From Mytilus galloprovincialis (taxonomy: Eukaryota; Mollusca; Bivalvia; Mytilida; Mytilidae): DNA of 64,000 nt. The notes below the pieces were generated by a model. That model saw only the letters and a list, made by a program, of their open reading frames with translations. It was not told where the DNA came from and searched no databases. The stretch lies in the NCBI RefSeq assembly GCF_965363235.1, contig NC_134843.1, positions 4,774,001-4,838,000 of the forward strand. The letters run 5' to 3'. A program made the position numbers and the translations under genes. Shown here piece by piece: positions 1 through 64,000 of the stretch. The number at the start of each line of letters is the position of its first letter. Within the stretch, counting starts at the first letter, position 1.

Positions 1-120
1 ATTTTCAAGGAATGGGACTACTGACCTAGCTATGCAAATAACCCACGTTGACGTCACACTATCTATGACGTAACTCTCACAACATTGAGCGCCAAATTTG
101 ACTCAATCAAGTTTCTCTGT
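1..120. promoter_or_regulatory. Cluster of CRE and octamer motifs
   Basis: ATGCAAAT (32-39) is a perfect POU octamer. TGACGTCA (49-56) is a perfect CREB/ATF site and TGACGTAA (66-73) a near match 17 bases on. No gene start can be tied to it here; it could be part of a repeat, since a similar CRE occurs in a MITE of this window. Confidence 0.35.
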
Positions 121-324
121 CTCCGTATTAAAAACGTCTTATATTTGACTACCTGTAGGGTTCTACCAAAGGTAGTATCCTACACCCCGTAGAAACTATG
201 CAAAATTTCCAAATTTCAATAAAACTTTTTTAGATAATGAAAAAAACGTTGTTTTCACGTTACACTTTGTACCCGAATTTCCATAAAACTCGTCCGATTC
301 GGACTAAGACCGGGGATAAATTCG

Positions 325-462
325 TTATCTACGTTCATATCCGTAGATATGGATATTTTAACACCCTTCAGTACCCTGTACACCTTTCGGCTACGCCTCA
401 TAGTGTACTTGGGTACTTCAGGGTGTTAAAATATCCATGTCTACGGATATGAACGTAGATAA
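325..462. repeat. Long inverted repeat (hairpin of about 65-bp arms)
   Basis: TTATCTACGTTCATATCCG (from 325) is answered by CGGATATGAACGTAGATAA (to 462). Pairing continues inward through ATGGATATTTTAACACCC and the GTACCC/GGGTAC blocks to a loop around TTTCGGCTACGCC. It looks like a foldback MITE. A 71-codon open frame running through it is a by-product. Confidence 0.8.
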
Positions 463-798
463 CTTATAGTGTTCCCTCTGAAAAAGAACCCAAACAAACA
501 AGAGAATATGTAACAAGAACACAAAATAATGCAAATTGGTCACAGTTATGGAAAAATGTCCAAAAAGTCCATTTTAGCCTATAGTATCATTACATAGGGA
601 AAATGTAGAATTCCCTGACAGTCTATTTTTACAGATATAAAAAACCCAACATTGATTACAAATAAAATATTTATTACCATGCCGGAAACATAAATTTTTA
701 ATCTAAAAGGCTGCATTATATATAGTTTGTGTTACAATTGGTTAAACGATAAAAAAAAAAGTTGTCACGATCTCTTCTGATTGTGTTTATTAAAGAAT
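463..798. other. AT-rich interval, nothing recognised
   Basis: No coding signal, no strong repeat and no RNA structure seen. Confidence 0.5.
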
Positions 799-930
799 GA
801 GATGATGTGGTATGATTGTTTTTTGCAATGACACAAATATCCACAAGAGACCAAATGACATAGATGTTACCTACTATAGTTACCGTCCGGCCTCACCGCA
901 TTGCAATGTATACAGCAAAGCAAACGAGAA
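799..930 (+). repeat. Short dispersed repeat (GATGTGGTATGATT family)
   Basis: Shows GATGTGGTATGATTG, CACAAGAGACCAAATGAC and a CCGTCCGGCCT end. The family recurs at 1386, 12670 (minus), 13662, 16110, 39925, 40490, 44255, 51130 and 57560. I know it as very common in mussel DNA; a SINE or MITE, class not settled. This copy is full length but diverged. Confidence 0.75.
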
Positions 931-1385
931 CTCTGTTTTATGTAATCTCCTGTGTAATATAAATCATATAACTGATAATCGAGTATTTTTTTCCTAGTAT
1001 GTGATATTTTTCTGACTAATTATATAATGTATGTATTACAATTGGGAAAAACAAGATTCCAATTTATTTTTAGGAAGGAAAACTTCATATAAATTATTTT
1101 TAGAAAAGGAAGAAAAATTAGTATTACAATTGCAAGATATATTGTCAAAATATGTGAATCATTATTTTCACATGTATAAGAATGAGTTTTTGTGGATCAA
1201 ATCAGTCCAACAAAAGATGTAACTTTCTCGTTCAATGTTCAAATTTTTCCCCTTTTAATTATAAAAACGCCTAATGCATACGGTAACAATAACTAGCCAT
1301 AGGGTTAAATTGAAAGACATTTTGATACGGATATAATGAGGTCAAACTATCTTGCAAGTACATAATTTATCAATATACATCAAGT

Positions 1386-1480
1386 TGTGGTATGTTTGCA
1401 AATGAAACAACTCTCCACAAGAGATAAATGACAGACATTAACATATATAAGTCATCAAACAGCCTTCAACAATGAGTAAT
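1386..1480 (+). repeat. Short dispersed repeat (GATGTGGTATGATT family)
   Basis: Diverged copy: TGTGGTATGTTTGC, CTCCACAAGAGAT and CAGCCTTCAACAATGAG. Confidence 0.7.
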
Positions 1481-2016
1481 GTAAAAGAATTCAAACGAGA
1501 ATATTAACGACATAATGAATATATAAAACAATAAGGAAAACAAATATGAACACAGCAACAAACAACTATGTTTCGTACCTTATTTCAACAAAAAGGACCC
1601 ATCTTTGCTACAATTATCGAAAAAGTTTTTCTCTATTTTACTTTTAATGATTGAAAAAATAATCATGTTTTTTTTTATTAATATTTCGAAGCTAATGTCC
1701 GTTTACAGCAGTGCGAGAGTTATTCAAAACAGTGTTAAAATACCCTTTTCCTTGGAAATATACAACGCATGCCAAGACGACATCATGTAAAGAATTTGAA
1801 ATGAAAACTATTCACAAAAAAAGAACTGTATAGTCATTCATGTTTTTCTATACTAGATTTTTAAAGTTAAAGGTGTTTTTCTTGGCGTTTTTCAATTTTC
1901 AATGTATTGCCAACTAGGGATCTAAGTTACCTGCTCTTTTAACAAAACTTATTACAAATGTCTAAATAAGTCTTTTGTTTTTGTATTTGTAAATCCTTTT
2001 ACCAATTTATTAGCAG
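1481..2016. other. Probable intron of the 2017-5169 gene
   Basis: AT-rich, ending in the acceptor TTATTAGCAG. No earlier exon could be recognised, so the gene start may be off the window. Confidence 0.45.
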
Positions 2017-5000
2017 TCACAGAATGACATGGAGCCATTTCATACCCCTCCAATTGATGTTGAAAATTATGGAGCTGCAGTCCGACTTTTTGATGCCTAT
2101 AAAAGTAAATCTGAGAAAAGATCCGCAGAAAAACAGCTATCAATATTAGGATATGAAAATCAACAATCCTCTGGAATTGTGGACGGTACCTTGCAATTTC
2201 TACAGCTTGATAATGACGTTTTGTCTTCGGATAATGAAACATATTCTAAGTTTATGCCGTTTTCCAATCCAGAATTACGAAAATCACTTTCATCATTACC
2301 AAGTTCACAAAAAGAACGGAACTCGACATTTGTGAAATCAAATTCCGTGCAAGCAGATTTTAGTGGCGTGACTCACTGTTATCCTCATATAGTTATTGTC
2401 AATGATACTAGTTATGAAAAATTAGATGATACCGAGAATGAAATTCCTAAATTTACTAGAGAAAGAAAAAAATCTATACAGAGACAAAAGACCTTAGACG
2501 ATCTTGATGCTCAGAGAAAAAGAGAAGTATTTGCCTCAAAACCCAAAACCTCAAGTACAATGCTTGATATTCCACCGTTTGAGTCACATTTGGCACAGAG
2601 AAGAACTAAGTGCAACCACGAGTTAGCGAGACGATCTCCAAGCATTACACCTACGTCATTTGAATCAGACCCTACCTACCGTTATCACAGACATGAGAGA
2701 AGACGAAGAATAAAATCGGGAGCAGATTCCTCAGAAGATGAAATAGATCGATATATGAATAGGTCATTTTGCTCGCAACCAGAACGATTACCAGAAATGG
2801 TAAATGAATGTAAATGCTGTGGAATTGAAAGAGTACGACCAAGAAGGCCGAAATATTTAAGGATGTCCCGTAAAAAATCTCAACAACGTGACCACAGTTT
2901 TACATCAGAAAGGTCAAGTAGTGGTGAGATTAGACGACATCGACGTCATCCAAGAGCTTCAAGTTTGAATGATTTTGGATATAACAAACGAGATCATGTG
3001 ACAAGACATGTTTTATCAATTCCTAATGAAAATGCAGAGTCTGCTAAAAGGGTGTCTTTACATATCATGGAAGAAAATCAAATAGATAACAATGAATATC
3101 ATAAGATGCCTGTTAGAAAATCAAGAAGCAATGATCTTAATTTAAACAAAATTCCTAGTGTTAACCACGTTTCAGATGATGGATCACCTTTCAGAAAACG
3201 TAGTCAGTCATTCCATTCAGAAACATCAGATACCAGAAAAACTCGTAATCCCGATGATCTTTTAAATATTGACCAGAAAGCTGGTCCGTCATTTTATCTA
3301 GGAAATGAAAATCAAGGACAAGAAAAATCTAAAACGTTAGAACTTTCGACAGCAGACCTGGTAGTAGTGTCTACTTCCTCAGCATTAATTGTTACCGACA
3401 CAGATACTGGTTTCTCGTCATCGTCTCCATGGCGGGAAACAACAGACGAGAATGTCACGGAAAAACTTAGAATTAATAGTTTGAAAGATTCAGCATACCA
3501 AACAAAGCAGTCATCTGTCGAACGACATCCCTACGAAGGTCCTACAAATTCTTACGAAAAACCAGAAGATATTAAACTAAACGAGTAAGTAGACTTCAAA
3601 TATATTAGAACTGCTTGTTGTTTTTCCTACGATACAGGGTCAAATACTTTGCCCAAGAACAGCCATTTTCTTTTCATATAAGATTTCAATAGCTCATGTC
3701 CAGTACAGTGAGTAACATTTATATCCTTTTGCGCAGAATAACAACAATAAAACATTTCGACATATGGTGTTTACTTATTCTAAGACAAGTTTATGTAGAA
3801 CAAATAGTATAATATCATATAAAAAGAAGCAAAACATACGTTTGAGCCTTATTAGTGTATTTTATTTAAAACGCGTTTTTCCCTAAAGTAAGTGCATATC
3901 AACATAAGAACAAAGGCCGATTTTTTTTTAATCAGCAGAATAGACATGACCAACAAGCTTCAGCAAGCAGCCAAAAGATTAATTATGTACGAGAAGAATT
4001 CTCAGTTTTCTAAAGACAGCGCTTTCACAAATACCTTCTCAGAAAATGAAGATACTGATTCGGACAAGTCACCAAGGTAAACATATCATATTTATTTAAA
4101 ACGAGCTTCATGAATAATTCCATAATCTTATAAATAGTATTAGCATAAAGTTGAACGTATATGTATATGTTCAGTATTTTATAAAGTAATACCTAAACTA
4201 TAATACAAACCTGAACGGTTCAATCGGTCTGTGGTTTCGTAACAATGGCTTATCAAATGGATATTTGGGGGGGGGGGGATTTCAAAAATTTGAAAATTTA
4301 AAAACTGAAATGAATTCAATAATATTGACAATGGTTCAATCCTCAAGCAGTAATATGTTAGAATGATACTCGGGTTAGGCGTCGGAAAACAAATTTCTAT
4401 CAATTCATTTTTTAAATATTTTTTTGGAAATCAATATCTTTCAACCACTGAACTATACTGAAAATACATTTTAACCTCAGTTTCATCTTAGTGTACACTC
4501 ATCGTCTTGTCAAATTGTCTGTGTTTCCTCTTTTTATCATTATCATAAACTAACCGTTTTAAAAACAAAATACTATGGATTTTCTACCCCAGGAATAGAT
4601 CATTTTGGCTACTTGGCAAAACCTTTTGGAACCTGTTTTTCACTTTCGTACCTTATTTGGCCTTCTTGAATGTTTATCATTCAAGCGTCGCGCGTATGGT
4701 ATCTATGATGAGTTTATTCATAGAGCAATGCTAAAGAGATATAACAGAAACATATGAATCAAAACTCAATTGTGATTAAGCACACCTCTGAACAATACTT
4801 GATAGAAAAGTAAATTATTTACTCTGAGAATCCCTAGATGAATTTAAATATCGTAAATCACATTTTCACACGATTTATGTTTTTTAATGGAAGCTACAAT
4901 AAGAAAGATTGCTGAATACGATTCAATCCTTTTGAACTTGAACATTGAATATAACAGTTTTTTTTATGATTTTTTACAGAGAATTACATCCGCCACTTCG

Positions 5001-5169
5001 ACCGAGAACCAGTAATTTTTCACTTCATCCCAAACTGTTCCCATTAGAACAGGTGTCGGAAGAAGGGGATAGCCACACACCCGAATCTGCAACTATTAAT
5101 GGCGATCCTAACACACAGTCACAGTCAGTGTTTACTGAAGACATTGAAATGAAGGAATTTGTTGTTTAA
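2017..5169 (+). CDS. C-terminal exons of an unrecognised basic, Ser/Thr-rich protein
   Basis: Three coding exons join in phase: 2017-3584, 3939-4076 and 4980-5169 (stop TAA 5167-5169). The first exon follows a good acceptor (TTATTAGCAG) and is open from its first base, reading SQNDMEPFHT, so it is probably internal. A start at the Met of 2029 is possible. Donor GTAAGT at 3585 leaves two bases that the A at 3939 completes; donor GTAAAC at 4077 leaves AG, completed by the A at 4980. Together they give about 631 residues. The chain is rich in Ser, Arg, Lys and Glu, with several RRH/RRR clusters, a CKCC motif near residue 270 and repeated S/T-P sites, and has no clear hydrophobic helix. This suggests a disordered cytoplasmic tail or scaffold. 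I do not recognise the family. Upstream exons may lie outside the window. Real coding sequence: fairly sure; function: unknown. Confidence 0.78.
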
Positions 5170-5184
5170 AAGTCATCAGAGTAC

Positions 5185-5190
5185 AATAAA
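5185..5190 (+). promoter_or_regulatory. Candidate polyadenylation signal
   Basis: AATAAA lies 16 bases after the stop codon of the three-exon gene ending at 5169. It is canonical, but very close to the stop, and the AT-rich sequence downstream contains others, so the actual cleavage site is uncertain. Confidence 0.35.
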
Positions 5191-7675
5191 TTGATGAGTG
5201 AAATTTACAATATACAGTTGGGATCAGTTATAACCTCAAAACAGAACTACTAGAATTATATGTAATATAACTGATCTTAACTATTAAGGAACAGACAACT
5301 TTCTATAAAAGTACCTTCAGAATATGTTCTAGGGAGGCTCTATCAGAAGTTGTTTTGTAATAAAACTCTCCAATTTTTTTCTCAAATCGAACTATCCAAT
5401 TCAGCTCTAGGCCCGAAATATCAGAATTTAAACTAGGTCAAATTAATTAAGGCATCAGTAATAACCATTGCTAAAAATGCACATGAATACAATGTAAATA
5501 CCCAAAAGCTGAAGGAAACTAAAAATCGGGTATGCTGACAAGACAGTAAATCATTTGCTAAGCCAATTCATAATCATTCATTCATTTCCTTTTACGTTTC
5601 GATATTACAAGGCGAATATATTTATACATGATTTATTGTTGAAGTAATCACGCAGGACTAAAACTTTAGACCGTGGTGGTCATCATTGTATTGTTTTTTA
5701 ATTACTTACATTTAAATTCGTGTTTTTTGGTGTTTTTGAGTGATTTTGACAGTTTGCTCCACGTTTACATGTAAACATAAAATTTGAAACATGGATTGAG
5801 AACAGTTTTTTTCTGACAGTTCCTAACTGATTTGATCACCAGCAGTTTATTCCATGCGTATATTAGAACCACTAACGGAAAATTGCAATTAGATAAAAAC
5901 AACCTTCTGGATTGATGTGTATTTTAATCTTTAAAAAAAACCAGCATTGATGGTACACATTGCTGTCACATCGGTTTGAAATCAAATTGTATTCATCTTG
6001 AATATTAAAGTTATAATGACCAATCAACAATCCCAGTAGCATCATCCGTTAGACGTATATTGTAGATAGTTCATATAATGAGTTATTCAGTAGCCAAACT
6101 TCATGATAACATTTCATGTATTTCAAACACTTCTGTTTTCAACCAAAACACTTAACGTTAAATTTGGTGTCAATTTGTCTCGAAATATTTTAAGCACATC
6201 TTATCTTTATGTATTATGTGGGGAAGTTACTTCAGGGTAAAACAGTATTTCCAACTAAACTATCTTAGATTTGAAAATTCATTTAAATTTAAACATTATT
6301 ACAGAATGATTGAATGGATGTCACATCATTGTCTAGTCCTTTGTTGAATTTGCAATGTAATATCATATTTAAAGGGTTGATCAGACGTCCAGCGTTACGC
6401 AAGTTATCCTTTTTTTGGCATTATTTGTGTAATTTATATAATTATAAATTTATAGAATATATTTAAGGTATTAATTGTTGGGTTCTAGTAAACTATATGT
6501 TAAAAGCCATGTCTGAAGTATACTTTTATTAATTTTGCCATAATTTTGTCTTTAGATTTTATGTTCTCCTGAAAAATATTCTTTTAATTTAATTTTGTTA
6601 AGCAATAAATTACTTCCGGACAGAAAACACTACTAGTCATAAATTTTTTATATACATGCGCATTTATTGGTTGTATAAATTTGTTTACTTATTGCAAATC
6701 ACTGTACAGGAGCAAATATGTTTAAAATATATGCAGGGCATAACAAAGATTTCCCTGTAAAATTCGTTATAATTACAAACATATCGCCTTTTCTTTTGAA
6801 TTAATATATTCATATACATACATTTTGATATATATGTGAAACATAAAAGATTGTATATTTTGTCGAGTTTTATACATATTTTTATCTATTTTGTGACTTA
6901 TTAAAATCACTTTGCCAAAGACGTACCGTTAACAAAATTATTCAATTATTTTATTTGGTAACTGAGAATCAAGCCTTGTATATATGCATGTTCTTTAGCC
7001 TAAAGGGTGGTGCTATAAACAGGTGTTCAACCAATGATAAAAGCACTAAAATACGTTGAATTCCGTTTCAAAACTTATATTATAACTCATTTATCAATTT
7101 GATTACAAAAGAGCTCGACAATTTGTGCAATTTATGTACGTCACTGTGTCCACCTTCCAGAAAAATCATCATTTTGTATTATCGAATGGTTGGTATACTT
7201 TCGTACATTTGTAAACAGGGGCCTTTTTGTGTTTTCACGATACATTATTATTTGTTTTTAAATTTGGTCAATCCTTGAATGTTAAAAATTTTGAATTGGT
7301 TATCCACTTGTGTAGATACATCGTAATTGAGTGTTGCGAAAATATGTAAATGATTTATGATGCATATCAATCTTGTTTATGTTTCTTTACAATGATATGT
7401 TTATTAAACTATTGGTTTTTTTTTCTATATCATCATATTTTTTTTCTTAAATTCTAATGCTTAAAACGGTTATTATTAACCCAACATCGAAAAAATATCA
7501 TGATTGAAAAAAATGGAAATAACAATAACAAAAACCTGTCAAAAACACATTACACAGTAAACTAACAAACCCGAATAAACCCAAAACTTAACAATGTTTG
7601 CTCTGAAAAGTCTTTTAAACTCGACCATTCTACTTCGAATATACCAACAAATTATTTGGAACGAATCATAGTGAC
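5191..7675. other. AT-rich interval without recognisable gene
   Basis: About 2.5 kb that may begin as 3' UTR of the upstream gene. No open frame of note, no tandem repeat and no terminal inverted repeat seen. Confidence 0.5.
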
Positions 7676-7824
7676 CAGTGGCGGATCCAGCCATTTAAAA
7701 AAAGGGGGGTCCCAACACAGAGTAAAAGGGGGGTCCCAACTATCTGCTCCCATTCAAATGCATTGATCGGCCAAAAAAAAGGGGGGGTTCCAACCCCCGG
7801 AACCCCCCACTGGATCCGTCACTG
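7676..7824. mobile_element. MITE with CAGTGGCGGATCC / GGATCCGTCACTG ends
   Basis: Terminal inverted repeats CAGTGGCGGATCCAG and CTGGATCCGTCACTG bound 149 bp with G- and C-runs. GTGAC stands directly on both sides (7671-7675, 7825-7829), a plausible 5-bp target duplication. A second copy in the opposite sense is at 31199-31362. Too short to code for anything. Confidence 0.85.
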
Positions 7825-7829
7825 GTGAC

Positions 7830-8324
7830 TCTAAACGGAAAGTGACAAATTTATCTAAAGGGTAAGCTTATACGTGATTGCCACGAAAAAGTCCGTGCAA
7901 TTTCGCTGAATTTCCCATGTTAATTAAATAATATTAAATTGTTCCTATTAATAAACGGATGATACTATAGTTACAATTAACGCTAAAGTTGAAGCGAGAA
8001 CTGACACAATTATTGCCAAAAATAAAGTAACGACTAACAACAGTTGGGTGGCTTATGGTAAGTACAAATTCGGTCTTCTTTCTTATTGGTGACATCACAA
8101 TAGATGAAACCGAATGCAACAAAAAAGCTACGATAATCGGAACGTATCCTTGGTCATCTGTGACACATATATTCTATAACGATAAACAACTCATAATGGC
8201 GCAAGTCATATTTTTTACATTTGAGCGAATAATTTCGATTCTGGATAGATTCTGGATAGATGGATATCAAAGTCAAACATGTGTCTTTTTGAGATAAAAT
8301 ACACATTAGTTACAGTTCAGATGG
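7830..8324. other. Interval without recognisable gene
   Basis: AT-rich; two short open frames have no support. Confidence 0.4.
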
Positions 8325-8475
8325 ACTTTTTACTTCAGTGTTTCTGTTATTTCGTAGTTTTCTCTAATAGTTGATGTGTTTCCCTCGGTTTTAGTTTGTA
8401 ACCCGGATTTATTTTCTCTCAATCAATTTGTGACGGACTTACGAACAGCGGTATACTATTTTTGCCTTTATTTAA
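8325..8475 (+). repeat. Dispersed retroelement-tail-like repeat
   Basis: Contains GTTTCCCTCGGTTTTAG, TTTGTAACCCGGATTT and GAACAGCGGTATACTA, phrases I know from repeated mussel sequences. No second copy in this window, so its limits are guesses. Confidence 0.45.
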
Positions 8476-9027
8476 GTTTACTGGTACAATGGTGCTTAAA
8501 TGCAGAAAATTATATTGTAGGCATCCTGTAAATTTAAAGGTTCAGGCTATAAAATTATTTTTGATATGTGAAACGTCATCAATGACCGGTAAGCACAGAC
8601 TGATCATATCGTTCTGTATGTTTCTTAGAAAGAATTGTCACATTTAAAAAATCTGTCAACTAGTATAATATTAAAAGAAAAGTTCTATGACAACTTCTGT
8701 ACCCAATAAAATAACTTTTGTTTTGCAAGGAATATTCAAATCACACTTTTCGTACTTATAGTTATACTATTGATTAATATGAATTAATTGTAATGGTTTT
8801 CTGGTGATTTGGTTTATAATTTAGCAACATAATGCAAATCAGACCAAACTTATTGTTGAAGTACTTTCACAAATTAAATAGGTTGCAATGTTAGCTGATT
8901 TAAGTATGTCTATGATGAGTTCATTGTCAACGATTTGCATTTACACGTGTGTTGTTGATGAATTGCAAAAGCAAAGACAACTTGAAGTACTAACAATTGC
9001 TTTTCATTTTGAAAATATACACTACAT

Positions 9028-9170
9028 AAGAAATGCCTGTACCAAGACAGGAATATGACAGTTGTTATTCATTCTTTTGATGTGTTTGAACTTTGATTTT
9101 GACATTTGATTAGGGACTTTCCTTTTTTGAATTTTCCGCGGAGTTCAGTATTTTTGTGATTTTGATTTCT
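9028..9170. repeat. Dispersed repeat, copy of 10625-10775
   Basis: Shares AATGCCTGTACCAAG, AGGAATATGACAGTTGTT, the GACTTTCC block and GGAGTTCAGTATTTTTGTG with 10625-10775. A truncated piece is at 23668-23720. Confidence 0.75.
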
Positions 9171-9284
9171 ACATAGTAAATAACTATTTAATAAATTATA
9201 ATGTGTTTTGCTTGCTGTTATTGGGTAAGCATACAGTTTTAACTTGGTGTCATCATCAATCTGATTGATTCCCTCTGTGTGAAT

Positions 9285-9365
9285 TCATTGATTGATTGAC
9301 TGTTGGTTGCTTTACGCCGCATTAGCACAACAAGGCTATATCGCGGCGACCGTGTGAATTGAGCC
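9285..9365. repeat. GATTGATTGTTGGTTGC-type repeat fragment
   Basis: TGATTGATTGACTGTTGG, then TTGCTTTACGCCGCATTAG. It resembles a common molluscan dispersed repeat. Not a tRNA: no cloverleaf can be drawn. Confidence 0.35.
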
Positions 9366-10310
9366 TCAGAAGATATTTTAGATGTTTAAGGGACATTTAA
9401 GTGGAATATATGAAACAAACAAAAGTCTACATCTGTAAATTGAAATCAAGAATGATGGATGCGAAAGGTGGATATTTCATAGAGGGAGACGCCCACTCTG
9501 TTGATGCACCCGTTCCGCTTCATTCTTTTTTTGTGGAGTGCAGAAATATCAATCGATTTTTAATAATTATCTTGATTTGTCTAGCTAAACAATTTATGCC
9601 ATTTGAAATTCGTAAGCTACTGTAGCATTTATCCAAAAACTATTTCCTTAAAGAGTAGATATATCAATATTGTTGCTGAAGAAGATTGATTTCCTACATT
9701 ACTAACCATTTTGAATATTTTTGAAAATGCTTCACCGAAGACCACAGTTAATGAATTTGTATTTTTTAAACAATGCATAGCTTTAAATCTGATGAAGATT
9801 TAAGTTTTGAAATGGAATGCGCTTCTAAATTCGGTTGGTATCATGAATTATTTCTGTTGTATGAAACATTAGTTTGTCTGATCTTAGCCTCATCTTTGCT
9901 TTTGAAATAAGACTATTCAAAGAAAAGTATAGTAATCAATACTTCTATATACTAACTTTATTACGTCAAAGATGTTGGTTAAAGCCCTCTCCTATTTGTC
10001 AGTATATAGGTTCTTTCTTTGAATAAGTAATTGTGATCTTTTTAAATGTATTTTCATAGCAAAGCCTAATGAACTTATAAACCGGGAAAACGACAAATTA
10101 ACAAGATAAGTTTGTTATAGAAATCTATTTTATAACATAACAAGTCATCAGATCTATCACCTACGTGTATAATTTGTAAAAAGTATTGTTCAATTTCTTT
10201 ACATCTTTGTATTGATAGATGAAAATATGAGAACGAAAAGTGTGACATTGAAGGGTATTGTACTGATAATTAGATATGACAAATGCTGTCTCTCCATTGA
10301 AGAAAATGAA
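9366..10310. other. AT-rich interval without recognisable gene
   Basis: No supported exon, tandem array or paired ends. Confidence 0.4.
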
Positions 10311-10315
10311 TAAAA

Positions 10316-10352
10316 TAGTTATCAAAGGTACCAGGATTATAATTTAATTACT
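10316..10352 (-). repeat. Truncated copy of the ribozyme-bearing repeat
   Basis: On the minus strand it reads ATTAAATTATAATCCTGG, then TACCTTTGATAACTAT. The same stretch follows the predicted cleavage site of the hammerhead-like motif 160 bp away. Homology ends at, or within a base of, that site. Confidence 0.7.
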
Positions 10353-10477
10353 AATGAGGAAACTAAATATAGTTAGTTTGTGTCCTTCGTGATGGTTTCA
10401 TTTTTGTTTGATTATTGCTGCAGGAAACCCCACTTATTGATGCGACTGTCATTCAAGTGACCGGTTTAGCGGTATAC

Positions 10478-10775
10478 ATAGTTATCAAACGTACCAGGAT
10501 TATAATTTAATACGCCAGACGCGCGTTTCGTCTACATAAGACTCATCAGTGACGCTCAGATCAAAATAGTTGTAAAGCCGCCAAACAAATACAAAGTTGA
10601 AGTATAAAACTAGGTTCAATCCACATTTAAAAATGCCTGTACCAAGTCAGGAATATGACAGTTGTTGTCCATTCGTTTGGTGTGATTAATCATATGATTT
10701 TGTCATTTGATAAGGGGCTTTCCGTTTTGAATTTTCGTCGGAGTTCAGTATTTTTGTGATTTTACTTTTTATTAC
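10478..10775. mobile_element. Retrozyme- or Penelope-like repeat fragment
   Basis: Contains the hammerhead-like motif, then AAACTAGGTTCAATCCAC and AATGCCTGTACCAAG, and the block shared with 9028-9170. Non-coding. Limits are approximate; sequence related to other repeats continues to about 11170. Confidence 0.6.
10511..10549 (-). ncRNA. Hammerhead-ribozyme-like motif (type I layout)
   Basis: On the minus strand the order is CTGATGA (10549-10543), a 4-bp stem GTCT/AGAC with loop TATGT (10542-10530), GAAA (10529-10526), a 3-bp stem CGC/GCG with a seven-base loop (10525-10513), then GTA as the NUH cleavage triplet (10513-10511, its G shared with the stem). Every core base of the hammerhead is present. 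Stem I, which should pair the bases before CTGATGA with those after GTA, is poor in this copy, so activity is doubtful. Metazoan Penelope-like elements and retrozymes are known to carry such type I hammerheads with short stem III. Confidence 0.65.
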
Positions 10776-10883
10776 AGCTTAAAATTTTGAACTATTTTGT
10801 CTGACAATGAAATGTTAATAATACTCAACACAATGTTGGAGGGCTTTGGTTAACTTTGTAGTATCTGCTGACACTTTTGCTAG

Positions 10884-11175
10884 TTGTTTTGGAAGTCTTT
10901 ATTAATTACTATTTACCGGATTTGTTACAACATGAGCAACACGACGAGTGCCATATGTGGAGCAGGATCTGCTGCCCTTCTGGGGCACATGAGATCACCC
11001 CTAGTTTGTTGTGGGGTTCGTGTTGCTCAGTCTTTAGTTTTCTACGTTGTGTCATGTGTATTATTGTTGGTCTGTTGGCCTTTTTTCATTCTAAGCCATG
11101 GCCTTGTCAGTTTATTTTCGATTTATGAGTTTGACTGTCACTCTGGCATCTTTCTTCCCTCTTTTAATGACTTCT
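10884..11175 (+). repeat. Dispersed repeat with GAGCAACACGACG
   Basis: GAGCAACACGACGAGTGCC, GGAGCAGGATCTGCTGCCC and GGGTTCGTGTTGCTC, then a T-rich stretch. A worn copy is at 53450-53620. I know this phrase as repeated in mussel DNA. Open frames of 83 and 111 codons cross it, but without coding character. Confidence 0.6.
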
Positions 11176-11400
11176 TTTGGAAACCTCAGTTTTGTACACT
11201 AATTAAACCAGCAAAATAGAAATGTTTTTTTCTGTTTATTCAATGTTATAAACAAAAAAAAAAATTACTACGTTTTTTTCTCTCTCTATTTCCATGCATT
11301 GATAGCCAGCGCTAGATTTGGCACATCTTTCAAAAGTTTTTGATTTTGATTCTTTTCAACGTCGTAGTTGATTTGATTGGAGAACCAATTATGAGTTTGT

Positions 11401-11497
11401 TGAAAACAAAGAAAATCGAATGCCTAGCTCCTGATGACGCATGTAGAAAACAAAGAAAATCGAATGCCTAGCTCCTGATGACGCATGTAGAAAACAA
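11401..11497. repeat. 48-bp tandem duplication
   Basis: Two identical units starting AAACAAAGAAAATCGAATGC and ending GACGCATGTAG; recent, as no differences are seen. Confidence 0.85.
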
Positions 11498-11870
11498 GCA
11501 TTGTCCTATATTTGTTATCATGACACTGCATATAAACTAGAATCCATGTATATTCTCAATGAAATCGTAACACGACGAATTATAGACGTCTTACTCGTAC
11601 AGAATACTTAATTCCGATTTAGTTTTCAGTTTTCAAAGAATCGACAGCAATGTTATTGATATATCTGTTCTTTGTTTCTTCTAAGCAATAATTTGTGTTT
11701 GCTTTGGTCTACAAGCAATCAACTCTACAGATAAGAGAAAAACAGAAATACATCATATCATATGGTCATTAAAAATGAGAATACTAACATTTACAATAAT
11801 TGAAGGCATATTACTCTTTCGATCGATTTAATTTAGGCATTTCAGGAACTGCTAGTAGATCTTTGTTAAT

Positions 11871-12203
11871 TTATGTATCATTGTCATTTTGTTCAGTTTC
11901 TCCCGTTACCTATTCTGACCTTTATTTCAACTATGAGTATTTCCGTGTGTTTGTTTATTCTAGATTGGCTAGAGTATAGAGGGAGGGTTGAGATCTCACA
12001 AAACATGTTTAACCACGGCGCATTTTTGCACCTGTCCCAAGTCTGGAGAGTGTGGCCTTTGTTTTTTTATGTTTTGTTTTGTTTTTTAATTTCAGTTTAA
12101 TTTTATGTTTTGGAGTTTAGTGTGCCGTCCATTTTCACTGTATAGGGGCTAGCTGAAGCCGGGTGAACTCCGGGTGCTGTATTCAATCGCTGTGTTGAAG
12201 ACT
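11871..12203 (+). mobile_element. Penelope-type 3' tail, diverged copy
   Basis: Follows the tail of the element at 32200-34200: TCATTGTCATTTTGTT, GGTTGAGATCTCACAAA, ACATGTTTAACC, CCTGTCCCAAGTC, GGGGCTAGCTGAAG and GTTGAAGAC, in the same order with many changes. No reverse transcriptase attached. Confidence 0.65.
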
Positions 12204-12669
12204 CATCTTTGACATATTGTTCACTTCCATCCTCAATTGTAACATTCAATGTTAATGACATCGAAGAACATTAAAGATGGTTCATTAGAACATAATATTT
12301 TTGCTTGTTTTTCGATAATCACGTTAATATGCATGTATATAAACCCATACATCTATGATTGCGCTTAAAATTATTCTCGACGCAGTTTTTGCAAAACAAT
12401 ACAACAATATAATTATCATCAATTATCCGCACTTGCTTCTCGGTTTTCACTCGCCGTCGGTTGTTAATATATACGTTCCATGTGAAATCGTGTCATAAAG
12501 AAAAAAAATACAATAATGTGCATTCAAAATTAACAGGAAAATTAAACAATTTTTAGTGGAAGCTTATTCTGTGGATGCTCAAAATATTTGCACGAAATCA
12601 TCTGTTACATAAATCAAGCCGTTAGTTTTCTCGTTTGGATTGTTTAACATTGTCATTTCGGGGACTTTT

Positions 12670-12800
12670 ATAGCTGACTATGCGGTATGAGCTTTGTTCA
12701 TTGTTGAAGGCCGGACGGAGACCTATAGTTGTTTATTTCTGTGTCATGTTGGTCTCTTGTGGAGAGTTGTCTCATTGACAGTCATACCACATCTTCGTTT
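12670..12800 (-). repeat. Short dispersed repeat abutting the last located galactosyltransferase exon
   Basis: Full-length copy of the GATGTGGTATGATT family, on the minus strand, ending 31 bases before the exon at 12831. If the donor at 12830 is not used, the frame runs on through 19 codons of linker into this repeat and stops there. Confidence 0.75.
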
Positions 12801-12830
12801 TTCATATTTAGGAATAAAATAATGATTTAC

Positions 12831-15800
12831 CTTCATCACTTCATTTTCATTGATGTCCACAGATATTCTTGTATAAAGATGATGTATCTGGATTCGGACC
12901 ACATTATATGTCAAACTGTTTAAACCGTCTGTCTTAAATCTCTTGTAGCCATCTTCCAGAAGTTTGTATCTATAGAAGTAACAACAAATGTATAAACAAC
13001 GTATATCCTAGGATTAACCAATGTATGAGTCTGATATTATATGAACTTTTCTATTTTAAAGTGGCTGAATTCTATTTTCACTTTTATTAAAATGAAAATG
13101 TGTACAAATACAAAATACTAAATCTATCACAAACAAGATACAATATCTATTGCATAAAATTGAGAATGAAAATGGGGAATGTGTCAAAGAGACAACAACC
13201 CGACCAAAGAGCAGATAACAGCCCATCGCCACTAATGGGTCTTCATCGCAGCGAGAAAATCCCGCACCTATAGGTGGGTGGATAGGGGGTCCTCAGCTGG
13301 CCCCTATGCTTACTAGTAATAATGCCATTTACATTTTCAGTTAAACTTTACCTCTTTGTATTGTGTTTGTTACCCTTCTCTTTGCCATGTCTCAACATTG
13401 TGTATCTCGCTACTTTATTTGAATGTCTTGTCACTGTGAAGTTAGCGTGCATAAGCCTGAAAAGTAAAATATCAATTGATTATTCCAGGACGTCACAAAA
13501 CAACATGCAAGTCTTATTTAAGATATTTTAATATGGTTATTTTAATGCATGCCTTTACAAATTTTGTAGATTAAAATTATTGGCTGTTTATATAATTGTG
13601 ATTTTTGAAGAATGGACAAGAGCACGAGATTATTCATTGGGATTTCAAGTAATATAAAAAAGAAGATGTGGTATGATTGCCAATGAGACAACTATCCACA
13701 AAAGACCAAAATGACACAGACATTAACAACTATAGGTCACCGTACGGCCTTCAACAACAACTCTGCCTACAGATATATTTATAAGATATCCGAATGCAAG
13801 TTCTTGTTTTTGTAATATCTATTTTATTCGCATTAATTATTTATTTTACCTTGCAATAATTTCTTAATTTACAGTATTCAAGTATTGAAACATGTATGGT
13901 TGATATTCAGGTTTTAGCATCTTTGCCCTTTCTGATAATAGCAATACAAGTTTTGTGAAATTCATTGAATGACTACGTGATTACGGATAATCATTTCGTG
14001 ATTTGTTTTGTGTGTTACTTTTGTTCTCCCTTTCCTTCTTTTTATGCTCTAACCTGTTCCACATATCATCATCTTCTCCTCCCCAACCGAAGAATTTGTT
14101 GGAAAATCCATTGACACTCTGTAGCTGACTTTTAGATAAAGCCGATGCGCCACCAAATATAGCTTTATATGGTAATCTGTAAAAACAATGATTTCAAATG
14201 AGACAACTGTCAAATTTAAAGACCATAATGACAATTGTGTGAGCAACTTTAGAAACTACCGTCAAAGAGCAAAAAACGAACTATAAAGTAGACTATTCAA
14301 GGTCTTGTAAAACAAATAAAAAGTCAGAGACCAACGACATCTTTCGTCAGCTGCGCCGTGCTCGACCCAAAAATAATTTCAACCTTCATCAAAGCGAAAA
14401 ATTGGAATAATATTTTACTATTGGCATTCAGTTTGGTTCAACTTTGTCAAAAAAAAGAAAAAAAGCTAAACACATCGCTGATGTTTTTGAAATAAATAAT
14501 ACAACCTCATTTGAACTCTTATATACATGCAACCTTTATTTTGACTTTCTGATAGAGATGAATAACTCATGTGATGAGAGTGTTCAGTTATAAAAAAGAG
14601 AAACCAGGAAGAACCATGACGTTGACAGATTCGGTCTTCAGAGAAAGATATTAAACAGGCAAAACGACGATTTGCATAATTTTCCAATGTTTAGATTACT
14701 TTGATCTTTGCCAATCTTCAGATGTCATCTCAATGGTTAATTATATGCTGATACATCATAATTAGGAACTTTTCAACCTTAAAATCTTAACTTATAGACG
14801 AATATTAGAATACAGAAAACATAAGCTCTATTGAGCTTTTTAATCTTCTTATTACAAATTAAACAAAACACGTTTAAAACAAAGTAACAATACAAAACAC
14901 ACCAGAACTTCATTTATATAACCAAAGCAAATCATTAACATGATGAATCTTGCAACCAGTTTCACCTCCACCCTTCAAATTTTTGAATTAAGATTTATTT
15001 AATTGATTTATCCTATATCGATCTTTTGAAGTTGTTTCTATTAATTTATCGTCTTCATTCAACGTCTGTAATTTTACCTGTATCTGAATTTATCAATAGC
15101 TGCTGACAAATGTCTTGGTTGTGTTGTGCACGTGTAGGAATTTCTGTCATCCTCGGGTAAAAGGTCAACATCGTGAAATACAAAACAGGTATACTTGTGA
15201 TTTTTTATCGATTCTGCATAACCTATGTTCATCAACATGGCACGATTAAATTTAGAAGTACCTATCTGAAGAAAAAAAATAGAATATCAGTGTAGTAAAA
15301 GGGTTATGTTTTGTGTTTTTCACAGTGAACAAAAGATGAACAAGAAGATTTGGGAAAATTAAACTTGGCGATATTTGAATTATTAAATCAGTATTGAGGT
15401 CATTAATGTAAAAATTAAAGCAAGCATTTTTTTTAGAAAATATTTGTTAGGAAACTGAAAAAACTATCTACTTATAAAAAAAATATGCCAAAATATCATT
15501 CGTACCTGGTCTATGATATATATCCCGTAGTCGAGTTGTTGTCGCCTTAAGAAGGGGTGTATATTATACAGAAATGTTTTTAGGTGTTGGTCTCTGTCTC
15601 TAAATGGTACAATAACGGCAACATGGTGACGGGGAATGCAATCGTCAGGGCTATAACGGCCACCTTTCTGTACCCATGACAGAGCTGTCTTTAATTGGGT
15701 AGTAGATGGTATAAATAAATGAGGAGTGTTTCTTCCAACTGAAAATATAATTAAAGTCAATTGCAGTTCGTATATTTGGTATTTTTCTGTTTATATTAGA

Positions 15801-18800
15801 TCAAATTATGTCGCTAATTTTCTCATTTGATTTTTTTTCCTTTCAGATTTGGTTATCAATCCCGGAACTTTTATATCGCCTTGCACTGTGCCCGGCTCGC
15901 TAGACAAATCGACCAACTATAATCGACAAATATCATGCTTTCGGTGGCCGGATATTCATAAGGATCTGCAGAGATCGATCTAAGTCATTGTATTTCCTAG
16001 ACGTGATTACAGAATGAAATGTCCCGAGTACATGTACAACATGTTTTTCAGCCGAAAAACTATCAGCATTGTTTCACATTCATCTTGGTTAAGGTTGGCT
16101 TTTCTTATAAAAATAAGATGAAATGCAATTGCCAATGAGAAAACTATCTTACAATGTTGCAAGGTTTCAATGAAGTTGGTGAACACAATTATAGTCAATA
16201 GTACGGTCTTCAGCGATAACAAAAGCTCATATCACCTAGTCGACTATAAAAGGCCCCGACATGAAAAATATGAATAATTCAATTGAGAAACCCAACGGCC
16301 TAATCTATAACAATACAATTTAGGAAAAAAAATATGACAAACACGAACCAACGTCCACCACTGAACTACAGTCTCCTAACTTGGGACAAGCACATTAAGA
16401 ATGAGGCCAGATTAAACATGTTTGAGAGTGCTGAATCCTCTCCTAACCTGGGACACTAGAGTTACAGCACAACATAAAAACAAACTATTTAAATCAAATA
16501 AAACATGCTTAACTCTACAGATAGTTACAAAGCAGAAAACAGATAAAAAAAAAAAACAACCGGACGAGGCAGAGTATTTTTACATTCCTTACAACAAAAA
16601 AACACAAAGTACAGATCTGCGGGTACTGACAGCTAGTTCAAAGTCAATGACAACTAAAATATCAGTCAGTACACATCCAACATCCAATAGACAGAAAAAG
16701 TACCGATTTTACACCCCCCTTTGAGCTTATTTAGAAAAATAACCTCTACTATCAGAATATAGATACTCATTGAACGACTCATCGTGAATACAGACCGTAA
16801 ATCGATATAAAAATTTCTGATGCCATACTAGAACCTTTAATTACTTGAGGCATTTTTGGGGCGATTATGCAGTAGTTAATATGGTACAACTCATTAAACA
16901 TTGTTCAACATGTGCATCAGTCAATTTATTCTGAATGAAAATGTCAAACACTCCATGACGTATAGTCTTAGTATTTATCAACTCTTGTTATATACGACTT
17001 GGTCTCTTTTCTTGAATCTTAAGTAAATGAGGATTACATACCAGAAAAAAAATGCTGTGGTTTAAAGTCGTTCGTCTTTTGAAATTTAGGAGGAAAATCT
17101 AATAATGCAATGGCATGTTTAATTAACCGCATGAAATCTTCTTTTTAAATTGATGATGATGTACTAGTAATTGAAATGTCCGTTGATATTTTTACTAGAA
17201 ATCTAGACGACGATGACCTTCTAGAGCTGTGAACGAATTCGATTCCACAGCCTGGTCTGGAATGTTACACATAGCTGAACATGTATTGTCATTTTTACCC
17301 AATGTATAAAAACTTCAGACATGTATTATTTGAAAACGGAATAGATGTCGTATTACGAATATATACATTGGCTGATAAACGTGTATTCCTATTTTTATTT
17401 ATGTATTACCAGTAACCGTGTTTTATGTGCATATATATCGAAATGTATTCAGTTTGTTTATTTTGTAGATCAGCTTTGTTTCTAACTGTTCTGTTCATAT
17501 ACATAGAGTTGATTGTTCTTAATTCAAATAATATGTGGCACTAAAACAAAATTGATTGATTTTTACCTAGATTAGGAGATGTTTCCGGACATGAAGAGAA
17601 ACAGCTAGTGGTGTCTCTAATATCTGTGCAATTTTTATTGTTGTCATAATAACCCACATGCCCTGTTGGTGAAGGCATCACGCGGTTTAGTTTATTCCGA
17701 TATTTGTCCTTATATCCAGTTTCATTTGTTGATGAAATTTTTCTTAAGAAATGTCTTTCTTTTACTTGCCGCCGAGATATTCTGCTGACGACTGTTTTCT
17801 TGACGGAAACGTTAATGGCTAACTGAACTACAATTTGAAATGAAAGACAAATTAGTTATTTCATTGTACATCAGGATATATATGTTTTGATATTTTCTTA
17901 ATCCGTAATTGGAGTTCTATTCTATTGACACAAATATGAAATATGAATGAACGGAGATTTCGGGTTCACGACAATGAGACACCAATCAAACATTAACAAA
18001 AACACGAAAATCGCGATACTGTGACATACTTTTCCTACTCAAAACATACAACAGCTTCAGTGCCTGGTCAAAAGTATAAAAAAAATGCATCTATTTGCTA
18101 TATATTTCATACAAAAACGTATATTTTAAAAAAAAAATTGAAGATATTTATGGTAGTGCTTCCTCTAGAAGTTTAATGTACAACATGTAAGACACTCTAC
18201 AATTTGTTTTATTTCTTGTGAGCTGAAATAATTATGTGACTTCTTTTAATTTAATCTAACAAGTGAGGATGGTGTTGAACAGTTATTCATATACTGCTTC
18301 TTTCGTGAGATTAATGGATTATCTTTTGATTGCTCAAATCCATCAGCAAATATTTCATCCATATACAGGCTGATAACAAATGAACCTACATAATAGAAAC
18401 TAATTACTGCAAAGTGAATCGATTGTTCTATCAATAAATAACATTTTGTGAGAGAATTCGATGTTTGCTGTACCACTGTTCATGTCAACGCACTTTATAT
18501 GACAATATCAGAATTGTTAGGTCAATAATTGTGTAGAATTTTAAGCCCAAACTTTCTATTGCTTTAACGGGGCTCCTGTGTATAAATCAAATTTTTTTTC
18601 TAATATAGGATTTCACTATATTTTTTTATAAACGAACTTTATCATATACTTAAAAGAAAAATGAAATAAAAAAATGAGGTCACCGTTCATTTGAGCTCAC
18701 ATTCTGACTCCGGAAGAAGCATACATTTTTGTTAATGTCCTTTAAGGTTTTTCTGTTGAACTAATAGGAGAAATAGAGGTAATATCGAAATAAAAAAATA

Positions 18801-20156
18801 ACCTAATTACAGAAATCGCTTAAATTTTACAATTATTTAGTTTATGTATAGCTTATTTGAAGACAATAATAAAAATTATATTTCACCGATGAGTTAAAAA
18901 AAGATATTTAAAATCTAATGCCAAAAAATGACATTTTTGCACCAAAGGGAGATCATTTGGAGCTTTTTCAATGATATAAACATTTAAAAAGTCATCTGGG
19001 GCCAAACCGAATCGAGTTTTTTGGTTAATTTTTTTTATTTTTTACCATATCATAAAGTAATAACTAATAGTGTAATAAATAAAATGTGTAATGAAAAAAT
19101 AAAGGTTCAATTTTTTGCTGAAATCTTTGTACCCACGAGCCACCTTATTAAATACGCAAATGCAAGACCCCAAAACTATACCTATGCAGAACAACATGTT
19201 TATGAAATCATAGCAAAACCTTTTGGGGACTCCATATAACTTCGGTCATAGAATACGTTTTTGGAAATGACCGAAGGGTCTATAAATTGGTAAACGGCCC
19301 TCGGTACCATGAATTATTATTTTAATTAATACTTGATTAAAGGGTCGTGTCAAAACAGAAGACTGGTTAAGAACTGTCCGTAGTTTAGCCCTGTGGTAGG
19401 GTTCATGCCTAAAAATAGCTTTATGCATATGCCTCTATTATCCTTATTTTATTAAAGAAAATGAAGAAAGAATTTAAATCTATAGTGCCTACAGTTTATA
19501 TGTATACAATTTTTCCTCTTGAGTGTCAATCGAATACACAGGCAAAATGTACTCACATGAATTTCACATCAATCTCACGTGAAATTCACATGAAAAATTT
19601 CACGTGAGATTCACCTCAATCGAGCTTATACATGAAATTCACGTGAAAATTTCCATGTGAATTTCACGTGAATTGAGATTCACATGATTCTGATGTGAAA
19701 TTTTTCACATGAATTTCACGTGAAATTTACAACAAAAAAATTTGATATTTTTCATGGTTTTAATTAAATTTGAAAATTTATATGTTATTTGAATTACTCT
19801 ATTTTAAAAATTCATGTGAATTTCACATGAAAAATTTCACGTGATTTTCATGTGAAATTCACACGAGTTTCACATGAGAATCATGTGAAACTCAAAAAAA
19901 TTGTTTTCACGTGAGTTTCACGTATAAGCTCGTTTGAGGTGAAATTGATGTGAATTTCACGTGAAATTCACATGAATTTAAATTCACGTGAAATTGATGT
20001 GAGTGAAATTTGCCTGTGTATACTATGAAGTATGTTATGAATATCAATGCAGTTCATGGCGGATGTTAAGAAAAACTCACTGTAAATTGTCAGAAAAAAC
20101 GAAGACAGCACAAGGCTGATTATGAATATGTCCAGATATTTCTTCATCTTTTCCAT
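12831..20156 (-). CDS. B4GALT: Beta-1,4-galactosyltransferase family glycosyltransferase (seven exons, last codons missing)
   Basis: Exons on the minus strand: 20156-20081, 17827-17567, 15738-15506, 15265-15078, 14176-14054, 13456-13352 and 12969-12831. All six junctions have AG/GT ends and matching phases, giving 375 residues. Residues 8-26 form a hydrophobic type II signal anchor after a short basic N terminus; a stem region follows. The catalytic part shows GGRYSPDDC (138-146), PFRDRD (157-162), FNRA (196-199), the metal-binding DVD (222-224), FGGASAL, WGGEDDD (284-290) and MLRH (314-317); the Met and His have the spacing of the family's other two Mn ligands. Known family members move galactose or GalNAc from the UDP-sugar to GlcNAc in the Golgi lumen; which subtype this is cannot be told. 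After VMK there is a donor GTAAAT, so a short terminal exon should exist further along the minus strand; I did not find it. Confidence 0.92.
13150..13320 (-). mobile_element. Penelope-type 3' tail fragment in a galactosyltransferase intron
   Basis: AAATGGGGAATGTGTCAAAG, AACAACCCGACCAAA, then GCAGCGAGAAAATCCCGCAC and CTCAGCTGGCCCCTA match the end of the element at 32200. It lies between exons 13352-13456 and 12831-12969. Confidence 0.75.
13662..13765 (+). repeat. Short dispersed repeat (GATGTGGTATGATT family), near-consensus
   Basis: GATGTGGTATGATTGCCAAT, CTATCCACAAAAGACC, ACTATAGGTCACCG and CGGCCTTCAACAAC. It lies in the intron between galactosyltransferase exons 14054-14176 and 13352-13456. 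Confidence 0.85.
16110..16225 (+). repeat. Short dispersed repeat, very diverged
   Basis: ATTGCCAATGAGAAAACTATC and AGTACGGTCTTCAGCG keep the order of the family. In a galactosyltransferase intron. Confidence 0.5.
16365..16450 (-). repeat. Penelope-type tail fragment
   Basis: CTCCTAACTTGGGACAAGC, AGATTAAACATGTTTGAGAG and GCTGAATCCTCTCC parallel part of the tail at 32440-32510. Confidence 0.55.
17828..19534. other. Large first intron of the galactosyltransferase, outer part
   Basis: AT-rich with several open frames of 60-76 codons, none with coding character. The rest of this intron holds the foldback element at 19537-20018. Confidence 0.5.
19537..20018. mobile_element. Foldback MITE with TTCACGTGAAATTCACATG subrepeats
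   Basis: The element opens CACAGGCAAA and closes TTTGCCTGTG, flanked by TA on both sides (19535-19536, 20019-20020), as in Tc1/mariner-type insertions. Both arms, over 150 bp each, are packed with short palindromic words on CACGTGAA and CACATGAA around an AT-rich centre near 19740-19810. Non-coding, in intron 1 of the galactosyltransferase. Confidence 0.88.
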
Positions 20157-20229
20157 TTATTTCAATATCAGATAAATATTTCAATCATTCTGTTGAAGAT
20201 TTCAAAAACGCCATCTTCATTCACATCTG
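20157..20229 (-). other. 5' UTR of the galactosyltransferase with short upstream ATGs
   Basis: On the minus strand a pyrimidine-rich tract ends in TTTGACAG just above 20229, a plausible acceptor. The sequence from there to the ATG at 20156 contains ATGTGA and another short open frame before the start codon. The upstream noncoding exon is not located. A second in-frame ATG lies at 20147; I chose the first. Confidence 0.4.
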
Positions 20230-21620
20230 TCAAAGAAAAAAATCAATAATGTTCATGAATTATCTGTTTGGTATATTTAAGCATTTTGTTAGTTTTTAGA
20301 CTTCGTTTTTATCTCAAACTATATTGACAGTGCCAAAAACAGAAACAAAAATAACTAACAAACAAACAAACAAACAAAAAAAAATAACAAAAATAACAAA
20401 AATTGCTCAAATATCACCAAGCCAGTTCCCACAGTTAAACACTAGATATAGTTCCCGACGTTGAGTACGCAATTTGTATTTTTTTTTTGTTTTTTTTTTT
20501 TTGTGAATAGTGGACAGATTATGACTAACTCTTCCAACCTCCTAGACAGAATGCCACGAGAACTCATTTCTTCTCTAATGATGTATAGACAGATATTCGA
20601 ACGACTAGGTAGATATGTGGTTAAAATACAACAGTTTTAGGCGACTATTTACGTAAATAAAACTTTGTTGTCGCGCATAATATTTGAACAGCTCCATGAA
20701 ACACAAATACAAAAATATATCCAATAATCGAATAAAATACTAAAATTAGGTTCCGTCCGTGAACATTTCGAAAAATCGTGTGATTTTCAATAAAAAAAAC
20801 TATTTAAAAAAACATTTTGAGATTATTTGTGGATATATTTTTATGAAATTTTCAGTTTGATTGAATTTTCCGTTGATTATTCCTGGAATATTTCGTGAAA
20901 TTATTGTTTATGTTTGTTATTTAGATCAGGTAAAGATAATTACGTTACAGCTGTGTTGCACGTTTATGTACGACCAAAAATATATGTTTGTTAATGTGAG
21001 AATATTTATCTTTAAACGAAATAACTTTTTACAATATTTCAGTTAAGAACTGACGTAGTCAACGTTTTTTTTAAATAGATAATTTCCATTAATTTTTTTT
21101 TAATTTAAACTACAAATATCATTTTTAGTAACCTTATCAAATTGTATTGTTTTATTTTTTATTTACTTTACTGTAAAATTAAATCTAAACCCATACCATA
21201 CCTTAGTATGTCCATCGAGATAATGACCGTTCATAAGGAAGTAAAAGTGCAATGCAAGAGTTGTTTTTGTTTTTTAACATGGCCTCCTCAGGCCAAACCT
21301 GTCCATTCTTATAGCATTTGATTAAAAAATATAGTTATAATATACTTGAAAGTAAAAACGTCAGGCATATTTATTTGATTTGTTTTGATTAATACATGTA
21401 AAGCATTTGTGTAAACCATTTTTTATACATTCAAATGTCTACCCATTGTTAAGAGTGCATGGGAATTCGCACATCTTCGAGGGTTCAAGACTCGGGGTCA
21501 GGATTTCTGTTTTCTTTATATTTAGGTCAGTTTTCTATTCCTTGTATTTTTGTCCATTATTATTTATATTGCGAATCCCAACCAAACTCTCCTAAAAATA
21601 ATAAACGTCATTAATTCAAA
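20230..21620. other. AT-rich interval upstream of the galactosyltransferase
   Basis: Should contain the first noncoding exon and promoter. Homopolymer runs (near 20475-20510) and no recognisable gene. Confidence 0.4.
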
Positions 21621-21626
21621 ACTTAA

Positions 21627-21680
21627 TTGTGGTGTTGTCTCTTTGGCACATTCCCCATTTCCATTCTCAATTTTTATTAA
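21627..21680 (+). repeat. Penelope-type tail, last 50 bp
   Basis: TTGTCTCTTTGGCACATTCC followed by CCATTTCCATTCTCAA, the terminal words of the tail at 32200. Confidence 0.65.
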
Positions 21681-21844
21681 TAACATTAATAACTAATTTA
21701 TAATTAGAAGCCATTATTATGAAACCAGAAGCTTTCCTCGCACAAAATTTTACAACTAAATCTTATACTGAGGAGTTTTTTTTGTATTTATCTTGTTGTA
21801 TTTGTGATATTGATAGGCTATATATATGATAAGATAAGATATTT

Positions 21845-21970
21845 TTATATATATTCCAGACCATATGAGGATTTGGACAGTATGTGTATACTCGTGACGG
21901 TCTGACCATACGCGTCTAGTATGTATGAGCTTGACCATATATGTATATGAACCACATATGGGTTAATCTT
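21845..21970. repeat. Cluster of CCATATG/CATACGCG words
   Basis: CCAGACCATATGAGG, TCTGACCATACGCG, CTTGACCATATATG and CCACATATGGG occur within 125 bp: short irregular repeats of a GACCATA word. Origin unknown. Confidence 0.35.
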
Positions 21971-22079
21971 AGTCAAACATTTATTAAAATCTTTTACTGG
22001 GTTCAAAAAAATAATGAAAAGGTGAATTTTCCGAATCAATTCCATTCCAAACTCAGGACATACTATAATCAATTAATCG

Positions 22080-23240
22080 CGGCACACTTCGCTTCCTTGA
22101 CATATTGTTGAAAACTCGCTGCATCACTTTTGCCGTTTATCAAAACATTTAAAACTCAACCAGTCTTAGTCTGACAAGTAAAAAGCTTGGTTTGGCAGTT
22201 TTTGTAGTAAAGTTCCGAACTTATGATTTCTAAAAACTGTTATTATGTTTAATTCCAATACCTGCAATTTCAATTAGTCTAATTAAACTTGTCAATGAAT
22301 TACTGACATGCTGTTAATTCCAATCGAACTTTTTATATCAATTTGAGATATCAGCTATGTTGATTTGTAAAATACATTTTATCAATAAACTTTTTAAAGT
22401 TATGCAGACCGTTCTCCGACGTACCGTCCGTACCACCCGTATATTGAAAAAGCTGCACGTTTTCAAAAACTAAAATCAATTCATAACTTCACATGAACAA
22501 TGAAGTTTTCAGATTCAGACACAGTCTATTTCTGTAAGAAAAACGAAGTTTAAAGAGTTTTTGATCTTTTTCCACATATTCGAAACCCTCTGATTTTATC
22601 CGCGTAGTGCCAGTTTTCCCCACTGTTCCTTTTATAAATTTTATTACATATGTATAGTTTTAAAAGCTGTTATTGAAATTCTATACAATTTTTTTAATTA
22701 TTTTTTTAAAGGGTGCCAATGTTAAATATATGAAAAGTCTAGAGAGAATTATTTCCACCAAATTTCCAATTAATGGCTCATATCTCGAAAGCAAGCACAC
22801 GGGACCCTTCATTTTTCTGCTATTCTAGTTCCTTTATTTATATGCTATCAATTTTCAAAAAGTCTTTTAAAAAGTTTGTTATTTTGAACTAATTAAAAAA
22901 TATAGATCTCTGATTTCGTTATATTTCATGTGTAGTATCAGATATCTATATTAAAACTAGATTGAAAAGAACAGTCGAAGGCAGGTATATAGAAAAACTC
23001 TTGAAAAGAACAAAATATATTTCCACAGACTTGGACGGTGACAAATATGTCACGTGTATACTCTTAGTCTAAAAACCTTCACAAGAAGGTGGATATAAAG
23101 TTTTTGGAAAAATCTAAATATTTGTTCGTTAGTACCCTCCCCTAGATCCCCCACTGGATCGATTTTAAAGTTCCTAATATGATCTAATATCACACAATCT
23201 CGCAAGTCCCTTATCTCACACACTATCTCTAGTTCCTCAT
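22080..23240. other. Interval without recognisable gene or repeat
   Basis: Nothing supported on either strand. Confidence 0.4.
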
Positions 23241-23242
23241 AT

Positions 23243-23340
23243 ATATACGATAAGATAGATAAGATACATTTTATTTCCAATAGTGGACCCATAATAGGCA
23301 TAATCAGTACATTAATTGTTTATCACACAATTGCAGTAGA
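23243..23340 (-). mobile_element. LINE 3' end fragment
   Basis: On the minus strand it reads TATTATGGGTCCACTATTGG, AAATAAAATG, then TATCTTATCTATCTTATC. This is the same ending as the LINE at 34991-38376, without any coding part. Two CTTGCACTCTCGTAA repeats follow on the plus strand. Confidence 0.7.
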
Positions 23341-23359
23341 CAATAAACAAAAAATAAAA

Positions 23360-23470
23360 ATAGAAATACATTATATCTTGCACTCTCGTAAATCGTTATA
23401 TATATCTTGCACTCTCGTAAGTCCCTCGAGTCATATCACACTCTCTCAAGTTTGTCATAGTATGCACTCT
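23360..23470. repeat. Irregular CTTGCACTCTCGTAA repeats
   Basis: ATATCTTGCACTCTCGTAA occurs at about 23371 and 23402, with weaker echoes (ATGCACTCTCGTGATCCC, CACTCTCTCAAG) beside them and in the 23190-23230 stretch. Confidence 0.5.
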
Positions 23471-23667
23471 CGTGATCCCTTATATCACACATTCTCTAAC
23501 GTTAGTAACCACACTTTCCCCAAGTTTCATTAAATTTCTAATCCGTGTAATTTCATTAAAAAGCGAAAATATTATAATATAATACCTTATAAATTCGAGT
23601 GAAATGAAACACATATAATTCCATACATTTACTAATGATGATCAACTTGTTTTTACAAATGTAAGTG

Positions 23668-23720
23668 CTATAAAACCAGGTTTAATCCACCATTTTTCTA
23701 CATTTGAAAATGCCTATAGG
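23668..23720. repeat. Truncated copy of the 10590-10650 repeat
   Basis: CTATAAAACCAGGTTTAATC, then ACATTTGAAAATGCCTAT, parallel to the stretch beside the hammerhead-like motif. Confidence 0.6.
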
Positions 23721-24730
23721 AATTATTGCATAAAATTGATGGATGCGGACGCATATCCCTTGGAGATATATTTTTGGCCTATTTACACCATGTCCCTCTG
23801 TACTTCCGTGAAATGTTAGAAGAATTTCCCTCTAGATGAAATATACCAGTTGGATTATCTAACAAAAATGATCACGATTTACCGTATATATATATATATG
23901 TACAAGATCATTTATGTTTGAATTTTATTATTTTTTATTGATTGTTGTTTGCTTAAACACCAGTTGCAAATATTTCAAAATATATAGAAAGGATCCCAGG
24001 AATTACAAAAATAAAATGTCAGGCAGTACAAGAGACCACATCCAACACGTCCGTTTAATCCGAAAAAATGACTAAAGCACTAACAAAAATATTTCAATGA
24101 CCTATATTGAGAGTAATTATGAATAAAATATGTGTTTTCAGGCGTGTATAACCTTCATTGGTAGTTCAATCGTCAGCATAGTCTGTATTCACAATTAAGC
24201 ATGGGTACATCGCGTCCATCTCAGTCGGAGTATGACTCCAGTATTACTTTCTACCAGTGATCGTTCGCATTACAATCAATGGCAATTATAAAAAAAAACA
24301 ATCCTGACATAACACATCACTGTCTTACTCCTACTTTTTCATGGAAACTAGTGTCAACTTCAGAATTGATGGTACACGGGAACTTTGTATAGCACTGCTT
24401 AAAGAGTTACATATTCTTAGTTTTTAGTTTTCAAAATTTCCATAGACTTACCATGTGTAGGCTGTTCGAGACTTTTCGGAATACAAAATTCCTTGTGGCA
24501 CTGTTCTAAGATGTTTCTAGGGAAAATATGTGGACTATGCAACCTCTACCTTTGGCTTACATAAACAAGCTTGTTTTTGTCGTAGTTTCTTACCAACAAC
24601 TTTTTTAATTCTTGCTATATATCCTTACTTTATAAGTGAGAAGATGAAGTACCAATAAGACAACCCTACATCCAAGTCACACTGTGTTAAAGGTAAACAG
24701 TTATATAGGTAAAAGTACTACTTTAACACT

Positions 24731-25088
24731 GAGAATTGGTGCACGGCCAAACAGAAAGCTATGAAGGCCCAACATGGAGAATTGGTGCACACCGAAGAGA
24801 AAGCTACGAAGGACCAACACGGAGAAGTGGTGCACATCGAACAGAAAGCTATGAAGGACCAACACGGAGAAGTGGTTCACATCTAACAGAAAGCTATGAA
24901 GGACCAACACGGAGAATTGGTGCACATCGAACAGAAAGCTACGAAGGCCCAACACGGAGAATTGGTGCACATCGAACAGAAAGCTATGAAGGACCAACAC
25001 GGAGAATTGGTGCACATCGAACAGAAAGCTATGAAGGACCAACACGGAGAATTGGTGCACACCGAACAGAAAGCTATGAAGGCCCAAA
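24731..25088. repeat. 45-bp minisatellite, eight units
   Basis: Unit core GAGAATTGGTGCACATCG, then AACAGAAAGCTATGAAGG and ACCAACACG; the first unit is 46 bp. Since 45 is divisible by three, several frames on both strands are open for 70-128 codons (for example repeats of HGELVHIEQKAMKDQ). No splice sites or flanking coding sequence support translation. Confidence 0.9.
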
Positions 25089-25142
25089 CTGACAAGTGTA
25101 TATCAATTCAACTTGACAGGAAAAACAACGGTCTAAAATCTA

Positions 25143-25915
25143 TCTATAATACTAAAATAACGAGGTCCAATTTGTCAGCCGTCATGGGGTAAAAACGACA
25201 AATCAAAGAATTCAACTTTATATATAGCTTATATAGGAATGGTGTAGATTAAAAAGTACACCACTTCATCCCCTTTTGTTTTCCACATAATTAATATTGC
25301 CAATTATTAACAAGTTCCGGGTCGAATCCGATACCGATACCAATAGTATATTCACCGGTTACCTATTACCTTATCTGAACGTTCCGCATCTGACAGGCGC
25401 CCCAACAAACGATGTATTTAGGATTTTGCTATATACACGGGTCATAATCATAGGATTGACACTACTAAATTCAATCATTGTCAAATTGTTCCCTATTGTA
25501 GTATTTAAATCAGTACTGTAAGACTTTCTAAGATAACAATACGAATACTAAAAATCTGGACTTATAATAAGGCGTATATAGGTACTGTTTTCAATTTGTT
25601 AGCGGGCATGACGTAAAACAGCGAATCAAATAATTCAACTTTATTTATAACTAATATAGGACAATGCTGTTGATTAAAAAAATACTCAATTCCAGGACCT
25701 TTTAATTGTTTTCCACAAAATCAATAGTACCAATAATTGATAACTGAGTTCCAGGTCGACGGGTTGAAACAGAGTGATTTGAAAGCAGAGAAAACTTTGT
25801 ATCTTATAATCGGCATGACTTTATCAGATGACAATACAAATGCTTAAATAAGGCTTACGCATAGTTATATATATACTTTAATTCAGTCACGGACCCGCGA
25901 TATCACGGGTTCTAG
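25143..25915 (+). mobile_element. Non-autonomous Helitron with both ends
   Basis: Starts TCTATAATACTAAAATAACG after an A and ends with the hairpin ACCCG/CGGGT, then TCTAG before a T: the TC start, 3' hairpin, CTAG end and A/T target of Helitrons. 773 bp, no Rep/helicase frame. Inside are two related half-units (about 25217-25335 and 25640-25760) sharing TTGTTTTCCACA and the GTTCC(G/A)GGTCGA block. A second copy on the minus strand ends at 34334 and starts at 38471. Confidence 0.88.
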
Positions 25916-26282
25916 TATGATGAAAACGTGAAACCTATGAACTTCACTAACAAACGACAACAACAGAGCTGAACAACATATAGGCCTGACGTAGGACAGG
26001 TACATAAGAAATGCAGCAGGTTCGAACGTTTTAAGGTCAAGGATCAGTAAATGAACTAGTCCATAGATTTGTTTTAAATTTAGAACTCGATTAGATATTG
26101 AAAATATACATCAGAAAATGTAAAAAAAAGTATATGTCACCGACTTCGTTTTCGAGAAAAAAATCATTCCCAATTATGTAGAAATAGTGGTGAGCAACAG
26201 TGATCAACAGTTTTCACACTTGTTTTAACTGGTCGGCAGATATCCAAACTCAAACACCTGATTTTCGTTTTGAAGGTCGTCT
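25916..26282. other. Interval without recognisable gene
   Basis: AT-rich; may hold 3' sequence of the small minus-strand ORF at 26283-26423. Confidence 0.35.
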
Positions 26283-26423
26283 TCATGACTTTTCATATTC
26301 ATTTTCAAAATCCTGTAGCATTTCTTCAATTTTAGCAAACAAGTTCATTCTCCTAGAAGATACATACTTTCCGTCAGATTTACCGTTGTCCCATTGAAAA
26401 GTCGCCGGTTGAAATTTTAACAT
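26283..26423 (-). CDS. Possible 46-residue small ORF, unrecognised
   Basis: A short minus-strand frame starts MLKFQPATFQWDNGKSDG and ends FENEYEKS before TGA. Its composition is that of an ordinary soluble protein (Trp, Asp, Gly, balanced charges, a likely helix NLFAKIEEMLQDFENEY) rather than of AT-rich noise. I know no family. It begins 55 bases from the truncated 5' end of the plus-strand LINE at 26478. It could be a micro-gene, an exon of a larger gene, or chance. Confidence 0.3.
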   Translation of the reverse strand: MLKFQPATFQWDNGKSDGKYVSSRRMNLFAKIEEMLQDFENEYEKS

Positions 26424-26477
26424 TGCAAAATCAGGTCAAAGGGACGTAATTCGTACAAAACGTCGCAATATTTCGTC

Positions 26478-29400
26478 ATTGTGTGTTATGGTTTACTATT
26501 GATGACAAATTACTGTTTGAAAAAACTTTATTTGGTGTTGTTTATATTCCACCTGAAAATAGTCTTTATAGTAATATAGATATGTTTACTGAAATAGAAG
26601 ATATTATTGTAGATACAAACTTGCAGGTCTGTTTACTTGGTGATTTCAATGCTCATACTAAAAATGTTAATGAATATGTTGATATTGATAACCATATACT
26701 AAATGCTTTTAATATTGCAAATGATGATCAAAATTTGATAAACAAACTGCATATTCTGGAAGAATGTAATGTGTCTCCTGTTCGCTACTCTAAAGATAAT
26801 GGTAAAATTGATCATTACGGCAAGAGATTATTGAATTTATGTAAAAGTACTCAATTGTTCTTTGTAAATGGTCGTTTTGGTGCTGACAAGGGTGTAGGTC
26901 AAACTACATGTAACAATTCTCTAATTGACTATGTAATTATAACTCCTGAATTATTTAGGGCTATTGTAGACTTTGATATATTGTCATATGATCCTATTCT
27001 TAGTGATGTGCATAAACCTGTATGTTTAAAATTATGTTCAAATATTAGATCTGACTGTGTTCAGTGTGGCGTTACTGGTAGTTCTAGATCTGACTGTGCT
27101 CAGTGTGCTGATACTACCGGTAGATCTGACTGTGTTCAGTGTCGAGAAAAAAGTGATAATGAATCACACATTAAACCTAAATGGTTTAGAGACCGGGCTG
27201 CAGTATTCCAAGAAAACCTAGATGTTAACAAGATAGATGAACTTTTAGTTAGACAGGGAGATATTGATCCCAAAAATACAAACATTGTGACAATTAATGA
27301 TATAGTTGAAAATTGTAATAGTATTATTAAGAATGCTGCTGAATGTGCTGATATGTTGATTAAAACTACTAGCAATGTTAAGAAACATGGTTGTAAAAAA
27401 TATAATCATAGTAAAAAATATTTTAACAGTGAATGTTATACAAAACGCAAAGCTTATCGTAAAGCAAAAAAATACCATTATAGAGTACGTTCTGTTGTTA
27501 ATCACAATGATTTGGTACGTAAAAGCAAGGAATATAAGAATATACTGAAAAAACAATTTTGTGAATTTCAAAAGGTCTGCGTACCTCAGATCCTAAATCA
27601 TATTGGTCACTACCAAATAAAGGTTGTGAAAAAGGTAAAGCTACCCAGCAAAAAGTAGCTATGAATGTATTTTTTTATCATTTTAAAAATTTAAATAATG
27701 TTGTAAATGATATTGATATTGTTTTACCAGATAATGTTACAGAATATAATACTGTTATTAATGAGCCTATAAGTGAAAAAGATTTTGTAGATGCTATAAA
27801 AACATTAAAGAATGATAAAGCTTGTAGTAATGATATGATACTAAATGAATTTTTGAAACATGGAGCTGTCAAATTATTGCCTGTTTATGTCAAGATTTTT
27901 AATATTATTTTTGAAAGTGGTATTGTACCAGATTCTTGGTCTCAAGGTTTTATATGTCCAATATACAAAAACAAAGGTGACCCTGCAAGTGCGGACAATT
28001 ATAGAGGTATCACTATACTTAGTTGTTATGGCAAACTATTTACATGTATTCTTAATAACAGATTATTCAATTACCTTGAATGTTTGGGTTTATTATGTGA
28101 AGAGCAAGCCGGTTTTCGGAAAGGCTATGGTACTGTTGACCATATTTTTAACTTAAAATGCCTTATTGATATGTATTAATTTAGAAGGAAAAAACTGTAC
28201 TGTGCTTTTGTAGATTATCGAAAAGCTTTTGATTCTGTAAACAGGGTATTATTATGGCAAAAACTGTGAACGTAATGGTATTGAAGGTAAAATGCTTGTT
28301 ATTGTTCAAAACCTGTATAAAAAGGCTAAGTCTTGTGTTAGATCTGGTAGCAACTTTTCAGATTTTTTTGCCTCCAATGTAGGAGTTCGACAAGGTGAGA
28401 ATCTCTCACCTTTATTGTTCTCAATTTTTCTAAATGATTTGACAGATTTTTTGTCACATGCTTATAATGGTCTCTCTGATATATGTAATATGTCTCATTT
28501 ATTATTTGATAATGATGATATTGAAGTTTTCTTTAAATTGTATTTGTTATTATATGCTGATGATACTGTTATATTTGCTGAGTCTGCTACTGAATTACAA
28601 TCTGCATTAAATGCCATGTATTTGTATTGTGAAACATGGAAGCTTAGTGTTAATGTAGCCAAAACCAATATTGTGATATTTTAAAAAAACAGACAGTGTG
28701 AAAACACTCAATTTTTCTATAACAATGAACCAATAGCTGTGTTAGATGATTTTCTATATTTGGGTACAGTTTTTTCTAGAAAAGGTACTTTTCACAAAAA
28801 TAAGGCTAGACTTGTACAACAAGCTAGAAAAGCTATGTTCTATGTTTTATGTAAAGTGAGAAAGCTTAGTTTGCCAATAGATATTTTGTAACAATTATTT
28901 GATGCAATGGTGGCACCTATTTTGTTATATGGTGCAGAAGTATGGGGTTATGAAAATAATGTCATTATTGAGTCTTTGCATTTAGAATTTTGCAAGTATA
29001 TATTAAAGGTTAAAAAATGTACGCCAAACTATATTGTATATGGCGAACTTGGTAGAACACCCATGTCTATATGCATTAAAGCTAGAATGGTTGATTTTTG
29101 GCAGCGAATTTTAAATGGCAAGAAAGAGAAAATATCTCGAACATTGTATGATATGTTGCATAAACTGAATGAAGGTGATGTGTACCATTCTAAATGGTTA
29201 TTATATATAAAAGATATTTTCATTGAATGTGGTTATGAAAATTATTGGTATGACCAATCTGTATTAAGAAATATAAGCCTGTCTAAAAATGTAAAGCAAC
29301 TTCTTCATGAAAAATTTGTAGAAGGTTGGAAATTACAAGTATATGACTCACCGAAGTGTATAAATTACCGTATTTATAAATCTGATTTTAAATTTGAGAA

Positions 29401-29910
29401 TTATCTCACTGTACTTCCACCTGACTTAATGTATAATCTTATTAAGTTTAGATGCGGTAGTCATAAATTGCCAATTGAAGCTGGTAGATTTTTTAGTATC
29501 AATAGAGCTGAAAGAATTCGTGATCTTTGTAATAAGCAAGAAAATGGTGATGAATTTCATTATATATTTCATTGTAACTTTTTTACTCAAGAAAGACTAA
29601 AGTTTATACCTGATCATATATATAAAAACAAAAATACTGTAAGCTTGTCAAATTTAATGAGTAGTCAAGATAAGTATGTACTTGTTGGGTTGGCAAAATT
29701 TTGCAAAATTGTTATGTCTGTATTTAAATGATAATATATGGATATTACTCTTTCATCTGCATACACCTACTTCATATGTATATATGTTAGTTCATGCATT
29801 ATTATTGTTTGTTAAATTTATTGTTTGTTAAATTTATTGTACTATTATGCTTCATGTGAGGCCTTTAGTGAAATAAAAAGTTTCAAAAGTTTCAAAAAGT
29901 TTCAAGTTTC
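26478..29910 (+). mobile_element. LINE A, 5'-truncated
   Basis: Begins inside the endonuclease domain and ends in GTGAAATAAAAAGTTTC followed by a short run of AAGTTTC words. No ORF1 and no 5' UTR, as usual for truncated LINE insertions. It is more worn than LINEs B and C. No clear target-site duplication was found. Confidence 0.85.
26483..29731 (+). pseudogene. LINE A endonuclease-reverse transcriptase, broken
   Basis: Four blocks remain: 26483-27658, 27661-28179, 28292-28684 and 28907-29731. The first holds the C-terminal part of an apurinic-type endonuclease (FGVVYIPPEN, LLGDFNAHT, SLIDYVI, ILSDVHKP), then a basic linker. The second and third hold the reverse transcriptase (NYRGITILSCYGKL, EQAGFRKGYGTVDH, GVRQGENLSPLLFSIF, LLYADDTVIF). 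The last is the C-terminal domain with ILLYGAEVWG and a CNKQ...HYIFHC knuckle-like motif. Reading is lost between blocks by small indels near 27650, 28160-28190, 28260 and 28685, with an in-frame TAA near 28890. Not functional. Confidence 0.85.
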
Positions 29911-30200
29911 GCGGAATCCGCTAGACGGCGTTCATTTACTGTTACTTGACCTTAACAGGCACCAATCTTCATCCTAAGCAGAGACAGCAGTGTACTTACA
30001 ACTTAAAAAAGACACACTATAAAATTGCAATTGCAATTTCTTAACTCGATCAAAAAGACATTCAGATAGAAACAAGTACTATGGTTAACTACACTGAACG
30101 ACTAAGTTTGATCTATGACACCATTAATTACAAAATTGAAACTTAAGTGCCTATATAACACAAACGTTACAGGTATATACTAGTATAGGAATTTGTGAAA
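29911..30200. other. Interval without recognisable gene
   Basis: Nothing supported. Confidence 0.35.
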
Positions 30201-30202
30201 TC

Positions 30203-30312
30203 AGGGATTTTGTAAAATCACTGAAATTTGAGGGAATTTGTAAAATCACTGAACTGATTAGTGGTTTTATAAAATCCCTGATTTTGACAAGTGATTTTAC
30301 AAAATCCCTGTA
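30203..30312. mobile_element. Short palindromic MITE (CAGGGATTTTGTAAAATC)
   Basis: CAGGGATTTTGTAAAATCAC opens it and the mirror GTGATTTTACAAAATCCCTG closes it, with a second inner pair (GGGAATTTGTAAAATCACTG / GTGGTTTTATAAAATCCCTG). Can fold on itself over almost its whole length. Confidence 0.8.
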
Positions 30313-31198
30313 ATAATTAAAGATTTATTTTTAAAGATTCACTGATTAAATTCAGGGTATTTGTTAAAAAAAGTCATTCATATTTATTAAGAATGTCTGT
30401 GAAAAAAACCTATAACAGTATAATACTCAATAAGTTTGAGGTTAATCTAGCCTTTATTTTAATACTAAGTGAGCAGTTTTCATGCACTATACAACTGACA
30501 TACTGTAGAACAATGGCCGAATTTGCAGTAAGAAAATAGCTGTTAAAACAGAAACCTGAATAAGTATGTTTACAATGAAACCTTGAAGCTTCAATCTTGT
30601 CTGTGTCTGATCCAACTTCTCAATGACGTGTAACTGTTTTTTGTTTTCGCGCACCACTACTGTAGCGAATTGTGTAGACGAAACGCACAACTTGAATCTA
30701 AAACTGCCAACAACAGCAGATGTTTGAATACTTAATTCACATCTTCGAAATTAAGTGCCGACTTTTGTCATCATTTGCCGTAAAATAACTTTGACCCCTG
30801 ATTTCAATGACACGTTATTTTCTCACCTCTCAATTTGGTCAGATTTCTTTTAAACTTTCAATCATATGCATTTGCTGTGCAAATGAATGCATTTCATTGG
30901 TATAATTTAACAGCTTTTTTCTTTTTGTTATATTTTATGATAAATTTGATTTCAAACTTGTGTATCCTTACTTTTGATGTCTTGAACAGTTTTGAAATAT
31001 TACGAAGAAAATGTATCATATTATTCGCACTTTTATATATCATTAATACTTTGATATGGGCGCTGCCTTATCCAACAACACATTCTGCTTCTAAATTTCT
31101 TATACAAATATGTTAGTTGGGTAAAATATTTGTGTGTACAACCTTCGCTATAATACATAGGTTGCGATTGTCTGTTCTTTTTTGTGTTCGATTTGAAA
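30313..31198. other. Interval without recognisable gene
   Basis: Open frames of 67-93 codons lack splice or family support. Nothing else seen. Confidence 0.4.
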
Positions 31199-31362
31199 CA
31201 GTGGCGGATCCAGAGGGAGTGGGGGGATGGGGTTTCCGGGGGTTGGAACCCCCCTTTTTTCGGCCGATCAATACATTTGAATGGGGACATATAGTTGGAA
31301 CCCCCCCCCCCTTTATCCTATGTTGGGACCCCTCCTTTTTAAAATGGCTAGATCCGCCCCTG
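31199..31362. mobile_element. MITE with CAGTGGCGGATCC end, second copy
   Basis: Starts CAGTGGCGGATCCAG and ends GATCCGCCCCTG; the interior matches 7676-7824 in reverse, including the CGGCCGATCAATACATTTGA word. No flanking duplication is visible. Confidence 0.82.
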
Positions 31363-31494
31363 TGACATCTAAACTGGTCCGCCGTTCTATCTATAGCTTC
31401 GCACCGAAGGTCAGTGTAGCGATAAGTGAACACACCAGGGGTCCAGTTTATGTGACATCATGCTATGTCTGAATAAGGAAGATTTCCTGTATAT

Positions 31495-32197
31495 TTTTCC
31501 ATTTTATTGGCAATGTTAAAATATGCTCATAGGTTAGAGAACACACAGGATGGTTTATCATATGATACATATATTTGTAATAAAAAGTTAAATGCAAACA
31601 ATATCACTACATGGTTTTCTAGTATTAACTATTTAATGAAAGAACTAGACTTACCAAACTTAGATGTAAGTGTTGGCCGTTAATGTACTATAGTTAAGAA
31701 TAAATTATGTACAAGTTTTCATAATCATTGGAAAGAATTTAGAGAAAATACTGTTAAATCAGGTAGAGGTAAACTCTTGAAGGACGCCTCCAGGTGCGGG
31801 AATTTCTCGCTACATTGAAGACCTGTTGGTGACCCTCTGCTGTTGTTTTTTATTTGGTCGGGTTGTTGTCTCTTTGACACATTCCCCATTTCCATTCTCA
31901 ATTTTATCTTGACCTATTTTTCAATTAAACATTTTTTTGGTACGGAAAAATATCTGCAATTAAAAGAATTTAAAGATAGACAAGCACTGTGCAAGATCAG
32001 AAAAGTGCACATCCCCTAAAAGTAGACAGATAGATATGCTAAAACCTATATAGATAAATCACAAAGATCATGCAAAAAAATGCACCTTAGATAAAGTTGA
32101 AGACGAAGAACATTTTATATGTCAGTGTCCCCTTTATAACTCTTAAAGAAAAGAATTTTATGATAATATTTTAGTAGGTTGTAAAAATTTTGAAAAG
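31495..32197 (+). pseudogene. LINE C-terminal remnant, split by a Penelope tail
   Basis: Fragments read YAHRLENTQDGLSYDTYI, then NITTWFSSINYLM, and, after 31907, FFGTEKYLQLKEFKDRQAL and EDEEHFICQCPLYN. These align with YRLENLGNNF, NITSWYGSIN, FGFEKYL and EDEAHFLFDCNKF of LINE B. Stops and shifts are scattered throughout. The two halves are parted by the retroelement tail at 31777-31906. Confidence 0.75.
31777..31906 (+). mobile_element. Penelope-type 3' tail fragment inserted in the LINE remnant
   Basis: TGAAGGACGCCTCCAGGTGC through TTGACACATTCCCCATTTCC and ATTCTCAATTTTA, nearly identical to the end of the element at 32200 but in the opposite sense. Only the last 130 bp were inserted. Confidence 0.85.
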
Positions 32198-32199
32198 TA

Positions 32200-34200
32200 A
32201 TAAAATTGAGAATGGAAATGGGGAATGTGTCAAAGAGACAACAACCCGACCAAATAAAAAACAACAGCAGAGGGTCACCAACAGGTCTTCAATGTAGCGA
32301 GAAATTCCCGCACCCGGAGGCGTCCTTCAGCTGGCCCCTAAACAAATATATACTAGTCCAGTGATAATGAACGCCATACTAATTTCCAAATTGTACACAA
32401 GAAACTAAAATTAAAATAATACAAGACTAACAAAGGCCAGAGGCTCCTGACTTGGGACAGGCGCAAAAATGCGGCGGGGTTAAACATGTTTGTGAGATCT
32501 CAACCCTCCCCCTATACCTCTAACCAATGTAGAAAAGAAAACGCATAACAATACGCACATTAAAATTCAGTTCAAGAGAAGTCCGACTCTGATGTCAGAA
32601 GATGTAACCAAAGAAAATTAACAAAATGACAATAATACATAAATAACAACAGACTACTAGCAGTTAACTGACATGCCAGCTCCAGACTTCAATTAAACTG
32701 ACTGAAAGATTATGATTTCATCATATGAACATCAGGCACAATCCTTCCCGTTAGGGGTTTAGTATCATACCATCATAACATATATGAGAAGAACATAACC
32801 CGTGTCATGCCAACAACTGTTTTCAGAATAAATGTGTTTAGTTCCGATGCAAAGATCTTATCAGTGACTCAATATTAACGCCAAAATATGCAATCTTCAA
32901 TGACTTGACAACAGTATCGTAATTATATCCCTTCTTAATAAGTCTATTCAAAGGTTTTGTAAGTTTCTGAGGTGAATACTGACACCTTTGTGCTTTTTAA
33001 AGAATATTTCCATAAAAAATTGGATGTGAAATACCTGAACGTATTAGAAGTCTGCATGTTGAGCTATATTTACGAATGATGTCTTTATACCGATGATAAA
33101 ATTTAGTAAATGTTTTGACTAGTTTGTGATATCGAAAACCCTGGTGTTATAATTTTTCAGTAATACATAAATTTCTCTCGTTAAAATCTAAAACATTGTT
33201 ACATACACGAGCGAATCGTACAAGTTGAGATATATAAACACCGTAAGATGGTGACAAGGGAACGTCACCATCTAAAAACGGATAATTAACGATAGGAAAT
33301 GAAAAATCATCCCTTTTATCATAAATTTTAGTATTCAGCTTTCCATTAGTGATATAGATATCAAGATCGAGAAAAGGGCAGTGGTCATTGTTAGTATTAG
33401 CTTTATTTAAAGTAAGTTCAACAGGATAAATTTCATTGATATACATACTGAAGTCGTCATTATTGAGAGCCAAAATATCATCCAAATATCTAAAAGTATT
33501 ATTAAATTTGTTTATCAGATGTTGTTTCGATGGGTCTTTGCTTATTTTTGTCATAAATTGTAACTCATAACAATACAAAAACAGGTCCGCAATAAGTGGT
33601 GCACAGTTAGTCCCCATTGGAATTCCGATAATCTGACGATATACGGAATCCCCAAAGCGAACAAAAATGTTATCTAGTAAAAATTCAAGGGCATATATAG
33701 TATCAAAGCATGTCCAATTAACATATTTTTTTTGTTTATTGCTACTAAAAAATGACCTAAAAGAGTTTGAACATATATATTCACATTCTGATTTTTCGAA
33801 TGCCCATTTAATTAGGTGTGTGAATTTTTTCTTAATGAGAATGTGAGGCAATGTGGTATACAGGGTAGAAAAATCAAAACTTTGAACAGATTCAAAATCA
33901 CCAATATAAGCATGCAATTTATCAAGTACTTCCAACGAGTTCTTGACACTCCAAAAGTAATTTATTCCACTATTTTTGAAGGCCTTATTTGAACAAGTTA
34001 TTATCAGGTTTTTAATTGTACCAAGTGTGCTGGTAAGAAGAATAGACAATTTAGTAGTTGAACAATGGCTTGAAGACGAAATAAATCTATATTTGTAAGG
34101 GGTTTTGTGTAGCTTCGGAAGCCAATACATAGTTGGGACTATGTGCACAAGTGCCAAATTTAATTGGCTTTTTATTCAAGAAAACCTAGAGGTATTGAAA
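32200..34200 (-). mobile_element. Penelope-like retroelement, 5'-truncated fossil
   Basis: A reverse-transcriptase part (33147-34157) is followed on the minus strand by a 0.95-kb 3' region ending TTCCCCATTTCCATTCTCAA. Pieces of this 3' region recur at 11871, 13150, 16365, 21627 and 31777, so the family has been active here repeatedly. No terminal repeat or GIY-YIG nuclease part was recognised. Confidence 0.8.
33147..34157 (-). pseudogene. Penelope-type reverse transcriptase, partial
   Basis: 336 residues from MALVHIVPTMYWLPKLHKTP. Penelope/telomerase-like RT signatures appear in order: YWLPKLHKTPYKYRFI, FDFSTLYTTLPH, GIPMGTNCAPLIADLFL, FRYLDDIL (the catalytic YxDD) and CPFLDLDIYI. The end VRFARVCNN..DFNERN is the usual run-out of the RT in this group. 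The N-terminal part and any endonuclease are absent, so it is a fossil fragment. Confidence 0.85.
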
Positions 34201-34333
34201 AATATTGTTATTTATATTAATAAATGTTTTGAACTTAGAAAACTATCAGTATAGTATAGATATCGTTTTATTAAAGATGTTGAGAATATTTGCCTGTTAA
34301 TAATAAATATATTGTTATGCCTTTTAATGTATA

Positions 34334-34990
34334 CTAGAACACACCCGTGATATCGCGGGTCCGTGACTGAATTAAAGTATATAACTATGCGCAAGCCTTA
34401 TTTTAGTATTAGTATCGTCATCTGATAAAGTCATGCCGATTATAAGATACACAGTTTTCTCTGCTTTCAAATCTTTCTGTTTGAACCCGTCGAACTGGAA
34501 CTTATCAATTATTGGTAATATTAATAATTTGGAAAACAAAAGGTCCTGGAATGCAGTATTTTTTAATCAACAGCATTGTTTTATATTAGTTATAAATAAA
34601 GTTGAATTCTTTGATTCGCTGTTTTACGTCATGCCCGCTAACAAATTGAAAACTGTACCTATACGCCTTATTTTTAGTATTCGTATTGTTATCTTAGAAA
34701 GTCTTACTGATTAAAATACTACAATAGGTAACAATTTGACAATTTAGTTGTCATGGTTGTGTCAACCCTGTGATTATGACCCGTGTATATAGCATATTAA
34801 TCCTAAATACACCGTTTGGTGGTGCGCCTGTCAGATGCGGAACGTACAGATAAGGTAATAGGTAACAGGTGAATATACTATTGGTATCGGTATCGGACTC
34901 GACCCGGAACTTCTTAATTATTGGCAATATTAATTACGTGGAAAACAAAAGGACCTGGAGTGGTGTAATTTTTAATCTACACCTTTGTAC
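34334..34990 (-). mobile_element. Helitron copy 2, 3' part
   Basis: The minus strand shows the same 3' hairpin ACCCGCGATATCACGGGT and CTAG, with the T-side base at 34333. It continues through both half-units up to GGTGTAGATTAAAAATTACA, where LINE B begins. The missing 5' piece lies at 38377-38471. Confidence 0.85.
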
Positions 34991-37900
34991 TATAAGATAA
35001 GATATTTTTTATTTCCAATTATGGGCCCCAAAGGGCATAAACATTACAACATCAATAATTTTTTTATAATACAATACAAACAATGAGATAAAAAAAAAAA
35101 AAAAAGTTAAACGAGAACTATTTAAGTTCTTAAAGAATACGTAGATAAAGAATCTATAGTATGTTGGTTTTTTTTTAATACTAATGCATTTTATTACAAG
35201 TGTGGTTGATATAGATAACAAACAAGCAGCCCAAAAAGAAAAAAAAAGAAAAAGAAAAATAGATATCCACATATGTATAGTACACAAAAAGTTGGATCAA
35301 TTAAATATATAATAATTAGCCAAAAAGAAAGTAGAAATTAAACATGTCCATGACTCATCCTGTGTCAGCAGCAAATAGGAAAGCATTATGGTTTCCTAAA
35401 GGCAGCTGACACCAGGGGACGATACCTTATGGGCCATAGGCATGTAAAATGTGTGTAAATGTCTCTTTCCTACCTGTATCAAAAGCAAACAAGGAAGCAT
35501 CATAGGTAACTTGAATGCAGTTGATACCAGGGGACGATGCCTCAAGGATATAAGAGAACATTTGAATAAATAATATATCTTAACAATTATTTTTTTTTTT
35601 TAATCGGCTAGTATGTTTGTGATATTCAGATGAATATAATTTTCTATGTCCAATCAAATGTATATACACACATAGATTTCCTTTAACTAATCTTCACTAA
35701 GGAAGATGTTTGTATATAAAATTACATATTATTTTAAGTAACTCAACATTTTCTACACTAAATAACCAGATAATTTTGCTTTGACTGTTCATATGATTAA
35801 AATAAGAATTATATTGTGCAATACTAGCTAACATACAATTTCTATCATCCTCAAATTTGTTACAATCAAATAGAAAATGAGCCTCATCTTCGACAGTATT
35901 GGAAGAACATTTATTACATATTCTGTTAATTCGGGGAATACCCTGATATCTACCTAATTCTATTTGTAATCTATGAGAAGATACACGTAATTTAGTAAAA
36001 CTTCTTCTAAGTTCAAAATTCTTGATCAATGTTAGATATTTTTCAAAACCAAAATTTGTTTTATATAAAAGGTAGGTTTTCAGTTTACTGTCTGAAAATT
36101 TATCTATTTGTTTTTTCCAACAGCTAATAAACAATATTGATAGCTTGGTTTGTATATATTTCTTAAATTTGTATAAGGATTCACAAAATGGAGCATTTAT
36201 GGCATTTGTATAGTCAATACCAAGTATTTTAAAAACAACATTTATTGAACCATACCATGATGTTATATTCATGTGATGTAGTGTCTTTGATTCTGTATAT
36301 GCCTCTTTTAATAGAGGAAAATTATTACCTAAATTCTCTAATCTATACCAGTACAATAACATTCCTTTTATAATATTAAAATATATTGGAAATCTTCCAA
36401 GTTCAGATAACACTGCAGCATTTGTTGTTTTCTTGTGTACCCCAAGTATAAATTTACAAAATTTTATGAAGTTTCTCACAGGGTAAACCTGAATATAATT
36501 TTTCAAAAGATATATCTTCCTTCTTACATTTAGAGGAAAGAGAATTAAACATCCCCCATATTTCGCTACCATATAATAAAATAGGTTTTACAGTGTGGTC
36601 AAAAACATGAATACTTGTTTTTACATCAGGATTAAGTGATAAAAGATCTTTCCTTAATTTGAAATGAGCTTTCATGGATTTTTTGTATAGTTCATTTTGA
36701 GCATAACTGAATGAACCAGATGAGCTTAAATATAAACCTAGGTATTTGTATTTTGAAACACATTCCAGATTTATATTCTGAAATGTGAATATCTGTTTTA
36801 CATGTCTGCCTGCCTTGTTGAAAATCAGCACCTTTGTCTTATTAGTATTCACATTGAGACACCAATCTTTGCAAAATTTATCAAGCATTCCCAGCTTTTC
36901 TCGTAGTCCTTCAGCTGATGTAGATAATAAAACAATATCATCAGCATACATTAAACAATGTAGATCTTTGTCGTTGACATTAACTGGGTCTCTAGTATCT
37001 GACAAATATCTGGGCAAATCATTTATGAATATCTTGAATAAATTCGGACTGAGGTTGTCACCTTGTTTGACTCCAATATCTAATGGGAAAAAATCACTTA
37101 CTTGATTTTGAATTTTGACACATGATTTGCTAATTTCATACATACTTTTAATAATGTTATAAAAATAAGACCCAGCCCCAATATCTAGTAGTTTAATCTT
37201 GATCCCTGTATGTATAACAGTATCAAAAGCCTTCTGAAAATCAACAAAACAGGCAAACAGTCTACCTTCTTTTGAATTACAGTATTTGTTAATAAGACAG
37301 TTTAAAATAAACATATGATCTGCAGTTCTGGCTTTCCTTGTGAATCCAATTTGACTATCATGTATAATATTATGTTCCTGAAGAAATTTGTCCAGTCTTA
37401 GACTTAATATTCTATTAAAAAGCTTTCCAATTGCACTTGTTATTGTTATTCCTCTATAATTGTTAGGGTCACTTGTATCGTTGCTTTTAAAAATTGGTGT
37501 AATATAACCTTCAGCCCAAGATGTTGGGTATATACCTGAAGACAGACAAGTATTAAACATCTGTTGAAAACTTTTTAAAAGGAAAGTCTGTCCATTCTTT
37601 ATCATATTATTACTAATGTTATCCAAGCCTGATGATTTATTGCATTTTAAGTGTGAAATGGCTTTGGATATTTCAGACTCAGTGATAAAGGAGTCCAACT
37701 CGTTGAAACATTTTGAGTTTTCTAACTGTTTCAGTTTTTCACATAGCTCTGTATATCTACTTTGAAATTCACCTTTCAGTTGTGACAACTTTTGGAAATG
37801 TGATATCAAAGTTGATGGTTGTACTCCACATTTTTTTTTAGTTTCATTTTTTTCCTGTAGTTCATTAATTAAGTTCCAATACAGTTTTGGATTCTCTTCG

Positions 37901-38376
37901 TGCAAGGAGTCCAGCTGACTAATCAATGATTGTTTGTATTGTTTGTATTTATATTTCCTTAGTTTGGAGTATTCACGATTCAGTTTATAAAAGTGATTTT
38001 TGATAATTGGATCATATGGAAATCTTGAATAAATTTTTCCATAATTAAGCAAGTTAGTTCGAGCTTGTTGTAAACTTGCGTCAAACCACTTTTTGTTTTT
38101 TTGTTTGTTTGTGTGTTTTTTTAAAGGTCGTTTAAGTGATAGATTTGCTGCTGATAAAAAGATGTTTGAAAGTTTTGATGATGCGTCATCTACTGATGTC
38201 TGAGTAAATTGAATTGTGCTGTTGTTGAATTCTAGTATGTAGTTTTGTAGTGTATCTGAAGAAGGTGTTTCTTGAAATTTTATTGCTGAACAGTCAGTCC
38301 AGATATAATTAGGTGTCATATTTTTCAACTGGATTGGAATATCATTTTCTCCAGGAACACAATATTTTGCAGATAA
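34991..38376 (-). mobile_element. LINE B, inserted in Helitron copy 2
   Basis: A minus-strand LINE ending GGGGCCCATAATTGG, AAATAAAAAATATC, TTATCTTA. It is 5'-truncated just before MTPNYIWTDC, so the endonuclease is lost. TATAG on both sides may be a short target duplication. The 3' UTR holds a duplicated stretch of about 125 bp (35380-35440 and 35500-35560) sharing GATACCAGGGGACGAT-type words. Confidence 0.85.
35697..38328 (-). pseudogene. LINE B reverse transcriptase, one frameshift
   Basis: Two overlapping frames, 38328-36454 (624 codons) and 36572-35697, share the protein; reading shifts by one base near 36465, after CEKLH. Motifs: KSSGLDNISNNMIK, YRGITITSAIGKLF (291-304), ACFVDFQKAFDT (359-370), GVKQGDNLSPNLFKIF (419-434), YADD (461-464) and ILLYGSEIWG. 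The second frame has the C-terminal CNKC...HFLFDC knuckle-like motif. Apart from that shift the RT part looks undamaged, so the insertion is fairly young. The endonuclease is missing through 5' truncation. Clade not assigned; the style fits APE-type LINEs. Confidence 0.9.
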
Positions 38377-38471
38377 TTCCTATATTAGTTATATATAAAA
38401 TTGAATTTTTTGATTCGTCGTTTTTACGTGATGACGGCTGACAAATTGGACCTCGTAATTAGTATTATAGA
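38377..38471 (-). mobile_element. Helitron copy 2, 5' part
   Basis: Minus strand TCTATAATACTAATTACGAG after an A (complement of 38472), then ACAAATTCGACCTCG-region words matching 25143-25240 down to CTAATATAGGAAT, where LINE B cuts in. Confidence 0.85.
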
Positions 38472-38589
38472 TGGCTCTGATCTGGTTGTAGATTAACATC
38501 TAAGAAATAGTTAAATTCATGTTTATGATTTGTGTCACTATTGTTTCATTATTATAACAATTATAAAAATCATTATAACTAGATTTGTA

Positions 38590-39337
38590 ATTGCTAGCAA
38601 TAACGGATGGCACCCTTCCCCCATTGCCAGGTGAGCGGCAGCCATTTTGAAAATTCCAAAGTCAAAGACCGCATCTACAGATGTTTATTAACATTGTTGT
38701 AAAGTTTCTTTAATTTTGGAGCATTTTGAAATTTTTGAAATTTTTGGTATTTCCATGGTAACAGGTACCATTTCCAAAATTCCAAAGACAGGTGCCACAT
38801 TGGTACATGTCATGTAACATATCCATAAAGTTTCATTGGGATTGATGCTATATTCTTCAGGAAATTGCAGCTTTAATGTGTTTTTCCATAGGGTCAATGT
38901 TAAACTTTCGCCCTGTTTCCATGACAATGGCGGCCATTTTGGAACCTCTTGATATTGCATGCACATCTAGGCATATCAGGTAACACTTCCACAAAGTTTC
39001 ATCCACTTGGGTCTTATAATGAAGAATTTAGAATTTTGAAAATTTTTCACATTTTTGCAGTTTCCATGGAAACGGCAGCCATCTTGAACCATTCCATGGT
39101 GACTGCAACTCTTCACCTAAGGGTCCTCAATATAATAGAGTTCCATCAACTTGTGTCCTTTGGATTTTGAGAAATCTCCTGGACAAAATGTGTGGAAGAA
39201 AAATAATAAAAATAATAAGAAAAAAAAGAAACGTAGAATAACAATACGTCACCCCAACTCCGTTGAGGGTGCCATAATAAATTGCTTTGCTCTTCATGGG
39301 CCCTTTAATTGGAATAAAAATATCTTATCTTATCTTA
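38590..39337 (+). mobile_element. Non-coding retroelement sharing the LINE 3' tail
   Basis: Imperfect internal repeats on AAAGTTTCAT and TTTCCATGG(T/A)AAC...GCAGCCATTTTG recur about every 120-170 bp. The end TCATGGGCCCTTTAATTGG, AATAAAAATATC, TTATCTTATCTTA is the same kind of end as LINE B. No reverse transcriptase, so probably a SINE-like passenger of that LINE family. Open frames of 73-105 codons here have no support. Confidence 0.65.
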
Positions 39338-39920
39338 ACATAGTGAAGCTAGGTAAATGGCCACAGTACGTTATAATCTCACTGAAACAATTTTATAAAC
39401 ATGAGAAATATATCAAAGAACAGTTGTTCACTCAAACAAATTGTATGTGTTCAAGCACACATTAAAAGACAGATGTTTATATGTCTCTGTACACAGTATG
39501 TCAAGTTATTATACAGAGGTGGCAATTCAAACTAAAATGGCTCTTTGCATATAAACTTTTAAGTATTAAATATGCTTACATAAACCAAAAAAATATTTAT
39601 AGCATGGACATAAATAAGAGAAATTCTCATCCATATGGCATTCATACGAAAAAAACCTGTTTCAAAAGTACTTTTAATTGGAAGCTGACATTCAGTAGTT
39701 GTTGTTGGTTCGTGGGTGTCATATTTGTTTTTCATAACCTTGTACAATTACAAATTAGAACATTAGTTTTCTGTTTTGAATTGTTTCACAATTTTTAATG
39801 TAGAAGCCTTTTATAACTTACTATATATATAATATGGCTTTTTTCTTATTTTTGTAGGCCATACATTGACAGTGACAGTACTAGCTGTATCAATCATTTC
39901 TAATATTCTGGTAATTTGAG
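39338..39920. other. AT-rich interval without recognisable gene
   Basis: Open frames of 62-105 codons lack supporting features. Confidence 0.4.
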
Positions 39921-39924
39921 CTCT

Positions 39925-39965
39925 GATGGATAGTTGCCTCATTGGTAATAGTACCACATCTCATA
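39925..39965 (-). repeat. Short dispersed repeat, end fragment
   Basis: GTTGCCTCATTGGTAATAG, then TACCACATCTCAT. Confidence 0.55.
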
Positions 39966-39969
39966 TTTA

Positions 39970-40275
39970 TTTAAGGAATGACTGTAATATTTTTTTCTGT
40001 CTATGAAGAAATAACATACAAAATTTGGTGCACACTGAATAACGCGCGTAGCGGGTTATTCAACAGTGTGCACCACATTTTTTATGTTATTTCGAATAGA
40101 CAGAAAAAATATTACAGTCATTTCTTATAATTTAATTCTAAATTTCATTTTAAACCGTGGAAAACCATGAAAAAACGTTGATGACGTCACGGTCACATGA
40201 CTAAATTATGTCTATGGGTTCATAACAAAATAACGTCAGCCAATCAGAAGACGTGTTACATCCAAAATTAAATTA
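39970..40275. mobile_element. MITE with hairpin half and CRE/CCAAT half, copy 1
   Basis: The first half folds into a hairpin: GACTGTAATATTTTTTTCTG pairs with CAGAAAAAATATTACAGTC around TGGTGCACACTGAATAACG / GTTATTCAACAGTGTGCACC. The second half carries TGACGTCA (40182-40189) and GCCAATCAG. Copy 2 is at 52472-52755. Confidence 0.85.
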
Positions 40276-40289
40276 TTTATATATATATT

Positions 40290-40638
40290 TGTCTATTATT
40301 AATTATGAATTTCAGTCATGTTTAATCCACTTATAGGATTATCTCCCATTTGGGGTGATTTTCTTATACATTTAAAAAAACAAGTGTATGTTCAAAACAC
40401 TATTATGATAATATATTCAATTTTGATATAAATACAATAACAAAATTTTAAAATAATATTTCAATTTCTAATAGCTGTGTCTTTGAACTCCCAGACTGGT
40501 GTTTAGTTGTCTCATTGGCAATCATACCACATCTCCTTATTTATTTATAATTGTCTACTATTAGTTTCGAGATTCTGTCATGTTTAATCCACTTTTAGGT
40601 TTGTCTCCCATTGGAGCGATTTTCTTATACAGATTGTA
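40290..40638. repeat. Two copies of an 80-bp unit
   Basis: CATGTTTAATCCACTT followed by AGG, then TCTCCCAT and GATTTTCTTATACA, occurs at 40290-40372 and 40555-40638. A fragment of the GATGTGGTATGATT family (minus) lies between them at 40490-40540. Confidence 0.7.
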
Positions 40639-40674
40639 CCACTATACAGATTGTACCACTGTGACAGTTTAAAA

Positions 40675-42012
40675 CCAGATGCTCCGCAGGGCACAGCTTT
40701 ATACGACCGCAGAGGTTGAACCCTGAACGGTTGGGGCAAGTATGGACACAACTTTCAAGCTGGATTCTGCTCTAAATTTGGACTGTGATTAAATAGTTGA
40801 CACAGAATAGGTTTCTGACACAGAATGAATGTGGTCTAATGAACTTAAAATGTTTGTTTTGCCTTTAAGCAATTCACTATGCTGTTGAATATTAATCCTC
40901 TCAAAAAAATTGAAGAAATAGCAATAACTACTCATTTAAATACATCATAAAATATTAAAACGTAAAAAAAGTGCTTGTTATCACTGAATGGTAAAGATTG
41001 TTTTAATTTATCAGTTGGTAGTAAAAGTAAATATACATGTACATTGTATATCGTATAAAACAATGATTTAAATTGATTCAACTACTATTCTGGACAAAGA
41101 AAGATAACTCCAATCAATTGAAAATTTCTTGCTATTGCACAATATTGTGCAATTAGATATTTCTTGCTATTGCGCAATACTGTGCAATTGAAATTTTTTG
41201 CTATTGCACAATACTGTGCAATTGAAGATTTCTTGCTATTGCTCAATACTGTGTAATTGAAAAATTCTTGCTATTGCACAATACTGTGCAATTGAAGATT
41301 TCTTGCTATTGCTGAATACTGTGCAATTAAAAATTTCTTGCTATTGCACAATACTTAATATAATAATTTTGGATCCTGATTTGGACCAACTTGAAAACTG
41401 GGCCCATAATAAAAAATCTAAGTACATGTTTAGATTCAGCATATCAAAGAAGCCCAAGAATTCAATTTTTGTTAAAATCAAGCTAAGTTTAATTTTGGAC
41501 CCTTTGGACCTTTATGTTGACCAATTTGAAAACTGGACCAAAAATTAAGAATCTACATACACAGTTAGAATCGGCATATCAAAGAACCCCAATTATTCAT
41601 TTTTTGATGAAATCAAACAAAGTATAATTTTGGACCCTTTGGGCCCCTTATTCCTAAACTGTTGGGACCAAAACTCCCAAAATCAATCCCAACCTTCCTT
41701 TTATGGTCATAAACCTTGTGTTTAAATTTCATAGATTTCTATTTACTTATACTAAAGTTATGGTGCAAAAACCAAGAATAATGCTTATTTGGGCCCTTTT
41801 TTGACCCCTAATTCCTAAACTGTTGGAACCAAAACTCCCAAAATCAATCCCAACCTTCCTTTTGTGGTCATAAACCTTGTGTCAAAATTTTCATAAATTT
41901 CTATTTACTTAAACTAAAGTTATAGTGCGAAAACCAAGAAAATGCTAATTTGGGCCCTTTTTGGCCCCTAATTCATAAAATGTTGGGATCAAAACTCCCA
42001 AAACCAATCCCA
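40675..42012. mobile_element. Minisatellite-rich dispersed element, copy 1 (truncated)
   Basis: Head CCAGATGCTCCGCAGGGC, then TTTATACGACCGCAGAGG; then three internal blocks: a TTGCTATTGCACAATACTG minisatellite, repeats on GGACCAACTTGAAAACTGG, and repeats of about 180 bp on CAAAACTCCCAAAATCAATC. Copy 2 is at 60779-62589 in reverse order. Non-coding; class unknown. Confidence 0.8.
41118..41355. repeat. 42-bp minisatellite of TTCTTGCTATTGCACAATAC
   Basis: About six units with a self-complementary core TTGCACAATACTGTGCAA, expanded in this copy of the element compared with two or three units near 61865-62035. Confidence 0.85.
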
Positions 42013-42107
42013 ACCTTCCTTGAACAATTATATAGAAAACTCACAGGCACCAACTTTTTTACTTGCTAACTATTTTAAACAGAAAATAATTTATAAGCCT
42101 AATCAAT

Positions 42108-43002
42108 ATAACAATCATTTGAGTTCTGGAAAACATAAATATTGCTTTATTTGTTGTGGTAATGGAAGCTGTCGTACCTTGTGTGTCACACCAAATGTCA
42201 ACTGAGATCTCACAGCTATATAACAATCATTTGAGTTCTGGAAAACATAAATATTGCTTTATTTGTTGTGGTAATGGAAGCTGTTGTACCTTGTGTGTCA
42301 CACCAATGTCAACTGAGATCTCACAGCTATATAACAATCATTTGAGTTCTGGAAAACATAAATATTGTTTTATTTGTTGTGGTAATGGAAGCTGTCGTAC
42401 CTTGTGTGTCACACCAAATGTCAACTGAGATCTCACAGCTATATAACAATCATTTGAGTTCTGGAAAACATAAATATTGCTTTATTTGTTGTGGTAATGG
42501 AAGCTGTTGTACCTTGTGTGTCACACCAAATGTTAACTGAGATCTCACAGCTATATAACAATCATTTGAGTTCTGGAAAACATAAATATTGCTTTATTTG
42601 TTGTGGTAATGGAAGCTGTTGTACCTTGTGTGTCACACCAAATGTTAACTGAGATCTCACAGCTATATAACAATCATTTGAGTTCTGGAAAACATAAATA
42701 TTGCTTTATTTGTTGTGGTAATGGAAGCTGTCGTACCTTGTGTGTCACTACAAATGTCAACTGAGATCTCACAGCTATATAACAATCATTTGAGTTCTGG
42801 AAAACATAAATATTGCTTTATTTGTTGTGGTAATGGAAGCTGTCGTACCTTGTGTGTCACTACAAATGTCAACTGAGATCTCACAGCTATATAACAATCA
42901 TTTGAGTTCTGGAAAACATAAATATTGCTTTATTTGTTGTGGTAATGGAAGCTGTCGTACCTTGTGTGTCACACCAAATGTCAACTGAGATCTCACAGCT
43001 GT
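42108..43002. repeat. 112-bp tandem array made of the ASB gene's SOCS-box 3' end
   Basis: Eight head-to-tail units begin near 42108, 42220, 42331, 42443, 42555, 42667, 42779 and 42891; one unit is 111 bp, the rest 112 bp. The last unit is the actual coding end of the ASB gene on the minus strand. The other seven lie after its stop codon. Each unit carries the coding sequence for AVRSQLTF...LPLPQQIKQ...PELK plus the TGA, that is the Cul5-box half of the SOCS box, but lacks the first part of the BC box. Because 112 is not divisible by three, extra copies do not stay in one frame. Neighbouring units share variants (units 6 and 7; units 4 and 5), as expected from local unequal exchange or slippage. 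Confidence 0.95.
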
Positions 43003-44043
43003 TCGACACTGTTGTTTCAGTGAAGGTGGAGATATTCGGATGGAATACATAACTGACCAAAACTGTTGTTGATTCTTAAGCTGGTTCACAATATCTACAA
43101 GTCTTGTGTTTTCACATTTGCATTGCCAAATATCTTTATTTATTGGGAAAACAAGACCAAGGCCACTCAAAGTTTTAAGAATTGACAAAAATTTGTTAAA
43201 GACCTTATTTACACATCTATCAACACTAATTTGTAATGTGGGTTCAATTTCAAATAAACGTAAAATTGGACTACAGTTAAGAAATTCTTGTAGCATTTTG
43301 TTTTTTGTGTAAGATGCAGTAGACAGTCCATACTCTGTAAAAATTTCCTTATAGATTGGTTCAACTTTTGAAGAAATTTCTTGAGAAGATACAATCTCCA
43401 AATCAAGCATCGCAGGAAAGAAAGCTTTCTGTCTGCTACCAGATTGGCATCTTTCAAAAGGATTAGCTCCCATTTGAAGAAGGTATTTTGTAATATATAA
43501 AAAGTCTTCATCAATACGACAACGGAAAGACAATGATAGATCTATTCCCTTCTGTTTGACAAGTAAATCTGCAATATCTTCTCTTTTCATTAGCAATGCT
43601 ATCTGAAGTGGAGTGTTTCTTATATTGTCAAAAACATTCACCTCTGACCCCAATGTCAAAAGTTTTTCTACAATCTGGTAACTACCTGTAATTATGGCTT
43701 GCATAAGAGGTGTCCTCCCGATTTCAGTTTTTACTTTTATATTAGCTCCACTTTCCATTAACAATTCAACCTGTAGCAAACTTTTCTGTATACATGCAAC
43801 ATGCAAGGGAGATAATCCATTTGTTGTGCCAAGATTAATGTTGCAGCCTAGTTTTATTAACAATTTTGTCCTTGCAATGTTGTGATCAAATAAGCTGTGT
43901 ATTAACAAGGATTTCCCTTCAGAATCAACAATATCCATATAACCACCATTCCTTTTATACTCGGTCAGTAGCTGACCACTTCCATTTCTCAACGAAGTAA
44001 ATAGATCTTCCATACTGTTTCTTGAGTGGTAACGACTTGTCAT
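42898..44043 (-). CDS. ASB: Ankyrin repeat and SOCS box protein (ASB)
   Basis: One open frame of 381 residues, starting at the Met of MTSRYHSRNSM. The frame stays open above this Met, but an acceptor (AACTTCCAG, exon from 44085) lies just upstream, so the upstream codons are likely intron. About four to five ankyrin repeats span residues 41-200 (for example GLSPLHVAC, GRTPLMQAI and NTPLQIAL). A SOCS box occupies 338-381: the BC-box SLKQQCRTAV that would bind Elongin B/C, then the Cul5-box LPLP followed by IKQYLCF. Known ASB proteins are substrate adaptors of Cullin-5 ubiquitin ligases, with the ankyrin part choosing the target. The stop codon is followed at once by seven further copies of the SOCS-box coding segment (see the array). 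Which ASB paralogue this is cannot be said. Confidence 0.93.
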   Translation of the reverse strand: MTSRYHSRNSMEDLFTSLRNGSGQLLTEYKRNGGYMDIVDSEGKSLLIHSLFDHNIARTKLLIKLGCNINLGTTNGLSPLHVACIQKSLLQVELLMESGANIKVKTEIGRTPLMQAIITGSYQIVEKLLTLGSEVNVFDNIRNTPLQIALLMKREDIADLLVKQKGIDLSLSFRCRIDEDFLYITKYLLQMGANPFERCQSGSRQKAFFPAMLDLEIVSSQEISSKVEPIYKEIFTEYGLSTASYTKNKMLQEFLNCSPILRLFEIEPTLQISVDRCVNKVFNKFLSILKTLSGLGLVFPINKDIWQCKCENTRLVDIVNQLKNQQQFWSVMYSIRISPPSLKQQCRTAVRSQLTFGVTHKVRQLPLPQQIKQYLCFPELK

Positions 44044-44205
44044 TATCTTAACATTTTTTCTCACAAACGTCTTAACCCGGACGTGCTGGAAGTTAAAACA
44101 AAAAACCATTATTAAACATGTACAAGTATATCTTACAAACGTGAAAAATTTATACTCAAGATATAAAGATGGCTTGAATTTTGTTTCTTGTTTCTCATTT
44201 CTCAT

Positions 44206-44660
44206 TTTTTATATAGATTAGACCGTTGATTTTCCTGTTTGAATTATTTTACATTAGTCATTATGGGGCCATGTTTAGATTGTGTCATTGGCAAGCATAC
44301 TACATCTTCTTATCTATATTGATTTATAACAGAAGATTTGTAAACATCACTCAACTTAAAGTCATAAGAAACCTCAAATTAAAAAAAATAATGCATATGT
44401 TTTTTATAACTCAATGGATAGTTTTCATCATAAAATGTATGTACATATACTTTTTACTGAAGAAAAATCTTTAGTTCATTCGTAATTAGAAGAAGTTTAC
44501 TTTATTTTTATTGCTTCCTGGAAGCTTCCTTCCAGGAAGCAATTCCCCGACATATTTTCAGTATGCAAAGTGACCTCAGCGTGACCCATCTTGTAAAAAG
44601 AGTGATTGCAATACACATGTATGTCCTTAAAATAAACTACTATCTGATTGTACATGTTAA
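44206..44660. other. Interval upstream of the ASB coding exon
   Basis: Contains a fragment of the GATGTGGTATGATT repeat (minus, about 44255-44315). A short palindrome GCTTCCTGGAAGC is doubled near 44514-44540. The ASB first exon was not found. Confidence 0.45.
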
Positions 44661-44661
44661 G

Positions 44662-44971
44662 GGAGCTGCCATTTGATTTTTATGGGGGGGCTAGGATGAA
44701 ATTTGAAAAAAATAGGCAGGACAGAAGTTTGGAGTAAAAAAAAAAGGCAGGATGAGACACTTTGCAAAAAAAAAAGGCAGGATGACAATTTAGGTAAAAA
44801 AAAGTCGGGATAAACTAATAAAAAAAAGGCAGGACCGAATAGAATGAAAAATAAAAAGGCAGGACAGAGATTACAACTAAAAAGAAATGCAGGACAAAAT
44901 TTTTCATCCTAGCCCCCCCCCCCCCACCCCCTCCCCCCCCCCCCCCCATAAAAATCAAATGGTAGCTCCCT
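44662..44971. mobile_element. MITE with AGGGAGCT(G)CCATTTGATTTTTATG ends
   Basis: GCCATTTGATTTTTATGGGG with CTAGGATGAA opens it; the complement TTCATCCTAGCCCC with CATAAAAATCAAATGG and GCTCCCT closes it. The centre repeats AAAAAGGCAGGA six or seven times. Runs of C near 44911-44948. Confidence 0.88.
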
Positions 44972-45304
44972 AAACACTTGCTCAACATCAATGTTTTTTT
45001 GTTGATTGTTGACAATCGTCAAACTTCGGCTTCAAAACACGAACTTTAATTACCTGCCATATTTTCACAACAACACTGGCTTATTGAAAAAAAAATTGAC
45101 GATTTATAAATCGTAATTTAAGCAAAAAAAATGATAAAATCGTGCACAAAAGACTTAGTTTATGATGTTTGTATGCATAATTATTATTGGTTCATTAATT
45201 GGAAGAACATTATTTTTCAACGGTTAATTTTCGTTTATTATGACTTTAAAGTTACACATGAAACTAGTTCTGTAAGTAACAATCTTAACACAACAGTCAG
45301 CCAG

Positions 45305-45445
45305 TCCAAACTAATCCACAGCTTATCTGTTATTGGTGTTGGATAAACCATAGTAACCTGATCCACAGCTCATCTGTTATTGGATGTGGATAAACCATAC
45401 AAACCTGATCCACAACACATCTGTTATTGGTGGTGGATAAACCAT
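45305..45445. repeat. 51-bp tandem repeat, three units
   Basis: Units contain ATCCACAGC(T/A), ATCTGTTATTGGTG and TGGATAAACCATA. Confidence 0.8.
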
Positions 45446-45446
45446 A

Positions 45447-45492
45447 CCAGAGACATATATATATATATACACATGTGTATATATGTCTCTGG
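45447..45492. repeat. AT-rich palindrome bounded by CCAGAGACATATATA
   Basis: CCAGAGACATATATA ... TATATATGTCTCTGG, centre CACATGTG. A related palindrome TAAGAGACA ... TGTCTCTTA is at 45614-45657. Confidence 0.8.
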
Positions 45493-45613
45493 TCCCAGCT
45501 ACTAAAAAACAAATTCTTGCTATAGAACATTACAGGTAGTAGACTTTGATAATATTAACGTCTGAAATGTGTTAGTAAAAGTATTACCTATATTCGTGTG
45601 TATTTTTGTAAAA

Positions 45614-45657
45614 TAAGAGACAATGTATTATATATATATGGCCATATATGTCTCTTA
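45614..45657. repeat. AT-rich palindrome bounded by TAAGAGACA
   Basis: Ends TAAGAGACA and TGTCTCTTA with centre ATATATGGCCATATAT. Confidence 0.75.
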
Positions 45658-45952
45658 CAAAATAAGGTGACAAGCTTGGTGTTTTAAATTACGGATTCCG
45701 TTCTTCTCCCGCCGGATTCGACAATTAATATGGAAAATAAACTTCCGGTAACATTTTCTATTTTGTTTTTTTAGGTTTTTTTTTTGCAACAATTTGAACA
45801 TACAAACGCATGGTAAAAAAGTAATTCTCTACATAACCTGTTCAAATGCTTTCTTCTGTTTCTTCTTACAAAAAGTGTACCTGTATCACAAAATTTGTTA
45901 AATTTGTTCACAAGAGTTTGTTACGGATTTACCTGCTAACCATCCGAATACG

Positions 45953-46083
45953 GGTCCGTTCGGCCTGATTCACGTTCGTCCTAGTACCCGTTCGCCCTAA
46001 TTTATGTTCGTCCTAGTACCTGTTGGCCCTGATTCACGTTCGTCATAGTACCTGTTCGCCCTGATTTATGTTCGTCCTAGTAA
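45953..46083. repeat. 32-bp minisatellite, left block
   Basis: About four units of TTCGCCCTGATTCACG, then TTCGTCCTAGTACCTG. One more unit stands at 49545-49577, on the far side of LINE C, so the array was split by that insertion. Confidence 0.88.
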
Positions 46084-49000
46084 CTTAGACATTAGACATT
46101 ATTAGACATTATTTTATTTTTCCAATCATGGGCCCTTCACCCCTTGTCAGGCAAGATACAAAAACATCATAATACAATGATTATATAAACATTAGTGAAA
46201 TACACAATAAGTAATACACAAATAATAAATTGATAATATGAGTAATGTAGGATATAATTATAGTAAGAGACATTGAGTGCAATGAGGCCGATTTAATATT
46301 AAAAGGATATGATATTAAGTTTATTTTAAAATACAGAAACTAAAAAATAGCAAAAATAGAACCGGGAATATAGTATCTCAATCTGCAGTAGTTCTCCTCA
46401 TGACCAGTGCACAGTAGTGAGGGACTTCATCACAACAATGCAAAGGTCATCAAGGGGGGATCCTTCAGAACTAGCTACAGATACATGAGATTACTCCAAT
46501 AGTGATTCTCCTCATGACTAATGCACAATAGCAAGGGTTAACATTGCTACTGGACAATATTCATCAAGGGACGGTGCTCTAGAACTCACTATGGAGAAAA
46601 TATAAAGTTCAAATTACAAGTAGTAGAGGGAAATAAATCCCATTAAAACTTTTCATATTTCTTAATGAACATGCATAATTCTGATAATAAATTCTCATCT
46701 TCATTATTCATTAACCATATCAGTTTTTGTTTAGGGTCAAGATATTGAAAATTCTTGCAGCAATTATTTATCATTGTTATCATGTCTTTCCTTTGATCTG
46801 ATAAACTATCACAGTTAAAAAGAAAATGTGTTTCATCTTCGACCTCATTACTACAACATCTCTTACATACTCTATTGTGTCGGGGAGTATTACTATATCT
46901 ACCTCTCTCTATAAGTAAATGGTGAGCAGATATGCGAAATCTTGTTAGACTCCGTCTATCTTAAAATTTTTTAACAATATCAAGATATTTTTCACAACCA
47001 AAATTTGCTTTAAACGTAACATATGTGCAAAGTTTTCCTTCTGAGTGAGTTTTGAGATTCTTTTCCCAATCTTTTAACATGGCAATTCTTAGTTTTCTGT
47101 TGTCAATTGGTTTAGCCATGTCTGAGGATATTTGATAATTATTAATCAGTGAAAGAAGTTTTTCAGATGACATATACCATGATGGTTTCTTTGACTCATA
47201 CAATTTCTTTGATTCTATAAATGCATTATATAACAATGGAAAGTTAGTGTCTGACTTTTCTAATCTGTAATAGTATTTAGTCATTGCTTTAATCATGTTA
47301 AAATATATTGGTAGTCTTCCCAACTCAGTTAATACTGCAAAATTGGTGCTTTTTTTTGGAGCTCCAAGAATAAATTTACAGAATTTAGTATGAAGTTTTT
47401 CAGCAGGTAATTTAGAATAAATATGGTCAAATGAAAAAATTCCATTTCTATATTTAGACGACATAGGATTAAAGGCACCCCATATCTCACAGCTGTATAG
47501 CAAGATGGGTTTGATGGTATGATCAAAAACATGCATGCTTGTTTTGACTGAAGGATGCAAGGATAAAAAATCTTTAGATAACTTAAAATAGGCTTTTAGA
47601 GCCTTTTTATACAATTCATCCTGGGCTACTGTAAAGGAGCCAGATGCACAAAAATGTATACCCAAATATTTATATGTTTTAACACACTCTAGTTTTACAC
47701 CATTTAGCATAAAATCATATTTGTTAATCAATCTACCTGCCTTGTTGAATATAAGAACCTTTGTTTTGTTTGTATTCACACTTAAGCACCAATCATTGCA
47801 GTAATTTTGCAAAATGTCCAATTTTTTTTTGCAAACCATTCGGAGATGTTGACAATAAAACAATATCGTCAGCATACATAAGGCAGTGTAAATCTTGATC
47901 ATTTATTGAAACTGGGTCTTCAGAGTGTTTTAAATAGTTTGTCAAATTATTAATAAAGATCTTGAAGAGGTTTGGACTCAGATTGTCTCCTTGTTTCACC
48001 CCCAGGTGCGTTGAAAAGGAATTTGTTAAGTTTTCATTTACCTTTACACATGATTTACTTACTTCATACATGCTTTTGATGATGTTGTAAAAAGAAGATC
48101 CCACCCCAATATCTAGTAGTTTCAATTTGATTCCAGTGTGAATAACAGTATCAAAGGCCTTTTTGAAGTCAACAAAGCAGGCATATAGTCTACCACCAGG
48201 GTTATTACAATATTTATCAATAATTGTCTTGATTACAAACATGTGGTCAGAGGTCCTAGCTTTTTTTGTGAAGCCAATTTGGCAGCCATCAATTATTTTG
48301 TGTTCGACTAGAAATTTGTCTAGTCGGGAATTTAAAATAGAATTAAACAATTTTCCTATTGAACTAGTTATGGTCAAACCACGATAGTTATTAGGATCAA
48401 GAATATCATTAGCCTTATGTAAGGGTGCTATATATCCTTCTGCCCATTTTTCAGGATAAATGCCATTACTCAAACAAGAGTTGAATATTTTTTTGAAGCA
48501 ACCAACTAAAATACTTTGGCTGCATTTAATCATATTATTTGTAATATTGTCCAAACCAGGGGATTTATTCCACTTTAATTTTGAGATGGCAGTGATAATT
48601 TCATTATCAGTTATTACAAAATCTAATTCATTAAAACATTTCGGGGATATCTCTGCAGATTCTAAACTCTCCTCAAGATGTTTAACCCTATCTAAAAAAT
48701 TATCATTAATCTTATTTAAATCTTGAAAGTGATGAAGCCAATCAGATGGTGATATATTGTTAACTGAAGAATCATGATTTTTGTCCTGTAACTTATTAAT
48801 CAATCCCCAGTATAATTTTGGATTGTCCTCATGAAGAGTTTCTAACTGTTCTAAAATATCTGCCTTAAAAACTTTCTTTTTGTTTTTTCTGCATTTGTTA
48901 TATTCCCTATATAATTTGTAATAATGATTTTTAACCATTGGATCTTTCGGGTTAGAAGAGTAAATTTTTCCATAATTTATAAGATTCTTTCTCATCGAGT

Positions 49001-49543
49001 GCAAATCAGAGTCAAAGAAATTTTTGTGTTTCTTTTTGTTTTTCCTATATTTAGGTGTTTTTTTCAAAGATTGTTCAGCAGCCTCAATGAAAATGTTAGT
49101 TAGTTTAACTGAGGCTTCATTTATCTCTATTTTCGAAGTAAAATGCCCTTTAAGTATGAAATCTGATATTTTTTCAAGTACAGATGGAGAAGTTAGAGCC
49201 TCCTGAAACACTGTAACTGAGTTCTCTGACCACATGTATTGAGAAGGCATAGTATGCAAATCATGATCAATACAATCATATCTTAAATTAGCACTAAATT
49301 GGGCTGACATTTCCCATTCAATTTTACAATGACAATCAGATAATGTAGGTACAAATTCAGCAACTCTAAAGTACAAAATATAATCAAGGGCACTCTCCGA
49401 CACAATAGAATAGTCTACAACACTTGCTCCATTAGGAGTATAACAGGTAAAATTACCATTTAAATCACCAAGTGTACGCCCATTTAAAATTCTAAGCTGA
49501 TGAGAAATACAAAATTCACATAAATCTTTCCCTCTACAATCTG
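46084..49543 (-). mobile_element. LINE C, inserted in a 32-bp minisatellite
   Basis: Minus-strand LINE with the end GGGCCCATGATTGG, AAAAATAAAATAATG and a tail of TCTAATAATGTC words. 5'-truncated within the endonuclease at DCRGKDLCEFC. Like LINE B, its 3' UTR holds a duplicated block of about 125 bp (46390-46450 and 46510-46575, sharing TTCTCCTCATGAC). Flanks are minisatellite units on both sides; GTA is the longest visible duplication. Confidence 0.88.
46650..49541 (-). pseudogene. LINE C endonuclease tail and reverse transcriptase, broken
   Basis: Frames 49403-47793 (536 codons, open a little further upstream) and 47902-46961, then a closing block to about 46650. Upstream of the first Met the frame still reads endonuclease (NGRTLGDLNGNF, NGASVVDYSIV), ending in SDCHCKIEW. 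RT motifs: SPGLDNITNNMIK, NYRGLTITSSIGKLF, ACFVDFKKAFDT, GVKQGDNLSPNLFKIF and CLMYADDIVLLS. Reading shifts in an A-run near 47825, and a TAA near 46961 closes the second frame before RRSLTRFRISAHHL. The C-terminal CKRCC...HFLFNC motif remains. Close relative of LINE B (same order, many identical blocks). Confidence 0.88.
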
Positions 49544-49544
49544 T

Positions 49545-49577
49545 ACCTGTTCGCCCCGATTCACATTCGTCCTAGCG
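49545..49577. repeat. 32-bp minisatellite, right remnant
   Basis: ACCTGTTCGCCCCGATTCAC then ATTCGTCCTAG, the partner of 45953-46083. Confidence 0.85.
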
Positions 49578-50028
49578 GGGCTCATGCAGTTATCATGGTT
49601 ATGTATGTCGATCCTAAAAGTCAAATTGGAACTTAATGTTTTCTGCTTTTGAATCTCATTGTAGTTTTATAAAAATATTGGGCATACTTATATGAAATTG
49701 GAGTTAATATCAGAAGTGTTTAATCAATGAACAATTTTTTTTTCAAAACATACTCTTATATCATAAAAGCTCAATCTCACAAACACTGGAAAGTAAATTC
49801 CTTCAGTAAACATCATGGTAAACTGTTAACAAAATAAAACACTAAGTTATACAAAACTTGTTATATAGATGATACTATTTATCACATTAAACAAAGTCCC
49901 ATCATAGTGAATACTAGTTTCATGATTTTTTTTATGCATGCTCTACATTTTCATATTGTCTATCAAAAACTATTTTACTATATACCAGTATACAAGATTT
50001 TTAATCAGCAAGTAATCATAAATGAATG
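49578..50028. other. AT-rich interval without recognisable gene
   Basis: Nothing supported. Confidence 0.4.
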
Positions 50029-50210
50029 TAATCTTAAAGTAATCTTAAAGTAATCATGATTACACCTGTTTTTGTCAATGTAATTGATTACATTATGATT
50101 ACTTGTAATCAGAAATGGCATGATTACTGATTACATTTGATTACACTGCAAAATGTAATCGATTACAGCTGATTATGATTACTGATTACTGATTACAATT
50201 ACCCCATGCC
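50029..50210. repeat. GATTAC/GTAATC low-complexity element end
   Basis: More than a dozen GATTAC or GTAATC words, closing in TTACCCCATGCCTGG. I have seen such GTAATC-rich ends on animal MITEs; the other end was not found. Confidence 0.6.
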
Positions 50211-52470
50211 TGGTGGCTATTTAAAGAGGTTTATGTTTCGGTATGTGTGAATATAAGATTTGAAATAATCATTAATGTTTGTTTATTTGCACTTTAAATT
50301 AAAAAAAAATCAGTTATAAACATGAATTTACTGACTAAACCGGGATGTACATGTAATCTCAATTTTTACCAGTCCATGGTACCGGGTCAATAAGCAACTC
50401 GGCTAAAACTTTCATTTCAGATTAAATATTTTGGCTTCTCAGTATTTTAACATGGAAACTGTCAGCAGATTGCTCCTTGTTTGGGATAACAAAAGACAAT
50501 AATGAAAGAGGGTCCATATTTCTGGTGTTGAAAAAAATGTTGTAGTTTACACTCATGTAAACATAGAGATAATTTGTTATATATTTTGATTGTTTAGTCA
50601 TGCAACTTGGAAGCTTTCTTCATTCAGAATATCTTATGTCATTTAACCTGGAACCGCACTATATATTTCATTGCATTTAACTAGATTTGGTACACCAAGA
50701 AATACACTTCACCAAAATTACGAACTTCAGTTTAAGCGTTGTTATATATGGAAATTATCAACTAAAAACAACATGTGATATTACAAATTAAATTGAGTCT
50801 TAGATACTTAAAACAGCTTCAATTGCTAGGGTACATTGAATAGTGTACGTCATAAAGATACTGTAAAACTGCAATGAACCCCATCATGTTCAAGAACTAT
50901 TTGCCACTGACGCTCTCATGTAGCTTAGAAATTGAAAATTTGACAATTCTTCACTATACTTTTCGTTGATCAAATTGAATAATGTTGAAAAAGGATTTTA
51001 ATTTTTAATTTAAAATTGTTGCTTTTGTCCCAGACAATAACTCCTGTTAAAGCATTTCTTTGTAAATGTTTCCAACACAAGATTTGGAAACAACAATTAA
51101 TATACTATATTTATCTTGTTTATATAGCTCACTATGTGGTATATATGGGTTTTGGTCATTGTTCAAGGCCGTACGATTTCCTTAAGTAAACTTCTGTGTC
51201 TTTAGGTCTCTGAGGAGAGTCTTATTACTTACGTAGCTTTTATCTTGACTAGGCTGTGCTTTGTTTTTAAATGGCCAAGGAAACCAGAAATGGAAGAATA
51301 TGTATTGTCACACTTCGGGACACTGATATATAGCTTTACATTTTGATTGACAAGCGGTTGCTGCTTGTTTTGTAGATTTTGCGGTCTCTGCAGTAGAGTC
51401 GTAGTCATGGTTTGAAAAATGAAATTTACGTTGGATGAGGTTCTGGGTGGGGGTTCTTTATTTACTAGAATTTCTATGCCATTTTCTCTATTCTTTAAAT
51501 TTTTAACACCTAATTATATTCTCTTCTCTATTCTTTTTTTGTTGGTCCTTTTTTTCCCATTCTCTACATTTTTGTAAAACCCCATCTATACCCTCCTGAA
51601 TCCTACCTGAAGTGCACCAACGATAATTGACAAGGTTTACTACAATAAACATATATCTTGGGTACTCAACTGTGAAAATACCTTAAAAGTTTATTGCAAT
51701 AAACAGAGCCTTGTGTATCTTGGGCACCCAGCTGTGAAACAAATTCATCTCCCATGCTATTGAGACTACCTGTCTTTACAGGTAAAATATTTGTATATTA
51801 GATACAATTAACGGACCTGTAGCAAGCTACAATTAACGGACCTGTAGCAAAACACTGTACCTAACTGTTAGATGGATAAGATTATTCACATATGCATTTT
51901 TAAGAGTCGACGCATAATTACAATCTATTAACGAACTATAAACTGAATAAAAATAAAATTTAGATATGAATAGTGATAACAAAATTTGAAAGATAAAAAA
52001 ATATTTTCCTTTTTCCACTAATTCAATTTTGTTTTTAATATATTTTTAAAGAAAATTAATTACATTCGATACTGTTATAGTACTCTCAGTGATTAGGTGG
52101 TGATATATGTCGTCTGCTACGGTTAAATACGAAATTACGGTTGAATACGAAACTACGTTAAAATAGCGTAGCTAAATATGTGGAGACTCAGATTATCCGA
52201 TAAATCAGTAGTGACCAATCTCTGTGTTATAGTAGTCTCAGATTATAAGTACAAACTAATAAAAAACTTAAGCCCAAATTACACAGCTGAAACAGACAAT
52301 ATACATTTTGAAACACCACAAAGTTGAACATAATAAAACACATTTTTTTCTTAGTTATAGTTATATATGAGGTGCATCGAATAGAAATCGACCTTATGGG
52401 AGCTAATCTGAACACATGTACATGTATGTACAATACTTTGATTTATTTTGGTGCATTCATTTAAGAAATA
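50211..52470. other. Interval upstream of the ABCH gene
   Basis: AT-rich; includes a worn copy of the GATGTGGTATGATT repeat (minus, about 51130-51230) and a doubled AACGGACCTGTAGC word near 51810-51850. No exon recognised, though the ABCH promoter may lie here. Confidence 0.4.
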
Positions 52471-52471
52471 C

Positions 52472-52755
52472 TTAAGGTATGACTGTAATATTTTTTCTGT
52501 CTATAAAGAATTAACATGGAATAACGTGCGTAGCAGGTTATTTAACAGTGTGCACCACATTTTTTATGTTATTTCGAAAAGGCAGAAAAAATATTAGTCA
52601 TTTTTTATAATTTAATTCTAAATTCCATTTTAAACCGTAGAAAACCATGAAAAAACATTGATGACGTCAGGGTCACATGACTAAATTATGTCTATGGGCT
52701 AATAACAAAATAATGTCAGCCAATCAGAAGACGCGTTACATCCAAAATTAGATTA
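52472..52755. mobile_element. MITE with CRE/CCAAT half, copy 2, next to the ABCH gene
   Basis: Same plan as 39970-40275 but with a shorter hairpin (about 25 bp lost after GAATTAACATGGAATAACG). TGACGTCA (52662-52669) and CCAAT (52720-52724) are intact. It ends 70 bp before the acceptor of the first coding ABCH exon. Confidence 0.85.
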
Positions 52756-52825
52756 TAATGAAATAAAAGATGAACTTTTGTCTCATATAATGATATTTTA
52801 ACTTTTTGCTTTCTCTTATTTACAG

Positions 52826-52888
52826 AAAATGCAGTTAATAAATAAGCAGACATAATTATAAGAAGTCCAGAGAATTCAACAAATTAAA
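52826..52888 (+). other. 5' UTR of the ABCH gene with an eight-codon upstream ORF
   Basis: A pyrimidine-rich acceptor (CTTATTTACAG) ends at 52825, so this leader is probably the 5' part of the second exon. It holds a short upstream frame, ATG 52829 to TAA 52855 (eight codons), ending 33 bases before the main ATG. Such frames can damp translation; whether this one does is unknown. The first noncoding exon and promoter were not found. Confidence 0.5.
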
Positions 52889-55800
52889 ATGCCTACTGAA
52901 CCTGAAGCCAGACAAGAGTATGCTGTTTGGGGGAGATCAATTGTAAAGAATTACGGAGGTGGAAAGAGGAAATTTCAAGTACTCCAGAACTTGGATATTA
53001 CAGTTCAGCGTGGATGCATGTATGACCACTATCAATATTTTATTAGAAAAGATCAGAAATCCTCAGCTTCCTATATGTAGGGAGGTCCTCATTTTTTAGT
53101 GTTGGGAGGTCAATTGTAGTGAGGTCAGGTCACCTTACTGATGTATGTAGAGGTTAATTGAGGAGTGAGGCCATCTTATTGATGTATATAGAGTTTGATT
53201 GTCTTGTAGGGAGGTCATCTCATTGTAGTGGTATTAGGTCAACTCATTATAGTGAATGTAGGTCAGACATTATCACAATAAAATTATAATTGTTTTTTAT
53301 TAAATTGGTTATAACTTAATTTCATAATTTTAGCCACAATCTCTTCATTTTTTTCCTTGCTTGTGACTTCACTAAACGAGACTTTTCAACAAACTTGTTA
53401 CATTATGACATCACTGTATGAGATTTTCACCAAACTTGTTTCATAACATGAGGAACAGAAAAGATGCAACATGTGAAGCAGGATCTGCTTACCTTCAGGG
53501 GCCATGGAATCATCTTTGGTTTTCACAGTCTTTTTCTAATTTTTAATTTTCTATGTTTTGACGATTTTTGTTTTTTCTCTTGTCAGTATTTTGTTGGTTT
53601 GTTTTTTATTCATATCAATTGTCTTTGACTTAAAAGATTTAAGAAACAAAAAATTAAAGGTTTTTGTTAATGAGCAAGAAGTAAGAGGCATGTCTGTAAA
53701 GAAGAAACAATTAATATTCCGATTTTGACTTTGAAGTCCTTCAGTTAATCATTGTAGAAAGTTTAAAGTGTTTATATTTCTGTGAAAGTCCAACTTCCAT
53801 TAGTAATAACACATATATACAGTAAATAGATAAGTTCTGTGAAAGTCCAACTTCCATTAGTTATAACACATATATACCGGTACAGTAAATAGATAAGTTC
53901 TGTGAAAGTCCAACTTCCATTAGTTATAACACATATATACAGTAAATAGATAAGATATTATACCTTACAGGTAAATAAGAAGATAATGATTTCTGCATAC
54001 ATTAGTACCTTTTTTTGAATTTTTAAAGCTTTTGAAATGTAAGATGCATCTTCTTTTTAGATATGGCTTGCTAGGTCCAAGTGGCTGCGGTAAAACTACA
54101 TTACTACGATGCATTCTGGGTAAATTACATTTGGATGGAGGTCATATGGTTGTCCTTGGTAACAGACCTGGTGCACCAGGACATGGTGTTCCAGGAAGTC
54201 TTGTTGGCTACATGCCACAGGTAAATCTTTTTATACGCAACCTGTTTTTTTTTTTTTTTTATTATTTACAGGAATGTGCATATAAACACAAAGCACTCAT
54301 AGAACATTGGCCATTATGTACAAAATGCAGATTTTTATTGAAAGCAATGACTTTTTTCTATGTCTAGCTAAATAAGATCTATGCGGACTCAGCACTGGTT
54401 TAAAGTAATGTCTCCTCCATGACAGTCTTGAACATTAAAACTCAATATTAATTAAAAGACACTGCTATTTTCAGTGTTTTGTACAGGCTGGCTGTCACTG
54501 TGCACAATAGTTCAACATAGAACTCTATGGGGGAAAACTGCAGGTTTCTTTTTTGTCAGAAATCACTGTCAGACATCCAAACATACTATCCACACTGGTT
54601 TGTGTCCACACTTATTTTTATTTACAAGTTTAAATAGTTATTTCTTCATTGAACTAAAACTTCACAAGAAGATCAACAATTACTAGTAAGGCTCTGTTTA
54701 TTTTATAAATGGAAAGCAAAGTTATACTTTTGACTTGTCAGTAAAGAGTATGATCACATTTTCATGTTCCCATTGATTGTTCAATCAAAGATTGGATTAT
54801 TTTTCAGGAAACAGCATTATTTAATGACTTGACTATTGGTGAAACATTGAAGTACTTTGGGTATATTCATGGTATGTGTAAAGTACATATACAGAAAAGA
54901 ACAGAATTTCTACTGAATTTCTTATCACTGCCAGAACAGAACAGACTTATCAATACTCTAAGGTATAAATAATGTATTATGGCACGTACATGTATTCTTA
55001 CTTATGAATTTTCATTTACTTTTTTGCTATTTTGCAAGATTTTATATTAAATCATTTTACTCTTTTAATCATGATCATAGATTATCATTGGTTATCTCAG
55101 CAAGATTGATTTTCTCGCTTTATTAATTTCATTGAAAACCAGCACATGCGCCCTTAGTTTCCAGCAATAATTTTTCATATCACTCAACTCCGCTGAGCAA
55201 GGAAATTATCAGCGAGCAAGATCAAAGGAAAATTTGGAAAAATAATGCTAAAGATTATTATATCTGTGTATGACTCTTCTTATTAAAACATAGTCCCCTT
55301 TTTGGAAGATTAGGAGTCAGTTTCACCAAATAACTTAAGTTTAAGATTGGTCGTAAGTATATTGAATTGTTCATGAGTTGAAATCAATGTTACTCTGAGT
55401 AATAAGTTTTTTTGTGAAACCAACTCCGGGGTCTTACATCCTAGTAGTACATCAAATTTGGGGAGTTTTTGATGCAGTCAAATACCTGGTATCAAAATAT
55501 AGTATGTATAAGTTGAAATTTGGGCATAGACATTATACAAAATGATTGTTTTTCAATGCTTAATATATTGTTTATGCATTGTCCATTGTGAAAAAAATCT
55601 TGTTAATTTAATGAAAGTTTATCACAGGTAAATGTTTTTTTAGAATATCCTATGTGGATGTGCACATTCCTATTGACTGTACTTATCTTAATCAAGGTAT
55701 GAATGTTCAAATGCCTGTATGACTAGAATCTGGTTTGGTAGTGGCAATTGACACAACTATTTAAAAAGATACCTATACACAGGAATATTAGATTTGGTAT

Positions 55801-58800
55801 GGAATATATCCTGATAAATTTTAAAGCATGATGAGAAAAAATGTGGAAGCATACATGTGATTCTTCCGGCGGGAGTTAAAATCTCCCGCTTTTCAGACCC
55901 TCTTCCGTCCCTCCCGTTAAAATTTGAAATCTTCTGCTTTTTGAAAATGTCAATCTCGAAAAAATTTCAGTAGACATTTCTGTTTACAAAATAGATACGG
56001 ACAGGGAAAAAGTCCGAGAAACTCTATATTGATATGGGAAAAGTCTGAGAAAAACAGAAGTTTCCTGTAATGGAATTTGTGTAATAGGAAAATAGCCTCA
56101 AGTAATCAATGAAGGTGTTAAGGATTATAGACTGTATATACAACAATAAAAGATGATTGGCATTTACCTAGTAATCAACTAGCTAGTTAAATATACATGT
56201 CTGGATGATTTAAAGTGATACTGACAATGGAACAGTTGTATAAACATCGACTTTATAAATTGTGATGCTGTTGAAAACATGGAACAGACTTAGTTTATAC
56301 TGAACCTCAAAGACAATAAAATCAATTCAAATATGATAAGTGTGTTTGTCTTATAATTTGACAAAATACAAACTGTATCATGTTATCACCAAATACATGT
56401 ACCCCAGCATAATATTAAAGAAGACACAGTATCTAGCCAAATTTAAAAATGGTGCAAGTCCAGTGCCAAAGGGTCAAGACAATGCTTACTACACTTCATG
56501 CAAAGCTGACTATGGGGCCCTAATTACTTGACCAAAAATATGGAGACAGCTACCCACCAGAAAGCCCACAACTCTATCAATTCAACACCTTCTTTTACAA
56601 ACATGTTCAGTAGTGGTACTTAAGTTGACAATGTGGCTAAAGCAGAGGTACTTTTTGCCAAATATGTATGATGGCTGATCACTTTATCTTTGAACTATAT
56701 ATGATGGCTGATCACTTTAACTTTGAACTATATATGATGGATAAATATTTGATCCCCCCCCCCCTTTTATCTTCTATTTTACTAAGTAAAAATGGCTATG
56801 CAGGTGCTTGAAGGTATGAAATCATTGGGGTTTTTTTTAACAAAAAAGGAAGATATGCAGTTTAAACACACACGAAAAAACCATTGCGTACGTCGATAAA
56901 AAATCTCCAGTTATGAGGCCCAAACTCCAGCTGAAAATTTCCAAATCTCCAGTTGTGGCTTGACATCTCTGTCACATGTATGTGGAAGGCAACTGCAAAA
57001 ACTTCCTTTTATAATCTTCACCACAATAAAAACAACTAAATCATTTATTCATGCTATGTTATTTACAGTGGTGGCCAGATGAGAAGAGTATCATTTGCAG
57101 TTGCTCTACTTCAGGAACCAGAACTCCTTATTTTAGATGAACCCACTGTGGGTGTTGACCCACTGCTAAGAGAAAGGTTTGAACTTATATACTTTTTGGA
57201 GACCAATTTTATTTTTCCTTATGACCTTTTTGGGTGTTGCTTTTATTAATTTATTTGTCATTTGTTGTGGTTTTCAGACATTTAATTTATCTGCATCTTT
57301 TTGTTAGATTCCTAAAAAAAAGAGAAAAAATTGTATTTGCATAGACATTTTTTCTATGAAAAAAAGCAGCATTAAAAAAAGACAAAATAAAAAGACAAAA
57401 TTTTGTTTTCTTTCTTTCAAATAAACCACACATGCTTACTAATTTGAAAATTGGCTCTTTTTGGTCTGTTAGGTATATTATATGGTAGCCTGATTTGTAA
57501 ACTTCATAAGGATTCTTAATAATTTTTCCTTACGATATAAAATATTAACATATGCTTCTGACCTTTGAAGGCCGTACAGTGACCTATAGTTGTTAATGTC
57601 TGTGTCATTTTGGTTTCTTGTGGACAGTTGTCTCATTGGCAATGATACCACATCTTCTTTTTTTATATTTAGTGCCAAGCACTTGTTTTTTGTGTAACCA
57701 TCAAGTATGATCTAGAACAAAAGTTCAGGAAGTAATATTTGGAACATCCATGCCTAACTATTTTCATCGTTGCTACAAATAAGAAATGAAATTTTTTCAA
57801 AATATATGGAGACATTTTTCAATCATTGATGAAATTAATGTAGACAAAAATAGATTAGTTAATTCAATAAATGTCTGTTTTGTTTTAGAATATGGGAACA
57901 TTTGATTAATATTTCCAAAGACAGTGAACATGAAACTACAATAATTATAACAACACATTACATCGAGGAGGCACGACAAGCAAATATGGTATGTTTGTAT
58001 AGATGCTGTTACTAAATTCTTATTCCTCCGTAATGATAATTTTCTGTTTTAGATATAAATATATAGATTCCATAACTGCAACAAGTGTGTAACCATATTC
58101 TCCACATGAGACAGTTGAATTTTAATATTTAAAAAGCATAAGGCTAGCTGAACTTTATTATCTGGAATAAAAGTAATATGAAGTCAATTTAGAAAAGTTT
58201 TGGTTTATCAATATTATTTGCCATGTTAAAGGAATTGTATAATATGTGCTTTGTTTTGTGTATTCCTGATTACCAGTCATTGTAGTTTTATTTCTGTTTC
58301 TAGGTAGGGTTAATGAGAAATGGTAAATTATTGGCAGAGGATAATCCACAGAAACTAGTTGATACTTTTAAAATCAATGTAAGAATAACCTGCTACCTAT
58401 AAGATAATGTTACATGAAAGATACTGTTTTACATATACATTGAAAAAATCAGAATAAGTTTAATCATTGAAGGTGCAAAAGATTACGTTTTTTTTATAAA
58501 TGTGTTGTCTGTATTAAGAAATAAACATGATATTAGTAAGTTAATTCTTTTCTCTGCTTTTAAACAGAGAAACGAAATACATTGATTTTCTATGTAATTT
58601 CTCAGAAAATTGCATATTTAGAATAACAATGAATAAGAACAAAATGTGTACACTTAAATAACTTGTAATGTGTGTGTGCTTTTTCGGCTGATTCAGACAA
58701 ATACTTCCTCTTTCCAGACACTTTGAAACATGAGTGAGGTTATACTTATTATGATATCTAATTCTGTTTTTATTTTGCAGAGTCTAGAGACGGTATTTTT

Positions 58801-61800
58801 AAAGTTATGTCATGATGATCAACCTGATGAAGAAATATTGAACTGTAATTTTTCAAGGAATGTGAGTACTATTTTAATAAAGCAATCTTGTCTTGAGGGA
58901 TTGCCAGAGATGAGAGGAGGACTAGTGATGTTCCCTCTTTGTCTGTTAATCATTCCTCCTGTTTGTCTGTTTAAACACAAAAGGAAGGGGTAAATAGTCT
59001 GTATGAAGCACAGCTCCAACAGTTTTCTGACAACCTCATTCCAACTTTTACTAATGATTGCATACAGGTTGAAGATGGTGGACCTTCTATTTTGGACAGA
59101 GTTTATATAATTTTCTAATGCAATTATTTTGTATCAATGGCTCTGATTGGATGACAGTAAGCATAAAATTTGCTCTCCTTGTCTGTAACTAAGGAAGCCG
59201 TCATTTTGATTTGCAGAATGTATTGACACGTAATTTCTACAATAATAAGCAAAAGAACCCACATGTTGCACCTATAAATCTTCTAAATGTCAAATTTTAT
59301 TACATTCTGAAGGGGCCAAGAAGCCAGAAAACGCCTGTTGTTTATGTTTGACTTCGGAAGCATACTTATGATGTCACCTAGTTTAGGGACCAAAGAAGAT
59401 AACATCTTTGCGCAGAATTTTCTTCGGTGAAATTTTTATACTCAAATAACGATTGAAATTTAATTATGAATTTGTTTTGCATTAGAAAAGAGATAACTCT
59501 ATTGAATTTGAAGCTTTGTGGACGTCCATTGGTAGTGTTACTGGTGCAAATACCCTTTTACCTGTCTCCGCTAGGCGATGCCAGGTGAACTAAAGTTGCG
59601 ACAGTAAAACTACGTCCGCAAAGCTTCAAATACAATTCAGTTATCTCTTATTTCTACTGAGGTTTGTCATGCATGAAGGTAAGTTATTATGTCATAAAAT
59701 GTATAAAAAGAAACTAGTACTTAACATGCTCAAACATAATAGCAACCATATTCTTTTATTTTGATTAGTACAATTTATTGATTTCTTATCTAAATTTTTC
59801 AATCATTATGACCCTGAACATGATGATGGCTGTTCTGCGAAGCAGTCCAGTGTGACAGAGTGAAAGAATTGGTCTATTTTTGTAGTTAAATTGAAAAAGT
59901 ACAAATATATGTATAGACAGTTCTTTAGCTCCTTCTATATCAGATAGGACAGATAAATGAAAAAAAAAATCCAGAGTTTCAGACATAGGTAAATATCTAA
60001 AAGACAATAACAATCAAAACCAATTAGTAAACAAAGACTCATTAAACCAAAAGACATTTACATCAACAGTTATAAATTAAAAATCAGAAACAACACGAAC
60101 TCCACTAAAACCCAGGAGTGAAATCAGGTGCTCCGGATGGGTAAGCATTTTATGCAATGTAAAAATGAAATGTCATTTTCTATTTTAAATTACATTTGTT
60201 ACCAATGATTACTATTTAGTTTGAATAATATTAAAATGTTTTAATTTCAGGCAATATTAGAAAGCGAGAAGAGAAGAATATCAGCTGATAAGCGTTCTGT
60301 TGTGAACGAGACAACTCCATTAATTGGTGTCAGTGGAAATACAGATGACTGTAAGTTGTTTTGAAATCAGATATGACAGAATCAGTCAACCAATAAGACA
60401 ACTTTTCCTTTCAAAAATTCCTTTGGGAACCATGGAGACTAAAAGGCTATTTTAGATATGATAGGCTAATTTCAACCAAATTTAATAAAGGAACCTAAAT
60501 TTTGTGGGTTTGTTCGCTGCTGCATGTTGGTACTAGTAATTATTGTTTTGATTTAAAATTGTTATGATATATTTAAAATTCCATTTGAATTAATACTTTA
60601 ACAGTAAAGGTTTTCGTTATGCACTGAAAGTATAATTATATCATGTATATTGCAATAGATTTTCTGTCAAGCAATGACTCCCAAATGAGGAAGATAAGCA
60701 GACTTAGTTTTGGTACAATTCCGAATTTCAAGACAAGTTTTCTTGAAGCAAGATATAACAAAGATAAAATCTACAAGTTTTTATTATACGACCGCAAAAT
60801 TTGAAAAATTTTTCGTCGTATATTGCTATCACGTTGGCGTCGTCGTCGTCGTCCGAATACTTTTAGTTTTCGCACTCTAACTTTTGTAAAAGTGAATGGA
60901 AATCTATGAAATTTTAACACAAGGTTTATGACCACAAAAGGAAGGTTGGTATTGATTTTGGGAGTTTTGGTCCCAACATTTTAGGAATTAGGGGCCAAAA
61001 AGGGCCCAAATAAGCATTTTCTTGGTTTTCGCACTATAACTTTAGTTTAAGTTAATAGAAATCTATGAAATTTTGACACAAGGTTTATGACCACAAAAGA
61101 ACGGTTGGGATTGATTTTGGGAGTTTTGGTTTCAACAGTTTAGGAATTAGGGGCCAAAAAAGGGCCCAAATAAGCATTATTCTTGGTTTTCGCACAATAA
61201 CTTTAGTTTAAGTAAATAGAAATCTATGAAATTTAAACACAAGGTTTATGACCATAAAAGGAAGGTTGGTATTGATTTTGGGAGTTTTGGTCCCAACAGA
61301 ATAAGGGGCCCAAAGGGTCCAAAATTAAACTTTGTTTGATTTCATCAAAATTGAATAATTGGGGTTCTTTGATATGCCGAATCTAACTGTCATGACTGTG
61401 TATGTAGATTCTTAACTTTTGGTCCCGTTTTCAAATTGGTCTACATTAAGGTCCAAAGGGTCCAAAATTAAACTTAGTTTGATTTTGACAAAAAATGAAT
61501 CAGTTAGGTTCTTTGATATGCTGAATCTAAAAATGTACTTAGATTCTTGATTATTGGCCCAGTTTTCAAGTTGGTCCAAATCGGGTTCCAAAATTAAACT
61601 TTGTTTGATTTCATCAAAAATTGAATAAATGGGGTTCTTTGATATACCAAATCTAACTGTGTATGTAGATTCTTCATTTTTGGTCCTGTTTTCAAATTGG
61701 TCTACACTAAAGTCCAAAGGGTCCAAAATTAAACTTAGTCTGATTTTAACAAAAATTGAAATCTTGGGGTTCTTTGATATGCTGAATCCAAAAATGTACT

Positions 61801-63957
61801 TAGATTTTTTATTATGGGCCCAGTTTTCAAGTTGGTCCAAATCAGGATCTAAAATTATTATATTAAGTATTGTGCAATAGCAAGTCTTTTCAATTGCACA
61901 GTATTGCGCAATGGCAAGAAATATCTAATTGCACAATATTGTGAAATAGCAAATTTTTTTTTAATTAGAGTTATCTTTCTTTGTCCAGAATAGTAAGCAA
62001 GAAATATCTAATTGCAAAATATTGTGCAATAGCAAGATTTTTTGTAATTGGAGTTATCTTTCTTTGTCCAGAATCAACTTAAATCTTTGTTATATACAAT
62101 ATACAATGTATATTCACTTTTTACTACCAACTGATAAATTAAAATAATCTTTACCATTCAGTGATAACAAGCAGTTTTTTTACATCTTAATATTTTATGA
62201 TGTATTTAAATGAGTAGTTATTGTTGCAAACTCCATTAGAAATTTTAATTGAGATTAGTTTTGGAATAATGGAAAGGGGGATGTGATTAAAAAAATTGGG
62301 TTCAATTTTTCTCATTTGAAATTTCATAAATAAAAAAGAAAATTTCTTCAAACATTTTTTTGAGAGGATTAATATTCAACAGCATAGTGAATTGCTCTAA
62401 GAGAAAACAAAAATTTTAAGTTCATTAGAACACATTCATTCTGTGTCAGAAACCTATGCTGTGTCAACTATTTAATCACAATCCAAATTTAGAGCTAAAT
62501 CCAGCTTGAATGTTGTGTCCATACTTGCCCCAACCGTTCAGGGTTCAACCTCTGCGGTCGTATAAAGCTACGCCCTGCGGAGCATCTGGTAAATTTTTGT
62601 ATTAAAGAATTCGGCATTAATGTACAATTATTGAACTATGGACAATTACTTAGTACCAGTTATTGTACATTAACTTAATTAGAGAGGAACATGTTTCCTG
62701 ACATATAATCAAAATAAAACTTTTGTTTCAGATGATATGATGCCTCCCAATACTCAAAAGTTTGACTGTCGTTGTGGTTGTCCATCATTAAAAAATATAT
62801 TTGCTCAAACTGTGAAAAATCTGACATTAATGAAGAGAAATATAGGGTAAGCATGCTGCTTTTGTGAAGCTTAAAGTTCATTTATAATTTTAGAGTGGAT
62901 CAACTTCACTCATAGAATAAACTTAAGTATTACAAATTCCATCTTTTTAAAATTGTTAAAGTTTTTGAATTTTTACTCAATCTAGGAAACAGTATATATT
63001 TTTATTTCTGTGCCATAGACTTTTTTTTTATAAAGATGGTGAATAAATTTGTGGGTTTTCATTTGTTTTTATAATGCCACAATATGACTGGTGTATTTTT
63101 ATAATGCCACAATATGACTGGTGTATTTTTATAATGCCACAATATGACTGGTGTATTTTTATTATTTATATGAATATTTTTATTAGTATATGTTTCACTG
63201 TGGCATATTTTGTAAACTTCAGAATCTTGTTAATATTTCGATCTCTAACCAAGAAACCTACTTGCATTTTATAACTTTCTACATTGTAGATTTCTGTTGT
63301 TCCAGTTTATCTTGCCATCCATACAGATTATACTGTTTTGTATATGTATTGGAAGAAAGCCTTATGACCTTACTATGTCGGTTGTCAATGCTGAATCGGG
63401 AGTCATAAGATTCAGTGATATGTTTTTAGACTGTTTAGATTCCTCTTCAATACACAATGTGAGTAAAACCTTGTCGAATAAAAATTATGAAATGTTCTAT
63501 AAAATTATGATTTATGAAATCCTATCTTATTTAATGGCAAGGCAGAACTTTGAACTCAGCAAAAAAAATCATTGGTTATTCTGTCACATGGAATCATGGA
63601 GAATGTTTTCCTTAGTTAATCACTCACATTCAATCTATTAAGAAAACTTCAAAATTGTGATATTGGTTAATGAAAAGTGATGTTATTTGATCTTCTTAAT
63701 CAGGAACACAGCAAAGTAGTGTCTCTAAATATCCATTCTATTTGTACTTACTTCAAAAAGAAACTTAAGTATAACAGATAGTATTTTGTACACACATAAC
63801 TGCATAAGAGATATTTAGAGCATATGCAGTAAATTCTGAGCATTAAATTGCAGGTATCCTATAAAGATCTACCGTCAGCATTAGAGTCAGTGAGAGAAGG
63901 AAAGAGTTGGGGAGTAATCAGTATCGGTCAAAATTTCTCACAGGACTTACTTCAAAG
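52889..63957 (+). CDS. ABCH: ABCH-type (ABCG20/23-like) ABC transporter, N-terminal eleven exons
   Basis: Coding exons: 52889-53019, 54061-54220, 54808-54962, 57069-57176, 57889-57988, 58304-58378, 58781-58861, 60251-60350, 62732-62846, 63290-63458 and 63854-63957. All junctions are AG/GT and phases match throughout, giving 432 codons before the window edge. The nucleotide-binding domain is complete: Walker A GPSGCGKT (49-56), Q-loop after GYMPQ (97), signature SGGQ (149-152), Walker B LLILDEPT (168-175), D-loop VGVDP and H-loop H208 in [22 protein letters not shown] and [10 protein letters not shown] are hallmarks I know from the insect and mollusc ABCH group. A linker follows, then a first membrane helix (343-363, in exon 10) and the start of a large extracellular loop. 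These are half-transporters that dimerise to export lipids or other hydrophobic compounds; the substrate here is unknown. The remaining helices lie beyond the window. Confidence 0.95.
53085..53270 (+). repeat. Irregular GGGAGGTC / TTGTAGTG repeats in ABCH intron 1
   Basis: GGGAGGTC occurs at three places, with TATTGATGTAT(A/G)TAGAG-type words between. No clean period. Confidence 0.4.
53450..53620 (+). repeat. Worn copy of the GAGCAACACGACG repeat
   Basis: ACATGTGAAGCAGGATCTGC and TTTTCTATGTTTTG follow the order of 10884-11060. In ABCH intron 1. Confidence 0.5.
53779..53955. repeat. 57-63-bp tandem repeat, three units, ABCH intron 1
   Basis: Units start TCTGTGAAAGTCCAACTTCC and end CAGTAAATAGATAAG; the second has six extra bases. 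Confidence 0.88.
55855..55960. repeat. CTCCCGCTTTTCAGACCC-type repeat fragment, ABCH intron 3
   Basis: GGCGGGAGTTAAAATCTCCC, then CCCTCCCGTTAAAATTTGAA. The doubled CTCCCG...TTAAAAT words suggest a small dispersed repeat. Confidence 0.4.
57560..57665 (-). repeat. Short dispersed repeat in ABCH intron 4
   Basis: CTTTGAAGGCCGTACAGTGACC, ACCTATAGTTGTTAATGTC, TTGTCTCATTGGCAATGATAC: near-consensus minus copy of the GATGTGGTATGATT family. Confidence 0.85.
59489..59648. mobile_element. Foldback MITE in ABCH intron 7
   Basis: AGAGATAACTCTATTGAATT with TGAAGCTTTGTGGACGT opens it; ACGTCCGCAAAGCTTCAA with ATTCAGTTATCTCT closes it: arms of about 37 bp around an 85-bp centre. Confidence 0.8.
60779..62589. 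mobile_element. Minisatellite-rich dispersed element, copy 2, in ABCH intron 8
   Basis: Starts TTATACGACCGCAAAATTTG and ends TCTGCGGTCGTATAAAGC with GGAGCATCTGG, so TTATACGACCGCA stands inverted near both ends. Three repeats of about 180 bp on GATTTTGGGAGTTTTGG and four of about 150 bp on GATATGCTGAATCTAA lie between, then TTGCACAATATTGTG words. Non-coding; open frames of 83 and 142 codons are products of the repeats. Confidence 0.82.
63070..63163. repeat. 30-bp tandem repeat, three units, ABCH intron 9
   Basis: ATAATGCCACAATATGACTG then GTGTATTTTT, three identical units. Confidence 0.92.
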
Positions 63958-64000
63958 GTAGGTTGACAACGAAATGTGACTGATTGATTGATTGATATTC

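Follow-up and report, generated by a model that had tools for sequence, protein, structure and literature searches.

The 3' end of an ankyrin-repeat/SOCS-box (ASB-like) gene of Mytilus galloprovincialis is present in tandem: one coding unit is followed by seven head-to-tail downstream copies. We regard this array as a young minisatellite of coding origin, grown from a tandem duplication that took in just part of the gene, its 3' end, and we give this reading a probability of about 0.8. The array is most likely a young, harmless repeat and not a new kind of genetic device. It lies within the window, i.e. the whole stretch of 64,000 nucleotides that was analysed.

Anatomy of the array and its host gene

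The tandem array (42106-43000) has a period of 112 bp, 8.0 copies, 98% matches and a TRF score of 1713, in other words it consists of near-identical, head-to-tail units like those of a minisatellite. Each unit contains the last 33 codons of the ASB-like gene, the stop codon and 9 further bases. It starts at a point corresponding to position 43000, where the third base of codon 402 lies (within SLKQQCRTAVR), it ends 9 bases past the TGA, and thus spans part of the BC box, the Cul5 box, the stop and a few bases. On the plus strand the units start at 42110, 42222, 42333, 42445, 42557, 42669, 42781 and 42893, and all are 112 bp long except the second, which is 111 bp long. The features of the region are the following (strand is given where one was assigned).

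42898..44205, minus strand: ankyrin-repeat/SOCS-box (ASB-like) open frame, 435 codons when taken as the longest frame
42893..43000, minus strand: unit 8, the coding unit; from the third base of codon 402 through the stop (42900-42898) and into the start of the 9 trailing bases
42781..42888, minus strand: unit 7, a downstream copy with GGT>GTA (G411V) and the same sequence as unit 6
42669..42776, minus strand: unit 6, downstream copy; GGT>GTA (G411V)
42557..42664, minus strand: unit 5, a downstream copy with the same sequence as unit 4: CGA>CAA (R417Q) plus a silent TTG>TTA
42445..42552, minus strand: unit 4, a downstream copy with CGA>CAA (R417Q) plus a silent TTG>TTA
42333..42440, minus strand: unit 3, downstream copy; a single silent change, AAG>AAA
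42222..42328, minus strand: unit 2, a downstream copy that lacks one base (frameshift ahead of the Cul5 box) and has CGA>CAA
42110..42217, minus strand: unit 1, the farthest copy; no difference from the coding unit over 108 bp
42146..42934, minus strand: eight AATAAA hexamers, one in each unit, with their first bases at 42934, 42822, 42710, 42598, 42486, 42374, 42263 and 42151
42022..42105: short stretch between the array and a dispersed repeat; lacking in 33 of the 39 other listed genome copies of that repeat, all 33 of which end at 42021
40674..42021: the dispersed repeat itself, with 35-, 135- and 161-bp tandem arrays of its own; a neighbour of the 112-bp array, separate from it

The preliminary description of this region had taken the units for copies of the last coding segment of the ASB gene itself, and this is confirmed by the anatomy of the units, by their translation and by the placement of the Pfam domain. 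The array was also correctly placed and described there, and it does have eight units in all; what was called eightfold copying is, however, an original with seven copies.

By sequence the host gene is an ordinary ASB family member. Its frame, which runs from 44205 to 42898, encodes 435 amino acids with ankyrin repeats (Ank_2 at 72.2 bits, and further ankyrin families above their Pfam cut-offs) followed by a C-terminal SOCS box (PF07525, residues 392-429, 44 bits against a cut-off of 23.5). The same order of domains is found in ASB9 (PDB 3zng, 3zkj and 6v9h), and the SOCS tail matches ASB9 chains (human-type) in the PDB with a best E value of 1.1e-4. The translation contains an LPLP motif, which we take to be putatively involved in binding elongin B/C and cullin 5 as part of a ubiquitin ligase.

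The neighbourhood is rich in other repeats. The dispersed repeat has two oppositely oriented copies in the window (40674-42021 and 60863-62590), with internal arrays whose periods are 35 bp, about 135 bp and about 160 bp, and at least 39 other copies in the genome with 91-95% identity (the best 40 of 4981 first-look candidates were scored). We considered whether the 112-bp array could be a part of this repeat and rejected the idea, since 33 of the 39 other listed copies end at 42021 (one ends at 42022 and five earlier, again among the best 40 of 4981 candidates) and 84 bases intervene between the two. Short tandem repeats occur in other places of the window as well: a 45-bp unit repeated eight times at 24725-25087, open over 118 codons on the plus and 128 codons on the minus strand; 3.2 copies of 30 bp with 100% matches at 63066-63162; and 3.0 copies of 63 bp with 89% matches at 53778-53954. 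No Rfam families were detected in the window and no tRNA genes were found. The folding energy of the array RNA is inconspicuous (z = -1.10, with 4 of 20 shuffled sequences as good).

Variation among the units

All eight units were aligned and compared over 108 bp. Six of the 108 columns are variable and the mean pairwise difference is 2.3 bases, i.e. 2.1%. The changes comprise one frameshift, two kinds of missense change and two silent changes, and a missense change or frameshift is present in 5 of the 7 downstream units. Read as a protein tail, two downstream units are unchanged, four have one altered residue and one has a frameshift that would truncate the SOCS box, so that the full 33-codon tail frame is open in six of the seven. 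There is no sign of constraint in these changes, which are too few for a test of it. One of them, CGA>CAA (R417Q), affects a CpG site and may have had more than one independent origin.

None of the variants of units 2-7 occurs in the coding unit. The identical pairs are the neighbours 4 and 5, the neighbours 6 and 7, and units 1 and 8, which are the two ends of the array. Since both end units are alike and free of the internal variants, their sequence is likely to be the ancestral sequence of the array. It had been noted earlier that adjacent units share variants, which is true of the two neighbouring pairs; such sharing does not, however, go beyond chance (exact permutation over all orders of the eight units, P = 0.29 for the summed differences between neighbours and P = 0.17 for the number of identical neighbours), and the third pair joins the array ends.

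Occurrence of the array in the genome and among SOCS-box loci

DNA searches, in which very common words were skipped, located the array at one site only in the 1.38-Gb assembly. A second site with no link to an ASB gene had been named beforehand as the finding that would speak against the proposed connection, and none was found in that assembly. In a protein search, the part of the frame after residue 246 matched just the host gene and its own array among the matches listed. A search of the assembly with the SOCS_box profile gave 91 rows, namely the host gene, six downstream units of the array (all above the family cut-off) and 84 others. We examined 69 of these 84 loci, the remaining 15 being weaker matches, and a copied tail was found in none of them; 20 of the 69 were viewed with just about 0.3-0.5 kb behind the frame, and in one (L081) the frame meets a stop inside the match. 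The only similarity seen was a single weak match of 31 bases in L083, upstream of the frame. As the array was found once and in none of the 69 other loci, it is not a family-wide arrangement among the loci examined. Calling the array unusual is thus fair within the gene family, but the process needed to produce it is ordinary tandem duplication.

A wider scan for arrays covered the window and the 69 loci, 284,548 bases that are not a random sample, and found 81 tandem arrays. In seven cases a frame of at least 80 codons starts outside and stops inside an array with a period of at least 20: the 112-bp array, the dispersed repeat at 61318-61857, the 198-bp arrays of loci L017 and L026, and loci L048, L054 and L064. 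Leaving the last three aside, the 112-bp array is the one case in these non-randomly chosen bases that we recognised as near-identical copies of a domain end including its stop. The two 198-bp arrays (L017, 985-2220; L026, 1589-3091) are located at ankyrin loci, where a long frame enters the array from outside and stops within it, and the repeat continues past the stop. A small literature search, covering titles and the openings of abstracts, found no described case of an array like the present one.

Origin of the array and comparison with known systems

The mechanism behind the array is probably ordinary. The 3' end of the gene (last 33 codons, stop and 9 bases) would have been duplicated in tandem, and the duplicate would then have grown to eight units by slippage or unequal exchange. 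The flanks at the duplication joint (GTCGAAC/AGCTGTG and TTATAT/TGATTAG, the slash marking the joint) have no visible bases in common, as expected from a blunt first duplication. Every unit brings its own stop, so the gene-proximal unit would supply the C-terminus and translation would end in it at any unit number. The other units would be 3'-UTR or flank, drifting without function and without visible constraint, and gain or loss of whole units would leave the protein intact. We also considered whether readthrough into the copies could supply a second SOCS box. This was rejected: 112 is not a multiple of 3, the SOCS frame is lost past the first stop and the next stop follows after 40 codons.

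Several observations leave room for other readings. Local conversion could likewise account for the two pairs of identical neighbours, six of the seven copies keep the tail frame (which, with so few changes, says little), and the regular series of AATAAA hexamers could have been selected. On the basis of these motifs the array may be a ladder of putative cleavage signals for the ASB-like gene. One hexamer is inside the coding sequence, 28 nt ahead of the stop; the other seven are downstream of the stop, beginning at a distance of 75 nt. The next AATAAA beyond the array is at 40540-40545 (TTTATT at 40540), which in a gene with a single unit would put it some 1.57 kb behind the stop. The distance from the stop to the first AATAAA is 9-1310 nt in 47 of 49 other SOCS loci, and the remaining two have none in the flank examined. 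One could therefore imagine that the array has been kept as a source of AATAAA, its seven hexamers replacing a poor 3' end near the dispersed repeat. We consider this improbable, though it is the foremost of the alternatives. A hexamer in such a tail is unremarkable, as its chance is 0.20 with the codon usage of the gene itself and about 0.19 for a 112-nt stretch of the window, and 7 of the 49 other loci have one within the last 114 coding bases; besides, two variant hexamers beyond the array, TATAAA (42095) and AGTAAA (42063), could serve the same purpose.

It is instructive to compare the array with silent-cassette systems such as pilE/pilS and vlsE, in which the end of an expressed gene is overwritten from adjoining silent partial copies. 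The likeness is that silent partial copies adjoin an expressed copy here too, and the preliminary description had suggested that the real SOCS box may be renewed from its downstream copies by exchange. Any unit moved to the first place would read in frame, and most downstream units keep the whole tail. Both changed residues fall in the segment that separates the BC box from the Cul5 box, and the position two residues ahead of the LPxP leucine varies among the SOCS tails examined; the identity of neighbours 4 and 5, and of 6 and 7, could be added to this list. Swapping the terminal unit is accordingly possible in mechanical terms, but one of the seven copies would truncate the box and four would alter one residue. 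Repeated replacement of the coding unit by unequal exchange or conversion, with the SOCS tail evolving along with the array, is nevertheless very unlikely. Alignment of the units with the coding unit, the comparison proposed for detecting conversion, gave no sign of transfer in the single allele at hand: the coding unit has no internal variant and equals the farthest unit over 108 bp, and the sharing between neighbours is at chance level. The suggested renewal is thus unsupported. The copies are nearly identical and have almost no diversity to donate, one of the seven is frameshifted, and nothing points to a system that generates diversity. Slightly less probable still is a live reserve of tails, in which exchange would change the end of the SOCS box and at the same time reset the number of poly(A)-type signals, so that the C-terminus and the 3' end would co-evolve. 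Least probable of all, and close to negligible, is an artefact in which one or two units were inflated to eight: tandem arrays are known to be error-prone in assemblies, but the units differ by variants at fixed places, among them a two-base change and a deletion, and the 895 bp of the array would be a short distance for a long-read assembly.

The minisatellite reading has parallels among known systems. Minisatellites or VNTRs at the border between coding sequence and 3'-UTR resemble the array in having near-identical, head-to-tail units of about 100 bp with some identities between neighbours, and the account given in PMC3449122 names slippage or unequal exchange as the usual way in which such arrays grow. 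The difference is that the 112-bp unit consists of the terminal part of an open frame, stop included, so one unit always codes. Partial gene duplicates, as treated by Katju (2012, PMC3449122), likewise place an incomplete copy of a frame beside the gene, sometimes with amplified short tracts, whereas here just the last 33 codons are present, in seven copies that, as far as seen, lack their own promoter and start. The mean difference between units (2.1%) is below the heterozygosity of 3.27% given for M. galloprovincialis in PMC11183127, and the array may for this reason be young enough to vary in unit number between individuals.

For the annotation of SOCS-box genes the array is a warning, as open SOCS-box tails may be mere repeat copies: six of the 91 rows of the profile search are downstream units. 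If the number of units does vary between individuals, the locus would be a clean natural test of array turnover at a coding end, in which each allele would keep a full protein and C-terminal variants, frameshifts and 3'-end signals would enter or leave the coding position.
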